Below are positions 1 through 64,000 of a DNA stretch of 64,000 nt, one piece after another. Below the pieces are notes generated by a model that was not told the origin of the DNA, did no database searches, and saw only the letters and a list, made by a program, of their open reading frames with translations. Every line of letters begins with the position of its first letter. Positions within the stretch are counted from its first letter, which is position 1. Origin of the DNA: an uncultured Lachnospiraceae bacterium (lineage in GTDB: Bacteria > Bacillota > Clostridia > Lachnospirales > Lachnospiraceae). The stretch covers positions 63,542-127,541 of the forward strand of contig CAJODN010000003.1 in assembly GCA_905233695.1 (NCBI GenBank), written 5' to 3'. A program made the position numbers and the translations under genes.

Positions 1-1
1 T

Positions 2-970
2 TCTTCGATAATCGATGGCTTTTCTCTTGCTGACCCGCGTCAGAACGAGGGCTTTGCTTATCTGGGACTTGGAATGATATTCCTTTCGATTATTTCCATA
101 GTAATATTAATAGCGTATGTCATAAGACGGAGAAGGATAGTTAAGAGAAATATAAGGCTCGGTAAGTACGGGTACGCAGACAGACCTCTCAGTAAGATGG
201 GCAGAAGAAAAGTAATCTCATATGTAATTGCACTTTCGGTCTATCTTGTCGTGTTTACCTTTCTGGCATTAAGTCCAACCTGGACTATCGGCGAAACAGA
301 GCTTTTCAGTATTCCATACCCGGATATAATATGGGATACCCTCAGCATATACAGATCATCGGGAAGATTCATATGGCCAACCTATTATATGATTATGAGT
401 CTCTCTCTTATTATTCCGAGTTATATATTTGTTCATAAGAAGAATAATACGTATGCAGAGAGTCTGTTTCCTCACGAAAATGTGTTTATGAAGGAGCGGA
501 TAACGGTAATCTTCATTATGGCACTGTGTCTTCTTGTTCAGATTATCGATTTATCATCTGCAATTATGCAGAAGAGGTATGATTTCCACAAGGATACGGA
601 ATATGTATCAGACCTTCAATCATTGGCTTGGGAGGAAATTGCGGGAAGCTGCGATACAATTGTAACCTGTCCCCCCAGTAGGGATCTATACATGGACAAT
701 CTTAGTGCAATGTCCTTCGAGATATATGCCAAGGAGCACGATATGTCCATGAATATAACGTATCTCAGCAGGAATCTCTCGAAATATGCGGATCGTAATA
801 CCTACGAGGAATTCTGTAATAGAGGTGAAGGAATTACATATCCCAATCATATGTATCTTTTCTTAAGGGCGGATGAAGAGGATCTGCCGGACGGTGACAG
901 ATTCAATCTTAATTATTATTATATAGACGGCTATATTGTCGGACTCGACAAGGGAGTTAATATATACTGA
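2..970 (+). CDS. C-terminal part of polytopic membrane protein (DUF6311-like glycan-locus protein), 5' truncated by window edge
   Basis: Frame is open from base 2 (SSIIDGFSLADPRQNEGFAYLGLGMI...), upstream of the ORF-track start at 74; has 'YRSSGRFIWP' and several TM segments. Confidence 0.6.
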   Translation, partial: SSIIDGFSLADPRQNEGFAYLGLGMIFLSIISIVILIAYVIRRRRIVKRNIRLGKYGYADRPLSKMGRRKVISYVIALSVYLVVFTFLALSPTWTIGETELFSIPYPDIIWDTLSIYRSSGRFIWPTYYMIMSLSLIIPSYIFVHKKNNTYAESLFPHENVFMKERITVIFIMALCLLVQIIDLSSAIMQKRYDFHKDTEYVSDLQSLAWEEIAGSCDTIVTCPPSRDLYMDNLSAMSFEIYAKEHDMSMNITYLSRNLSKYADRNTYEEFCNRGEGITYPNHMYLFLRADEEDLPDGDRFNLNYYYIDGYIVGLDKGVNIY

Positions 971-986
971 TTAACAGAGGTGAAGC

Positions 987-1994
987 GTGAATAAAGAAGG
1001 CAAAATTGAGTTATACAGATTCTTGGCATGTCTTTTCATTATGATGGGGCACTATTTGTATTATGTGTTACCGAATCTGGAATTACCCTTTGTTGTATCG
1101 TATCAGTTTGTTGAGTTTTTCTTTATGGTAACGGGGTACTTTACGGCAAGGCATTTTGATCTAAAGTGGCAGGAAGGAAGCGGTGCCAAGGAAGTCTTAA
1201 AATATCATTTTAAGAAATTCTTAAGATTCATGCCCTATACGATTCCGGCGATTATAGGTGTCTACGCCGTAGAAAGCTACACTTTTATCTTGGCGGATAA
1301 TATTCAGGGATTATGGGATAATCTTAAGGATATTGTACTTGAGGTACTGTTCTTATCAGTATTCAGACCGTCGGGAGCCCATCTTTTCGTAATGTGGTTT
1401 TTGTCCGCAATGTTTATTACGCTTCCCGTTCTTATCGCATTCTGCTTCCTGAAGAGAAAGTGGGTTAAGATAATACCCGGCACGATTCTTCCGGTCATAT
1501 ACTATGTGTTGACTCCCGATTATACCTCACAAAATCCCGTTAATCAGCTTCTAAGAGCATTTATGGGAATGCTCTTGGGTGCAACGATTTACTATCTGTC
1601 TTGTTACATAAAGGAACTAAATGTACCGAAGGCCGTAGAATGGATATGTACGATTTTGTTTACGGTAGCGTATATCGCACCGATTATCATCTGTTATAGG
1701 AACATGTTCTTAAGCTATGAATATATAATTTGCTTTGTTGTGTGGATGATGATACTGATGTCGGACTTAACGGTGATGAAGCCCTGGCACAGCAGAATAA
1801 TGGGGTATCTCGGAGATATCAGTATGCCTGTTTTTATGTGGCATATCGCCGTGTTTAAGTTTGTAAGTGTATTTAATGTACTAAGCGACAACGAGATATT
1901 AAGAATAACGGTAAGTTTTGCCATGGTCTTTTTCATATGCATTATCAATATGGCGATAGTAAAGCTCTGTAAAAAATATATTAAAAAGACGTAA
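987..1994 (+). CDS. Acyltransferase-3 family (OafA/WecH-like) membrane O-acyltransferase, GTG start
   Basis: N-term ELYRFLACLFIMMGHY...FVEFFFMVTGYF typical of Acyl_transf_3; about 10 TM segments. Confidence 0.85.
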   Translation: MNKEGKIELYRFLACLFIMMGHYLYYVLPNLELPFVVSYQFVEFFFMVTGYFTARHFDLKWQEGSGAKEVLKYHFKKFLRFMPYTIPAIIGVYAVESYTFILADNIQGLWDNLKDIVLEVLFLSVFRPSGAHLFVMWFLSAMFITLPVLIAFCFLKRKWVKIIPGTILPVIYYVLTPDYTSQNPVNQLLRAFMGMLLGATIYYLSCYIKELNVPKAVEWICTILFTVAYIAPIIICYRNMFLSYEYIICFVVWMMILMSDLTVMKPWHSRIMGYLGDISMPVFMWHIAVFKFVSVFNVLSDNEILRITVSFAMVFFICIINMAIVKLCKKYIKKT

Positions 1995-2046
1995 AAATTC
2001 TGAAAAATTTATGTAATATTTACGCAACATTTACAGTCTAAAAACC

Positions 2047-2075
2047 TTGATAATACAAGGATTTCAATGTATAAT
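2047..2075 (+). promoter_or_regulatory. sigma-70-type promoter TTGATA-N17-TATAAT upstream of glycan operon
   Basis: Seen directly: TTGATA 2047-2052, 17-nt spacer, TATAAT 2070-2075, in a 142-nt intergenic gap. Confidence 0.75.
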
Positions 2076-2136
2076 AATTAAGTTGTGACATGTAACATTA
2101 AGAGCTTTGCTCTGAATGAAGAATTAGGAGAAGAAT

Positions 2137-2856
2137 ATGGGAATCAGTGTTGCATTACTTGCATACAAAGAAGAAGAGAACTTGAAGGTGCTTCTTCCCG
2201 AGATTATTGAAAATGTTGAAAAGTGCGGCGAAGACTATGAGATTATAATAGTCGATACAGAAAAGCCTCTCGATAATACAGAAGAGGTGTGTAAACAGTA
2301 CGGCGCAAGATATATAAATCAAAAGCTTCCGGGATTCGCGGGAGCATTCAAGACGGCTATAAGAGCCGCTAAGAAGGACAAGTTCCTTATTATGGACTCC
2401 GACGGCTCTCATCCGCCGGTTGCGATTCCCGCAATTCATAAGAAATTCGTTAATGATAAATGTGATGTGGTAATCGGCTCTCGCTATTGCAAGGGCGGTA
2501 AGACCAACGATACGAAGTCGTCTCAGATAATGAGTCACCTTCTTAACTTTGCATACAGAGTGGTTCTTGGACTTCGTGCTCACGATTTATCAACCGATTA
2601 TCGTATGTATCACACGAAACAATTAAAGAGAGTTAAGCTTAAATGCAAGAATTATGACGTTCTTGAAGAGGTTCTTCTCATGCTTCAGCTTAATAAGAAG
2701 AATCACAGACTTAAGTTTGGCGAAGTTCCCATTGATTTTCAGAAGAGAATGTACGGAGAATCCAAGAGAAGATTACTCCCTTACATAGCAACATTCATAT
2801 CGACACTGATTAGACTGTTCTTCGTTAGGATTAAGGCGGGGCTGCCCAAGAGATAG
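2137..2856 (+). CDS. Glycosyltransferase family 2 (polyprenyl/dolichol-phosphate sugar synthase-like)
   Basis: MGISVALLAYKEEENLKVLLPEI...LIMDSDGSHPP...VIGSRYCKGG; GT2 DPM-like. Confidence 0.85.
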   Translation: MGISVALLAYKEEENLKVLLPEIIENVEKCGEDYEIIIVDTEKPLDNTEEVCKQYGARYINQKLPGFAGAFKTAIRAAKKDKFLIMDSDGSHPPVAIPAIHKKFVNDKCDVVIGSRYCKGGKTNDTKSSQIMSHLLNFAYRVVLGLRAHDLSTDYRMYHTKQLKRVKLKCKNYDVLEEVLLMLQLNKKNHRLKFGEVPIDFQKRMYGESKRRLLPYIATFISTLIRLFFVRIKAGLPKR

Positions 2857-2865
2857 GAGAAAATT

Positions 2866-3453
2866 TTGAAAAAAAATTCATTGTTAACTCAGATACTGCG
2901 TTTTTGCGTTGTCGGCGGAATATCATTCATAGTTGACTTTATTGTAACGAATGTAGTAGCGCTTCTCATAAGAGAAATCGGCGTAGAAGCCACAACGGCC
3001 GCCATGATAGGTGCCCTGGTTGGTTTCTTAATATCAATTATAGTTAACTATATCCTTAGTATGCATTGGGTATTCGTAAGGAAGGACGACATGAACCGCG
3101 CCAAGGAATTCACAATATTCCTTGTACTCAGTGCTATCGGACTCGGTTTAAATGAGCTTATAATACTCGGCTGTATGACTCTTATCAATAATGTGGGATG
3201 GTGCCACAGCTTTACTGATTGGTGTATTGGCATTGTTAATCATTTCTTCGATATGACATTTGAAGGAGTGGCAACGGCTGGTTCTAAGATAATTGCAACA
3301 GCGGTCGTAATGGTCTTCAACTTCGTAACACGTAAGCTGTTCTTAGAGAAGAAAGAAGATAAGACGGATAAGACAGAAGAAAAGTCGGATACAGGGGAGG
3401 TATCCGTTGATTCGGAAGATAAAAGGTACGAAGAGAAGGTAAAGGAGGACTGA
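2866..3453 (+). CDS. GtrA-like (GtcA) family membrane protein, TTG start
   Basis: QILRFCVVGGISFIVDFIVTNVV...NYILSMHWVFV...FNFVTRKLFLF pattern; 4 TM. Confidence 0.85.
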   Translation: MKKNSLLTQILRFCVVGGISFIVDFIVTNVVALLIREIGVEATTAAMIGALVGFLISIIVNYILSMHWVFVRKDDMNRAKEFTIFLVLSAIGLGLNELIILGCMTLINNVGWCHSFTDWCIGIVNHFFDMTFEGVATAGSKIIATAVVMVFNFVTRKLFLEKKEDKTDKTEEKSDTGEVSVDSEDKRYEEKVKED

Positions 3454-3454
3454 T

Positions 3455-4417
3455 TTGAACAGGATCTTAATAACGGGGTTTTCGGGATTTGTAAGCCGTC
3501 ATTTCTTGAATTATCTCTATGAGAACAAGAAGGAATTTCAGGTGCTTGGCGCTGACATCAATGAGCCTAAGATAGACATAGAGAGCTATAACGACGTCTT
3601 GGATGTCTCATTTACAAAATGTAACATGCTGGACGCCGATATGGTAGAGAAAGTGGTAGAAGATTTCGCCCCTGATTATATACTTCATCTTGCGGCATTT
3701 TCATCTGTTGCATATTCTTGGGAGCATCCCGCAGAGTGCTTCAGCAACAATACCATGATATTCCTGAATCTTACCAATGCGGTTAAGAACCTTAAGAAGC
3801 ATTGCAGAATCTTATCTGTGGGTTCATCGGAAGAATACGGTAATGTATCGAAGGATCAATTACCCCTTAAGGAAAGCATGGACTTAACACCGGTTAGTCC
3901 TTATGCTGTGGCAAGAGTATCCCAGGAGATGATGTCTAAGGTATATGTGGACAGCTTCGATATGGACATTGTTCTTACAAGAAGCTTTAACCATATGGGA
4001 CCTTATCAGGATGAGAGATTCGTTGTTCCTTCATTTATCAGAAGAATCCTTGATGTAAAGGAAGGCGGCCGAAGCGAAGGCATAATCGAGACGGGAGATA
4101 CGACGATTATCCGCGACTTCGTAGACGTAAGAGACGTTGTAAGAGCCTACTACGGACTCCTTATGGAAGGAACACCCGGAGAAGTATACAATATCTGCGG
4201 CGGTAAAGGCGTTGCCCTTTCCGAGATAATATCTGAGATAGCGGATATCGTGGGAGTTGATATTACGGGAAAGGTTAATCCTGAGTTCGTAAGACCTGAC
4301 GACAACAGACAGATTATAGGATGCGCCGACAAGATTAAGAACGACATCGGCTGGGAAGCTAAGATTCCGCTTCGTCAGACATTATCAGACATGGTAGAGA
4401 TCATGAAGAACAATTAA
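3455..4417 (+). CDS. rmd: GDP-6-deoxy-D-mannose reductase-like SDR (NAD-dependent epimerase/dehydratase)
   Basis: [52 protein letters not shown]; adjacent to gmd. Confidence 0.75.
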
Positions 4418-4442
4418 CATTTACAATATAAAGGAGAATGAC

Positions 4443-5489
4443 ATGGCAAAGAAAGCACTTATCACCGGTATTACGGGACAGGACGGAAGCTACCTCGCAG
4501 AGTTCCTTCTTGAGAAGGGATATGAGGTACACGGAATTATAAGAAGGTCTTCTATTCACTCTACAGAGAGAATCGACCATCTTCTTAAGGCAGGCACAAT
4601 TACAATTCATGACGGAGACTTATCTGATTCCTCATCAATTGTTAAGATTGTTAATCTCGTTAAGCCTGACGAAATCTATAACCTGGCTGCACAGTCTCAC
4701 GTAGGAGTGTCATTTGATGCAGCAGAATATACAGGTGATGTGGATGCCATCGGAGTTCTTCGAATATTAGAGGCTGTTCATATGCTTGGAATGGATAAGA
4801 CATGTCGTATCTATCAGGCGTCAACCTCTGAATTATACGGTAAGGTTGAGGAGGTTCCTCAGAACGAGAATACACCTTTCCACCCTTACAGCCCATACGC
4901 CGTTGCTAAGCAGTACGGCTTCTGGATGATGAGACAGTACAGAGAAGCATACGGTCAGTTCGCAGTTAACGGAATCCTCTTTAATCACGAGTCGGAGAGG
5001 CGCGGTGAGACATTCGTCACACGTAAGATTACACGTGCAGCAGGTCGTATCAAGATGGGAATTCAGGATAAGCTCTATCTCGGCAATCTCGACTCACTTC
5101 GCGATTGGGGATATGCCAAGGATTATGTGGAGTGTATGTGGCTTATAATGCAGCAGGACGAGCCTGATGATTATGTAATCGCAACGGGCGTTCAGCACAC
5201 TGTAAGAGAATTCACAACGCTGGCATTCAAGTATGTGGGAATCGACCTTGAATGGAAGGGCGAAGGCGTTAACGAGCAGGGTATCGATAAGGCTACGGGA
5301 AATGTTCTTGTGGAAGTATCGGAAGAATTCTATCGCCCTACAGATGTTGTTAACCTCTGGGGCGATCCTACCAAGGCTAAGACAAAGCTTGGATGGAACC
5401 CGCAGAAGACAAGCTATGAAGACCTTTGTCGTATAATGGCGGAGCATGACTTAGAGCTTGCCAAGCAGGAAGCAAAGTTAGCTGAGTAA
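4443..5489 (+). CDS. gmd: GDP-mannose 4,6-dehydratase
   Basis: [81 protein letters not shown]. Confidence 0.95.
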
Positions 5490-5506
5490 CAGAAGATAAT
5501 ATAGAT

Positions 5507-5537
5507 AGTGGGGGCTATTATAAGGATAGTTCCCACT
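5507..5537 (+). other. Stem-loop (AGTGGGGGCTAT / ATAGTTCCCACT, 12 bp with two G-U pairs) between gmd and the first SRG-family gene
   Basis: Arms 5507-5518 and 5526-5537, 7-nt loop, followed by a weak T-rich stretch; possible attenuator/terminator. Confidence 0.5.
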
Positions 5538-5553
5538 TGTTATTTGTTAAGAT

Positions 5554-6783
5554 ATGCAGAAGATACTTCAAGATGAAAAAAAGAGAAATATGCTTTTCTT
5601 TCTTGTTATATGGGGCATTATAACCATAGGGCTCTTTATGAGAACCTTTGATTGGACGGCTAACTCATATAACTCATCAATACTGGCTATTTCTTATAAA
5701 TACGGCTTCACATCCAGAGGACTTCTGGGAACCATTTATCAGTTTTTGGGAAGCCTGGTGGGCGTAGATATATGGAACTACTTTGTGGTTTTTAAGTTCT
5801 ACGTCATATGTACAGCAGTTTGCTACATTGTGTTTGCAGTAATGATGCTCCTTTTCCTTAAGAAGACAAATGTCGACAATAAGAAGATGGAGCAGTATTT
5901 AATACTGATATTTACAATGTTTTTCATTACCATGTTCGCAACGGAAAAGAACTTCGGACGAATAGACATGTTTATGCTGCTTGCGACCATAATAGCCGTG
6001 TATTTGATTGCGATAGAGAGATTTGTATGGCTTGTCGTTCCCCTTACCGCAATAGGTGTTATATTCCATCAGGGATATGTGTTCATGTTCTACAACGCGG
6101 TGCTTGTCCTTCTTCTCTATAGGATATTATCGAAGGAGGGAAAGGAACGAGGCAAATACATAACGGTGCTTGTTCTCTCTTTGGTAATATGTGCAATTTT
6201 ATTCTTCTGGTTCCAAATTGTATACAGAGGCGGAGCACATGAATACTACGACGAAGCAATGAGGCACGCCGCCACCATGGGCGTTGAAGGTAAGCCTCAC
6301 GAGGAATTGCTTCGGGCGGAGCTACTAGGAGTCGATCTTCATGATGAGGAATTAAAATACAGGCTTAGCAACGTAATAGAGATAATAATATTCATTATTT
6401 TCTTTTCGCCTTATATTATATTCGTGGGAAAAGCGCTTATAGGAACAATAAAGAGACAGACAGAGACGCTTAGTAAGTTAAAGTACTTAGCGGTAATCTT
6501 AGGACCCTTGACACTGCTTCCCAATTATATATTTAAGGTCGATTTCGGAAGATGGACCTTTGCCGGAGTATCCTATTTCTTACTGGTGTTTATCTTCATG
6601 TACGCAATTAATGACAGGAACATAATTGAAAGCGTAGACGAAGGACTTTTAAGGCTTAAGAATAAAGTATACAGACCGTTTATTTTTATTATGCCCTTCT
6701 TATTCATTCCTTTTATGGACGTGGCTGTTACGGTGTTTACAGATCGTTTGTGTGTGTTGTTTAGAAATATTATTGGCATTTAG
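5554..6783 (+). CDS. SRG-family polytopic membrane protein, copy A (putative GT-C/polymerase-like)
   Basis: NSYNSSILAISYKYGFTSRGLLGTIY; NFGRIDMFM; FHQGYVFMFYN; KVDFGRW; PFMD; paralogous to 18708..19934. Confidence 0.8.
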   Translation: MQKILQDEKKRNMLFFLVIWGIITIGLFMRTFDWTANSYNSSILAISYKYGFTSRGLLGTIYQFLGSLVGVDIWNYFVVFKFYVICTAVCYIVFAVMMLLFLKKTNVDNKKMEQYLILIFTMFFITMFATEKNFGRIDMFMLLATIIAVYLIAIERFVWLVVPLTAIGVIFHQGYVFMFYNAVLVLLLYRILSKEGKERGKYITVLVLSLVICAILFFWFQIVYRGGAHEYYDEAMRHAATMGVEGKPHEELLRAELLGVDLHDEELKYRLSNVIEIIIFIIFFSPYIIFVGKALIGTIKRQTETLSKLKYLAVILGPLTLLPNYIFKVDFGRWTFAGVSYFLLVFIFMYAINDRNIIESVDEGLLRLKNKVYRPFIFIMPFLFIPFMDVAVTVFTDRLCVLFRNIIGI

Positions 6784-6791
6784 AAGACATT

Positions 6792-8012
6792 ATGAAGAAT
6801 TTTATTAAAAGCAAAGATTTTAAATTTTGGATTATACTTGGCATATTCGGGATTCTGTTCGTAATATGGAGCTTCGATAAAGAAATAATTCCGCAGAATA
6901 CTACACTTTATGCCTTGTCATATGAATACGGCTTCGTATCCAGAGGACTGCTTGGAACCATATGGGGTTACATAGGTAAGCTCACCGGCCTTAACACCAT
7001 GAGCTACGGCGGAATATATGCATTATCGAAGCTAATGCTAGTTGTATTCCTTATTGTATTAATGCTTTTCTTCCTTCAGCTTATTCTAAAGACTAAGGAG
7101 GAAGATAAGAAGTATATGTACTATCTTATTGTCTTTTTCTCCATATTTAACTTCCCCATGTTTGCGGGCAAGCATAATTTCGGAAGAGTCGATGTAGTAC
7201 TTATGATAATAACAATTATATGCTGCATGCTGATTGTTCAGGGTGTCCTGGAATGGTTGGTGCCGATTCTCTGCGGTATTGCCATGCTTTTCCACCAGGG
7301 ATACGTATTTATGTATGTAAATATCATATTAATCCTATTTTTATTCAAGGCATTAAAGGACAGGAAGAAGATTTCCAAGAAATACGCAGCGCTGTTTATT
7401 ATTACACTTCTCGTGGTGTCAGTTCTCTTTATATATTTTGAGTTTATTTCCACTTATAATCTGACAAAAGAGCAGGCAGGAAGCATCGTGGAATTTGCCA
7501 AGAGCCTTTCCGCTAACGGAGAAGAATACAGCGAGTCCCTCATTAATCATGAGGTGCTTGGCAAGGGTGTCTTTGCTGACGAATGGAGATTTCATAAGGT
7601 TTGTTATATAGAGACACCTATAATGCTACTTCTCTTTTCGCCTTATATTGTGCTGTTCGTACTGTTCTTCAGAAACGTTCTTAGGGAGACAAAAAGCGAT
7701 GCCCTTACATATGTTAAGTATCTCTTCTTGCTTCTTGGCGGAGCCACTAATTTGCCGGAATTAATAATGAAAACAGATTACGGCAGGTATGCGTACTCGC
7801 TCATATTCTACTATGTCGGAGCAATTCTCTGTCTTATGGCAATGGGAGATAAGATATTATGGTCTAACGTTAAGTCGCTTATGCATACGGTTAAGACGAA
7901 AATGTACGTTTCGGAGATTCTTGTAGCTTACCCAATAATATATATGCCCTTTTATGATGTATATGTTTGTAAAGCAATGGAGAGCTTTGTATACAATGTC
8001 TTTGGCCTCTAA
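6792..8012 (+). CDS. SRG-family polytopic membrane protein, copy B
   Basis: NTTLYALSYEYGFVSRGLLGTIW; NFGRVDVVL; FHQGYVFM; KTDYGRY; PFYD; close paralog of 19945..21168. Confidence 0.8.
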   Translation: MKNFIKSKDFKFWIILGIFGILFVIWSFDKEIIPQNTTLYALSYEYGFVSRGLLGTIWGYIGKLTGLNTMSYGGIYALSKLMLVVFLIVLMLFFLQLILKTKEEDKKYMYYLIVFFSIFNFPMFAGKHNFGRVDVVLMIITIICCMLIVQGVLEWLVPILCGIAMLFHQGYVFMYVNIILILFLFKALKDRKKISKKYAALFIITLLVVSVLFIYFEFISTYNLTKEQAGSIVEFAKSLSANGEEYSESLINHEVLGKGVFADEWRFHKVCYIETPIMLLLFSPYIVLFVLFFRNVLRETKSDALTYVKYLFLLLGGATNLPELIMKTDYGRYAYSLIFYYVGAILCLMAMGDKILWSNVKSLMHTVKTKMYVSEILVAYPIIYMPFYDVYVCKAMESFVYNVFGL

Positions 8013-8021
8013 GGAAATATT

Positions 8022-8975
8022 ATGAGTGATGTTAAGAAGAGAAATACCGTAATAGATTTTGCCAAAGGGTTGGCAATTGTGTTGATGTTAGCAGATCACA
8101 TAATTAAGACAGGATCTTTTATAACATCCTTTCACATGCCACTGTTTTTTATTTTGAGCGGTTACTTTTTCAAAGATATACCATTCAAAGAATATCTGGT
8201 AAAAAAGGCAAAAGGTCTGTTAATACCATATGTGATATTAAATGTAATAGCGCTGGTATTTGTCGTAATAAGAGACAGAAATAATTTCGATATAGTCGAG
8301 TTTGGCGCGAAGATAAAAAGAATACTGCTGGGGTGCGACGGCTTATCCTTAGGCTGGTTTCTGATAGCGCTTTTTTTAACGTCAATAATTTATTGGTTTG
8401 TATATAAATGCTTATGGAATAACAAAATCTTGTATGCCGCTGTATTAGCAATACTAACGGTTGCCGGATGGTACGCCGGATCGTTGTTCGAAGCCCATAT
8501 TTACCAATGGGATGTGGCACTGCTTTGCGTAGTTTTCTTAGCCATGGGACATTTATATAAAGAGTATTCGAAAGAGATATCTGCGAAGGTGAAAATACTT
8601 GTGCTGATTGTCTCGCTTGGAATATGGATTATAGATATTTTAAACGGAGGAATAGTACTTTCTCTCAGAATATATCATGTTTTCCCGGTTTGTGTAATAG
8701 GTGCAATAGCAGGAACATACGTAGTTTTATATGCGTGTAAGTACTTGGATAAGATCCCCGTTATTAACACTTATTTCAGATTCATGGGACGGAATACTTT
8801 GCTTATAATGTATATGGGAAATGTAACGGTTACGGTATATGATTGGAATGAGCTGGGCGATAATTTATTCGTATTAATTCTGGCACAGGTAGTGTTATTC
8901 TCCGTTTTGGTATGGCTGTATAATAAGTCAAAGAGTTTCGTTTTAAGCAGGGTAAAGGGTTTAAAATCGGAGTAA
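8022..8975 (+). CDS. Acyltransferase-3 family (fucose 4-O-acetylase-like)
   Basis: RNTVIDFAKGLAIVLMLADHI...SFHMPLFFILSGYFF...LIPYVILN. Confidence 0.85.
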   Translation: MSDVKKRNTVIDFAKGLAIVLMLADHIIKTGSFITSFHMPLFFILSGYFFKDIPFKEYLVKKAKGLLIPYVILNVIALVFVVIRDRNNFDIVEFGAKIKRILLGCDGLSLGWFLIALFLTSIIYWFVYKCLWNNKILYAAVLAILTVAGWYAGSLFEAHIYQWDVALLCVVFLAMGHLYKEYSKEISAKVKILVLIVSLGIWIIDILNGGIVLSLRIYHVFPVCVIGAIAGTYVVLYACKYLDKIPVINTYFRFMGRNTLLIMYMGNVTVTVYDWNELGDNLFVLILAQVVLFSVLVWLYNKSKSFVLSRVKGLKSE

Positions 8976-8977
8976 AG

Positions 8978-10033
8978 ATGAAGAAGAACGTTTTTATAGA
9001 ATTATTGCGGTTTCTTGCGGCAACAATAATAGTCGGATATCATACAAGATTCGTATTCGATTCGGGATGGATTTTCGTAGAATTCTTTTTTATGCTAAGT
9101 GGATTCTTCGCATATAAAAAGGTCCTGCAGTATAAAGAGTCCGGAGAATCGTTTAAAGATTTTCCCGTGAAGTATACAGTAAAAAAAATACTTAGGATTA
9201 TACCGTACACATTTTTGTCAATGATATTATTTGTTGTACTTGAATTAAAGGATCAGCTTCTAAGTGTAGGGGAAAAGACAATCGGTCGGTTTGTCTTATA
9301 TTTTATTGAAAATGTCACACTGTTAAACGGAACGGGAATGGTACCGGGTGAAGTTGAATTGGGCGATGGCTGGACAATGGGTTCAATGCTTATGCCGATT
9401 CTGTGGTATATTATCGTATTATTTGTGGCGCTGCCCGTAATGATGTATTTAGCATATTATTTGGAGGATAAAATAGGTATATGGTTATATACTTTTTTCC
9501 CGATGCTTCTTTACGGCGTTTTGATTATGTCTACGGGAACCATAGACGGCTTCCATAATGAGCTGTGGATATATCCGGCGCTGTTTATGAGAGCTTTGGC
9601 AGGATTACTTCTGGGAGCGGCGGCATATAGATTTAGTCTATCATTTCAAAAACAGATTAAGAAAAAAAGGGCTTATACGGTTCTTTTCGGGCTAATGGAA
9701 CTATTGATCTATGCTGCAGTCATATTCTTGGCGTCGCTGGAGAATTTGAGAAGTGAAATAATTGTCATTGCATGCTTTGCGGTAGGTCTTGGATTAACAT
9801 TATCCGGAGAGACATTTACATCACGTTTAAAGGGAAAAGTAATATGTTTTCTCGGAGCCATAAGCTTACCTATATATTGTGTTCATACCATAATTCTTGA
9901 TACTTGGCCTGATTTTTCATCATATATGGTGTATATTATTACTATTGGCATATCAATCGTTATGTGGTGCCTGGTACAGGGAACTTCATTTGTGTTAAAA
10001 AAGATAAAAGAGAATAAAAAGAAAGAAAACTGA
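8978..10033 (+). CDS. Acyltransferase-3 family (OafA-like)
   Basis: FIELLRFLAATIIVGYHTRF...FVEFFFMLSGFFAYKK. Confidence 0.85.
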   Translation: MKKNVFIELLRFLAATIIVGYHTRFVFDSGWIFVEFFFMLSGFFAYKKVLQYKESGESFKDFPVKYTVKKILRIIPYTFLSMILFVVLELKDQLLSVGEKTIGRFVLYFIENVTLLNGTGMVPGEVELGDGWTMGSMLMPILWYIIVLFVALPVMMYLAYYLEDKIGIWLYTFFPMLLYGVLIMSTGTIDGFHNELWIYPALFMRALAGLLLGAAAYRFSLSFQKQIKKKRAYTVLFGLMELLIYAAVIFLASLENLRSEIIVIACFAVGLGLTLSGETFTSRLKGKVICFLGAISLPIYCVHTIILDTWPDFSSYMVYIITIGISIVMWCLVQGTSFVLKKIKENKKKEN

Positions 10034-10035
10034 TA

Positions 10036-12021
10036 ATGAAGCTTAAGAAAGAAATAATAGGATGGTTAATAGTTGTAGCCGTATGTATTCTAATAGAAGT
10101 GTTGTTTTTTAATTTTCGTGCACTTGAATCAATGTTTTTTGAAAAGGCTGATTTTACGACGCAGTACAGAACAGAAAACGGTTCATTGTATATTGAAATG
10201 GATAATATAAATCAGCACGTTGATAATATATTCTTGGACGTTGATCTTTGCGATGAGGATTCAGAGGTGGATGCCGGAGAGCCGATTTTTGTTACCATTT
10301 CAAAAACAGACGCGGCAGATTCCCTATATTATGAATTACCTGACACTAAAATCGTAAGCGGTAATGAACAGAGTAAGTATTTGCGACTTCATTTATCAGG
10401 TGACAGTAAGAAAATCCTGGTCAAATTATCTGCTAACGATGCGGAGAAACTCAAGGTGAACGGGATAGGAATAAATGAAAAAAGACCTTTCGATTTTTCA
10501 TTTATAAGGTTAATTGTACTTTTTGTTGTTTTGGGCAGTATTTACTTGTTTAGACGTAAATCCTTCTTGTTTAAAGAGGAGTTCTCTGTAAAAAACAAAA
10601 AACAATTGACGGTAATGGGCGTTCTTTTGGTGTTCTATGGACTGTTGATTTTCGGAATTCTTAAATCAAACTTATCTTATGATGCGTGGTGCACGGAGCC
10701 GGCCCCTACAAGACAATATGAAATGCTGACAAAGTCACTTTCTGAAGGACACTTATATCTGGATTATGAAGTGGCGCCGGAGCTTAATGATCTTGACAAT
10801 CCCTATGATTTCCAAAGCAGAATAGAAGCCGGCGGAGACTATCTGTTTGATATAGCATATTACAATCATAATTACTATGTTTATTTCGGAATAGTCCCTG
10901 TAATTCTATTGTATTTACCAATATATTTAATAACGGGAATACTTCTTAAGACTTATCAAGTGGTTTTCTTTTTCGGCATCCTTTTGTTCGCGGGAATAAC
11001 AATGTTCTTATATTCCCTGATCAAACGATATCGATTGAAACTGTCCTTCGGTAAGTTTATACTATCACACATTGCGCTTCTTATGTCTGCGGGCGGAACT
11101 AGTCTGGTTTATCCCGGCAACACCTATTCTCTTGCGATTTTATCGGGTATAACATTTGTATTCTTAGGGCTTTCATTCTGGCTGTTCTCTTCTGATGGGA
11201 AAGGTAAAGTGTCAAAGCCCCTACTTGTCCTTGGAAGCTTATGCATGGCACTCACTGCAGGCTGTAGGCCGCATCTTGCTATTTTGATTTTGGCAAGTCT
11301 TGTTATTTTTTATGAAGATATTAAGAATTCAAGGTTTTTCTCAAAAAAAGGAATATGGAATTTGTTGTCATTTGCATTACCGATAATAGTGGTTGCTGTC
11401 GGACTTATGACATATAATTACCTTCGTTTTGATTCCATATTCGAATTCGGTGCAAAGTACAATTTCACGGGAGTTGATATGACGCACCAGGTGGGCTCCG
11501 GTGTTAAGTTTATTCAAGGAATATGGGAATATATATTCGCGCCTTTTACAATCGCAGATCATTTTCCGTATTTGCAGTTAAGAGATTTGTCATCGGATTA
11601 TCTGGGATATTTTTATTTACATGATATGTACGGTGGAATGATATGGCTCTTCCCCTTAAGTATGCTGTCGTTAGGAATCTTTTCTAAGAAAAGAAGGGGT
11701 GAGCTTAAGAAGTTCGGTATTATTTTATTTGTAATAGCGTGTGTAATTGTTTTAGCGGATATCTGGATGGCCGGAATAACCAATCGCTACATGTATGACT
11801 TTACATTTATATTTGTAATGGTAGGAGTAATTGTTCTTTTTTGGAATGCGGAAAGCGGCGCGGCTTCTGATAGCCGAATCAAGCACTTTTTGGTTAACTT
11901 TGCCGTGCTTTTAAGTTTCTTCGTTCAGATTATGGCATTTCTGATTATCAACATACAAAGCGGTTTGTATTTAAGGAACCCTGATTTGTATTATAGTATA
12001 GAGATTATGTTTAGGATGTAG
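10036..12021 (+). CDS. Large membrane protein with N-terminal extracytoplasmic domain, putative GT-C glycosyltransferase
   Basis: Single N-terminal TM, soluble domain of about 120 aa, then about 11 TM; YDAWCTEPAPTRQYEMLTKSLSEGHLYLDYEV...FGIVPVILLYLPIY. Confidence 0.6.
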   Translation: MKLKKEIIGWLIVVAVCILIEVLFFNFRALESMFFEKADFTTQYRTENGSLYIEMDNINQHVDNIFLDVDLCDEDSEVDAGEPIFVTISKTDAADSLYYELPDTKIVSGNEQSKYLRLHLSGDSKKILVKLSANDAEKLKVNGIGINEKRPFDFSFIRLIVLFVVLGSIYLFRRKSFLFKEEFSVKNKKQLTVMGVLLVFYGLLIFGILKSNLSYDAWCTEPAPTRQYEMLTKSLSEGHLYLDYEVAPELNDLDNPYDFQSRIEAGGDYLFDIAYYNHNYYVYFGIVPVILLYLPIYLITGILLKTYQVVFFFGILLFAGITMFLYSLIKRYRLKLSFGKFILSHIALLMSAGGTSLVYPGNTYSLAILSGITFVFLGLSFWLFSSDGKGKVSKPLLVLGSLCMALTAGCRPHLAILILASLVIFYEDIKNSRFFSKKGIWNLLSFALPIIVVAVGLMTYNYLRFDSIFEFGAKYNFTGVDMTHQVGSGVKFIQGIWEYIFAPFTIADHFPYLQLRDLSSDYLGYFYLHDMYGGMIWLFPLSMLSLGIFSKKRRGELKKFGIILFVIACVIVLADIWMAGITNRYMYDFTFIFVMVGVIVLFWNAESGAASDSRIKHFLVNFAVLLSFFVQIMAFLIINIQSGLYLRNPDLYYSIEIMFRM

Positions 12022-12027
12022 AGATAT

Positions 12028-13068
12028 ATGAAAAAAGTAGAGATATATCAATACCTGCGCGGCGTGGTTATTCTGTTAGTGCTGCTCGGACATAGCCTGT
12101 ATATGGCAGCAGGCGGAGGATACGGAGGGTTTTCGTATTTTGATCTGATACAAGGCGACGAAGCAATGAAAGTAAATAACGCATTGCAGCTGTTCGTCGA
12201 TATGATATATGGCTTTCACATGCCGTTATTCATGATGATCTCCGGCGCCGTATACATGTACACAAGAAAAGAAATAAATACAATAAAAGAAGTCGGAGGA
12301 TTTATATTTAAGAAAGCAAAGCGACTTCTTATACCGTTTGTTCTGGTAACACTTTTTTGGCAGATACCTTTAAAGGCGGTCAGCGGGTATTTTCAACACG
12401 ACATAAAAAATGCTATGTTCGGTCAGCTTTTGTTATTCGGTAACAGCCATCTGTGGTTTCTCGTAGTTCTGTTTATAATCTTTGTGGCGGTTGCGTTTAT
12501 AGAGTATTTTAACATTACTAAAATCAGCATAATAATTGCCGGTGCATGTTTTATATTAGGATTCTTTTTGGAAGGAAATATGGCGCTACTTGCCTTTCAA
12601 TATGGTATATGGTTTTACTTTGGTGTCTTATTCGAAAAGAAGCTAAGAGCCAAAACAGAAACCGGGAAGCTATACCCGTTAAAGGCATTACTATTCGTAA
12701 TTGTATATGTTGTAGTATTTTTTGTTGGAAAACAATTCTTTTATGAAGGATTTTTTCAATATATTTATACTATAATTACAGGTATCGTAGGGTCGGTGTT
12801 CACATTATACACCACGCTTGTTTTCAAAAAGCTTAGCTGGACCATTTTTGAGAAGATCGGCAATATATCATTTGATCTGTATTTATACTCAGATAGTATC
12901 AATTATGTGATTTTGCTGGTTTTGGCAACATACTATCCTCAGATTTATACTACAGGAATAGGAGTTTTTGTTGCATATATTATGAGATTTTTAATCACCT
13001 TGTTCGGTGCCGTTATTGTAGGAATGATAGTTAAGGTTGTAAAAAGGGCGATAAGGAGAACGGAATGA
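12028..13068 (+). CDS. Acyltransferase-3 family (fucose 4-O-acetylase-like)
   Basis: [20 protein letters not shown]...[17 protein letters not shown]; 4-nt ATGA overlap with next gene. Confidence 0.85.
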
Positions 13069-14609
13069 AAAAAGTAGTTGTAATAGGAGCCGGTCCGGCA
13101 GGACTTACAGCAGCATACGAGTTATCCAAGAATAAGTCAGAATATGATGTGGTGGTTTACGAGGAAAGCAGTACATTCGGAGGTATTTCCCGTACTGTCA
13201 ATTACAAAGGCAACAGAATGGATATGGGCGGTCACAGATTCTTTTCCAAAGTAGATGACGTCAACACTTGGTGGGAAGAAATGATGCCAACTCAGGGAGC
13301 GCTGGCATTTGATGACAGAGAATTATCCAGAAAGGGAAATGTTTCTAAAAACGGCCCGAATCCGGATGAAGAAGATAGGGTAATGCTTAAGAGAAAGCGC
13401 CTGTCACGAATTTTCTTCAAGAGGAAGTTTTTCGATTATCCCATTTCCTTAAAGTTTGAGACCATAAAAAACATGGGTCTTATAACAACAATCGTTGTAG
13501 GCTTTAGTTATTTAAAGGGTACTATTTTCAAAAGAAAAGAAGAGTCATTAGAAGATTTCTATATAAACAGATTCGGTAAGAAATTATATGAGATGTTCTT
13601 CGAGAAATATACCGAGAATCTGTGGGGAAGACATCCTTCCGAGATATCTCCGGATTGGGGAGCTCAGCGTGTAAAAGGATTATCAATAATGGCAATTCTT
13701 AGAGACATGGTTCAGAAGAAGGTGGGGAAAAAGGATCGCCACGTGGAGACGTCTCTTATAGAAGAATTCTCATATCCTAAGCTGGGACCGGGACAGATCT
13801 GGGAGATAACCGCCAAGGAGATTGTTAATAACGGCGGAACAATAGTTAAAAACACAAAGGTTGCAAATGTCTGCACTGAGGATGGTAAAGCAACAGGTGT
13901 TAATATTGTACAAAACGGTGAAGAGAAATTTGTTGAATGTGATTATGTAATATCATCTATGCCTCTTAAGGATCTGGTTGTGGGAATGAATGATGTTCCC
14001 TCGTCTGTTCGCGAGGTGGCAGAAGGCTTGCCTTACAGAGATTACGTTACCGTAGGTGTGCTTGTTAAGAAGCTGAAATTAAAGAATGAGACCAATATTC
14101 CTACATTAAACAATATTATCCCGGATAACTGGGTATATGTTCATGATCGTAATGTTACAATGGGTAGATTCCAGGTATATAATAACTGGTCACCGTACAT
14201 GGTGAAGAATCCCTATGATACAGTATGGTTGGGACTTGAGTATTTCTGTGAAGAAGGCGATGATTTCTGGAACATGCCCAATAAGGAAATCGCAAAGCTC
14301 GGCGCCAAAGAGCTTATAAGAATGGGAGTTGTGGAATCTAAGAAGGATTTACTCGATACACATGTGGAGCGTGTAAAGAAGGCATATCCGGCATATTTTG
14401 ACACATATAATCGCATTGATGAGGTAAAAGATTACTTGGCAAAATTCCCTAACATTTTATGTGTGGGAAGAAATGGTCAACATAGATATAACAATATGGA
14501 TCACTCAATGTGTACTTCATTTGAAGCAGTAAAGAATATAACCAATAACGTAACAGATCACACCAATGTATGGTCGGTGAATACGGAAGCAGAATATCAC
14601 GAGCAATAA
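13065..14609 (+). CDS. NAD(P)/FAD-dependent oxidoreductase (UDP-galactopyranose mutase / protoporphyrinogen oxidase-like fold)
   Basis: [22 protein letters not shown] Rossmann motif; [19 protein letters not shown]. Confidence 0.85.
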
Positions 14610-14623
14610 GGAATCTTTTGTAA

Positions 14624-16237
14624 ATGAAGGCGGTAAGCATTTTAAATAAAATCGTATACGGACTGATTGCCCTGGTATTCTTGTTTATTATAGGTGTAAA
14701 TCTTTTAATTCAGAGACAAGATCAGTATTGGTCGTATTATGACTTTTCCGTTTCTCAGTGGATATTGTTTGTGTCTTCATTAATAATAGCCTTTGCTTTG
14801 ATTTTTTTCGGCAATATGTGTGCAAAAAGAGAAAGCACACAGAATACAAAACGTTATCTTATAGTTTTAATTATATCGACAGTGGTTCTGCTTGTTTTGC
14901 AAATAGTTATTGTTGATAATATTTTCTTTCAAGTCGGATGGGATGTGTCTTACCTAAAAGAGGCAGCAGAACAATATGTTGACAACAATTTAGACGAGTT
15001 TCACAAGCATTATTTTGAGAAGAATCCCAATAATATTTTTATGTATATAATTACAATTGCTTCTGTTGCAATTGGTAAATCCATAGGCTTTAACGGGTAC
15101 AAGGCTTTAGTCTATTTCGGTGTGGTTCTGAATAATTTATCTGTTTTTATGACATCACTTGTTGTATACCGAGTTTCTAAAAAACGTGCCTGGGGATATA
15201 TTGCCTACGTAGTGAGTGCACTGCTTTTCGGATTATCACCTTGGATGATAGCTCCATATTCCGATATTTTTTCTGTTTTAATATCTATATCCGGCCTTTA
15301 TATATTTTTAGTGGTCAGAGATTCCAAAATCAAATGGTATGTTAAGCCCATTCTCGTTGTAATACTACCTGGCATTGCCTATGCCATAAAACCAACCAAT
15401 ATATTCATTCTATTTGCCATAGCAATATATGAATTAATTCAATTAATAGGAAGACCGGATCGATTAAAAGCCCTTCTTAGAATCCTTATAGGAATCGGTG
15501 CTGCGGTAGCAGTCATTTTCTTGACGAAAGCCGTATCATATAAAATCATTGATTATAAGGTTAATGATAATTACGTTATGCCCATGAGTCATTATCTGCT
15601 ACTGGGATCGAACTATAATATGGTCGGTCAATATAATGGCATGGATGATGATTATACCTGTAGCTTCCCGAGTAAAGAAGAGAAATCGAAGGCGGATACA
15701 GAAGAAGTCATAAGACGATATAAAGAGATGTTCCCCGTACAATATATCAGGCATTTATGCAATAAGACATATCTTAATTTTTCCAATGGTATTTTGGGCT
15801 GGGGTAAAGAAGCCGGATTCGTAAATGAAATGTATGAAAACGACTCGACACTGGGAAATGCACTTCGAAGTTACTATTATTTGGGCGGAGACAATATTCT
15901 CCGAGAAGAAAATGCATTCCCTGAAGGAGGAGAAAACTTCTCGATTTTTGCCAACATGGCACAGATAATATGGTATATGCTTTTAATCCTTTGTTTTTTA
16001 CAATCGATAAGGTTGCTCTTTTTAAAAAAATCAATGTCTGAAGTAGACGTCGTGTCCCTAATCTCGGGAATTACGATTTTGGGAATATTTGTTTTCTTAA
16101 GCTTGTTTGAGACAAATGCAAGATATTTGTATTCGCTGCTACCGATATTTGTAGCCTATATTTTTGCAATCGGACATGATTATTTGCCACTCGGCAATAA
16201 GGATAATAAGAATGTTGGAGAAACGTATGGATCTTAA
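14624..16237 (+). CDS. Polytopic membrane protein, putative GT-C glycosyltransferase; paralog of 28362..29987
   Basis: Shared WYLLLGSNYN/HYLLLGSNYN...Y(G)Q core and IKPTN-like motif; about 12 TM. Confidence 0.7.
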   Translation: MKAVSILNKIVYGLIALVFLFIIGVNLLIQRQDQYWSYYDFSVSQWILFVSSLIIAFALIFFGNMCAKRESTQNTKRYLIVLIISTVVLLVLQIVIVDNIFFQVGWDVSYLKEAAEQYVDNNLDEFHKHYFEKNPNNIFMYIITIASVAIGKSIGFNGYKALVYFGVVLNNLSVFMTSLVVYRVSKKRAWGYIAYVVSALLFGLSPWMIAPYSDIFSVLISISGLYIFLVVRDSKIKWYVKPILVVILPGIAYAIKPTNIFILFAIAIYELIQLIGRPDRLKALLRILIGIGAAVAVIFLTKAVSYKIIDYKVNDNYVMPMSHYLLLGSNYNMVGQYNGMDDDYTCSFPSKEEKSKADTEEVIRRYKEMFPVQYIRHLCNKTYLNFSNGILGWGKEAGFVNEMYENDSTLGNALRSYYYLGGDNILREENAFPEGGENFSIFANMAQIIWYMLLILCFLQSIRLLFLKKSMSEVDVVSLISGITILGIFVFLSLFETNARYLYSLLPIFVAYIFAIGHDYLPLGNKDNKNVGETYGS

Positions 16238-17453
16238 GAAGAAAAAAGCATGGTTTCTGGGTTTTTTGGCAGTTGTGGAAGTATTGCTTTTCCTAAGAGA
16301 CTATGGTGGATATGTCAATTCATATAATTCATCTATCTATGCTTTGTCGTATAAGTACGGTTTTATGTCAAGGGGACTTGGCGGAACGATTTTTCGCTTG
16401 ATTAATAAGATTCTGCCCCTTGATATGATGAATTATAACGGAGTACTTAGATACTCTCAGGTGGTTACGGCAGTATTTATGCTGCTTGTTTGGCTTTTTT
16501 GTTTTTATATAATCCATAAGTCCGATGAGGATAATTACAGACATGTACAGATAGTATCAATTCTTCTTGCGGTATTTTCGATTCCGTTTTTTTCTAATTC
16601 TTACAATTTCGGAAGAGTAGATATTTATCTTGTGGCAACTGCAATAGTGTGTGTTCTGATTCTCCTTTGGAGAAAAATGGAATGGCTTATCGTTCCTCTT
16701 TCATGCTTTGCCGTAATGTTTCATCAGGCCTACGTATTTATGTTCTTCAATGTGACCCTTGTAATTCTCATATATAGATTCATTGAATCGGACAAAAAAG
16801 GAAGAATAAAATATTTAGTCCTGTTTATACTATCTTTTGTGGGGGCATCGGCACTGTTTCTGTATCTTAATTTCTATGCTCATACATCGGATATTAATGT
16901 ATATAACAGTGTGGTTGAAGATGCCGTTGCCCTGTCCAAGGAAGACGAGGGCTATCACAAAGCGCTTTTGCAGCACGAAGTTATGGGAATAGATCCCACA
17001 ACCTCCGAATGGGAGTATCATCTTAGGAACTTTGTGGAATTTCCTATTTTTATATTGATAATGCTACCATATATAATTCTTGTGGTTCGTGCGTTTGTAA
17101 ATGCAATAAAGCAGTCGGGCGAAACAAAAGACAAATGCAAGTATATAATTATGCTTGCCGGTGTGATTACAATAGTTCCGAATCTGATTCTTAAAGTAGA
17201 TTACGGTAGATGGGTATTCTCCATAATAATATATTATATATTGATTTTTGCATTTTTGATTGCAACAAGAGACAGAATGTTTTCCGCATTTCTTAACAGT
17301 GAGATTGGCAGGATTAAGACAAAACCTTATGTGCTTCTCTTTTATGTCTTGCCCCTTATGGTAACGCCCATGTGGGATGTTAACATATGTATGGTATCAG
17401 CACATCTCGGCGGTGATTTGAATAACAGCTTACTTCATTTATGGGTAGATTAG
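16227..17453 (+). CDS. SRG-family polytopic membrane protein, copy C (start moved from 16164 to 16227)
   Basis: NSYNSSIYALSYKYGFMSRGLGGTIF; NFGRVDIYL; FHQAYVFMFFN; KVDYGRW; GGAG RBS just before ATG 16227. Confidence 0.8.
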   Translation: MDLKKKKAWFLGFLAVVEVLLFLRDYGGYVNSYNSSIYALSYKYGFMSRGLGGTIFRLINKILPLDMMNYNGVLRYSQVVTAVFMLLVWLFCFYIIHKSDEDNYRHVQIVSILLAVFSIPFFSNSYNFGRVDIYLVATAIVCVLILLWRKMEWLIVPLSCFAVMFHQAYVFMFFNVTLVILIYRFIESDKKGRIKYLVLFILSFVGASALFLYLNFYAHTSDINVYNSVVEDAVALSKEDEGYHKALLQHEVMGIDPTTSEWEYHLRNFVEFPIFILIMLPYIILVVRAFVNAIKQSGETKDKCKYIIMLAGVITIVPNLILKVDYGRWVFSIIIYYILIFAFLIATRDRMFSAFLNSEIGRIKTKPYVLLFYVLPLMVTPMWDVNICMVSAHLGGDLNNSLLHLWVD

Positions 17454-17466
17454 GAGATCTTCATTA

Positions 17467-18699
17467 ATGAATACTGACACTAAGATAAGAAAGCAAAACT
17501 TAATATTTTTGTTGTCGCTTTTAGTATTTGCCATACTCTGCTTCTTAAAAGATTTCGGAAGCAATATGAGTTACTATAACTCTACCTTGTATTCCTTTTC
17601 TTATAAGTATGGATTCATCTCAAGAGGATTTGTGGGCACATGCTATCACCTTCTTAATAAGATAGTGCCATTTGATTTGATGACATATAATAGACTGTAT
17701 GTCTTTTCAATAATAATGACGGTAGTACTTCTTATAGTGATATTCTTGTTTTATTATTATTGCCTCAGTAAATGCAGTATCGATAACTTACATAACGTGA
17801 GAATGTTAATAGTATTCTTTTCCGTATTCACATTCTCTAACTTCTGGACACCGGAGAATCTGGGAAGAATCGACATATATTTTATAATGCTTCTCCTGTT
17901 ATCGGTAATACTCATTATTGAAGATAAGTGTGTATGGCTTATAATACCTCTTGTCGGAATATGTATGTGCATCCACCAGGGATTTACATTTACCAATGCC
18001 AATCTGATCCTTGCCCTATTGTTCTTCAAGGCTATGACGGATGAAGATAGTAAGATAAGGAAAAAATACTTAATATACTTTATTATTACATTTGCTGAAA
18101 TATCCGCATTATTCCTGTTCTTCGAATTCTTCAGCCATATCAGTGACACGGGAGTGGTTGATGAATTAATAAGTACCAGCATGAATCTTTCGAAAAGCGG
18201 AAGCGACTACAACGAGACGATTCTTAATCATGAGATTTTGGGACAGGGAGTGTTTGAGGACGAGATAGAATACCACATAATTAATCTTAGGGAACTGCCC
18301 TTCTTCCTTATAACATTTTGTCCGTATATTATAATTTTTATTATGTTCGCGAAGAGGCTTCTTAAGGGAGAAAAGGGCGGACGGTTACTGGGATATCTGG
18401 CGGTTGTACTTGGCGCTCTTACGCTTCTTCCGGAGATGATACTTAAGGTTGACTACGGAAGGTATGCATATTATACATTCTTCTATTACATTCTGATTGT
18501 TATTTGCCTTATTGTCATGAAGGATGATAAGACAATAAGTGTATTTAACAGCGTAAAGCAGTCGGTAAATGAAAAAATAAGTTTTGGGAAGCTTTTGATA
18601 GTCTATCCGCTCATTTTCATGCCGTTTTCAGATTGGTTTATATCTGATATTACCTTAAGACTATGTGATATATTTTTACCGGGGTGGCTATTTAGATAA
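17467..18699 (+). CDS. SRG-family polytopic membrane protein, copy D
   Basis: YYNSTLYSFSYKYGFISRGFVGTCY; NLGRIDIYF; IHQGFTF; KVDYGRY; PFSD. Confidence 0.8.
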   Translation: MNTDTKIRKQNLIFLLSLLVFAILCFLKDFGSNMSYYNSTLYSFSYKYGFISRGFVGTCYHLLNKIVPFDLMTYNRLYVFSIIMTVVLLIVIFLFYYYCLSKCSIDNLHNVRMLIVFFSVFTFSNFWTPENLGRIDIYFIMLLLLSVILIIEDKCVWLIIPLVGICMCIHQGFTFTNANLILALLFFKAMTDEDSKIRKKYLIYFIITFAEISALFLFFEFFSHISDTGVVDELISTSMNLSKSGSDYNETILNHEILGQGVFEDEIEYHIINLRELPFFLITFCPYIIIFIMFAKRLLKGEKGGRLLGYLAVVLGALTLLPEMILKVDYGRYAYYTFFYYILIVICLIVMKDDKTISVFNSVKQSVNEKISFGKLLIVYPLIFMPFSDWFISDITLRLCDIFLPGWLFR

Positions 18700-18707
18700 C
18701 GATTATT

Positions 18708-19934
18708 ATGAAGAAATTATTTGAAGATTCTAAGAAAAGAAACAATATAATATTTGGATTCCTGTGGACACTACTTACCATAGGCCTTTTTATGACATGG
18801 TATGCAAATTGGTGTAAGACCTATAATACATCACTTCTTGCAATATCATACAAATACGGCTTCACATCAAGAGGCCTTATCGGAACCATATATCAGACCT
18901 TAGGATCCTTTTTGGGAGTTGATATATGGACATATGGTGCGGCTAAGAATTTCTATTTTCTTTGCACTGTAATATTCTACGCTCTTTTTGCCGTTGCAAT
19001 GGTGATTGCATTAAGAAAGGCAGCAGTGGAAGAAAAGAAGATAATGCAGTATCTTATACTTCTTCTTACGATTTTTACGGTGCCCACCTTTGCATGTGAA
19101 TTTAACTTCGGAAGAATAGATATATTCATGCTTGCATCCAGTATAGCAGCCATAATCTTACTCTTGATCGAGAAAGCGGAATGGCTTGTTATACCCCTTA
19201 CAGCCATTGGTGTTATGTTCCATCAAGGCTACGTATTTATGTTTTACAATATCGTACTGGTAATCCTGTTCGTGAAGATCATAGATTCGGATAAGAACAA
19301 GAAGCGGAAATACATAGTTATCATGGTATCGTCGATACTGATTTGTTCGGCACTGTTTATATGGTTCCAGATTGTTTTCAGAGGCGGAGCAGCTCAGTAC
19401 TTTAATGAGATTCTGGAAAATGCGAAGCTCGTAGGAAGGAATGGCAAAGCGCATACTGATTTAATACGAGCTGAGATACAGGGTGTTGATCTGACAGAAG
19501 AAGAAAAAATATACAGATATTGTAATGTTGAAGAAATAATTGCCTGGGTAGTACTTATGTGTCCTTATATATTTATTGTACTTAGGACATTTGTAAGACT
19601 GATTAAGAAACAGAAAATGTTCTGGCAGAAGATGAAGTACCTGGCACTCGGAATCGGTTCTTTGACAATGCTTCCGGACTTTTTGTTTAAAGTGGATTTC
19701 GGTCGCTGGACATATGCGGTAATTTGCTACTATATGCTTGTCTTTATACTGATGATAGCATTGGGAGACAGGGATTTTATAGAAGAAACCCATAGAGATG
19801 TTAAGTCGGTAAGCGGCAAGGTATTTACCCCGCTCCTATTTGCTTATCCGATACTCTTTGTGCCCTTTAACGATATTGTTATAGCGGAATTAGTTGATAG
19901 AGTTTGTATCTTGGTAAGAAGTATAATGCCGTAG
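18708..19934 (+). CDS. SRG-family polytopic membrane protein, copy A'
   Basis: KTYNTSLLAISYKYGFTSRGLIGTIYQTLGSFLGVDIW; NFGRIDIFM; FHQGYVFMFYN; KVDFGRW; PFND. Confidence 0.8.
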   Translation: MKKLFEDSKKRNNIIFGFLWTLLTIGLFMTWYANWCKTYNTSLLAISYKYGFTSRGLIGTIYQTLGSFLGVDIWTYGAAKNFYFLCTVIFYALFAVAMVIALRKAAVEEKKIMQYLILLLTIFTVPTFACEFNFGRIDIFMLASSIAAIILLLIEKAEWLVIPLTAIGVMFHQGYVFMFYNIVLVILFVKIIDSDKNKKRKYIVIMVSSILICSALFIWFQIVFRGGAAQYFNEILENAKLVGRNGKAHTDLIRAEIQGVDLTEEEKIYRYCNVEEIIAWVVLMCPYIFIVLRTFVRLIKKQKMFWQKMKYLALGIGSLTMLPDFLFKVDFGRWTYAVICYYMLVFILMIALGDRDFIEETHRDVKSVSGKVFTPLLFAYPILFVPFNDIVIAELVDRVCILVRSIMP

Positions 19935-19944
19935 TGGAGATAAA

Positions 19945-21168
19945 ATGAAGAATTTTATTAAAAGCAAAGATTTTAAATTTTGGATTATACTTGGCATATT
20001 CGGAATTCTTTTTGTAATATGGAGCTTCGATAAGGAAATAATCCCACAGAATACAACACTCTATGTTATGTCATATGATTACGGATTCGTATCAAGAGGA
20101 CTGCTCGGAACAATATGGAGCGGAATTGGGAAGCTGACGGGACTTAATACAATGAGTTACGACGGAATATATGCATTGTCGAAGCTCATGCTCGTTGTAT
20201 TTTTAATAGTATTAATGCTGTTTTTCCTTCAACTTATCCTTAAGACAAAAGAGCAGGATAAGAAATACATGTATTATCTCATTGTGTTCTTTTCTATATT
20301 TAACTTTCCCTTTTTTGCAGACAAGCATAACTTCGGAAGGGTGGATGTAATACTTGTTATATTAACATTCATATGTTGCATGTTAATAGTTCAGGGAATC
20401 CTGGAATGGCTTGTGCCGATCCTTTGCGGTATTGCCATGCTGTTTCATCATGGATTTGTATTTATGTATGTAAATATTATCCTGATTCTGCTACTCTTTA
20501 AGGCGTTAAAGGATACCACGAAGATTTCACGTAAATATATGGCGCTGTTTGTTATCACGCTTTTGGTGGTTTCCGCTCTGTTTATTTATTTTGAATTCAT
20601 TTCGACTTATGATCTAACAGAGGCACAAGGGCAGCAAATGATTGAATATGCCAAGAGTCTGTCCTTAGATGGCGAAGAATACGGCGAGTCGCTTATCAAT
20701 CACGAAGTCTTCGGCAAAGACGTATTTGCAGACGAATGGCTGTATCATGTGATTTGTTATGTGGAAACACCAATCTTTCTTGTTCTGTTTTCACCGTATA
20801 TCGTTTTATTTGTTTTATTCTTCAGAAATGTTTTAAAAGATGCAAAAGGTGATAAACTGACGTTTTTTAAATATCTTATGTTGCTCCTTGGCGGTGCCAC
20901 CAATTTGCCGGAGTTAATACTTAAGATTGATTACGGTAGGTATGCATACTCACTCACATTCTATTATCTCGGAGCAATTCTTTGTCTGATGGCGATGGGA
21001 GATAAGATAATATGGTCTAATATCAAGTCGCTTATGCATACCGTTAAGACGAAAGTGTATGTCGCAGAGATATTGGTGGCGTATCCTATCATATATATGC
21101 CATTTTATGATGTATATATCTGTAAAGCAGTGGGAAGACTTTTATATCATGGCTTTGGTCTTGGATAA
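19945..21168 (+). CDS. SRG-family polytopic membrane protein, copy B'
   Basis: MKNFIKSKDFKFWIILGIFGILFVIWSFDKEIIPQNTTLY, as in copy B; the first 59 nt match 6792-6850 exactly. Confidence 0.85.
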   Translation: MKNFIKSKDFKFWIILGIFGILFVIWSFDKEIIPQNTTLYVMSYDYGFVSRGLLGTIWSGIGKLTGLNTMSYDGIYALSKLMLVVFLIVLMLFFLQLILKTKEQDKKYMYYLIVFFSIFNFPFFADKHNFGRVDVILVILTFICCMLIVQGILEWLVPILCGIAMLFHHGFVFMYVNIILILLLFKALKDTTKISRKYMALFVITLLVVSALFIYFEFISTYDLTEAQGQQMIEYAKSLSLDGEEYGESLINHEVFGKDVFADEWLYHVICYVETPIFLVLFSPYIVLFVLFFRNVLKDAKGDKLTFFKYLMLLLGGATNLPELILKIDYGRYAYSLTFYYLGAILCLMAMGDKIIWSNIKSLMHTVKTKVYVAEILVAYPIIYMPFYDVYICKAVGRLLYHGFGLG

Positions 21169-21191
21169 AGGCGATGTCTGGTATATAAGAA

Positions 21192-22205
21192 ATGGAAGCT
21201 AAAATGGAATTCGTTCTTAAGGACAATCAAAAAGAAAAGATACAGGTTGTAAGAGCTGTTGCAATCTTTATGGTAATAGTCACGCATACGGTTCTTTGGA
21301 ATCCATATGAGATATACATAAGACCATTTGTTAATCCGGCAGTCGGAATATTTATTTTTCTCTCGGGAATGTTAACGAGAGAAGAAATACGTGGAAAAGA
21401 TATACTTTCCTTTTATAAGAGAAGGCTCCTTCGCGTATTTATCCCGTATACCCTTTGGTCGATAATCTATGTTGTCTTTCAGGGAAGTTACGATACGGCA
21501 ATTAAGGATTTTCTTACGGGCAACTGTTGCAGCATATTCTATTATATTCTGGTTTATATGCAGCTCGTTATTGTTGCGCCTCTTGTGGGAAAGCTTATTC
21601 GTTCTAAGATATGGTGGGTAGGATTTATTATTACGCCCTTAGCAATACTGACAGAGTATTTTTTGATTATCCGCGGAGTAGATATTACATATCCGTACAA
21701 TATCAACAACTTTTTTGTATGGTTTATCTTCTTCTATCTCGGAATGTTCATAAGAATCAGGTACGAGAAGGGTAAGAAGGTATCTTCACCGAAGATAAAT
21801 GTTACATGTATCATCGCAAGTCTTGTGTGTATAGCGTTGGAATTATTGGAAGGTTATTATTGGCTTGGACTCGGGAGAGACGATTTGGCAACAACCCAGG
21901 TTAAGCTTTCAACAATGTGCACGGGAATAGCAGTGTGTATTCTAATAAGCTCTATCATATTAAGTAAGAGTGAGAAGAAGCCCTTTAAGCTGTTTGTTCT
22001 TATCGGAGATACGTCATTTGGTATATATCTTACACACCAGCTTGTAATCGGAATATGGGGAAGACTTCTCCCCAATCTTATGATTAAGAGTGATTATTGG
22101 TTCATAATAGAGGCGATTATCGTACTTGTAGTCGACTTTATTATAATTTTCATACTTCAGAAAATATTCGGTAAAAAGATAGGAAAATACATTGGAGTGT
22201 ATTAG
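21192..22205 (+). CDS. Acyltransferase-3 family (WecH-like)
   Basis: KIQVVRAVAIFMVIVTHTV...NPAVGIFIFLSGMLT...FGIYLTHQLVIG. Confidence 0.85.
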   Translation: MEAKMEFVLKDNQKEKIQVVRAVAIFMVIVTHTVLWNPYEIYIRPFVNPAVGIFIFLSGMLTREEIRGKDILSFYKRRLLRVFIPYTLWSIIYVVFQGSYDTAIKDFLTGNCCSIFYYILVYMQLVIVAPLVGKLIRSKIWWVGFIITPLAILTEYFLIIRGVDITYPYNINNFFVWFIFFYLGMFIRIRYEKGKKVSSPKINVTCIIASLVCIALELLEGYYWLGLGRDDLATTQVKLSTMCTGIAVCILISSIILSKSEKKPFKLFVLIGDTSFGIYLTHQLVIGIWGRLLPNLMIKSDYWFIIEAIIVLVVDFIIIFILQKIFGKKIGKYIGVY

Positions 22206-22214
22206 TTTAAATAG

Positions 22215-23591
22215 ATGAGAGCGATAAAAGATAGCTTTAAAAACTGTAAAACAGAAGAGAAGATTTTTTTGGGTATAGCACTTTTTATAAGTGTATTGTA
22301 CGCATATACCGTTTCTCAGATTGATTGCAACACAATTACGCTCTGGGGACATGATTTGTTATCATCACTTTTTCGTGGGGAGTTAACGGAATTTCCCGCC
22401 TATACATTCGAGACACATGGAACTGCGACGAATTACAGTCTGCTTGTCAATGTTATCACCGCAATATCTCTTCTACCGATTTTTGTTATTGAGAAAATAA
22501 TAGGGTTTACCTTTAATTATGTCGTAATCAACATGTGGTATAAGACGTTTATACTGGTTGTTCATATTATAGATATTTACTTGTTCTACAGGATATTGGA
22601 CAGACTGGATTTTACCCATACGAAGAAGGTGAAGGGTGTTATATATTATATGCTTTCTTCCGTAATATGCATCACCATCTTGGGAAAAGGGCAGGTTGAC
22701 ATATATATTGTTACATTTGTAATGCTTGGCATCTTATGCTTTATGAATGAAAAGTATATCTATATGTCGATTCTTATGGGACTTGCCCTTGTAATTAAGC
22801 CCTTTGCCATACTTATAGTCGCACCCCTGTATCTACTTATGATACATAAGCTTAGGGGAAAGGTTATTGTTAATTCAATTATTACAATTATTCCTTTTGT
22901 TATCGATGAGACTATAACGAAGCTTCTTATGCCGAGCTACAGCGAGTACAAAGAGATTACATCTCAGTTATTTAAAGAATCGTACAGGCTTTCCAGAGTA
23001 GAACAATTATTTAATCTTAAGATTAATAATGTGCTCGTGTTTTTTGCGGCGATACTTATAATATCTTTTATTGCTTTTTATATCGGTAAAGCAAGGGATG
23101 CTAAGCTCAGGGATTATCTGGTGTTTCCGTCGCTTATGTATATTTCCTACGGAATATTTGTTTCATCATCAAGCTATTGGTTTATAGCAATTATTCCGGC
23201 ACTTGTAATAATGGGACTTAAGCTATCTGATATAAGAGAATTTGAGCTTCTGTATTTTGGCAGTAACATAGGTGTGGTTGTATATATATACTTCCTGGAG
23301 AAGCACTTACGACCGGGAACCAATTATACATTTTTTGATTTGTTGGGGCTTAGCAATTCCGTATCACCCATATATGAGAGGTTTAGTGATTACAGGTATC
23401 CCATATACGAGACGGGAGCCACACTATTCCTTATATGTATGCTGATTATATGTATTTTGTTCTATATGGAAAATGTCAAGAAGAAGCCGCGTGTTTCTAA
23501 GGATAATAAGACATTTACCAAGTTCTGTTTTATACTGCAATATGTACCGGTTGTGACATATCTTGTTATAAGCTACATAACAATTAGGTGA
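22215..23591 (+). CDS. Polytopic membrane protein, putative GT-C mannosyltransferase-like; tandem copy 1
   Basis: SQIDCNTITLWGHDLLSSLF; ILGKGQVDIYIVTF; LALVIKPFAILIVAPLY. Confidence 0.7.
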   Translation: MRAIKDSFKNCKTEEKIFLGIALFISVLYAYTVSQIDCNTITLWGHDLLSSLFRGELTEFPAYTFETHGTATNYSLLVNVITAISLLPIFVIEKIIGFTFNYVVINMWYKTFILVVHIIDIYLFYRILDRLDFTHTKKVKGVIYYMLSSVICITILGKGQVDIYIVTFVMLGILCFMNEKYIYMSILMGLALVIKPFAILIVAPLYLLMIHKLRGKVIVNSIITIIPFVIDETITKLLMPSYSEYKEITSQLFKESYRLSRVEQLFNLKINNVLVFFAAILIISFIAFYIGKARDAKLRDYLVFPSLMYISYGIFVSSSSYWFIAIIPALVIMGLKLSDIREFELLYFGSNIGVVVYIYFLEKHLRPGTNYTFFDLLGLSNSVSPIYERFSDYRYPIYETGATLFLICMLIICILFYMENVKKKPRVSKDNKTFTKFCFILQYVPVVTYLVISYITIR

Positions 23592-23596
23592 ATCTG

Positions 23597-24982
23597 ATGA
23601 AGAGTATTAATAATGTGAACCTTAAGAAAAACGAAAAAATATTGATAGGAGCCACATTCGTTATAAGCTTTTTATATGCATTTACGGTGGCACAGGTTGA
23701 TTGCAATACCATAACCATGTGGGGCTACGATTTGCTTAGGTCAATTTTTGACGGGAATATAAGCGGTTATCCCGAGTATACATATGAGATGCATATGATG
23801 CCGAATAATTACAGCCTGTTTGACAGCGTGATAACAGCGGTTTTTATCTCCCCGATTTTTCTTGTGGAATTCTTTGCCGGAATATCTGTTAACCCTGTTG
23901 TCTATGATGTGTGGTATAAGGTGCTTATTCTGGCAATTCATATTATAGATATAGTGATTCTGTACCACCTGCTTGACGCCCTGGATTTTAATCAAGAAAA
24001 GAAGATTAAGGGAATACTCCTGTATATGCTGTCTGCCATAGTTTGTCTATGTGTAGTTGCCAAAGGTCAGGTAGATATCTTCAGTGTCACGTTTATATTG
24101 CTTGGAGTATTATGCTTTATTAAAAAGAAGTATATTTATATGGCGATCCTTTTGGGCCTGGCACTTTTGACAAAACCCTTTGTGTTACTTGCAATTGTTC
24201 CCTTTTATCTCCTGGCGATATCGAAATTCAGAGGAAGAGTGTTTTTATATGGGATTATTACGATAATACCCTATGTGATAGACTACACCATAACAAGAAT
24301 TCTTATGCCGGGCTACTCCGACATGAAAGAGCTTAATGCTGAGATTTATAAAGAAGCATTGGGATTTACGAGAGTTGAAGAGGTATTTAATCTTCACATT
24401 AATAACGTGCTCGTATTTCTTGCAGTAGTAATTGTGATATGTTTCATATCACTTCGAAAAGGGCTTCGCGAAGAAGCCGGAGTGAAGGACTATTTGTTAT
24501 ACCCGACTCTCATGTATATAGCATACGGAATCTTTGTTTCGCCTTCTTGTAACTGGTTTATAACAATTATTCCGGCCTTAGTTATAATGGGTCTTAAGTT
24601 CAGAAATGAAGAGGACTTTGAACTCTTGAATTTCGGATGCAATATAGGTGTTGTTATCTATATTTTCTTTACGGAGAGATTCTTCAGGCCGGGAGTTAAA
24701 TTTACATTTCTGGAGCTAATGGGATTTGGAAACAATTATTCATCAATGTTTGATACATTAAGTGATGAGAGGACGGCAGCATATGAAATAGGTTCTACCT
24801 TATTTATGGTTTGTATGCTTTTAGTATGTATGGTATATTTTATTGAGAATACAGATCGTTTTAAGCAGAAACAAAATAGTAGAGAACCGGCAAAATGGTA
24901 TAAAAAGACGTGCTTTATAATACAATATATACCTGTGATTCTGTATCTTATTATTAATTATTTCACAATTGGAAGAAGCTAA
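23597..24982 (+). CDS. Polytopic membrane protein, putative GT-C mannosyltransferase-like; tandem copy 2 (ORF track start 23588; ATG 23597 preferred)
   Basis: AQVDCNTITMWGYDLLRSIF; VAKGQVDIFSVTF; LALLTKPFVLLAIVPFY; AGGTGA precedes ATG 23597. Confidence 0.7.
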   Translation: MKSINNVNLKKNEKILIGATFVISFLYAFTVAQVDCNTITMWGYDLLRSIFDGNISGYPEYTYEMHMMPNNYSLFDSVITAVFISPIFLVEFFAGISVNPVVYDVWYKVLILAIHIIDIVILYHLLDALDFNQEKKIKGILLYMLSAIVCLCVVAKGQVDIFSVTFILLGVLCFIKKKYIYMAILLGLALLTKPFVLLAIVPFYLLAISKFRGRVFLYGIITIIPYVIDYTITRILMPGYSDMKELNAEIYKEALGFTRVEEVFNLHINNVLVFLAVVIVICFISLRKGLREEAGVKDYLLYPTLMYIAYGIFVSPSCNWFITIIPALVIMGLKFRNEEDFELLNFGCNIGVVIYIFFTERFFRPGVKFTFLELMGFGNNYSSMFDTLSDERTAAYEIGSTLFMVCMLLVCMVYFIENTDRFKQKQNSREPAKWYKKTCFIIQYIPVILYLIINYFTIGRS

Positions 24983-26037
24983 TGAATAAAGAAAGAAAAC
25001 TGTATCTGGATTTACTTAGAATAATTGCAATACTGTTCGTAATATATAACCATACAAGTGAAAAGGGTTATTATTTGTATGCATTTGATTGTTCTATGCC
25101 GCTTAAAATAATATATATTGCAACAGGAGCGTTTATTGCCGTTGCCGTTCCGGTTTTCTTCATGATATCGGGATCTTTACTTATTCCCAAGGAGGAATCT
25201 CTGAAGGACTTGTATCTTAAGAGAGTCCTCAGAATGGTTATTGTATTGGTGGTTTTCTCCGTTATCCAATATGCTTTTCAGATAATAGTCGGTAAAGAGG
25301 AATTGTCAATACAATACTTTTTTAAGAATACGCTTACGGATAATATTGTTCCGGCATATTGGTATTTGTATGCATATATTGCATATTTGATTTGCTTACC
25401 CTTCTTAAGAAAACTGGCGAAGAATATGACCAATAAAGAATTCAAGTATCTTTTTCTTCTGTTTTTGATAGTTGAAGGCGTACTGTCTCTTGTGTTATTT
25501 ATTCTGTATGACGGAACGTATAATAGTTTCTTTGTAATTCCGTTTTTCAACAGAATAGTTATCTATCCTCTTCTTGGTTACTATATGGAGCATCGTGTTG
25601 AAGAGGAGAGATATAACGCGAAGGGTATGTTAAAATGGATAGGACTTATGATACTTGTTCTTGCACTTATTGTTGTGATGACTCTGTATCGCAATATGCC
25701 CTATGAAGAATTTACGACATACGATAAGGGGTTGTTCACGACAGGATTTACTTTGATATTGGATGTCGGACTTTTCTACATAGCTAAGCTTTTATTCAAG
25801 GGGAGAAAAGTTCCTAAAGGAGTTTCCTTTATAATTACAGCTCTGGGAAGTACGGTTTTCGGCGTGTATCTTACTGAGAATATGATTAGGACGAAGACGG
25901 TGGGTGTGTATGACTTCCTGGCAGAGCACATCGGTCGCTTCCCCGCCGCCTGGGTTTGGTGCCTGTTTGTATTCCTGGTTACCGCTATAATAATATATGT
26001 TGTGAAGCTGATTCCGGGAGTTAAGAAGATATTATAA
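24982..26037 (+). CDS. Acyltransferase-3 family (WecH-like)
   Basis: RKLYLDLLRIIAILFVIYNHTSEKG...VPVFFMISGSLLIPKEES; TAATG overlap with previous gene. Confidence 0.85.
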   Translation: MNKERKLYLDLLRIIAILFVIYNHTSEKGYYLYAFDCSMPLKIIYIATGAFIAVAVPVFFMISGSLLIPKEESLKDLYLKRVLRMVIVLVVFSVIQYAFQIIVGKEELSIQYFFKNTLTDNIVPAYWYLYAYIAYLICLPFLRKLAKNMTNKEFKYLFLLFLIVEGVLSLVLFILYDGTYNSFFVIPFFNRIVIYPLLGYYMEHRVEEERYNAKGMLKWIGLMILVLALIVVMTLYRNMPYEEFTTYDKGLFTTGFTLILDVGLFYIAKLLFKGRKVPKGVSFIITALGSTVFGVYLTENMIRTKTVGVYDFLAEHIGRFPAAWVWCLFVFLVTAIIIYVVKLIPGVKKIL

Positions 26038-26065
26038 GTATGAGATAGTAGATTGGAAATGTGAT

Positions 26066-28348
26066 ATGAAAGCAATAATTCTAGCAGGAGGTTCGGGAGA
26101 TAGGCTTTGGCCCCTGTCTCGAAAGAATTATCCTAAACAATTCATACAATTTAATAATGAGAAATCTTTATTCCAAGATGCAATCACAAGAAACATACCT
26201 TTTTGTGATGAATTTATTATTGTTGCCAATAAGGAATATGAGGAGATAATCGAAGGACAATTAAAACAATTTCAATCTGTAAAGTATACGCTCTGCATGG
26301 AAGAGGAAAGCATGGGAACAACCATGGCACTCTCCTTTGCATTGCAGGATATAAAGGATAATGAAATAGTATTCGTGGTACCTTCGGATCTTCTTATTAA
26401 CGGAAGCACATATTCCAATCACATATATGCTGCTAAGGATATTGCCAAGACCGGACGCATCTGTCTCTTCGGAATCGTACCAAGCAGTAGCAATAATTCC
26501 TATGGTTATATTCGCCACACAGAAGGAAAGGTAGAAAGATTCATTGCCTATCCCTCTGAAGAGATGGCTAAATCCTTATTTACGAAGACTGATGTATATT
26601 GGAACTCGGGAATGGTTATTGCCAAGTCGGAGGTACTGAAACAGGAAATAAAGACTTATTGCGGTGACGTATTATCGCTAAGCGAAGAAGATATAAGAGA
26701 TATAAGGAATTTCGATACCGCTGTTCTTGCAAAGTCTCAGATTGTATCCGTGGAAGAATTTGATTGCTCTTGGATAGATATATGTGATTTTGAATCTTTT
26801 AATGAGTCTATTGTTACAGGCTACGATAATGCCATTTTATCCTGGTGCAACAATGTGGATGTGCTTAATACATCCTCTAATCAGCTTGTAGTTGCCAATG
26901 GAATTGACAATGCATACATTGTTAATACGCCGGACGCTGTCTATATTACCGATAAGGACAAGGCGGAGCGTATAAAGGATATTCTCCGGGAAAATTCCAA
27001 GATAGCGAGTAAGTTCGAGCATAGCTACATAGACAACAGACCATGGGGCATAAGAGAGATTCTAAAAAAAGAGCCGGGCTTTAGAGTAAGAAAGATTACG
27101 ATATTCGCAGGTCTAAAACTATCTAATCATATGCATAATAAGAGGAATGAGAACTACACCGTGGTATCGGGTGTTCTAACCATAGAACTGGACAATGAAG
27201 TTATAGAGCTTCATGAAGGTGAATCCTATAATGTTGAACCGAACGTTATGCATCTTCTTCGAAATAACACCGACGAAGATGTAATCTTAATAGAGGTTGA
27301 CACAGGCGGTGAAATTGATGAGTGGGATATGGTTCATGAGGATGAATTCGCAAGAAGCATTAATGCACCGGATAACAGTAAGTTTCCCAATATATATAAG
27401 CTTACGCCTGCATATAAGGATTATCTCTGGGGCGGCAATAAGCTTAAGGAAATATATAAGAAGGATACCCCTTATGAAGTCACGGCAGAGTCATGGGAAC
27501 TATCTGCCCACAGAGACGGTCCATCCATAATCTCGGGTGGCGAATATGACAATGTAAGCTTTAAGGAGTTTATTGATAAATACAAGACTTTGGTTTGTGG
27601 CTGGAAGTCAGATGTCTTTGACACATTTCCCATCCTTATTAAGTTTATTGATGCAACCAATTCTCTGTCAATTCAGATACATCCTGAGGATGATTATGCA
27701 TTTGTCAATGAAAATGAATTCGGTAAGAATGAGGTGTGGTATATCCTGGATTGTGATGAAGATGCATATCTCTATCTTGGTCTTAACAGAGACACCTCTA
27801 AGGATGAGATTAGAAGAAAGGTTAAAGACAAGACAATTACCGATATTCTTAATAAAGTATATGTTAAGCCGGGAGATGTATTATTCGTTCCGGCCGGAAC
27901 AATACACGCTATCGGAAAAGGAATCTTAATCTGCGAGATACAACAGAATTCCAATAGTACATACAGATTATATGATTATGACAGAAGAGATAAGAACGGC
28001 AATCTCAGAGAGCTTCACATGGACAAAGCCATGGACGTAGTTAACACGGATAGATTCGAGATTACTACCGACGGAGTTGGCGAGGTAATAAAATACGCGA
28101 GATCGGAGCAGAGGCTTCTTTGTGAATGCAAATACTTTGAAGTAAAGTATTACGATATACCGAAGCATGAAATAATAATGATAGATGATTCGTCTTTTAA
28201 GTCAATAGTTGTTATTGAAGGTGAGTGTAAGATATCTTGTAACGAAGAAGAACAGGAAGCAAAACCGGGAGACAGTTTCTTTATATCAGCGGGAAGAAAG
28301 AGGGTGCATATTATAGGTGAATGCAAGCTGATAGTAACAAATATCTAA
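26066..28348 (+). CDS. Fusion: mannose-1-phosphate guanylyltransferase + cupin (PMI type II-like) + type I mannose-6-phosphate isomerase
   Basis: AIILAGGSGDRLWPLSRKNYPKQF; RPWGIREILKKEPGFRVRKI; then YLWGGNKLKE...LSIQIHPEDDYAF...GKNEVWYIL...PAGTIHAIGKG. Confidence 0.85.
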   Translation: MKAIILAGGSGDRLWPLSRKNYPKQFIQFNNEKSLFQDAITRNIPFCDEFIIVANKEYEEIIEGQLKQFQSVKYTLCMEEESMGTTMALSFALQDIKDNEIVFVVPSDLLINGSTYSNHIYAAKDIAKTGRICLFGIVPSSSNNSYGYIRHTEGKVERFIAYPSEEMAKSLFTKTDVYWNSGMVIAKSEVLKQEIKTYCGDVLSLSEEDIRDIRNFDTAVLAKSQIVSVEEFDCSWIDICDFESFNESIVTGYDNAILSWCNNVDVLNTSSNQLVVANGIDNAYIVNTPDAVYITDKDKAERIKDILRENSKIASKFEHSYIDNRPWGIREILKKEPGFRVRKITIFAGLKLSNHMHNKRNENYTVVSGVLTIELDNEVIELHEGESYNVEPNVMHLLRNNTDEDVILIEVDTGGEIDEWDMVHEDEFARSINAPDNSKFPNIYKLTPAYKDYLWGGNKLKEIYKKDTPYEVTAESWELSAHRDGPSIISGGEYDNVSFKEFIDKYKTLVCGWKSDVFDTFPILIKFIDATNSLSIQIHPEDDYAFVNENEFGKNEVWYILDCDEDAYLYLGLNRDTSKDEIRRKVKDKTITDILNKVYVKPGDVLFVPAGTIHAIGKGILICEIQQNSNSTYRLYDYDRRDKNGNLRELHMDKAMDVVNTDRFEITTDGVGEVIKYARSEQRLLCECKYFEVKYYDIPKHEIIMIDDSSFKSIVVIEGECKISCNEEEQEAKPGDSFFISAGRKRVHIIGECKLIVTNI

Positions 28349-28361
28349 TGTTATAACGGCA

Positions 28362-29987
28362 ATGGAAAGAGGCATTATGGCACGTTTTAAGAAAGTATTA
28401 ATAATAATAACTGAGATAATAATAGTTGTTACAGCGCTGTTTTTAGCATTAGTTATATTTGTTATAAAACCTGACAAGGAAAACTATGTCTTTGATATTT
28501 CGAATCAAGTGTTTGTATCAGAGGTTATTCCCAATATAGTATGGCTGATAGTTTTCTTTGTAATACTTGTGGTTTGCTTGTATTTTTTAAGAAAAAAGGA
28601 CGAAGTCGTAGATTCACTTCCCAAGGTTTTCTTGATTGTTGCCTCTGTATTGTTGTTAATAATGCAAATCGTTCTTGTGTATACAACATATTTCTCTGTG
28701 GGAAATGATGCCGGAATTGTTGCAACAGGGGCCGAGTACTTTGCAGACGGTATCTTTGATGAGTTCTATAATCAGCGTTATTATCAGTATGCCCCCAATA
28801 ATCTGTATATTTATGCCATTTATATTATTGTATTTAAGATAGCAAGCATTATTAATATAAATGCAAATCTGATACTGGCGGTTATATCAGCATTGTTAGC
28901 TAATGTATCGGTATTATTGTCCGGACTTTGTGTATGGGAGATAACAAGAAAAAGATGCTATGTCTATTTTACATACGTTATCGGTGCGCTTCTTTTTGCA
29001 TTGCAGGCGTGGATTGTTGTTCCGTATACTGATTCTCTGTCAATAGTATTTCCCATTCTTACGCTATACATTTATCTGAAAATGCGTGATTGGAAGGGAA
29101 ATGTGATATTAAAATGGCTTATAATATCAATTGTCCCCTTGCTTACATATTCGCTTAAGGCATTAAATGTTATTATCATAATAGCAATACTTATTTCCGC
29201 TTTTTTGCACAGGGAAGATGGGCTTAAGAAAGTATTAATGTCTATAGCAGGCGTGGTACTTGCTTTTTTTATTGGTCTGTTAATTCATTTATGTGTTGAA
29301 AAAGCAGTTAATATTACTCCTGATGATGACATGAAGCTTGATATTTCATGGTATCTTCTTTTGGGATCAAACTATAATACCTATGGTCAGTTTAATTTCA
29401 ATGATTATAACTTAATCTTTTCCTATGATGAAAAGGAAGAAAGAGACAGTAAGGCGTTTGAATGCGTAAGAAACAGAATTGCCGACATGGGAGTTTTGGG
29501 ATTGGCAAGGCATTGGGTTAACGAAAGCCACATATTCTATAACGATCCCACATTCGGTTGGGGCGTGGCTGATTATACCTTTGAAGATATTCCGATAAGA
29601 GAAGGGGAATTATCGCAATTTATAAGAGATATTTATTATCCCTCGCCGGGGTATGGATTTGTTATGAATAATCAGACAGAGGGGTACGGCAATAATTATT
29701 GGCTCTATGTTTATTTCAGACAAATACTGTGGATACCCATCCTATCGTTAATGCTGTTTTACTTTGTGTTCAACAGAAACAAAGAAATAATTGCGGGAAT
29801 CTTATCATTAACATTTGTAGGAGTTTTTATCTTTTCAATGATATTTGAGACAAGTTCACGTTTGCTTATAAGTTATTTGCCTATTTTTACGGTGACTTCT
29901 GTGATTGGCCTAAGAGATTTAGTGGATTTGTTAAGGGAGAAAACGAGGAAGCTTATATATGAACACACCAAAAAAGGGAAACAATAG
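28362..29987 (+). CDS. Polytopic membrane protein, putative GT-C glycosyltransferase; paralog of 14624..16237
   Basis: WYLLLGSNYNTYGQFNFNDYNLIFSYDEKEERDSK compared with HYLLLGSNYNMVGQYNGMDDDYTCSFPSKEEKSK. Confidence 0.7.
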   Translation: MERGIMARFKKVLIIITEIIIVVTALFLALVIFVIKPDKENYVFDISNQVFVSEVIPNIVWLIVFFVILVVCLYFLRKKDEVVDSLPKVFLIVASVLLLIMQIVLVYTTYFSVGNDAGIVATGAEYFADGIFDEFYNQRYYQYAPNNLYIYAIYIIVFKIASIININANLILAVISALLANVSVLLSGLCVWEITRKRCYVYFTYVIGALLFALQAWIVVPYTDSLSIVFPILTLYIYLKMRDWKGNVILKWLIISIVPLLTYSLKALNVIIIIAILISAFLHREDGLKKVLMSIAGVVLAFFIGLLIHLCVEKAVNITPDDDMKLDISWYLLLGSNYNTYGQFNFNDYNLIFSYDEKEERDSKAFECVRNRIADMGVLGLARHWVNESHIFYNDPTFGWGVADYTFEDIPIREGELSQFIRDIYYPSPGYGFVMNNQTEGYGNNYWLYVYFRQILWIPILSLMLFYFVFNRNKEIIAGILSLTFVGVFIFSMIFETSSRLLISYLPIFTVTSVIGLRDLVDLLREKTRKLIYEHTKKGKQ

Positions 29988-32733
29988 CATTTCTTTTTGG
30001 CGAATAATATTTACACTTCTAATAATAATGCTCCACTGTGGATTTACACAAGGGGGCTATATTGCTGTAGAGTTTTTCTTTCTTGTATCCGGATTTTTGC
30101 TGGCGAAGGGTTATTACGGCGATAAGCATACATCTCTAAAGCAATATATTAAAAAAAGAATACAAAGACTATATCCTATGTATTTTGTTACGGCGATGGT
30201 ATTCTTGGTGTTCTTTTCAATTCTTGATTTTGCATCGCGGGATTTTTCGGTAAGACTGTTCTTTATAGATCTGATAGAAAAAACGGCGACAAATTGGAAA
30301 AGCGTTCTAATGCTTCAGCTGTTCGGGAGCGGACCGATTGACATTAATGCACCGGCATGGTATGTGGCTGCGTTATTCTGGGTCGCGCTTCTATATTTCA
30401 TTCTAATGAAGCTTTTACCGAAGAAAGCATTTGTTGTTTTTACAGCCGTAACTTCCGGGGCTGTATTAATATGTTGCTTTATATTTATAGGACATTTGGA
30501 TCTATGGGAGGAAAAGACTCTATTTATTAGCCAGGGCGTATTCAGGGCGTATGCGGAGATAGGTCTTGGTATACTGATATATGTTATAAAAGAGAAACTT
30601 TCAGAAAAACAAATAAATTCAAAAATAGCTTTTATTGTTGAATTAATAGGATACGTAGCTATTCTGGTTGCAACTGCTTTTACAAGACATACAAGGCTTG
30701 ATTATCTTCTTCTTTTAATTATGGCAGTATGCGTTTTCATGTCATTTTCAGAACATAGAGGGGCTTTTTTCCGGAATAAAATTGTTACAACAATAAGTGG
30801 GTATACATATGGAGTATATATGAATCACTCCTTCTTTGTCGTGTTACTTCTGATATTCGGTATACCTTTTAATAACGCTCCTCAAATAGTTAATCTGTTA
30901 TGGATTGTTCTGTGTGCCACTGTATGCGGAGTTGTATTCGAGAGTCTGATACGACTTATTATGAAGAAACTGAATAAAGCGAATGATAGATCCGTATACT
31001 GCGGCATTTTTATGATTGTTGTATCAATAATATGGATATATACTCTTAAGGATATTAGCGGGTCACTTTTGTCATATGTTATAATAGCAATTGTATCCGT
31101 AGTAATGTGTGTATCTTCTCGTAAGAGAATAGACAAACCATCGGTTAAGATTGTGGTATGTGTGCTCTCTTTATTGCTGTCGGGACTCGTAGCATTAGCC
31201 CACTATTATGTATTTGATAATTACAGTGGAGCCTTGACATATGCTGCAATAATCACAATGCTGATTACCGGATTCTTTGTCTTTTACTATATATTCAGAT
31301 TTGGATATGTGGTATTAAGAAACTATACATTTACAGTAAAAAGAGAGTATAGAATATCCGGATTAATTGTATTTATATCTGCGTGCCTGATATATATAAT
31401 ATTAAACATACTGATTCTTGTATTATGCAAGTACCCATGTGATTATTTCTACGACTCATTGTGGCAGTTTGGTGAGATACAATCCGGAGACTATACTAAT
31501 CATCACCCTATATATCATACTTGGATTCTGGGATTATTCTTTAATCTTGGTTATGTGACGGGAATCGGACCGGGAAATGCCTTATTTATATATACTGTTC
31601 TTCAGATAATCGTTGTGGGCTTGATTGTCGGCTATTATATGAAGACGTTATATGAGATGAGAGTGCCGATAGTCCTTATGGTACTATGCTTCGCATTTTT
31701 GATTTTTAATCCCATCAGCCTGAAGTATGCACCTTTTGTTGATAAAGATCAGTTATATGTATACATGGCACTTCTGTTCCTGCTGGCGCTTACACGTATA
31801 ATCCTTGGTATAGGAAAGGTCAATAAAAGGGACTATATATATATGATAATCGGAGCATTGGGATTCGGCCTTTTCAGGGGAAATGGATTTGTAATTCTTT
31901 TGGCAACGATGATAGCTGCTGTTATAATGAAGAGCGAAGTCAGAAAAAAGCTTATGATAGCCTTTGCGTCACTTGCAGTGGTTATATTTGTTCTTAACAC
32001 GCCGGTAAGAAATGCTGTGGGAGTTAAGCCCACGGAATTCTCCGAAAGCCTTTCTATCCCGATACAGCAGGTGAGTCGTGTTGTATATGATGGGTATGAA
32101 TTGGATGATGAAGATAAGGATATGATTTTTGCCCTTGTTGAAGAGGATGTTATTAAAGAACAATATGAGCCTTACATTTCCGACAATATGAAGGGAAGGA
32201 TTCAATTCTTCGGAAGAGATGAATACTTCAAAGAACATATAGCGGATTATGTTAAATTATATATTAGAACCGGACTTAAGTATCCCGGGGAATATGTGAA
32301 GGCATGGGTTGATGAGACGCATGGCTACTTTGCTCCGGGCTATGGTAATACATCATTGGATTTTAGTGCATATGATCCGACTAACAGTGTATGGGCGGAC
32401 ATTGCCTATGAGATAGAAAATGACAGAAAAGCCATAGTGCCGGGCCTTGCAGATTTCTTAAATGATTACGCAAAACTGTTTGAGGATAATCCCATTCTCT
32501 ATCAGTTCCTTGAAATCGGCGGACTGGTGTATCTTATGCTGTATATGTTCGTTATTAAGATATGGAAGAGGAATAAGACTGTATTCATTGAGACAGCGGG
32601 GCTTGTAACTGTTTTGACGCTTATAATGGCATCGCCCTTAGCTACATCTATAAGATATACGTATCTTATATTCTTAACTGTATATCTTTCGATAGCAACA
32701 ACATTTTACAAGAAGAATGAAGAGATAGCATAA
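29959..32733 (+). CDS. Fusion: N-terminal acyltransferase-3 domain + C-terminal polytopic GT-C-like (DUF6020-like) domain
   Basis: N-term ISFWRIIFTLLIIMLHCGF...GYIAVEFFFLVSGFLLAKGYY; C-half CDYFYDSLWQFGEIQSGDYTNHHPIYHTWILG; overlaps previous CDS by 29 nt. Confidence 0.75.
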   Translation: MNTPKKGNNSISFWRIIFTLLIIMLHCGFTQGGYIAVEFFFLVSGFLLAKGYYGDKHTSLKQYIKKRIQRLYPMYFVTAMVFLVFFSILDFASRDFSVRLFFIDLIEKTATNWKSVLMLQLFGSGPIDINAPAWYVAALFWVALLYFILMKLLPKKAFVVFTAVTSGAVLICCFIFIGHLDLWEEKTLFISQGVFRAYAEIGLGILIYVIKEKLSEKQINSKIAFIVELIGYVAILVATAFTRHTRLDYLLLLIMAVCVFMSFSEHRGAFFRNKIVTTISGYTYGVYMNHSFFVVLLLIFGIPFNNAPQIVNLLWIVLCATVCGVVFESLIRLIMKKLNKANDRSVYCGIFMIVVSIIWIYTLKDISGSLLSYVIIAIVSVVMCVSSRKRIDKPSVKIVVCVLSLLLSGLVALAHYYVFDNYSGALTYAAIITMLITGFFVFYYIFRFGYVVLRNYTFTVKREYRISGLIVFISACLIYIILNILILVLCKYPCDYFYDSLWQFGEIQSGDYTNHHPIYHTWILGLFFNLGYVTGIGPGNALFIYTVLQIIVVGLIVGYYMKTLYEMRVPIVLMVLCFAFLIFNPISLKYAPFVDKDQLYVYMALLFLLALTRIILGIGKVNKRDYIYMIIGALGFGLFRGNGFVILLATMIAAVIMKSEVRKKLMIAFASLAVVIFVLNTPVRNAVGVKPTEFSESLSIPIQQVSRVVYDGYELDDEDKDMIFALVEEDVIKEQYEPYISDNMKGRIQFFGRDEYFKEHIADYVKLYIRTGLKYPGEYVKAWVDETHGYFAPGYGNTSLDFSAYDPTNSVWADIAYEIENDRKAIVPGLADFLNDYAKLFEDNPILYQFLEIGGLVYLMLYMFVIKIWKRNKTVFIETAGLVTVLTLIMASPLATSIRYTYLIFLTVYLSIATTFYKKNEEIA

Positions 32734-32754
32734 TTCTAATAAGAGGAGAAGATA

Positions 32755-33456
32755 ATGCAATCAGAGAAGAAGAAAAAAGTAGTGCTGGGAGTTATTATTG
32801 CACTTGCCCTGTTCGTTATAGGAGCGGGTGTATACTGCGGTATGATGCTTAAGAATGATAAGAAACCGGTAACCTGGCTCGCAGTAGGCGATAGCTTGAC
32901 ATGGGGAGAAGGCTACTATAGGAAATGCTATCTTGATTATATTGAAAGAGAACATTCTGAAGTTATAGCCGATAAAAAGGGCGTCCCGGGAATGTACACC
33001 GCGCAACTTGTGTCATATGCAGGCGACGGATTTCTTGATGTTGATTATAATCCGGATATTGTTACGGTACTGATGGGAACAAATGATTTCGGACTTGATA
33101 ATCCTCTCGACCAATATGAGATTGATTTAGAGAATCTGATAAAAGTGGTGAAAGAAAAGTATCCCAATTCAAGGATAATCTTTTTGACACCACCTTACAG
33201 AGACTATTATGGTGAGAGAAAATATATATTGTCGGGGATGGTTAATCACCTTGGTAACAGCTTATATGATTACATCAACGTGATTAAAGAGAAGGCAAAG
33301 GAGAACGGAATAGAAGTAGTGGAGTTAACAGAGGATGAGTGTCTCAATAAAGATAATCTAAGGGACTCTACTCTTGACGGTCTTCACCCTAATGATAAAG
33401 GGAACAAATTGTTGGCTGACAAGGTATATAAAGAAGTTGTTACAAATAATAAGTAA
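32755..33456 (+). CDS. SGNH/GDSL-family hydrolase with N-terminal membrane anchor
   Basis: WLAVGDSLTWGEGYY; VTVLMGTNDFG; LDGLHPNDKGN. Confidence 0.9.
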   Translation: MQSEKKKKVVLGVIIALALFVIGAGVYCGMMLKNDKKPVTWLAVGDSLTWGEGYYRKCYLDYIEREHSEVIADKKGVPGMYTAQLVSYAGDGFLDVDYNPDIVTVLMGTNDFGLDNPLDQYEIDLENLIKVVKEKYPNSRIIFLTPPYRDYYGERKYILSGMVNHLGNSLYDYINVIKEKAKENGIEVVELTEDECLNKDNLRDSTLDGLHPNDKGNKLLADKVYKEVVTNNK

Positions 33457-33492
33457 TGTATAGATAGAAGAGATAAGAAAGGAAATGTGGTT

Positions 33493-34557
33493 ATGAAGAC
33501 TTACGGTGTAATTATGGCAGGTGGCGGCGGAACAAGATTCTGGCCTCTTTCAAGACATGAGGTTCCGAAACAGCTTCTCAATCTGTCGGGAAAAGAGAAG
33601 ATGATTAACGAGACCATTGACAGAGTATCAACACTTGCAGACAAGGATGATATCTTCGTTGTTACCAATGTGGATCAGGTTCCGGGAATGAAGGCTGCAA
33701 CGAAAGGACGACTTAAGGAAGACCATATCCTGTCAGAGCCTTCCGCAAGAAATACGGCAGCGTGCATAGGATATGCCGCACTTGAAATCGTCAAGAAATA
33801 CGGCGACGGAATAATGTGTATTTTCCCGTCGGATCATTTTATCAAGGATGAAAGTTCATTTACAAGAATCTTAAAGGAAGCCATTAAGGTTGCTGAAGGC
33901 GGTTCACTTGTGACTCTCGGTATCACACCCACATTTCCCTCAACGGGATACGGTTATATCAAGTTCGATAAGAGCGAAACAACTCTTGATAAGAAGGTGG
34001 TGGAATTCAAGGAGAAGCCTGACGAATTCACAGCCAAAGCTTACGTTGATTCCGGTGAATACTCATGGAATTCGGGAATGTTTGTATGGCAGGCTTCGGT
34101 TATCTTAGAGGAGTTCAAAGCTCTGCTTCCCGATGTGTATACTTGCCTCGAGAAAATCAAAGATGCATTGGGTACTCCCGGGGAAGTAGAAGTAATTAAC
34201 GAAGTCTATCCCACAATTCCGAGTATCTCAATTGACTATGGAATAATGGAGAAGTCTGATAAGGTTCGTGTAATCTCCGCCGAAATGGGCTGGAATGATG
34301 TGGGAAGCTGGGACAATCTTGGTGTCCTCTACGATGAAGACTCTGACGGCAACATCACTGCAGGAGACTTCCTGGGAATTGATACGAAGAATTGTATAAC
34401 ATATTCAAGAAAGCGTCTTATATCGACAATTGGCGTTGAAGACCTAATCATTGTTGAGACGGATGATGCGATTATGGTATTAGATAAGAATCGTGCACAG
34501 GATGTTAAGAAGATAGTCGATGCGCTGAAGGAGCAGGGGAGAGACGAGCTACTATAG
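33493..34557 (+). CDS. manC: Mannose-1-phosphate guanylyltransferase (stand-alone)
   Basis: YGVIMAGGGGTRFWPLSRHEVPKQLLNL; GWNDVGSWDNL; ATG 33493 preferred over GTG 33487. Confidence 0.9.
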   Translation: MKTYGVIMAGGGGTRFWPLSRHEVPKQLLNLSGKEKMINETIDRVSTLADKDDIFVVTNVDQVPGMKAATKGRLKEDHILSEPSARNTAACIGYAALEIVKKYGDGIMCIFPSDHFIKDESSFTRILKEAIKVAEGGSLVTLGITPTFPSTGYGYIKFDKSETTLDKKVVEFKEKPDEFTAKAYVDSGEYSWNSGMFVWQASVILEEFKALLPDVYTCLEKIKDALGTPGEVEVINEVYPTIPSISIDYGIMEKSDKVRVISAEMGWNDVGSWDNLGVLYDEDSDGNITAGDFLGIDTKNCITYSRKRLISTIGVEDLIIVETDDAIMVLDKNRAQDVKKIVDALKEQGRDELL

Positions 34558-34577
34558 AAAGAGAGTATTGCGAGTTA

Positions 34578-35624
34578 ATGCGAGTAAAATATATTGATTA
34601 TATAAAATGTATAGCAATATTATGTGTAATAGTTGTTCATCTATGCGGAAGGTATAGATACGAAGCGATACCGGAAGTGCAATATACGGCCGCTTATGCC
34701 CTGGCGTGGGTTGTGAGAATCGGAGTCCCCCTGTTTTTTATGTGTACAGGTGCACTATTCCTTCACATTAAAGGGATGGACATAAAAAAGCTCTTTACAA
34801 AAAACATTCCCAAGCTATTTGTCTGTTTGTTACTGTATTCTTTCATATACTCAGCATTTATGAAGAGGGAGCAGTTAATAGATGGTCAAATGGGAGCGCT
34901 TTCTTTTCTAAAAGAAACAATAAAAGGAATACTGAATATAGATGTTGCTCCATCCCTTTGGTATTTGTACGCAATTATATGTGTGTATTTAATGCTTCCG
35001 ATTTTCAGAGTGATTGTGGATAATGCGAGCAGGAGAATTATAGAATACTATCTCATAATGTGTTTTGTAGCTGCTGTTATGCTGATGCTCCTTAATATGC
35101 CTCAAGTAGCGATATTGGCAGGATGGACCAATGATATGAAGTATATATGGCTGTTCTGCGGGTATTCAATATACATTGTAGGAGGGGCGTATATAGCAAA
35201 GTATGATATACCCAAGAAGGTAAGATATGTAATATACGCTTTAGCTCTGGTGTCTTTGGCTTTTGTGGGGCTGTCAAAAGATCAGTTTTTTGAGAATCCG
35301 GCAGTAGGGGAGTATAATATTAATGATTATTTGTCGCCGTTTACAATGGTTTACGCCATTGCGGTATTCATTTTAATAAAACAGTGTTGCTCAATGAAAG
35401 AAAAAGAGGGTAAATTATATCCGGTTGTAAGATATATTTCCCAAAACACCTTGGGAATATACTTGATACATAGTATACTTGTTGATGTATTGGGAATTAT
35501 ATTACCGCTTAACGGCAATGTATTTGTTGTTATTCCCGTTCATTTTATAATAGTGTTGATAGCAACAATTCTAATAGTTTTTATTCTTAAGAAAATACCA
35601 TTCGTCGGGAAATGGATTGTGTAG
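34578..35624 (+). CDS. Acyltransferase-3 family (WecH-like)
   Basis: VKYIDYIKCIAILCVIVVHLCG...GVPLFFMCTGALFL...GIYLIHSILVD. Confidence 0.85.
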   Translation: MRVKYIDYIKCIAILCVIVVHLCGRYRYEAIPEVQYTAAYALAWVVRIGVPLFFMCTGALFLHIKGMDIKKLFTKNIPKLFVCLLLYSFIYSAFMKREQLIDGQMGALSFLKETIKGILNIDVAPSLWYLYAIICVYLMLPIFRVIVDNASRRIIEYYLIMCFVAAVMLMLLNMPQVAILAGWTNDMKYIWLFCGYSIYIVGGAYIAKYDIPKKVRYVIYALALVSLAFVGLSKDQFFENPAVGEYNINDYLSPFTMVYAIAVFILIKQCCSMKEKEGKLYPVVRYISQNTLGIYLIHSILVDVLGIILPLNGNVFVVIPVHFIIVLIATILIVFILKKIPFVGKWIV

Positions 35625-35656
35625 AGGGAACTATTTAAGTATAAGAGGAAGTGGTT

Positions 35657-36748
35657 ATGAAAAAGTATTGTTCAAGATTAGATTTGCTACGCTTTCTGGC
35701 GGCGCTTGCGGTAGCATTTTTCTTTCACTATATTATTGTCTTCAGTGACTCTCCGGTAAGCGGCAATATAGTAGGTGATGCACTTAATAAGTATGGCGGA
35801 TACGTAGTGGAGCTTTTCTATGTCATATCAGGCTTTGTTATGTATATAGCATATTCTGAGCGTATAAGAGAAGGACAGACCATATTCACGAAATATCTGA
35901 CTGACAGAATAGTAAGACTATATCCTGCAATGATTATATCGGTTATCGTAACTATCATACCTATGTGGCTGGGATACCATATGTGGGATGAGGCCGTATC
36001 TAATGACAGCGCAGTCACTTTGCTTGCCATATTCCTTAATCTGTTAGGATTAAATGGTGGAACCGTATCGGGATTTACAAATACCACATCGGTTAACGGA
36101 CCATCCTGGTATATAACAGTACTTCTGATATGCTATCTGTTATTCTATGGAATTATTAAGCTGTGTCGTGGTTCGAAGGGGGCTGAGAATGTTGCCTTTA
36201 CGGTTATTATCATTCTCGGAATATTCTTTTATATTAATCCCATGAGTATACCAATGATGTTTGTATGCTGTGCAAGAGGATACATATTCTTCTTCATAGG
36301 TGTATTCCTCGCACAGATTTATGGGAAGGTGAATTGGATAGGTAATCTTTTGATGTGTGCGGTAAGTATACTAATGGTGTGTATGTACTTCTTCGCAAGC
36401 GATCACAATCTCCTTATGAGTGAGAGCATAGAGTTCGGACTGTTTATCGTATGTCCGATCGTAATGTTCTTCATTGGGTTCTTCCCGCTGGAATATATAT
36501 GCTCCAATGTGGTGGTGAAATTCTTAGGGGGGATTTCCTTCGGAATATTCTTGTGGAACCTGCCCGTATTTATATGGGTAAGGTTCGTTGAGAGATTAAT
36601 GGGAGAATCCTTCACATACGGCAGCATCACTACTTACTTAATTATTGTGTCAATCAACTGTGCTGTAGGGGTGTTGTCCTATATCCTGATTGACAAACTG
36701 TTAGGGAATTTCTTAAGAAAGAAGCTGGCGGACAAGAATTTTCAATAA
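35657..36748 (+). CDS. Acyltransferase-3 family (OafA-like); ATG 35657 preferred over GTG 35651
   Basis: CSRLDLLRFLAALAVAFFFHYI...YVVELFYVISGFVMYI...IVRLYPAMIIS. Confidence 0.85.
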   Translation: MKKYCSRLDLLRFLAALAVAFFFHYIIVFSDSPVSGNIVGDALNKYGGYVVELFYVISGFVMYIAYSERIREGQTIFTKYLTDRIVRLYPAMIISVIVTIIPMWLGYHMWDEAVSNDSAVTLLAIFLNLLGLNGGTVSGFTNTTSVNGPSWYITVLLICYLLFYGIIKLCRGSKGAENVAFTVIIILGIFFYINPMSIPMMFVCCARGYIFFFIGVFLAQIYGKVNWIGNLLMCAVSILMVCMYFFASDHNLLMSESIEFGLFIVCPIVMFFIGFFPLEYICSNVVVKFLGGISFGIFLWNLPVFIWVRFVERLMGESFTYGSITTYLIIVSINCAVGVLSYILIDKLLGNFLRKKLADKNFQ

Positions 36749-36824
36749 CGCCCTTTATAGATTGGGGGAAATCTAGTATTATATATAGTATAGCAAAGAT
36801 AACGTTTAGAAAGGAAGAAGAAAT

Positions 36825-38549
36825 ATGGGTTACAAGGAAGAATATAACAAATGGTGCACGGATCCTTACTTTGACGACGATACCAAGGCGGAGCTTGTAA
36901 TGCTCCTGGGAAATGAGACGGAGATAGAGGACAGATTCTACAGAAGCTTGGAATTCGGAACCGGTGGACTTCGCGGAGTCATCGGTGCAGGAACCAACAG
37001 AATGAATATCTACACGGTTCGCCAGGCAACACAAGGTCTCGCCAACTATATCGTTAAGCAGGGTGCTCAGGATAAGGGTGTTGCCATTGCATACGACTCA
37101 AGAAATATGTCGCCGGAATTTGCAACTGAGGCGGCTCTTTGCCTTAATGCCAATGGTATTAAGACTTATCGTTTCGAGTCGCTTCGCCCCACACCGGAGC
37201 TTTCATTCGCAGTAAGATATCTGGGCTGTACAGCGGGTATTAACGTTACGGCAAGTCATAACCCGAGAGAATATAACGGATATAAGGTGTATTGGGAGGA
37301 CGGCGCGCAGATCACACCGCCTCACGATACAGGAATTCTTGCGGAGGCAGCAGCCGTTACCGATTGGTCTATGGTTAAGACAATGAGCCAGGCTGATGCT
37401 GAAGCACAAGGTTTATTCAATACAATCGGTGCTGAAGTTGATGACGCATATATGGAAGAGCTTAAGAAGCAGTCAATCCATCCCGAGATCATTAAGGAGA
37501 TGGCATCAGACTTCAAGATTGCTTATACACCGCTTCACGGCACAGGCCTTAAGCCCGTAGAACGCGTGCTCTCTGAGCTTGGTTTTGAAAATGTGTATGT
37601 GGAGCCGGAGCAGGCTGTTGCGGACGGTAACTTCCCGACGGTTGCTTACCCCAATCCCGAGTCGCCCAAGGCGTGGGAATTGGTTCTTAAGCTTGCCAAG
37701 GAAAAGGATGCGGACATTGTTCTCGCAACAGATCCCGATGCCGACAGATTAGGTGTATACTGCAAGGATAATAAGAGCGGCGAGTACGTGTCATTTACCG
37801 GTAATATGTCAGGAATGCTTATTGCCGAATATATCATGAAGGAAAGAATCGCTACAGGCACAATGCCTGAGAATCCTGCATTCATCGAGACAATCGTGTC
37901 TACTAATATGGGACATCTTATTGCGGAAGATTATAATGTCAAGCTTATCGAGGTTCTTACGGGATTCAAGTATATCGGTGAGCAGATTAAGATATTCGAA
38001 GAGACAGGCTCTAACAATTATATCTTCGGAATGGAAGAGAGCTATGGATGCCTTGCCGGAACTTATGCAAGAGATAAGGATGCACCTGTTGCGGTTATGC
38101 TTCTCTGTGAGGTTGCATCTTACTATAAGAAGCAGGGTAAGACTCTCTGGGATGCAATGCTTGACCTGTATGAGAAGTATGGTTACTTCAAGGAAGGTCA
38201 GGAAGCAATCACTCTTAAGGGTGTAGAAGGAGCATCTCAGATTAAGGAGATGATGGATAACGCAAGACAGAATCCACCTAAAGAGCTTGGCGGATACAAG
38301 GTACTTTCCGTAAGCGATTATAAGGCTGATACGAAGACAATTACTGCAACCGGCGAGACAACAAAAACCGGACTTCCGGAGTCTAACGTTCTCTACTACG
38401 AACTGGAAGATAATTCGTGGGCATGTATCAGACCTTCCGGCACCGAGCCTAAGATTAAGTTCTACTTTGGCGTGAAGGGAACTTCTATGGAAGATGCGGA
38501 TGCGAAGCTTGAAGGGTTACATAAGAATTTGATGGAGATGTTCTCGTAG
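36825..38549 (+). CDS. Phosphoglucomutase / phosphomannomutase (alpha-D-phosphohexomutase)
   Basis: GTGGLRGVIGAGTNRMN; TASHNPREYNGYKVYWEDGAQITPPHD; ATDPDADRLG; RPSGTEPKIKFY. Confidence 0.95.
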   Translation: MGYKEEYNKWCTDPYFDDDTKAELVMLLGNETEIEDRFYRSLEFGTGGLRGVIGAGTNRMNIYTVRQATQGLANYIVKQGAQDKGVAIAYDSRNMSPEFATEAALCLNANGIKTYRFESLRPTPELSFAVRYLGCTAGINVTASHNPREYNGYKVYWEDGAQITPPHDTGILAEAAAVTDWSMVKTMSQADAEAQGLFNTIGAEVDDAYMEELKKQSIHPEIIKEMASDFKIAYTPLHGTGLKPVERVLSELGFENVYVEPEQAVADGNFPTVAYPNPESPKAWELVLKLAKEKDADIVLATDPDADRLGVYCKDNKSGEYVSFTGNMSGMLIAEYIMKERIATGTMPENPAFIETIVSTNMGHLIAEDYNVKLIEVLTGFKYIGEQIKIFEETGSNNYIFGMEESYGCLAGTYARDKDAPVAVMLLCEVASYYKKQGKTLWDAMLDLYEKYGYFKEGQEAITLKGVEGASQIKEMMDNARQNPPKELGGYKVLSVSDYKADTKTITATGETTKTGLPESNVLYYELEDNSWACIRPSGTEPKIKFYFGVKGTSMEDADAKLEGLHKNLMEMFS

Positions 38550-38558
38550 GAGCAAAAT

Positions 38559-39506
38559 ATGTCAGAAAAGGAAACGCTTAGCTTGGTAGTCCCTTGTTAC
38601 AATGAGGAGGAAGCTCTCCCCATATTTTATGACGAGGCCTGCAAAGTAGTAAGCGACATGACAGAACTTAATATCGAATTCATGTTCATAGACGACGGCT
38701 CGAAGGACAACACCATGAAAGTCGTTAAGGAACTATCAGAGAAGGACGACCGCGTCCACTATGTATCCTTCTCCCGTAACTTCGGTAAAGAGGCCGCAAT
38801 CTACGCCGGTCTTGATAATGCTATCGGAGACTACGTGGCAATTCTCGACGCCGATCTTCAGGATCCGCCCTCACTTCTCCCGGAAATGATGGAGATAATT
38901 AAGACGAAGGATTGTGACTGCGTCGGCACAAGAAGAGTAGACCGTAAGGGTGAGCCTCCTATTCGGTCTTTCTTCGCGAGACGATTCTATCGTATTATGG
39001 ATAAGATCAGTCATACGGAAGTTGTGGACGGAGCACGAGATTTCCAGCTTATGAAACGTAAGGTTGTTAATGCGATTCTCAGTATGGGTGAATATAATAG
39101 GTTCTCCAAGGGTATATTCGGCTGGGTAGGATATAAGAAGGAATGGCTTGAATACGAGAATATTGAGAGATCTGCAGGAGAGACCAAGTGGTCATTCTGG
39201 AGCCTTTTTGTGTATGCAATTGACGGAATAGTTGCGTTCTCGACGGCGCCCCTTGTAATTGCAAGCATATCAGGAATAGTACTTTTCTTCGTTGCAATTA
39301 TAGGAATAATATTTATTATTGTAAGGACACTTGTATACGGCGACCCCACCAGCGGTTGGCCGTCCATGATATGTATCATGCTTCTGATCGCCGGCATCCA
39401 ACTCCTCTGCATGGGTATCCTCGGCCAATATATCGGCAAGACCTACCTGGAGACGAAGAGGAGGCCACTATACTTGGTTGAAGAAAGCAAGATAGGAGGT
39501 AAATAA
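38559..39506 (+). CDS. Glycosyltransferase family 2, GtrB/CsbB-like polyprenyl-phosphate glycosyltransferase with two C-terminal TM
   Basis: LSLVVPCYNEEEALPIFYDE; ILDADLQDPPSLLPEM; SAGETKWSFWSL; two C-terminal TM. Confidence 0.9.
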   Translation: MSEKETLSLVVPCYNEEEALPIFYDEACKVVSDMTELNIEFMFIDDGSKDNTMKVVKELSEKDDRVHYVSFSRNFGKEAAIYAGLDNAIGDYVAILDADLQDPPSLLPEMMEIIKTKDCDCVGTRRVDRKGEPPIRSFFARRFYRIMDKISHTEVVDGARDFQLMKRKVVNAILSMGEYNRFSKGIFGWVGYKKEWLEYENIERSAGETKWSFWSLFVYAIDGIVAFSTAPLVIASISGIVLFFVAIIGIIFIIVRTLVYGDPTSGWPSMICIMLLIAGIQLLCMGILGQYIGKTYLETKRRPLYLVEESKIGGK

Positions 39507-39510
39507 TAAT

Positions 39511-39660
39511 CCGGTACTTCCAAGCTTGAAATAAGGCTTCAGTCATAAAATTATACTTGGAAGCACTCGATATAATACTTAGCAAGCGGCTGAGGAGCCA
39601 AGACCCGCTAAGCGACATTTCGTCATGAGCGTGCGGGTACTTGGTCCGAAGGCGCAGGAA
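39511..39660 (+). other. Structured intergenic element upstream of cls (candidate RNA element or dispersed repeat)
   Basis: Inverted repeats CTTCCAAG(39517)/CTTGGAAG(39556) and CCAAGACCCGC(39598)/GCGGGTACTTGG(39633), plus the competing pair CTTAGC(39578)/GCTAAG(39607). Confidence 0.45.
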
Positions 39661-39668
39661 AGAAACTC

Positions 39669-41252
39669 ATGGATAATCTAAAGGACTTCAAAGACACCGA
39701 ATTCGCGAAAAAAAGTAAAAAGGGTATCCACCACGTCATCTTCGGCAGAACCATGTTTATTATTCTTCTGCTTGCAGTCCAAATACTCATTATACTTGCC
39801 CTATTCTTCTGGCTCAACTTACAATTTACCATCTTCTACTGGGTGTTCTTTGGAATAGGTCTTCTTACCGCCATAGAAATATTCTCAACCGACTCGGATC
39901 CCACCGTTAAGCTAAGTTGGATAATTACCGTTCTCGGTCTGTCGTTCGTTGGCATTCTGTTATATTGGTTCACCAGATTCGACGTAGGTCACCACAGACT
40001 TAAGAAGAATGTATCTGATGTTACTGCCGAAGGAAAGAGTAAACAAAATGCTCCGATCGATGTTATAGAAGATATCAAGGTTAATGCCAAGAGCCTGTCT
40101 AACAGGAGCAATTATCTTATTAATGTCGGCGGATACTATCCGTATAAATCCAATAAGATTGATTATTATAATATCGGACAGGAAATGTTCCCCCATCTTC
40201 TCGAAGACTTGAAGAAAGCCGAGAAGTTTATTTTCATGGAATACTTTATTATCAAGGAAGGTACTATGTGGGGCGAAGTCCTTGAGGTGTTGGTGGAAAA
40301 GGCATCACAAGGCGTGGAAGTAAGACTAATCTACGACGGCATGAATGAATTCGTCAATCTTCCGCACAGATATCCGAAGGATTTGGAGACGTATGGTGTC
40401 AAATGTAAGATATTTGACCGAATAAGACCATTCGTATCTACCGCATATAACTACAGAGATCATCGTAAGATTCTTGTAATTGACGGTAAGACTGCCTATA
40501 CCGGCGGCGTCAATCTGGCAGATGAATATATTAATATCGATCCCCCCTTCGGAGTATGGAAAGATAACGGCCTTAAGGTAGAGGGGCCCGCAGTTGCGAC
40601 ATTTACAAGACTGTTCTTAGAATGCTGGAATCTAGGGAAAGAAGAATATGACTTCGGCGATTATATAAAGCTGGCGGAGAACGCGAAGAAGTACGAGGAC
40701 GAGAAGGGATATTCGATTCCATTTGGAGATAATCCTTTAGAGAAGGATAAGATTGCGGAGCAGATATATCTTGAAATTATCAACACGGCTAAGAAGTATG
40801 TACATGTTATGACGCCGTATTTTGTAATAGACGAAGTTGTATCCAATGCGCTGATATATGCGGCCAAGCGCGGAATTGATGTTAAGATAATGATTCCGCA
40901 TATTCCGGATAAGAAGGTTGCGTATGCAATTACCAAGAGCTTCCGTAAGAGGCTCGTAAGAGAAGGTGTTAAGTTCTATCAATATACGCCCGGATTCGTA
41001 CATTCCAAGGCGATAGTAAGTGACGGCAAGAAGGCAGTGGTTGGCTCTATTAATATGGATTACCGAAGCTTTTACCACCACTTTGAGAATGGAGTGTATA
41101 TGTATAAGACAGAGGTTATAGCCAAGGTAGAGAAGGACTTCCAAGACAGCCTCTTGGAGTGTCAGGAAGATACATTGGAGTCTATCAAGAAGGAGCCAAT
41201 ATTTGGTAAAATGGTTGGCGCTGTAGGAAGACTCATCGCGCCACTTATATAA
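39669..41252 (+). CDS. cls: Cardiolipin synthase (phospholipase D superfamily)
   Basis: Two HKD motifs: HRKILVIDGKTAYTGGVN and HSKAIVSDGKKAVVGSINMD. Confidence 0.92.
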   Translation: MDNLKDFKDTEFAKKSKKGIHHVIFGRTMFIILLLAVQILIILALFFWLNLQFTIFYWVFFGIGLLTAIEIFSTDSDPTVKLSWIITVLGLSFVGILLYWFTRFDVGHHRLKKNVSDVTAEGKSKQNAPIDVIEDIKVNAKSLSNRSNYLINVGGYYPYKSNKIDYYNIGQEMFPHLLEDLKKAEKFIFMEYFIIKEGTMWGEVLEVLVEKASQGVEVRLIYDGMNEFVNLPHRYPKDLETYGVKCKIFDRIRPFVSTAYNYRDHRKILVIDGKTAYTGGVNLADEYINIDPPFGVWKDNGLKVEGPAVATFTRLFLECWNLGKEEYDFGDYIKLAENAKKYEDEKGYSIPFGDNPLEKDKIAEQIYLEIINTAKKYVHVMTPYFVIDEVVSNALIYAAKRGIDVKIMIPHIPDKKVAYAITKSFRKRLVREGVKFYQYTPGFVHSKAIVSDGKKAVVGSINMDYRSFYHHFENGVYMYKTEVIAKVEKDFQDSLLECQEDTLESIKKEPIFGKMVGAVGRLIAPLI

Positions 41253-41263
41253 GGAGAGACATT

Positions 41264-43711
41264 ATGAGCATTAAGTACAGAGACATCATAGACGACATGA
41301 CACTGGAGGAGAAGGCCCACTTAATAACGGGCAAGGACATGTGGTCTACATATAACATAGACAGACTTCACATTCCTTCAATGACAACTTCCGACGGTCC
41401 TCACGGACTTCGTAAGCAGGAGGGCGACGACACCAATAACGTGGAATTTATAATGGGTTCACCTGCCACGTGCTTTCCGCCTGCGGCCACCATGGCCAAT
41501 AGCTGGGATGAAGAGCTTGGTGAAGAAGTAGGACGCGCTCTCGGTGAAGAGGCAATAAGCCAGGATGTAAATGTGATTCTCGGTCCCGGTCTTAATATTA
41601 AGAGAAGTCCCCTTTGCGGTCGTAACTTCGAGTATTTCTCTGAGGATCCCTATCTCAGCGGCAAGATGGCGGCATCTTATGTAAGAGGTATTCAGTCTCA
41701 AGGTGTGGCATCTTGTATTAAGCATTTTGCAGCCAACAGTCAGGAGTATCACAGAATGTGTTCTAACTCTGTTGTAGACGAGAGAACACTTCGGGAGATA
41801 TATACGACAGGCTTCGAGATTGCAGTTAAGGAAGGATCGCCACTTGCAATAATGTCAAGCTATAACGAGGTTAACGGCGTATATGCTTTTGAGAATCGCC
41901 ATCTAATCAAGCACATTCTAAGAGACGAATGGGGATTTAGAGGCTGCGTAATATCTGACTGGGGTGCTTGCAATGACATCGTTAAGAGTCTTAAGGCCGG
42001 TGGTAACTTGGAGATGCCGGGTTGTGGCGACGTTACGGCAGATGAAGTGATTAAGGCTGTCGAGGAACAGGATCTTGACGAAAGAATTCTCGATAAGAGG
42101 GTAAGCGAGCTTCTTGATGTAATTCTTTGGACTAATGAATTCAAGCATTATAAAGCAACATTTACAGAGGATGATAATCAGAACGTGCTCCTCGAGAAGC
42201 GAGAAGATACATCTTCCGATGACGATGCCCATCATGAATTGGCAAGGAAAGCGGCGAGAGAGTCAATCGTCCTTCTTAAGAATGAAGGCGCCATCCTTCC
42301 CCTTAAGAAGGGCAGGAAGGTTGCCCTAATCGGTCAGCTTGCGGAGAATATGAGAATTCAGGGCGGTGGATCTTCTATAGTTACTCCTAACAGAAAAGTT
42401 GAGTCCGTTGTCTCTAAGATTAAGGATTATGATATTGAGTACATAGGTTATGAACAAGGCTACGAGCTTGGAGAGGGAATTGACATTTCCAAGGAAGAGA
42501 AAGCGGTAGAGCTGGCCAAGAAATCCGACTGTGTGCTACTGTTCGCCGGTCTTGATGACTATACGGAGTCGGAGGGCTTCGACAGAGAGAGCCTTGATAT
42601 GCCTGCCAATCAAGAGTCACTTGTAGAGAAAGTGTGTATGGTTAATGAAAATGTTATTATGGTGCTCTTCGGCGGTTCACCAATCGCAATGCCCTGGATT
42701 AACAAGGTTAAGGCTATTGTTCACGGCTATCTTCCGGGACAGGCGGGAGCAGGTGCAATACTCGATGTATTAACGGGAGCGTTCAACCCATGCGGTAAGC
42801 TTGCGGAGTCATACCCTATGAATCTCGAGGATGTTCCTTGCAATAACTACTACCCCGGCAGGAGTAGGAACATTGTATATAAGGAAGGTCTCTATGTGGG
42901 CTACAGATATTACGATTCGACCGATACTCCGGTTCTGTTTCCATTCGGTTACGGACTTAGTTATACAACCTTTAGGTACTCTGATATCAGCGTGTCCGAG
43001 AAGGAAGTAACATTTGACATAGAGAATACCGGCGATGTTGCGGGAAAAGAAATAGCACAGGTTTACATCGGTCGCGAGGCGGGATCCGTATATCGCGTTA
43101 AGAAAGAGCTTAAGGGCTTTACGAAGATAAGCTTAGAACCCGGCGAGAAGAAGCATATAACAATTTCGCTCGATGATAAGGCATTTAGATACTATGATGT
43201 CAACACACTCAACTGGGTTGTAGAGCCCGGCACCTATACCATATATGTTGCTTCAAGCGTGACAGATGTAAGGCTTAAGAAGACGATTGATATCGGGCCT
43301 TGCATTTCCAATATTAAAAGCTTCTATTCCGGCGACATTAAGAACGTAAGCGATGAAGAATATGAGAAGCTATACGGCACGTCTCTTACGGAAGAGAAGA
43401 ACAACGGACTTATCGGAAGAAACGACAGCATATCAAGCCTCAAGCATTCTAAGAGCCTTGTGGGTAAGGTTATTGTGTCATATCTTAACTTTAAATATAA
43501 GCATAGCAAGAAAGACCTTAAAGAGAAGGCGAATCTTGCGGGAATCTTGGATATGCCGATTAGGGCTGTCGGTAAGCTTACGGGCGGAACCATGAATGCC
43601 AAGATGGTGGACAGTATCGTGGATGTTGCCAACGGTCATCCAATCAAGGGATGGTCAACGTTTTTCGAAGAAAAGAAGAAGCTTACAAAGGATAATCCAC
43701 AGAATAAATAG
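41264..43711 (+). CDS. Glycoside hydrolase family 3 beta-glucosidase
   Basis: MTLEEKAHLITGKDMWST; MTTSDGPHGLRKQ; VISDWGA; fibronectin-III-like C-term region; no signal peptide. Confidence 0.92.
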   Translation: MSIKYRDIIDDMTLEEKAHLITGKDMWSTYNIDRLHIPSMTTSDGPHGLRKQEGDDTNNVEFIMGSPATCFPPAATMANSWDEELGEEVGRALGEEAISQDVNVILGPGLNIKRSPLCGRNFEYFSEDPYLSGKMAASYVRGIQSQGVASCIKHFAANSQEYHRMCSNSVVDERTLREIYTTGFEIAVKEGSPLAIMSSYNEVNGVYAFENRHLIKHILRDEWGFRGCVISDWGACNDIVKSLKAGGNLEMPGCGDVTADEVIKAVEEQDLDERILDKRVSELLDVILWTNEFKHYKATFTEDDNQNVLLEKREDTSSDDDAHHELARKAARESIVLLKNEGAILPLKKGRKVALIGQLAENMRIQGGGSSIVTPNRKVESVVSKIKDYDIEYIGYEQGYELGEGIDISKEEKAVELAKKSDCVLLFAGLDDYTESEGFDRESLDMPANQESLVEKVCMVNENVIMVLFGGSPIAMPWINKVKAIVHGYLPGQAGAGAILDVLTGAFNPCGKLAESYPMNLEDVPCNNYYPGRSRNIVYKEGLYVGYRYYDSTDTPVLFPFGYGLSYTTFRYSDISVSEKEVTFDIENTGDVAGKEIAQVYIGREAGSVYRVKKELKGFTKISLEPGEKKHITISLDDKAFRYYDVNTLNWVVEPGTYTIYVASSVTDVRLKKTIDIGPCISNIKSFYSGDIKNVSDEEYEKLYGTSLTEEKNNGLIGRNDSISSLKHSKSLVGKVIVSYLNFKYKHSKKDLKEKANLAGILDMPIRAVGKLTGGTMNAKMVDSIVDVANGHPIKGWSTFFEEKKKLTKDNPQNK

Positions 43712-43814
43712 TCACAATAGTTTAAAAATTTATACTAGAAAATAATAATATTTACTGTATAATTATTTCTATAGTCACTTTAATAACAAGACATAATATT
43801 TAAGGAGGGGTTTT

Positions 43815-45239
43815 ATGGATAAGGTAGAGAATCAGGAAGCATTCGAGGATGAAGATTTCTTCGAAGAGGAAAATGCAATTGACGAAATTAAGGGTAAGGT
43901 AGAAGGCGCTAAGAAGGATATTAAGGAGAAGAGAGAGGGTATCCACGAGAAGCTTTCGGAGAGAAGAGAAGCGGTTAAGGAGAGACTCGGCGAGAGAAGA
44001 GCTGAGCTTATGGATAAGTTCGCATCCGACAGTGCTGACTTAAAAGATACATTTTCAGAATATCTGGATACGGTCAGAGCAGACATATCGGCCAACAGAA
44101 CCGGATTCAATGTTCAGGATCAGGAGAAGAACAGGTTCATGCTTGAAGGGGATCTTGCGGAAGAAGGATACGACTGGTGGTGGCATTCATTCACCGGATA
44201 TAATAAGAAGACAGGCGAGCCGAAGACGTTCTTCATAGAATATTATCTCATTAATCCCGCTCTCGGCGGAAGCGACGTTGTATACGGTCAGCTTCTTGAG
44301 AATAAGGAAGTGGGAATCAGACCTTCGTATATGATGGTTAAGGCAGGAGCGCTCGGAGAGAAGCCGGTTCAGCTTCACAGATTTTTCCCATGGGATGAAG
44401 TAGAAGTAAGCAAAGCCGTGTCATTCGAAGTTAAGGCCGGCGACTGCTTATGTAACGAGAACAGGATTGTGGGAAATGTTAAGCTTACGAAGAAGGAAGC
44501 AAAGGAGCATCCCGAGTATATGTGCGACGGCGGAAGCATGTCGTGGGATCTCTTCATTGATAAGCAGGTTGCATTTAATGTGGGCGTCGGAACAGATAAG
44601 GCTGTAAGAGATGTTGCCAAGTATGAAATGGCATGGCACGCAGAAGGAATTAAGAGTGCTTACGGCGGAACTGTTACCCTCGGTAAAGAAGAGTACGTTA
44701 TTCGTCCCGACGATTGCTACGGATATGCCGATAAGAACTGGGGTAGAGATTATACAGTGCCTTGGATCTGGCTTTCATCTAATAACCTTGTCAGCAGAAT
44801 CTCAGGTAAGAGACTTGAGAATTCCGCATTTGTAATCGGTGGAGGACGCCCCGTTGTGGGATCTGTGGACTTGGAAGGTCAGCTTCTCGGAGCGGTGTGG
44901 TATGAAGGACAGCCCTTTGAATTCAACTTCGCTAAGCCACTCACACTTCCGAAGACACAGTTCAGAGTCGTGGAAGGTAAGAATAAGGTTACATGGAAGA
45001 TTATTCAGCAGACACCCGCAACTAAAGTATATACTTCCATTGAGTGCCAAAAGAGCGAGATGCTTAACAATAATTACGAGAACCCCAACGGCGATATCGT
45101 TCACAGTAAGCTGTGGCTCGGCGGTACGGGTACAGGATACGTTAAGATATATGAGCGTTCCGCTGACGGTCTTAAGCTTGATTGGAAGCTTCTTGACTAT
45201 ATCGAAGTTGAGAACTGCGGTTGCGAATATGGCGAATAA
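43815..45239 (+). CDS. Tocopherol-cyclase-like family protein with charged N-terminal coiled-coil
   Basis: WWWHSFTGYNKKTGEPKTFFIEYYLINP; DKNWGRDYTVPWIWLSSNN; N-term about 80 aa E/K/R-rich. Confidence 0.55.
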   Translation: MDKVENQEAFEDEDFFEEENAIDEIKGKVEGAKKDIKEKREGIHEKLSERREAVKERLGERRAELMDKFASDSADLKDTFSEYLDTVRADISANRTGFNVQDQEKNRFMLEGDLAEEGYDWWWHSFTGYNKKTGEPKTFFIEYYLINPALGGSDVVYGQLLENKEVGIRPSYMMVKAGALGEKPVQLHRFFPWDEVEVSKAVSFEVKAGDCLCNENRIVGNVKLTKKEAKEHPEYMCDGGSMSWDLFIDKQVAFNVGVGTDKAVRDVAKYEMAWHAEGIKSAYGGTVTLGKEEYVIRPDDCYGYADKNWGRDYTVPWIWLSSNNLVSRISGKRLENSAFVIGGGRPVVGSVDLEGQLLGAVWYEGQPFEFNFAKPLTLPKTQFRVVEGKNKVTWKIIQQTPATKVYTSIECQKSEMLNNNYENPNGDIVHSKLWLGGTGTGYVKIYERSADGLKLDWKLLDYIEVENCGCEYGE

Positions 45240-45284
45240 AGGACTGTGGATTTCGATTTTTCGAGATAAAAGCGAACATTTTCG

Positions 45285-45313
45285 TTGACAAATGCGGCAT
45301 ACTCTGATATATT
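45285..45313 (+). promoter_or_regulatory. sigma-70 promoter of rplJL
   Basis: TTGACA 45285-45290, 17-nt spacer, TATATT 45308-45313. Confidence 0.85.
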
Positions 45314-45322
45314 CTACAGGTA

Positions 45323-45480
45323 TGTTGCCAAAGACAGTAGGTGCGAAAGCGTAATTTTGGCTATTAAGTCAGTCCCTACCGAGGAACAATCATTAAGATA
45401 ATATAGTGCTTCTGTGTGAAGAATTATATTGTAAATGTATGATTATTACCCTCTTCGTCTTATGGCGAAGAGGTTTTTTG
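45323..45480 (+). ncRNA. Ribosomal protein L10 leader with attenuator terminator
   Basis: tgttgccaaagacagtaggtgcgaaagc...gtccctaccgagg; terminator stem CCTCTTCG 45450-45457 / CGAAGAGG 45466-45473, then T6. Confidence 0.9.
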
Positions 45481-45559
45481 ATGTTTGCCTATATTGGTTG
45501 CAACGTGACCGGAGGCGACATGACGGTAACATAAGAAAATCTATAAGGAGGTATATATC

Positions 45560-46234
45560 ATGGCTAAAGTGGAACTTAAGCAGCCCATCATTCAGGAAAT
45601 CTCTGATAACGTTAAGGATGCTCAGTCAGTAGTCGTTGTGGATTACCGCGGACTAACAGTTGCTGAGGATACACAGCTTAGAAGAGAGCTTCGTGAAGCA
45701 GGTGTTACTTATAAGGTATATAAGAACACAATGATGAACTTCGCATTCAAGGATACTGATTTCGAGAGTCTTAAGGATGTACTTTCAGGCCCAAGCGCAA
45801 TTGCAATCTCTACTGATGATGCAACAGCTCCCGCAAGAGTAATTTCTAAGTTCGCGAAGGAAGCTCCCGCACTTGAGATTAAGGCCGGTGTTGTAGAAGG
45901 AACTTACTATGATGCAGACGGTATGAAAGCTATCGCATCTGTTCCCTCAAGAGACGAGCTCTTATCTAAGTTGCTTGGAAGCATTCAGTCACCTATCGGT
46001 AACTTCGCAAGAGTTCTTAAGCAGATCGCTGAGAACGGCGGTGCTGAAGGCGCTGACAGCGCAGCAGAGGACAAGGCTGAAGAGAAAGTAGAAGAGAAGG
46101 CTGAGGAAGCTAAGGCTGAGGAAGCTAAGGCAGAAGAGCCTAAGGAAGAAGCCAAGGCAGAAGCTACAGAGGAAAAGGCTGAAGCTAAGGAAGAAGCAGC
46201 TGAAGAAAAAGCTGACGATGCAAAAGAAGAATAA
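45560..46234 (+). CDS. rplJ: 50S ribosomal protein L10 with extended A/E/K-rich C-terminal tail
   Basis: VVVDYRGLTVAEDTQLRRELREAGVTYKVYKNTMM; tail of about 60 aa AEEKAEEAKAEEAKAEEP. Confidence 0.95.
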   Translation: MAKVELKQPIIQEISDNVKDAQSVVVVDYRGLTVAEDTQLRRELREAGVTYKVYKNTMMNFAFKDTDFESLKDVLSGPSAIAISTDDATAPARVISKFAKEAPALEIKAGVVEGTYYDADGMKAIASVPSRDELLSKLLGSIQSPIGNFARVLKQIAENGGAEGADSAAEDKAEEKVEEKAEEAKAEEAKAEEPKEEAKAEATEEKAEAKEEAAEEKADDAKEE

Positions 46235-46267
46235 TATTTAATCAGAATAATAATGGAGGAAAAGAAA

Positions 46268-46648
46268 ATGGCTAAGATGACTACAGAAGAATTTATTGAA
46301 GCTATTAAAGAGCTTAGTGTATTAGAGCTTAACGAGCTTGTTAAGGCTTGTGAAGAAGAGTTTGGCGTATCTGCAGCAGCAGGTGTTGCAGTTGTAGCAG
46401 CAGGCGGAGAAGCAGGCGGCGCAGGCGCTGAAGAGAAGGATGAGTTCGATATCGAGCTTACAGAAGTAGGACCTAACAAGGTTAAGGTTATTAAGATTGT
46501 AAGAGAGGCTACAGGTCTTGGACTTAAAGAGGCTAAGGGTGTTGTTGACGGAGCTCCCGGAATTGTTAAGGAAGGCGTTGACAAGGCAACAGCTGAGGAC
46601 GTTAAGGCTAAGTTAGAGGCTGAAGGAGCTACTGTAACTCTTAAGTAA
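46268..46648 (+). CDS. rplL: 50S ribosomal protein L7/L12
   Basis: [89 protein letters not shown] before ATG 46268. Confidence 0.97.
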
Positions 46649-46680
46649 TCTGACTTATAGATTTTATATGAAATGTTTTA

Positions 46681-46713
46681 AGAGCTTGCATTGAGATATG
46701 CAGGCTCTTTTTG
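46681..46713 (+). terminator. Intrinsic terminator after rplL
   Basis: AGAGCTTGCA 46681-46690 / TGCAGGCTCT 46699-46708 followed by T-run. Confidence 0.85.
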
Positions 46714-46815
46714 TATAAAAAATAACATTTCCCCTTTATACATACACTCTTTAATGTTATAATATTATGTTGTATGGAAAAAGATTACTAACATAAATAA
46801 CGGAGACCAGCTATT

Positions 46816-48237
46816 ATGGGCGGATTTTTTGGCGTGACATCTAAGAAGGATTGCGTATTCGATTTATTCTTCGGAACTGACTATCATTCACATCTCGGAA
46901 CAAGGCGTGCGGGAATGAGTGTTCTCGGCGACGGCAAATTCAACAGGGCGATTCATAACATTTCCAATGCCCCCTTCAGAACGAAGTTCGAATCGGACTT
47001 CCACGAGATGAAGGGAAATTACGGAATAGGTGTCATCTCTGACTTCGAGGCACAGCCGGTTCATGTCAGAAGTCACCACGGTTCATATTCTATTGCCACA
47101 GTCGGTAAGATTAATAATCTAAATGAGCTTGTGGACACCATAATGGAAGGCCACACTCACTTCTTCGAGATGTCTAACGGTGAGATATCTCAGACAGAGC
47201 TGGTGGCAGCCCTTATCAACAGGAAAGATAACTTTATTGAAGGAATACAGTACGCCCAGGAGGTTATCGACGGTTCCATGACAATGCTTATCCTTACGGA
47301 GAAGGGTATCTACGCCGTAAGAGATAAGATGGGAAGAACCCCTGCGGTTATCGGTGAGAAGGCTGAGGGCTTCTGTGTCTGTCTTGAGAATACTTCTTTT
47401 ATGAATCTCGGATATAAATATTATAAGGAGCTTGGACCCGGTGAGGTCTGCGTAATTACGGAGACCGGTGTCAGGACTCTCGTTGACCCCGGCAAGGATA
47501 TGAAGATATGTACGTTCCTCTGGGTATATTACGGTTATCCGTCTACAACCTTCGAGGGAATGTCCGTGGAGGAAATGCGTAATCGGTGCGGAGCCAATAT
47601 AGCTAAGAGGGATAATGTTAAGCCCGATGTGGTTGCCGGTGTTCCCGATTCCGGAACGGCCCACGCTATCGGATATTCCAATGAAGCACATATTCCGTTT
47701 TCAAGACCGCTTATTAAGTATACGCCTACATGGCCGAGATCATTTATGCCGACGATACAGGAGAGTCGCGATCTCATCGCCAAGATGAAGCTTATTGCGG
47801 TAGACGATCTTATTAAGGATAAGAGCCTCCTTATTATAGATGATTCGATTGTAAGAGGAACACAGCTTCGCGAGACGGCAGAGTTCCTGTTCGATATAGG
47901 AGCAAAGGAGGTCCACGTAAGACCGGCTTGTCCGCCGATTCTTTTTGGTTGTAAATATCTTAACTTCTCAAGGTCACGTTCCGAGCTTGAACTTATCGGA
48001 AGAAGAGTAATCAATAAGCTGGAAGGACGAATGGTTGACGGAAGCACAGAAGAAGATAAAGAGATCCTTAAGAAATACACTGATTCCGATTCGGAAGAGT
48101 ACGCTAAGATGACAGAGATGATTAAGGAAGAGATGGGATTCACATCTCTTATGTATAACAGACTCGATGATATGATTGACTCTGTAGGAATTGACCCGTG
48201 TCAACTATGTACATACTGTTGGAACGGAGAAGGGTAG
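46816..48237 (+). CDS. Amidophosphoribosyltransferase-like (PurF-like) protein lacking the N-terminal catalytic Cys
   Basis: MGGFFGVTSKKDC start instead of (M)CG[IV]FG; PRTase motif LLIIDDSIVRGTQ; C-term CQLCTYCWNG. Confidence 0.85.
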   Translation: MGGFFGVTSKKDCVFDLFFGTDYHSHLGTRRAGMSVLGDGKFNRAIHNISNAPFRTKFESDFHEMKGNYGIGVISDFEAQPVHVRSHHGSYSIATVGKINNLNELVDTIMEGHTHFFEMSNGEISQTELVAALINRKDNFIEGIQYAQEVIDGSMTMLILTEKGIYAVRDKMGRTPAVIGEKAEGFCVCLENTSFMNLGYKYYKELGPGEVCVITETGVRTLVDPGKDMKICTFLWVYYGYPSTTFEGMSVEEMRNRCGANIAKRDNVKPDVVAGVPDSGTAHAIGYSNEAHIPFSRPLIKYTPTWPRSFMPTIQESRDLIAKMKLIAVDDLIKDKSLLIIDDSIVRGTQLRETAEFLFDIGAKEVHVRPACPPILFGCKYLNFSRSRSELELIGRRVINKLEGRMVDGSTEEDKEILKKYTDSDSEEYAKMTEMIKEEMGFTSLMYNRLDDMIDSVGIDPCQLCTYCWNGEG

Positions 48238-48241
48238 AGAT

Positions 48242-49714
48242 ATGGGAAAGAATAAGAAAAGAATTATTTATACGATAGTATCATGTCTGATTATTGTCGC
48301 AATGCTTGCAACCGTAACAGCATGCGGAGGTAATACTCCGGCAGAGGAAGATGATGGTGCGGTAGAGCCGATAACAAGGGAGAATATCGTAACGTCAATT
48401 GCCGCTACGGGAGTAGTTGACTCTACCGACATGGAGGATGTTGTAAGCGGAACTGTCGGAACCAAGGTAACGAAGCTCTACGTCAAGGAAGGAGAAACAG
48501 TATCTCCCGGACAGGTTGTAGCACAACTTGATACAACAGCTTTGCAACAACAATATGCAGAGATGCAGAAGAGCATTGCAGATGCCAAGGCGGATAAGAT
48601 CAAGAGTAATCAGGATATTGATAAGGCTCTTTCAGAGAGTCAAAGGGAGAGAGATGAGGAGATTAACGAGTTAAGACAGGAAGTGTCCAATGCGCAGGCA
48701 GAGACCTTCTTTACGGCTGTTGAACTTGACAAGCAGAGGAACAAGTATGCCCAGTATCTTCAGGATCCCGAGCATAGCGAGTGGGATGAAGAAGCAATTG
48801 AGATGGAGTCTAATATCTCTAATCTGGAGATATCGCTACAGATCAGTCAATATAAGGCAAGAGCTTATCAAGAGGCGCTTGATGAAAGCCTGAACGTCGA
48901 AGATAACGGAGAGAGTGTTGGTGAGTTACGTGCCGGATTAAATGACGCAAGTGACAGTACCATAAACGCATTGCAAGATGCCTCGAAAGAGCTACAGAGG
49001 AGTATCAGCGAAGCTACCGTAAGAACCACTATCGGCGGAGTTGTAACAAGTCTTCCCGTGAAAGTGGGAGACACTTACCTTGGCGGAACGATTTGTACAG
49101 TAGAAAATGTTGGGTCAATGTTAGTGGATGCTGAGGTTAGCGAATATGATGTGCCGGACATTGCACCGGGAATGAAGGTCAGAATCAAGACGGATGCCAC
49201 TCGTAACCAGGAATTATCAGGTGTAGTTACTTTCGTTGCACCGAGAGCCAATTCGACTACATCTGCTAATAACAGTGCCTTGGCGGGACTCGTAGGAGGA
49301 GCAGGAGCAGGATCTACTATTACAAACGCTGTGGGTTCTTCTGCGATGTATCGTGTTAAGGTATCTTTGGATGAACAGAATCCGAGACTAAGACTTGGAA
49401 TGAACGCTAAGCTAAGCATTATTACAAGCGAAGCGACTAATACTCTTGCTGTTCCGTATGAAGCGGTTCAGGAAGAAGAGGACGGCAGGAAATATGTTGA
49501 ACTCATAACTAATATGGAAAAGGTAGAAGATGATTATTCTATCCCGTATGAGAAAGAGAAAGTATATGTGGACCAAGGAGTGGTTGGTACATATTATATA
49601 GAAGTACATGGAACGGGAATAAAAGAAGGCGCATATGTATATATCCCTGCTGATACGGGGTCGGGCTCGGTTGACGAGATTATGAAGCGTTTGGGTGCCA
49701 ATACAGGAGTATAA
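48242..49714 (+). CDS. MacA/HlyD-like periplasmic adaptor lipoprotein of ABC exporter (start moved from 48191)
   Basis: Lipobox-like MLATVTACGG; lipoyl-like GTKVTKLYVKEGETVSPGQVVAQLD; coiled coil. Confidence 0.88.
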   Translation: MGKNKKRIIYTIVSCLIIVAMLATVTACGGNTPAEEDDGAVEPITRENIVTSIAATGVVDSTDMEDVVSGTVGTKVTKLYVKEGETVSPGQVVAQLDTTALQQQYAEMQKSIADAKADKIKSNQDIDKALSESQRERDEEINELRQEVSNAQAETFFTAVELDKQRNKYAQYLQDPEHSEWDEEAIEMESNISNLEISLQISQYKARAYQEALDESLNVEDNGESVGELRAGLNDASDSTINALQDASKELQRSISEATVRTTIGGVVTSLPVKVGDTYLGGTICTVENVGSMLVDAEVSEYDVPDIAPGMKVRIKTDATRNQELSGVVTFVAPRANSTTSANNSALAGLVGGAGAGSTITNAVGSSAMYRVKVSLDEQNPRLRLGMNAKLSIITSEATNTLAVPYEAVQEEEDGRKYVELITNMEKVEDDYSIPYEKEKVYVDQGVVGTYYIEVHGTGIKEGAYVYIPADTGSGSVDEIMKRLGANTGV

Positions 49715-49717
49715 CAG

Positions 49718-50395
49718 ATGAGTGAGATTATTCGCCTTGAGAGTATTGTGAAGTCATTTAATATAGGAAAGCCCAATGAATTAGAGATCCTTCATGATAT
49801 ATCATTTTCTGTAGGCAAAGGGGAATTCGTGGCAATCGTAGGTCCTTCGGGTTCGGGTAAATCGACTCTTATGAACTTAATAGGTGTTCTCGATCGCCCC
49901 ACATCGGGGAAATACTATTTAGATGATATAGACATTATTCGAGCGAGCGATAATGAACTGTCTGCTATTCGAAATAAAAAGATAGGCTTCGTATTTCAGA
50001 CATACAATTTGATTTCTCGGAATAACGCTATAAGAAATGTGGAGCTTCCCATGCTCTATGCCGGCATGTCTTATAATGAAAGGCATGAACGGGCAATGAA
50101 GCTAATGGAAATGGTAGAGATGACCGATAGAGTAAACCATATGCCGGAAGAATTATCGGGAGGACAGCAGCAACGCGTCGCAATAGCAAGAGCAATGGCT
50201 AACGATCCTTCCATTATTCTTGCCGATGAGCCCACGGGAGCATTGGATTCGAAGACCGGAAGTGTTGTAATGAATCTGTTCCATAAGCTTAACAAGGAGC
50301 AGAATAAGACCATAGTATTAATCACACACTCAAAAGAGCTGGCAGCCGGAGCCGACAGAATCGTTCCATTAATAGACGGGAGGATTGCGTCATGA
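49718..50395 (+). CDS. ABC transporter ATP-binding protein (MacB/LolD type)
   Basis: Walker A GPSGSGKST; signature LSGGQQQRVAIARA; Walker B IILADEPT. Confidence 0.95.
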   Translation: MSEIIRLESIVKSFNIGKPNELEILHDISFSVGKGEFVAIVGPSGSGKSTLMNLIGVLDRPTSGKYYLDDIDIIRASDNELSAIRNKKIGFVFQTYNLISRNNAIRNVELPMLYAGMSYNERHERAMKLMEMVEMTDRVNHMPEELSGGQQQRVAIARAMANDPSIILADEPTGALDSKTGSVVMNLFHKLNKEQNKTIVLITHSKELAAGADRIVPLIDGRIAS

Positions 50396-51705
50396 TTAGG
50401 GAATGTATAAGAATGGCTTTCGGAAGCCTCCGGGCCAATAAGATGCGTTCTGTCCTTACGATGCTCGGAATAATTATCGGAATCGCGGCGGTTATTGCAA
50501 TTCTCACTGTGGGTAACTCTCTTACCAAGTCTCTTCAGCAAAGCATGCAATCTATGGGCTCAAACGATATATATGTAGCTGTGGTCGATAAATTCGAAGA
50601 GGAAGAAGACACATCCTATGATGTGGATGGAATTAATTACCCCGAGTCAATCAAGCTGGACAAAATGCGCGATGAGGACTACATTACCTCCGATATGATT
50701 AATGAAATGTGTACGAGGCTTAAGGATAAGATATACGCAGTCCAGATTTCCGAAATAATCGGTAGCGGTTCGGCATATAATCAGAACGGAAAGGTTGATG
50801 TGCGTGCCATTGGTGCATCTGCCGGATATTTTACTACTAATCAATATAGGGTTGTTGAGGGTTCTTTATTCTCCGGAAATGACTTTCAGGATACAAAATA
50901 CGTATGTCTTGTGGACCAGACACTTGTAGATAAACTATTTAAGGGTGATCCGAAAAAGGCCATAGGGAAGGAGATAGAACTTAGGCTCACCGGTGTCAAT
51001 CCCACATACTGCACTGTCGTAGGTGTTGTTGAGAGGGATTCGGAAATGACGGGAAGCGAACAGATGAGCGCCTTAGCCGGTCTCATGAAAGGCGGGGAGG
51101 CTTCCGTAATACTTCCGCTTAAGACTGGTAAAGCTCTTAATCACACCACCGGAAAATACGAGTACTTTAGGTTAAGTGCCAATGTGGGAGTAGATCCGGA
51201 GGAGCTTGCCAAGGAAATAAGAAATTCATTTGAAATGTACTATGCAGGTAATAATAAAAGGACTGTTACCGCTGTTACTTTCGAAGGAGTTCTATCGGTA
51301 TTAACGTCCATAATGGATACGGTTACCCTTGCCATATCTATTATTGCCGGAATTGCACTTCTTGTCGGCGGAATCGGAGTTATGAATATTATGCTCGTAT
51401 CCGTTACGGAGAGAACGAGAGAGATAGGAACCAGGAAGGCGCTTGGTGCGAGAAATAAGGATATTCGAGTACAATTCCTTGTTGAGGCGGTTGTTATCTG
51501 CCTTATAGGAGGAATAATAGGCCTAATACTAGGACTTGTAGGAGGTCTTGTACTATCAGCGATTATGGGATATGCGGCTACCCCTTCTATAGGAGGAGTA
51601 ATATTCGCAATTCTGTTCTCAACGGGAATAGGAGTCGCTTTCGGATATATGCCCGCTAACAAGGCCGCCAAGATGAATCCGATTGATGCCCTGCGATATG
51701 AGTAA
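50392..51705 (+). CDS. ABC transporter permease (MacB/FtsX type)
   Basis: RANKMRSVLTMLGIIIGIAAVIAI; GGIGVMNIMLVSVTERTREIGTRKALGA. Confidence 0.95.
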   Translation: MIRECIRMAFGSLRANKMRSVLTMLGIIIGIAAVIAILTVGNSLTKSLQQSMQSMGSNDIYVAVVDKFEEEEDTSYDVDGINYPESIKLDKMRDEDYITSDMINEMCTRLKDKIYAVQISEIIGSGSAYNQNGKVDVRAIGASAGYFTTNQYRVVEGSLFSGNDFQDTKYVCLVDQTLVDKLFKGDPKKAIGKEIELRLTGVNPTYCTVVGVVERDSEMTGSEQMSALAGLMKGGEASVILPLKTGKALNHTTGKYEYFRLSANVGVDPEELAKEIRNSFEMYYAGNNKRTVTAVTFEGVLSVLTSIMDTVTLAISIIAGIALLVGGIGVMNIMLVSVTERTREIGTRKALGARNKDIRVQFLVEAVVICLIGGIIGLILGLVGGLVLSAIMGYAATPSIGGVIFAILFSTGIGVAFGYMPANKAAKMNPIDALRYE

Positions 51706-51752
51706 GTGCACAAATTGATGGATTCGGGCAGAAAAAATTTTTAAAAAAGTGT

Positions 51753-51779
51753 TAATATTTTCCCGAAAGTGTCCGATAC
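51753..51779 (+). promoter_or_regulatory. Candidate sigma-28 (FliA/SigD) promoter upstream of flgM
   Basis: TAAT 51753-51756, N15, TCCGATAC 51772-51779. Confidence 0.6.
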
Positions 51780-51875
51780 ACTTAATGAAAAGTATTCTAA
51801 TGCTTTAAATATGCACGTAAATACGTGGTTTGAGCGGAAGATACTTTATTTCAGGGAGGAAAGGAGAGTGCCGTT

Positions 51876-52157
51876 ATGCGTGTAGATACTTTAAGTCAAA
51901 TAGCTCAGGTATATCAACCACCTAAGGCTACAAGAACGAATAAGACTAGCGGAATAGCATCTATGGGCAGAGATCAAGTACAGATTTCGTCTGCAGGTCG
52001 TGATTTCCAAATTGCAAAACAGGCAGTCGCAGAAGCTTCGGATATCAGGGAAGATAAAGTTGCTGAAGTAAAGGAAAAGATTAACTCAGGAAATTACAAC
52101 GTTGATACCGAGGATTTTGCAAGCGTTTTACTTAACGCCTACAACAGCAGACTTTAA
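51876..52157 (+). CDS. flgM: Anti-sigma-28 factor FlgM
   Basis: DQVQISSAGRDFQIAKQAVAEASDIREDKVAEVKEKINSGNYNVDTEDFASVLL. Confidence 0.9.
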   Translation: MRVDTLSQIAQVYQPPKATRTNKTSGIASMGRDQVQISSAGRDFQIAKQAVAEASDIREDKVAEVKEKINSGNYNVDTEDFASVLLNAYNSRL

Positions 52158-52198
52158 GAACTACTGTTGTGACAACAAGCTAAAGTGAGGACGAATAA

Positions 52199-52711
52199 GT
52201 GGCGAGTTTAATGGATGAGCTCTTAGGTGTACTAAGACGGGAAAAGCAAGGTTATACTAATCTTAAGAGTCTTTCTGAAGAGAAGCGGGTATGTATCATA
52301 CAAGGAGACGTAGATAAGCTCGATTCAATATCTTCTAAGGAACAGGACGAGACAAGTAACCTTAAGAACCTGGAGAACAAACGCGTCAAGATCCTCAAGG
52401 ACATGGCTGTTGTACTCGGCAAGGACGGCGAAGAGATATCTATATCCGATATGATAGAGATGTTAGAGCGCCAACCGGGAGAACAGGCGAAGCTAATCCA
52501 AGCGAAGGATGAGCTCGTAGCCGAGGCAAGTGAAATGCAACTCGCCAATCAGCAAAATGAGATTCTACTCCGCCATGCTATGGAGATGGTCGAGTTCGAT
52601 TTAACTTTACTTAAGAGCCTAAAGCAGGCTCCGGAGACAGCGAATTACGATAAGAATGCTTACAATACCGGAGAGATATTAGGCAACAGTGGCTTTGACA
52701 CAAAGCAGTGA
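52199..52711 (+). CDS. flgN: Flagellar export chaperone FlgN, GTG start
   Basis: Helical FlgN-like protein directly between flgM and flgK. Confidence 0.8.
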   Translation: MASLMDELLGVLRREKQGYTNLKSLSEEKRVCIIQGDVDKLDSISSKEQDETSNLKNLENKRVKILKDMAVVLGKDGEEISISDMIEMLERQPGEQAKLIQAKDELVAEASEMQLANQQNEILLRHAMEMVEFDLTLLKSLKQAPETANYDKNAYNTGEILGNSGFDTKQ

Positions 52712-52770
52712 TTACATAGATTGTGTCTATAAATCCGAAGCCAGGATTAGTTTAGAAGAGGAGACTAACT

Positions 52771-54513
52771 ATGGCTAATGGGTTTGGTAGTTTATATGTT
52801 GGTGCAGCAGCACTTCGCACATCACAGACTGCACTTGACATTACAGCTAATAACTTAGTTAATATTGATACAGATGGTTATGTCCGTGAACAAGTCATGT
52901 TCACGGACGATACATATTCCTTTTTCCAGGGCGCCGCAATTTCCGATCAGATGAAGGGAACCGGCGTCAAGATTGCTGATGTAATCCATACGAGGGATAT
53001 GTTCTTAGATAAGGCATTTCGTTCCGAGAATTCAAGGTATTCATTTTATGCCGCTAGTTATGATGCGGTTTTAGAAGTAGAGAATTTCTTACAGGAAGCT
53101 AACGGAGAAGCATTTAGCGAGGCTGTTAGTGATTTATATGGTGCTTTCCAGGAATTTGCCAAGGACCCTTCTGATAGCGTTAATCAGAACCTGGTTGTTC
53201 AGAAAGCGTCACTGTTCTTAACACGCGAGCAGAATCTCTATCAAGGTCTGTCGAATTATCAGTCGACAATTAACACCAAGATTAAGGATGATGTTAAGCG
53301 CATTAACGAACTCGGAAAACAAATCCACGAACTTAATTTAAAAATAGAAAGAATAGAGGCAGGTAAGACAGAGACTGCCATGGATCTTCGTGACCAAAGA
53401 GACTGGGCTGTAGATGAACTTTCTAAGCTTGTCAATGTAAGATGTACAGAGACAGTAGAGGGTGTATATCATATTAAGGTAGAAGAGAAAGATTTCGTCG
53501 ATGACTTCAATATGTATCCCATGGCTTTGGATTTAGATACGGTGACAGGATTCGTCACACCATATTGGCCGCATCTGTCTGCTACAGGTAATGATGACAT
53601 TTATCCTGTATACGATCTTTCGAATATCAGTGCCGCACATAATACCGATAAGGGAGAGGTTAAAGCGCTTCTTCTTGCTCGCGGAGATAAGAGGGGCACA
53701 TGGTATGACATGGATGGACTCAGTCAGAGAGATTACGAGAATGGTCTCGCCAATTCGGTAATGATGAATTCAGAAGCAGAGATTGATACACTGGCTCATT
53801 CAATTATTACTTCTATTAATGATGCGATAAGTCCACTTACGGAACTAACCGAACAGGTTACGGGAGTAGATGAGAAAGGTAACACCGTGGAGCTCGAAAA
53901 GGGAACAAGGATTGCCGACACCGTCAACTGTGCCGTTGGTTCCGATGGTCAGATTCCGCCGAGGGAGCTCTTCATAAGAAGAGGTTGCGAGAGATATACG
54001 GTGGTTAACCTTGATCATGAATATACTCTTTCGGACGGCACTAAGACGAATAAGATATATTTATACAACGAAGAAGATAAGAACGATTCCACCATGTGTT
54101 ATACAACAAGATCTCTTGAGATTAATCAGGATCTTGTAGAGAACAGAACTCTTCTCGCACATTTAACACAAAACGATGCAATAGATTATAACCTTGGCAA
54201 GAAGCTGGTGGATATATGGGAAGATTCGAAATATACCCTTAATCCAAGCGACAAGACACCTTGTTCATACACAGGCTTCTATACAAAGTATATCGGTGAG
54301 CTTGCCAATGTGGGTTCAATATACAGAACCACTTCGCAGAGCTTGCAGAATACAAGCGATACGATTGACAATAACAGGCAGGCGGTTATCGGAGTATCTT
54401 CCGATGAAGAGCTTACCAATATGATTAAGTACCAGCAGGCTTACAATGCGGCCTCAAGATATATCAACGTACTGTCGGAGATGATAGAACATTTACTGTC
54501 AGCATTGGGATAA
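52771..54513 (+). CDS. flgK: Flagellar hook-associated protein FlgK, copy 1
   Basis: GSLYVGAAALRTSQTALDITANNLVNIDTDGYVREQV; C-term NMIKYQQAYNAASRYINVLSEMIEHLL. Confidence 0.85.
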   Translation: MANGFGSLYVGAAALRTSQTALDITANNLVNIDTDGYVREQVMFTDDTYSFFQGAAISDQMKGTGVKIADVIHTRDMFLDKAFRSENSRYSFYAASYDAVLEVENFLQEANGEAFSEAVSDLYGAFQEFAKDPSDSVNQNLVVQKASLFLTREQNLYQGLSNYQSTINTKIKDDVKRINELGKQIHELNLKIERIEAGKTETAMDLRDQRDWAVDELSKLVNVRCTETVEGVYHIKVEEKDFVDDFNMYPMALDLDTVTGFVTPYWPHLSATGNDDIYPVYDLSNISAAHNTDKGEVKALLLARGDKRGTWYDMDGLSQRDYENGLANSVMMNSEAEIDTLAHSIITSINDAISPLTELTEQVTGVDEKGNTVELEKGTRIADTVNCAVGSDGQIPPRELFIRRGCERYTVVNLDHEYTLSDGTKTNKIYLYNEEDKNDSTMCYTTRSLEINQDLVENRTLLAHLTQNDAIDYNLGKKLVDIWEDSKYTLNPSDKTPCSYTGFYTKYIGELANVGSIYRTTSQSLQNTSDTIDNNRQAVIGVSSDEELTNMIKYQQAYNAASRYINVLSEMIEHLLSALG

Positions 54514-54518
54514 AAGAG

Positions 54519-54546
54519 TAATTATTGTAGTAGAAATTGCCGATAT
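54519..54546 (+). promoter_or_regulatory. Candidate internal sigma-28 promoter before second flgK
   Basis: TAAT 54519-54522, N16, GCCGATAT 54539-54546. Confidence 0.4.
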
Positions 54547-54579
54547 TAGATTATATATCAAAGGAAAGCAGGTGACTAT

Positions 54580-56433
54580 ATGCCTTCATCATTTTTCGGA
54601 TTACATGTAGCGGCTACGGGATTAAACGCAGCGCAAGCGTCAATTAATACAACAGCCAATAATATTGCAAATGTTAATACAGAGGGATATTCGCGTCAGG
54701 AAGTGGGACGTGTTGCGGCAGCCGCACAACGTTGCTTCACTTCTTACGGAAGTATAGGAACCGGTGTAGAAGTAACTAAGGTTACACAGGTTAGAGACTT
54801 ATACTACGACGAAAAGTATTGGAATAATAATACCAAGCTTGGTCTCTTCGAGAAGAAGCTCTACTATATGCACCAGATTGAAGATTATTATACCGATAAT
54901 TCACAGATATCCGGATTCACAACGCTTTATACCAAGATGTTCAACGGACTTCAGAGCGTTAACAAGAATGCGGGCGATACATCTGTCAGAAATGAGTTCA
55001 TAAGCCAGGCGCAGGAGCTTATGGATTATTTCAACAGTACAGCAACACAGATGCAGGATCTTCAGAGCTCAATTAATGACGAGATTAAGACAAGCGTTGA
55101 TACAATTAATTCAGCGTCACAGAAGATAGCCCTTCTTAATAAGCAGATTAACATTATCGAGATGGAAGGCGGAATGGCTAACGAGCTTCGTGATGAGAGA
55201 GCAAGAATCCTCGATGAATTATCAAGGCTTGTTCCCATTGAAGCAAAGGAAATGGAAGTAACCAACTCCAACTTCGCAGATCAGAAGACAGGTGTTACTA
55301 GATTCGAAGTTAAGCTTAACGGCAACCTTCTTGTAGATAATTATGAATATAATACCATTAGTGTTGTAACAAGAGATAAGAAGGCCAATCAATCCGACAT
55401 CAAGGGATTATATGATGTAAAATGGGATAACTCAGGAGCAATTATTGACTTCTCCAACAGGCTTATGGAAGGCGAACTTAAAGCCATGTTCGACGTAAGA
55501 GACGGTAATGACGCAGAGAACCTGAAGGGTCAGGTTTCGCTGGCGGAATCTAACGAGCTTACGATTATACTTCCTACAATTACCGAGATTGACAAGATGA
55601 ATATGCCGAACGAGGGCACAATACTTGTCAACAATACTTACTACACCTATTCGAATTTTGAAGCTACGACCGATGCAGATGGCAATATTACATCTTATAA
55701 GTTCATATTAGAGAAGGCACTTACGGCGGAAGAGCAGTCGAGTCTTGTTGGAAGAAATATTGTAGTCGGCAAGACTGTTGACTTCAAGGGAATACCTTAT
55801 TATATGAATCAGATGAATGAGTTCCTCAGAGCATTTACAAGGGAATTCAACAAGATAGAACAGACAGGTCAGGATGGATATGGCAATCAGTTAGATCAGT
55901 TCTCCTTCTTCGTATCATATGATCGAGTGACCGGAGAAGAGAAGAAGGGACTTTTCGACATTAAGAGTGCAACTTTTGACTCACAGGCTGACACATATTA
56001 CAGAATGACATGTGATAACTGTAGAGTTAATAAAGCATCACAAGCAGACCCCAATATCTTCGCTACCACAAAGTATGAAGAAGACGCTAGCGGCGTTCAA
56101 GTTGCTAAAGGAGAATCTGCAAATGACCTTATTGATGATCTTCAGACATTACAAGATAAGGTTAAACTATTCAGAGGTGGTTCAGGTTCTTCATTCCTTC
56201 AGTGTATATATGCAGATATTACTGTTGACACGCAGGAATGTAGCGTATTTACCGAAAGCTATACCAATGTTAAGAATGTAATATCACAACAGAGAATGTC
56301 GGTATCCGGCGTAGACGAAGATGATGAGGCCATGGACTTAATTAAGTTCCAGAATGCTTATCAACTTGCTGCAAAATGTATATCAACACTGACGGCAATG
56401 TACGATCAGTTGATTCTTAATACCGGAGTATAA
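54580..56433 (+). CDS. flgK: Flagellar hook-associated protein FlgK, copy 2
   Basis: FGLHVAATGLNAAQASINTTANNIANVNTEGYSRQEV; C-term AMDLIKFQNAYQLAAKCISTLTAMYDQLI. Confidence 0.92.
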   Translation: MPSSFFGLHVAATGLNAAQASINTTANNIANVNTEGYSRQEVGRVAAAAQRCFTSYGSIGTGVEVTKVTQVRDLYYDEKYWNNNTKLGLFEKKLYYMHQIEDYYTDNSQISGFTTLYTKMFNGLQSVNKNAGDTSVRNEFISQAQELMDYFNSTATQMQDLQSSINDEIKTSVDTINSASQKIALLNKQINIIEMEGGMANELRDERARILDELSRLVPIEAKEMEVTNSNFADQKTGVTRFEVKLNGNLLVDNYEYNTISVVTRDKKANQSDIKGLYDVKWDNSGAIIDFSNRLMEGELKAMFDVRDGNDAENLKGQVSLAESNELTIILPTITEIDKMNMPNEGTILVNNTYYTYSNFEATTDADGNITSYKFILEKALTAEEQSSLVGRNIVVGKTVDFKGIPYYMNQMNEFLRAFTREFNKIEQTGQDGYGNQLDQFSFFVSYDRVTGEEKKGLFDIKSATFDSQADTYYRMTCDNCRVNKASQADPNIFATTKYEEDASGVQVAKGESANDLIDDLQTLQDKVKLFRGGSGSSFLQCIYADITVDTQECSVFTESYTNVKNVISQQRMSVSGVDEDDEAMDLIKFQNAYQLAAKCISTLTAMYDQLILNTGV

Positions 56434-56450
56434 TAAGTCATGAGGAGGGG

Positions 56451-56467
56451 CCCATACGAAGTATGGG
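56451..56467 (+). other. Hairpin CCCATAC-GAA-GTATGGG in flgK2-flgL gap, surrounded by GGA motifs
   Basis: Perfect 7-bp stem; GGA at 56444, 56466, 56469 and 56482. Confidence 0.5.
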
Positions 56468-56491
56468 AGGATTCAATACCAGGAGGTTGTT

Positions 56492-58021
56492 ATGAGAGTA
56501 ACCAATAATATGATAATGAAGTCATCACAGACGAACGTTAACGCTACTAAGATAAATGTTAATGACAAGAACAACCAGATGACAACCAATAAGAAAATAT
56601 CTCGTCCGTCAGAGGATCCGGTTATTGCAATCAGATCTCTTCGTCTGGGAACAACTCTAAGTAAGCTTGACCAGTATTATGATAAGAATATTCCGGACGC
56701 TCAATCATGGCTTGAGACTACAGAGACGGCAATCCTCAATATGAAGTCTCTTATCACCGACATTAGAACACAGTGTGTTAACGGCTCTACCGGAACGCTT
56801 ACAGCAGATGACCGTAATACAATCTTAAGTCAGCTTCAGGCACTTCAGAAGCAGATATATTCCGAGGGAAATGCGGATTATGCAGGAAGAACAGTATTCA
56901 CGGGATTCAGAACTAATTCAACGCTTACATTTACGGATGATGAGCTTAGTACAAAGTATGAGATAACACAGAAATTCAGCGCCATTGAAGATATGGGAGA
57001 GATGAGATATTATACGGGTGGTGTCAAAATGCCCGCAACGGAGGCTGATGTGCGTGCTTATGATAAAGATGCAAACGATACAAAGGAGACTATATATAAT
57101 AGAATAAGGCTTCCGTATGATAGTATCGATACAGTAACCTCTTTTAAGTATAAAATAGGTGATACAGAGACTGAGATTACCGCTCCTACGCTTAAGATAT
57201 ATGATGATGAAGAGGCGTGGGCACTGGATAATGGTAACGAGAAGAAGGTTCCGGATGACTCCGTTTATGTAATTAAGAATACGGGCGAGATAGTACTGGG
57301 TAAAACGATAGCAACTACGCTTAAACAGGGCAAGGCAGACATAACTGTTGACTATGACAAGAGCGGATTCAATTCGGGCGAACTTCGGCCGGAATTCTAT
57401 TACGACTGTACAGATAAGACTAATCCGACACAAGCGAATTGGATTAATTATAAGAGGTACGATGATAAAGGTGAGCTTATTCGCTACGATATAGAATATA
57501 ACGTAGCAGCTAATCAGAACCTCGGTGTCAATATAGAGGCCATTGATGTATTCAACAGCAACCTTATTCAAGATGTGGGAGATATGATTGGTGCCATAAA
57601 TAAGGCGATTAACGCTCATGATAAGATCGATAAGATTAAGGGCATGATGAAAGAGAATCAATATGCTACCGACGATTATCAAGCTAAGCTCAAGGAATGG
57701 TTAGAAGCAGCCCAGAAGGAAGCCGATTACGCAGATGACAATGTGCAGAAGCTCTATAGCGCATATATAGGACATGCGGATTCATACCTTTCGGATATAA
57801 GCCTCGCCATAACCAAAGTAGGATGTAAGAGCGACCAGCTGTCAATTACGGAGGACAGAGTTGGCAATCAGCAGAGTACCGTAAGTAAGCTTCAATCAGA
57901 TAACGATGATGTAGATCTATCACAGATAATCCTTGATTATACATCGGCTTACACAGCATACCAGGCATCTCTTACAGCGGCAAGTAAATTAGGACAGGTT
58001 AGCCTTCTTAATTACATTTAA
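56492..58021 (+). CDS. flgL: Flagellar hook-associated protein FlgL
   Basis: MRVTNNMIMKSSQTNVNATKINVNDKNNQMTTNKKISRPSEDPVIAIRSLRL; C-term DYTSAYTAYQASLTAASKLGQVSLLNYI. Confidence 0.92.
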   Translation: MRVTNNMIMKSSQTNVNATKINVNDKNNQMTTNKKISRPSEDPVIAIRSLRLGTTLSKLDQYYDKNIPDAQSWLETTETAILNMKSLITDIRTQCVNGSTGTLTADDRNTILSQLQALQKQIYSEGNADYAGRTVFTGFRTNSTLTFTDDELSTKYEITQKFSAIEDMGEMRYYTGGVKMPATEADVRAYDKDANDTKETIYNRIRLPYDSIDTVTSFKYKIGDTETEITAPTLKIYDDEEAWALDNGNEKKVPDDSVYVIKNTGEIVLGKTIATTLKQGKADITVDYDKSGFNSGELRPEFYYDCTDKTNPTQANWINYKRYDDKGELIRYDIEYNVAANQNLGVNIEAIDVFNSNLIQDVGDMIGAINKAINAHDKIDKIKGMMKENQYATDDYQAKLKEWLEAAQKEADYADDNVQKLYSAYIGHADSYLSDISLAITKVGCKSDQLSITEDRVGNQQSTVSKLQSDNDDVDLSQIILDYTSAYTAYQASLTAASKLGQVSLLNYI

Positions 58022-58094
58022 TAAATAATTCTTGCATATTATACCGGAAGAGGTTAACATATTTATATAAATAATGTAAAGGAAGGTTTTTAAC

Positions 58095-58544
58095 ATGGTA
58101 ATTAATACAAGAATATTTGGCGAAATCAATGTCGAAGAAGATAAGGTTATTACTATCGACAAAGGCATTATTGGATTCCCGGATATGAGACTCTTTACTC
58201 TTATATTCGATTCCGAGAAAGAAGAGAAGAACATAGGATGGTTCCAATCTCTTGATGAGCCTGCATTCGCTATGCCGGTAATCGATCCCAAGAAGATTGT
58301 GGATGACTATAATCCCACAATAGAAGATGAGCTTCTTAAGCCCCTGGGCGAACTTACTCCGAATAATACATATGTTCTGGTAACAGTTAAGGTTCCGAGA
58401 GATGTCGAGAAAATGACAATTAACCTTAAGGCGCCCATTATAATTAATACGGATACTTTAATTGGCGGACAGATAATAGTAGAAGATGACGTAGAAGTTC
58501 GCTTCCCTATCTATGATCTTCTTAAGAAAGGGGCAGGTGAATAA
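58095..58544 (+). CDS. fliW: Flagellar assembly factor FliW
   Basis: ITIDKGIIGFPDMRLFTLIFD...IGWFQSLDEPAFAMPVIDP. Confidence 0.95.
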   Translation: MVINTRIFGEINVEEDKVITIDKGIIGFPDMRLFTLIFDSEKEEKNIGWFQSLDEPAFAMPVIDPKKIVDDYNPTIEDELLKPLGELTPNNTYVLVTVKVPRDVEKMTINLKAPIIINTDTLIGGQIIVEDDVEVRFPIYDLLKKGAGE

Positions 58545-58545
58545 T

Positions 58546-58761
58546 ATGTTAGCACTTACAAGAAAAAAGGGCGAGTCCCTCGTAATTAACAACAACATAG
58601 AAGTGACGGTTCTCGAGATAAGAGGAGATCAGGTTAAGATAGGAATATCGGCACCGAAGGAAGTGCCAATCTATCGTAAGGAAGTATATCTCCAGATTCA
58701 GGAAGAGAATAAGGCGGTACTCAATGCCGACGGTCTCGAGGCACTGAAGAACTTAATGTAA
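58546..58761 (+). CDS. csrA: Carbon storage regulator CsrA (start moved from 58513)
   Basis: MLALTRKKGESLVINNNIEVTVLEIRGDQVKIGISAPKEVPIYRKEVY. Confidence 0.97.
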   Translation: MLALTRKKGESLVINNNIEVTVLEIRGDQVKIGISAPKEVPIYRKEVYLQIQEENKAVLNADGLEALKNLM

Positions 58762-58766
58762 TCACT

Positions 58767-58794
58767 AATCCCGACTGAAAGGTCGGGATTTTTG
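58767..58794 (+). terminator. Intrinsic terminator after csrA
   Basis: AATCCCGAC 58767-58775 / GTCGGGATT 58782-58790 then T-run. Confidence 0.85.
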
Positions 58795-58832
58795 TCCCCG
58801 AAAAGTTTATGAAAGAATTTTATGTTTTGCTA

Positions 58833-58860
58833 TAAAGTATTTAATAAAAGTGGTCGATAC
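58833..58860 (+). promoter_or_regulatory. Candidate sigma-28 promoter upstream of flaG-fliD-fliS
   Basis: TAAA 58833-58836, N16, GTCGATAC 58853-58860. Confidence 0.65.
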
Positions 58861-58884
58861 ATACTACGAGAAACTATAGGTGGC

Positions 58885-58914
58885 TAGGTCTTTACGCCCT
58901 TTTGGCAAGACCTA
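58885..58914 (+). other. Hairpin in flaG 5' UTR
   Basis: TAGGTCTT 58885-58892 / AAGACCTA 58907-58914, inner GCC/GGC pair. Confidence 0.6.
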
Positions 58915-58998
58915 ATATAATTTCACACGGAGGTGGAGATATGGAATTAACAAGTAATATTAATGTTAACAGCAATTATCAGGGACAAGGAAGTTCAC

Positions 58999-59301
58999 AT
59001 GTCTGTTAGAGATACCGCTAAAGTTGAAGCAGTTCAATCTGAAGCAGCAAAACCTTTAATTGGTGAAGAAGGCAAAGTAGCGACCAAGGAACAGATACAT
59101 GATGCTGTTGAAGAGATTAACAAGAAGGCAAAAGGTGTAACAGCAGTCTTCGGTGTAGACGATGACAGTAATCGTGTATATGTTAAGATTGTAGATAAGA
59201 ATTCTGACAAGACTATTGTTCAGTACCCTGCTGAAGAGACCCTTAAGCTTATTAGCAAAGTATGGGAAGACGGGGGACTTACAGTAGACGAGAAGAGATA
59301 G
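58999..59301 (+). CDS. flaG: FlaG family protein (start uncertain: 58963 in ORF track, 58999 with RBS AAGGAAG; leader ORF from 58941 in another frame)
   Basis: HDAVEEINKKAKGVTAVFGVDDDSNRVYVKIVDKNSDKTIVQYPAEETLKLISKVWE is a typical FlaG core. Confidence 0.85.
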   Translation: MSVRDTAKVEAVQSEAAKPLIGEEGKVATKEQIHDAVEEINKKAKGVTAVFGVDDDSNRVYVKIVDKNSDKTIVQYPAEETLKLISKVWEDGGLTVDEKR

Positions 59302-59311
59302 GGGGGATACT

Positions 59312-61726
59312 ATGGCATCACCTACAAGAGTATCCGGTATGATATCCGGTATGGACACTGAAAGTGTTGTTAAAGCATATGTCCAGAGTTACGTTGATAA
59401 AAAGAATAAAGTTCAAAAAGCCCAGACGAAGTTAACATATAAGCAAGACGCATGGAAGGCCTTGAATACCAAGGTTTATTCGTTGTACAGTAAAGTAGGA
59501 AGTCTGCGCTTCAGTAATTCATATAACCTTAAGAAGACTACCGTATCAGATGCCACCAAGGCAACTGTTTCGGCAAGTTCCAATGCGGTTATAGGAACAC
59601 AGACACTTAAGATTACACAGCTTGCTAAGGCGGGATACCTTACGGGCGCGCAGCTTAAGAAGGGCACAACCGAGTCTGCAACATTAGCAGACTTGGGTTA
59701 TGATTCGAATAACGGTGAAACTACTATATCTGTAAAAGCAGGAACCGGCGATATGAAGAACATTACACTTAAGGCGGATACTAAGATATCTGATGTAATA
59801 AGTGAACTTCAGAATGCCGGTGTCAACGCAAGCTATGATGCTAATAACAGAAGAATATTCGTAAGCTCTAAGCAGAGCGGTGTAGAGAATGATTTCGCAA
59901 TTACGGCAAGCTCTACCGAGGGCAATGAGGCGTTAAAAGCATTGGGACTTCTTACAACGGAAGAAGGAGACATTAAAGGCTACGAGGCCAGTGCCGTATT
60001 CGCTAAGAACACTGCCGGCGAGGATTATTATGTCCGAGACGAAGAAGGCAATATAAAGTATGATGAAGACGGTAATGCGTTAACTAACGGCACATATGAT
60101 GCCGCTAAAACTAGGGAGAGCATAGCAAGTCTTCTTGAGAACTTGGCAGATAAGTATGCGGAGAATGTTAAGCTTACCGCTGATAATGCCACATTAAGCG
60201 CTAAGGTTGAGTATTCCGAAGCCTATAACGGAGTAGAGGAAGTTAAAGCTTTAAGTGAAGATGGCGTAACAGGAACCGCTCTTCTTAATCTTGTTAATGC
60301 GAAGAATGACGGAGCACAGTATGTTGCCGACGATGGTAAGACATATAAGAATGTGGTTGACAAGGGCAACGGCGTACGCATTTACTATAATGAATCGGAG
60401 GATGAAGAGGGAGCTTTAGAGCTTACAGACGGAGCGGAGCTTACAGGTATTGATGATAAGATTAAGTCTTATGCCAAGACACTTGGCCTTATTACGACCA
60501 AGTCCTCTGAGGGAGAAGAAGGAGAGACGGTAGAGACAGAAGATACTACCGCTTTCGATAAGTTTATAGCCAATAATGCATTGCTTACAGGCAAGTATAA
60601 AGACGTTGACCATGCAGAGCAGTATCTTGACTCTGAAGAAAAAATTGCTAAGGCTAAGAGTGACATATCAGATAATGAAGCTACAGTAGCGAGCAATAAG
60701 ATCTTTATCTCTGAGAATGCGTATTGGGATCAGAAGGATTACACCGCATACTATGGTGAGGATGGTAAGATTGATACGACGGAAGGATCGGACTTCGACA
60801 AGCTGGTTAGTTCAATTGCAAACCAGATAGATTACGCCAAGGAGGTAGTCAACAAAGACGTTACTATATCCGGTAATACAGGTGCAACTCGTGTAACGGC
60901 GAAGGATGCTAAGATAGTTCTTAACGGGGCGGAGTATACATCAAGCAGTTCTACCTTCTCTATCAATGGACTTAATATTAATGCTTTAGCTGAGACAGGT
61001 AACCAGGCTATCACAATCAATACGACTCAGGACAGCCAGGGTATATACGATAAGGTTAAGGATTTCTTGTCAACGTATAATGAGATAATTAACGAGATGC
61101 AATCTCTATATAACGCTGATTCTGCCAAAGGATATGAACCTCTTACCGATGATCAGAAGGAGGAGATGTCAGAGAAAGAGATTGAGAAGTGGGAAGACAA
61201 GATTAAGAGCGCAATCTTAAGAAGAGATTCAAGTCTCGGAACACTTATCAATAAGATGACAAGCTCTATGTATAAGCCAATCACCATTAACGGACGGGGA
61301 TATTCGCTTTCTGACTTCGGTATTCAGACGTTGGGATATCTCAATGCGGCTAAGAATGAGCAATATGCTTATCATATCTACGGTGATCAGGATGACTCTT
61401 CTGTATCCGGAAAAGAAGATAAGCTTATGGCGATGATTAATGAAGATCCGGACACTGTTATAGAATTTATGCAGAAACTGTCGGCTAATCTATATGACAC
61501 TGTAGGAAGTGAAATGAAGAGCACCAATCTTCGTTCAGCTTATACTGCATATAACGATAAAGAGATGGATGCACAGCAGAAGTCATATACCAAGACTCTT
61601 AAGGAGTGGGAGAATAAGATTGCCGATATGGAGGACAGATACTATAAGAAGTTCTCTAAGATGGAGTCTACATTGGCCAAATTACAAAATGCTACATCAT
61701 CATTGACAGGCTTAATAAATAATTAG
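59312..61726 (+). CDS. fliD: Flagellar filament cap protein FliD
   Basis: TRVSGMISGMDTESVVKAYVQSYVDKKNKVQKAQTKLTYKQDAWKALNTKVYS; C-term WENKIADMEDRYYKKFSKMESTLAKLQNATSSL. Confidence 0.93.
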   Translation: MASPTRVSGMISGMDTESVVKAYVQSYVDKKNKVQKAQTKLTYKQDAWKALNTKVYSLYSKVGSLRFSNSYNLKKTTVSDATKATVSASSNAVIGTQTLKITQLAKAGYLTGAQLKKGTTESATLADLGYDSNNGETTISVKAGTGDMKNITLKADTKISDVISELQNAGVNASYDANNRRIFVSSKQSGVENDFAITASSTEGNEALKALGLLTTEEGDIKGYEASAVFAKNTAGEDYYVRDEEGNIKYDEDGNALTNGTYDAAKTRESIASLLENLADKYAENVKLTADNATLSAKVEYSEAYNGVEEVKALSEDGVTGTALLNLVNAKNDGAQYVADDGKTYKNVVDKGNGVRIYYNESEDEEGALELTDGAELTGIDDKIKSYAKTLGLITTKSSEGEEGETVETEDTTAFDKFIANNALLTGKYKDVDHAEQYLDSEEKIAKAKSDISDNEATVASNKIFISENAYWDQKDYTAYYGEDGKIDTTEGSDFDKLVSSIANQIDYAKEVVNKDVTISGNTGATRVTAKDAKIVLNGAEYTSSSSTFSINGLNINALAETGNQAITINTTQDSQGIYDKVKDFLSTYNEIINEMQSLYNADSAKGYEPLTDDQKEEMSEKEIEKWEDKIKSAILRRDSSLGTLINKMTSSMYKPITINGRGYSLSDFGIQTLGYLNAAKNEQYAYHIYGDQDDSSVSGKEDKLMAMINEDPDTVIEFMQKLSANLYDTVGSEMKSTNLRSAYTAYNDKEMDAQQKSYTKTLKEWENKIADMEDRYYKKFSKMESTLAKLQNATSSLTGLINN

Positions 61727-61762
61727 TACATGAATAATAATATATGCTAAGGAGGAAGCAAA

Positions 61763-62146
61763 ATGCCATTACCGGGAGCATACGATTCATATAAGAAGAA
61801 CAGGGTTCTAACCGCAACGCCGGGAGAACTGGTACTTATGTTATACGAAGGAGCCATTAAGTTCTGTAATATAGGCCTTGTCGCTATAGAGAAGAAAGAC
61901 TATATGAAAGCCAATACCAATATCCAGAAAGCGGAAAGAATTGTTGCCGAGCTCCGAGGAACGCTTGATATGAAATATCCCGTCGCCAAGGATTTCGATA
62001 ATGTATATGAGTATATCGGATGGGTTCTTCTTCAGGCAAATGTTAAGAAGAGTACGGACAGACTTGAGGAGGCACTTAAGCATCTTAGAACTATGCGAGA
62101 TACATGGAAAGAAGTTATGAAAACAGCCGGAACACAGGCAGGCTAA
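61763..62146 (+). CDS. fliS: Flagellar export chaperone FliS
   Basis: YDSYKKNRVLTATPGELVLMLYEGAIKFCNIGLVAIEKKDYMKANTNIQKAERIVAELRGTLD. Confidence 0.95.
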   Translation: MPLPGAYDSYKKNRVLTATPGELVLMLYEGAIKFCNIGLVAIEKKDYMKANTNIQKAERIVAELRGTLDMKYPVAKDFDNVYEYIGWVLLQANVKKSTDRLEEALKHLRTMRDTWKEVMKTAGTQAG

Positions 62147-62155
62147 AGGATATAT

Positions 62156-62644
62156 ATGACTAATCAAGAATATGTTAAGATGATGGTAGAAAGCCTTGAG
62201 AAGAAGGTAGATCTTCTTAAGCAACTGCAAGGCCTTAATCAGGAACAGAAGAATATACTGGAAGATAATGAATCGTCACCGGAAGACCTTGATGATAATA
62301 TGGAGAAAAAGTCTTCGATAATAGATCGCTTAGACAAAATGGACGAGGGATTCCAAGGACTCTTCGATAAGGTTAAGGAAGAGCTTAACGGTAACAGAGA
62401 TGCTTATGCCGGTGATATTAAGAGTATGCAGGAGCTTATTAAGGAGATTACGGATCTCTCAGCAGATATACAGGCTAAAGAGATGCAGAATAAGGAGCTT
62501 GCGAAAGTCAGATTCTCACATGTCAGAACACAGATAAGAGAGTCTAAGCATGGCCAAAAGGCAGTTGCCTCCTATTATGCCAGTATGATGGGCAATACCG
62601 GTATGAGGGGTCTCAATTCTGGGACAAGAAGAAATAAAGATTAA
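62156..62644 (+). CDS. FliT/FlgN-like flagellar chaperone
   Basis: Coiled-coil helical protein immediately after fliS. Confidence 0.6.
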   Translation: MTNQEYVKMMVESLEKKVDLLKQLQGLNQEQKNILEDNESSPEDLDDNMEKKSSIIDRLDKMDEGFQGLFDKVKEELNGNRDAYAGDIKSMQELIKEITDLSADIQAKEMQNKELAKVRFSHVRTQIRESKHGQKAVASYYASMMGNTGMRGLNSGTRRNKD

Positions 62645-62649
62645 CACTT

Positions 62650-62700
62650 GACTTTACTTTATCGATATATAATATCAAGATAAAGTAAAGTCGATTTTTT
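62650..62700 (+). terminator. Strong intrinsic terminator after fliT-like gene
   Basis: 14-bp perfect stem GACTTTACTTTATC 62650-62663 / GATAAAGTAAAGTC 62679-62692 then T6; the loop is itself near-palindromic (GATATATAATATC). Confidence 0.9.
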
Positions 62701-62732
62701 GTTATAGCCGAATTTGAGAAGGGGGACGATAG

Positions 62733-64000
62733 ATGCAGCCGAAGCTTACGATTTCTGTTTTAATATCGAGAAACTACGATGGTGTAAAAAAATGCCTTGA
62801 TTCGGTGCGCCCAATTATGGATAAAGTGGCATCTGAACTGATACTTACCGACACAGGCTGTGGAGATGAGGTGAGAGCGTTAATAGAAGGCTACAGTGAC
62901 CATATAATTGATTTTGAATGGATAAAGGATTTCTCCGCAGCAAGGAATGTAGGATTAAAAGAAGCAAAGGGGGAATGGTTCCTTTTTGTTGATGACGACG
63001 AGTGGTTTGAAGATGTTACAGAGATAGTGGAATTCTTTAATTCTAATGAATGTGATAAATACAATGTAGCATGTTATATCCAGAGAAATTATAGAGATTG
63101 GGACGGAAAAGAATATATAGATCATAATGTTGATAGGATTATAAGAATCACACCGGAGTTACATTTTGAGCATAGAGTTCATGAGACATATACCGGAGTA
63201 GAAGTCAGCAAGAAGAAAATTCTTAATTCGTATGTTCATCACTACGGATATGTTTTTAAATCAAAGGAAGATAATATATCAAGGTTTAATAGAAATTATG
63301 AACTATTAATGTTGGAAATAAAAGACAATCCGACAGATATGCGACTAAGGCATCAGTTGGTTAAGAACTTTTTGCCGACAGAACAAATTGACGAGTCGAT
63401 AAAAGAGTCATTTGAAGCAATTAAGATAGAAAGCGAATCGGAATATTGGGATGCGATTCATAATAATATTCTGTTCTGCTACCAGTTTAAAAAAGACTGG
63501 GATTCAGTCATAAAATATGGTGAGCAATTTCTTGATAAAAAGCTTTTGCCTTATGATGGTTTTGGAGTGCATCAGTATTTGATTCGAGCATATTGGGAAA
63601 AGGAAGATTATGACAATGTATGTAGATTAGGGGAAAATGCAATTCATATATATATTGACTACAAGAATCATCCGGATGATTATAACGAGCAACAACTTAT
63701 GCGATTTGAATTCTGGAGTAGTAATAATATAAGTGAGATGCTTTGCTATATTCTCTCGGGCACGCTACACACCAAAGATCGGAAATCGCTAGAATCGTTG
63801 AATAATAATCAAATAAGAGATGATGTATTGTTCTTGGTAAGAGATGAGAATTATAAGACATGGGTTATGACGATGGTTTTTGGCGCATGCGAAGATGACT
63901 CGTATATACAGTTATTTGAACAGCTGCCGTTCTGTAAAGAGATATGGAGTACAGACACTGATAAGTATACCGATCAATTAGATATGATTATGCCTTATAT
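62733..64000 (+). CDS. Glycosyltransferase family 2 with C-terminal helical (TPR-like) repeats, 3' truncated by window edge
   Basis: Open frame from ATG 62733 (absent from ORF track because no stop in window): MQPKLTISVLISRNYDGVKKCLDSV...FSAARNVGLKEAKGEWFLFVDDDEWFED. Confidence 0.85.
   Translation, partial: MQPKLTISVLISRNYDGVKKCLDSVRPIMDKVASELILTDTGCGDEVRALIEGYSDHIIDFEWIKDFSAARNVGLKEAKGEWFLFVDDDEWFEDVTEIVEFFNSNECDKYNVACYIQRNYRDWDGKEYIDHNVDRIIRITPELHFEHRVHETYTGVEVSKKKILNSYVHHYGYVFKSKEDNISRFNRNYELLMLEIKDNPTDMRLRHQLVKNFLPTEQIDESIKESFEAIKIESESEYWDAIHNNILFCYQFKKDWDSVIKYGEQFLDKKLLPYDGFGVHQYLIRAYWEKEDYDNVCRLGENAIHIYIDYKNHPDDYNEQQLMRFEFWSSNNISEMLCYILSGTLHTKDRKSLESLNNNQIRDDVLFLVRDENYKTWVMTMVFGACEDDSYIQLFEQLPFCKEIWSTDTDKYTDQLDMIMPY

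Follow-up and report, generated by a model that had tools for sequence, protein, structure and literature searches.

Bacterial GDP-mannose pyrophosphorylase (GMP) is described in the literature as a simple dimer with largely independent subunits, and the human enzyme as a complex with inactive regulatory subunits (PMC9424295). GMPPA, a GMP paralogue without catalytic activity, binds GDP-mannose and acts as an inhibitor of GMPPB (PMC11228364). Within GMP, the lysine of the EKP motif touches the sugar-side phosphate, Mg2+ is bound by a pair of aspartates, glutamates are responsible for guanine recognition and phosphates are anchored by the Arg of GGxGxR (PMC9424295), with the roles of GMP residues also treated in a second study, which places dimerisation in a beta-helix region C-terminal to the nucleotidyltransferase domain (PMC9168903). 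Two further systems serve here for comparison: the bifunctional ManC/AlgA (TIGR01479, type II PMI-GMP; e.g. XanB, PMC11237706), in which a nucleotidyltransferase is followed by a cupin, and the type I phosphomannose isomerase (PMI) ManA (TIGR00218; Bacillus 1qwr).

In the window, by which we mean the whole 64,000-nucleotide stretch of Lachnospiraceae DNA analyzed, an uninterrupted reading frame at 26066-28348 (+) translates into a 760-aa protein comprising, in this order, a ManC-like nucleotidyltransferase (residues 1-312), a cupin (313-430) and a type I PMI (441-760), with Pfam matches all above cut-offs (NTP_transferase 2-247, Cupin_2/MannoseP_isomer 324-424, PMI_typeI_cat 443-544 and MPI_cupin_dom 686-758), just as the earlier note had proposed for a ManC-cupin-ManA fusion (Table 1). 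The protein shares the nucleotidyltransferase-cupin order with ManC/AlgA but departs from it in the loss of GMP residues, in an H for Q in the cupin, in the added type I PMI and in its score against the bifunctional GMP_PMI family TIGR01479 (244.2 bits over residues 2-425 vs. an equivalog cut-off of 372.95). Residues 441-760 match ManA with all motifs intact and score above the cut-off of the NCBIfam ManA model TIGR00218 (175.6 vs. 116.2 bits), whereas stand-alone ManA does not have the 440 residues that precede the PMI in the fusion. Among solved structures, the Bacillus PMI 1qwr came nearest to the C-terminus, and GDP-mannose pyrophosphorylases came nearest to the N-terminus. A full-length AlphaFold model (pTM 0.39, 13 sequences) was too poor for use; a model of the N-terminal half (pTM 0.61) had GMP structures as its top fold matches, but the pocket geometry was left unread because the nucleotide loop (residues 10-22) had a pLDDT of <50. 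Given that the full fusion was found in all eight searched genomes of the genus, with 74-100% identity, and in many other genera, it is no assembly or frameshift artefact.

Table 1. Coordinates in the window of the fusion, its parts and neighbouring pathway genes.
Feature	Position	Strand	Basis or remark
N-terminal ManC-like nucleotidyltransferase, residues 1-312	26066..27001	+	Pfam NTP_transferase, 113 bits
Residues 77-86, CMEEESMGTT replacing xxxEPxxRNT	26294..26323	+	guanine-contacting E79 kept; Pro and Asn lost
Residues 161-163, Ala-Tyr-Pro replacing catalytic Glu-Lys-Pro (EKP)	26546..26554	+	alignment
Short beta-helix-like segment, residues 269-308, matching the bacterial GMP dimerisation domain	26870..26989	+	PF22640, 23.3 bits, below the cut-off of 27
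Type II PMI-like cupin, residues 313-430, with a His-His-Glu-His metal set	27002..27355	+	PF07883, PF01050
Variable linker between cupin and PMI, residues 428-440	27347..27385	+	18% mean identity, dN/dS ~0.93 in the genus
Type I phosphomannose isomerase, residues 441-760	27386..28348	+	TIGR00218 manA; 1qwr match, E=1.1e-59; motif table
Separate single-domain ManC (mannose-1-phosphate guanylyltransferase)	33487..34557	+	all six scored catalytic residues
Phosphoglucomutase/phosphomannomutase-family protein, candidate for the Man-6-P to Man-1-P step	36825..38549	+	PGM_PMM I-III domains
Gmd, GDP-mannose 4,6-dehydratase, GDP-mannose consumer in the same cluster	4443..5489	+	TIGR01472, 526 bits, cut-off 415

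The best PDB relatives of the nucleotidyltransferase domain, by sequence and by fold, are GDP-mannose pyrophosphorylases. When it was aligned with the T. maritima GMP and 51 stand-alone ManC homologues, EKP was found intact in all 51 homologues but replaced by AYP in the window protein, and this motif is absent from all eight congeners; in addition, EPxxRNT has become EExxxGTT and DxGSW has become DICDF. The nucleotide and Mg2+ residues R13, K24, E79, D108 and D238 (D259 in T. maritima numbering) are retained. All six scored residues were complete in each of the 51 stand-alone homologues (28 single-domain and 23 with a cupin) vs. only 16 of the 43 fusions, and the branches differ in what has gone, EK in some and R13 in others. 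These piecemeal losses look like repeated loss of catalysis, with an older, still active state possibly persisting in some genera. G8, G9, K24, E79, T85 and D108 do not vary among the 43 fusions, and the nucleotide-binding signature GGxGDRLWPLSR..PKQF, together with E79 and D108, ranks with the best conserved parts. With considerable confidence, we predict from these residues that the domain no longer makes GDP-mannose in this genus, a reading that is not universal since the 16 fusions mentioned keep all six residues; residual or altered catalysis may be left in the window protein, which still has its two Mg aspartates (D108 and D238) and the Arg that binds phosphate.

A separate ManC sits 5 kb downstream of the fusion. 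Single-domain ManC was found in 44 of 45 fusion genomes vs. 6 of 62 family members devoid of the fusion (Fisher p ~3e-22, a value that overstates independence, given the relatedness among the genomes), with the fusion genomes covering 34 genera; the E-value limits of the ManC searches differed (1e-20 and 1e-60), and at 1e-60 the count for fusion genomes was still 44 of 45. The two genes lie within 1.5 kb of each other in 12 of 44 pairs and within 30 kb in 23 of 44, a few fusion ends having been estimated from partial matches, and several pairs are <60 bp apart on the same strand. Co-occurrence alone would be equally expected if the fusion were merely a PMI in need of any ManC. Elsewhere in the window, a second NAD-dependent epimerase/dehydratase of the GDP_Man_Dehyd Pfam family (3455-4417), scoring below all NCBIfam equivalog cut-offs, adjoins Gmd, and four successive and alike membrane proteins of ~410 aa, with a common motif like SYKYGFxSRGLxGT, occupy positions 16164-21168.

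The cupin had been regarded in the earlier note as having an altered, decaying metal motif, with the Q and the second His of HxH changed. The sequence quoted there is correct, reading LSNHMHNKRNENY, and an H does occupy the Q position; in the proper register, however, the supposedly missing His falls on a non-ligand position, and all four metal ligands are present (H355, H357, E362 and H396). The first position of the metal motif is Q in type II ManC, as in two examples (L062 and L063); with H at this position in the window protein, GLKLSNHMHNKRNENYTVVSG conforms to the consensus for cupins in general, G(X)5HXH(X)4E(X)6G, H396 being the fourth ligand. The full HHEH set occurs in 40 of 43 fusions, and R360, N400 and E410 are near-invariant; the type II signature QxHxHRxEHW is not kept, the genus reading HMHNKRNENY. 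Three fusions are devoid of cupin metal ligands, showing PDAH or IEVY for HHEH (L015:1498-3942, L115:1366-3849 and L122:1498-3750). We reject a decayed cupin on the ligand counts and because, within the genus, no other domain of the fusion is as well conserved; judged by its residues, the nucleotidyltransferase is the decayed part, and the idea of decay had been aimed at the wrong domain.

Among seven distinct congeneric sequences, the cupin had the highest mean identity (86%), ahead of the PMI (79%), the nucleotidyltransferase (72%) and the linker (18%). Nei-Gojobori dN/dS in the genus followed the same order (~0.03, ~0.05, ~0.08 and ~0.93), values that we trust for ranking and for the linker contrast alone because synonymous sites are near saturation. 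Purifying selection acts on all three domains of the fusion, and the linker, by these estimates, is evolving near neutrally. The separate ManC, with a dN/dS of 0.04, is under stronger constraint than the fused nucleotidyltransferase.

The PMI motifs QxHPxD, GKxExWY, PAGTxHAI and EIQQ...TYRxYD are intact in the window protein and in all 20 tabulated fusions, in agreement with the intact type I PMI recognized earlier and with the match to Bacillus 1qwr. Since this PMI is intact and the fusion is the sole type I PMI found in its genome, it very likely acts as the isomerase, and we predict its catalytic activity with hardly any reservation. Of the proposal that it had replaced a decayed type II PMI, the part concerning an intact type I enzyme is supported, while the cupin is not decaying. 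Other PMI arrangements were also seen. In other Lachnospiraceae, a glycosyl hydrolase family 1 domain precedes type I PMI (L077:1270-3573 and, in a shorter frame of 575 aa, L064:71-1798), and a 609-aa ORF (L078:1558-3387) carries type I PMI with a PHP domain after it. PMI matches also lie within open frames of ~620-650 codons (G352, G224, G264, G429, G210, G363, G271, G442 and others), which suggests further PMI fusions with a putative partner.

As to how often the fusion occurs and whether its cupin always decays, a survey that the earlier note had called for, the fusion was found in 41 of 397 sampled Lachnospiraceae genomes (our own tally of single-frame matches covering the N-terminal part and the PMI), and cupin decay is not general, as the ligand counts above indicate. 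Two more fusions were found in other families of the same class (G691 and G663), and among 300 phylum-wide genomes none was found besides that of the window's own genome. The genomes sampled include MAGs, and the named relatives are mainly Lachnospiraceae MAGs, many of them ruminant-derived. In unrooted trees, both of which contain long branches, the 43 fusions form one side of a branch for the nucleotidyltransferase domain (support 100/100) and again for the PMI (92/86, and 90% of bootstrap trees). Since each end forms a single clade, one fusion event would explain both, and the three-domain protein fits the product of such an event. In other Lachnospiraceae (e.g. L018, L019 and L046), the same three domains occur as adjacent ManC-cupin and manA genes in two neighbouring ORFs; in contrast to the fusion, their ManC keep all six residues on a separate branch, and their PMIs are not the closest to the fusion PMI. 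An origin from these pairs is unsupported, with both their ManC and their PMI on other branches. L018, L019 and L045-L056 represent a distinct ManC-cupin subfamily (SKQF, EPCRRDTFPA and VCPVDPYV), often adjoining manA, on a long separate branch of 2.17 changes per column. In the open-licence literature searched, we found no paper on a fusion of these three domains, nor any on a pseudo-GMP from bacteria.

We surmise that, in these organisms, Man-6-P would come from the fused type I PMI (F6P/Man-6-P step) and GDP-mannose from the separate ManC. The nucleotidyltransferase fold, devoid of the residues that join Man-1-P and GTP, would still hold a guanine nucleotide and Mg2+; together with the cupin, this pseudo-ManC would bind GDP-mannose or GTP and signal feedback to the attached PMI, and/or pair with the intact ManC encoded nearby. 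Two considerations guide this reading: 1) with catalytic residues lost and nucleotide and Mg2+ residues kept, the module most likely binds GDP-mannose or GTP; 2) as the separate intact ManC would make GDP-mannose, the N-terminal half probably serves in sensing or docking instead of being an additional enzyme. We infer that GMP activity has been lost and that the module binds nucleotide and acts in feedback or docking, and we give an even chance to a type I PMI that carries a pseudo-ManC and cupin module for nucleotide-binding feedback and/or ManC docking. Reportedly, the title of a 2002 H. pylori paper names PMI-GMP as a control point. More tentatively, and with somewhat less than even confidence, the fusion may be an independently evolved bacterial GMPPA-like GDP-mannose sensor, by which the end product would control the first step and the PMI would be coupled to the separate ManC. 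In the main reading, too, the pseudo-ManC would act much as the inactive human GMPPA does in sensing GDP-mannose for the active GMPPB. As with human GMPPA and the plant KJC regulators, a cell with an active GMP also has a second GMP fold, and by sequence the catalytic residues are lost while the genome encodes an intact GMP as well; unlike these regulators, the pseudo-GMP here is bacterial, fused to a PMI and cupin-bearing, its ligand and partner are putative, and the likeness is one of functional analogy rather than of demonstrated descent.

Several other explanations have to be weighed against feedback or docking. Rather unlikely, in our judgment, is that the N-terminal half binds no regulatory ligand and serves only as a scaffold for structure or oligomerisation, or as an arm for docking ManC, leaving a PMI with an inert appendage. 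The nucleotidyltransferase as the fastest-evolving of the three domains (72% mean identity), the piecemeal loss of catalytic residues and the beta-helix region behind this domain, which is the GMP dimerisation site (PMC9168903), would all suit a scaffold, but a pure scaffold has no need for a nucleotide-binding signature that is among the best conserved parts, nor does retention of the cupin ligands in 40 of 43 fusions speak for it. As for the multi-enzyme of the earlier note, with an active GMP and a decayed cupin PMI replaced by type I to lead from F6P to GDP-mannose in one chain, the architecture was correct, the cupin in this genus does deviate from the HxHRxEHW signature of type II and, in other genera, 16 of 43 fusions are complete for the six scored residues; this model is nevertheless improbable, as evidenced by the replacement of the catalytic lysine with EKP gone in eight of eight congeners, the loss of EPxxRNT, the separate intact ManC in 44 of 45 fusion genomes and a cupin that is ligand-complete and the most conserved domain.

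An EKP-type lysine is a common element of this class of nucleotidyltransferase enzymes. It bears on the proposition, to which we give little credence, that the domain acts on another sugar-1-phosphate or nucleotide and that its changes reflect a new specificity; retention of R13, K24, E79, D108 and D238 and continuing purifying selection are compatible with this, but the lysine lost is the one contacting the sugar-side phosphate in GMP (PMC9424295), and residues are lost in varying combinations across the fusion family. Very doubtful is a second active isomerase or metal-dependent enzyme in the cupin, making two PMI sites per chain: the complete HHEH set, the near-invariant R360, N400 and E410 and the high conservation in the genus would agree with an enzyme, but the surroundings of the ligands have changed from HRxEHW to KRNENY in the genus, and a further isomerase would be redundant beside an intact type I PMI.

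If the reading of a PMI with a regulatory or docking pseudo-ManC is true, bacteria would have their own counterpart of the human regulatory subunits, in the form of a widespread pseudo-ManC joined to the enzyme that opens the pathway. It would also serve as a warning that domain content alone may mislabel fusions from gut and rumen Lachnospiraceae as GDP-mannose synthases.
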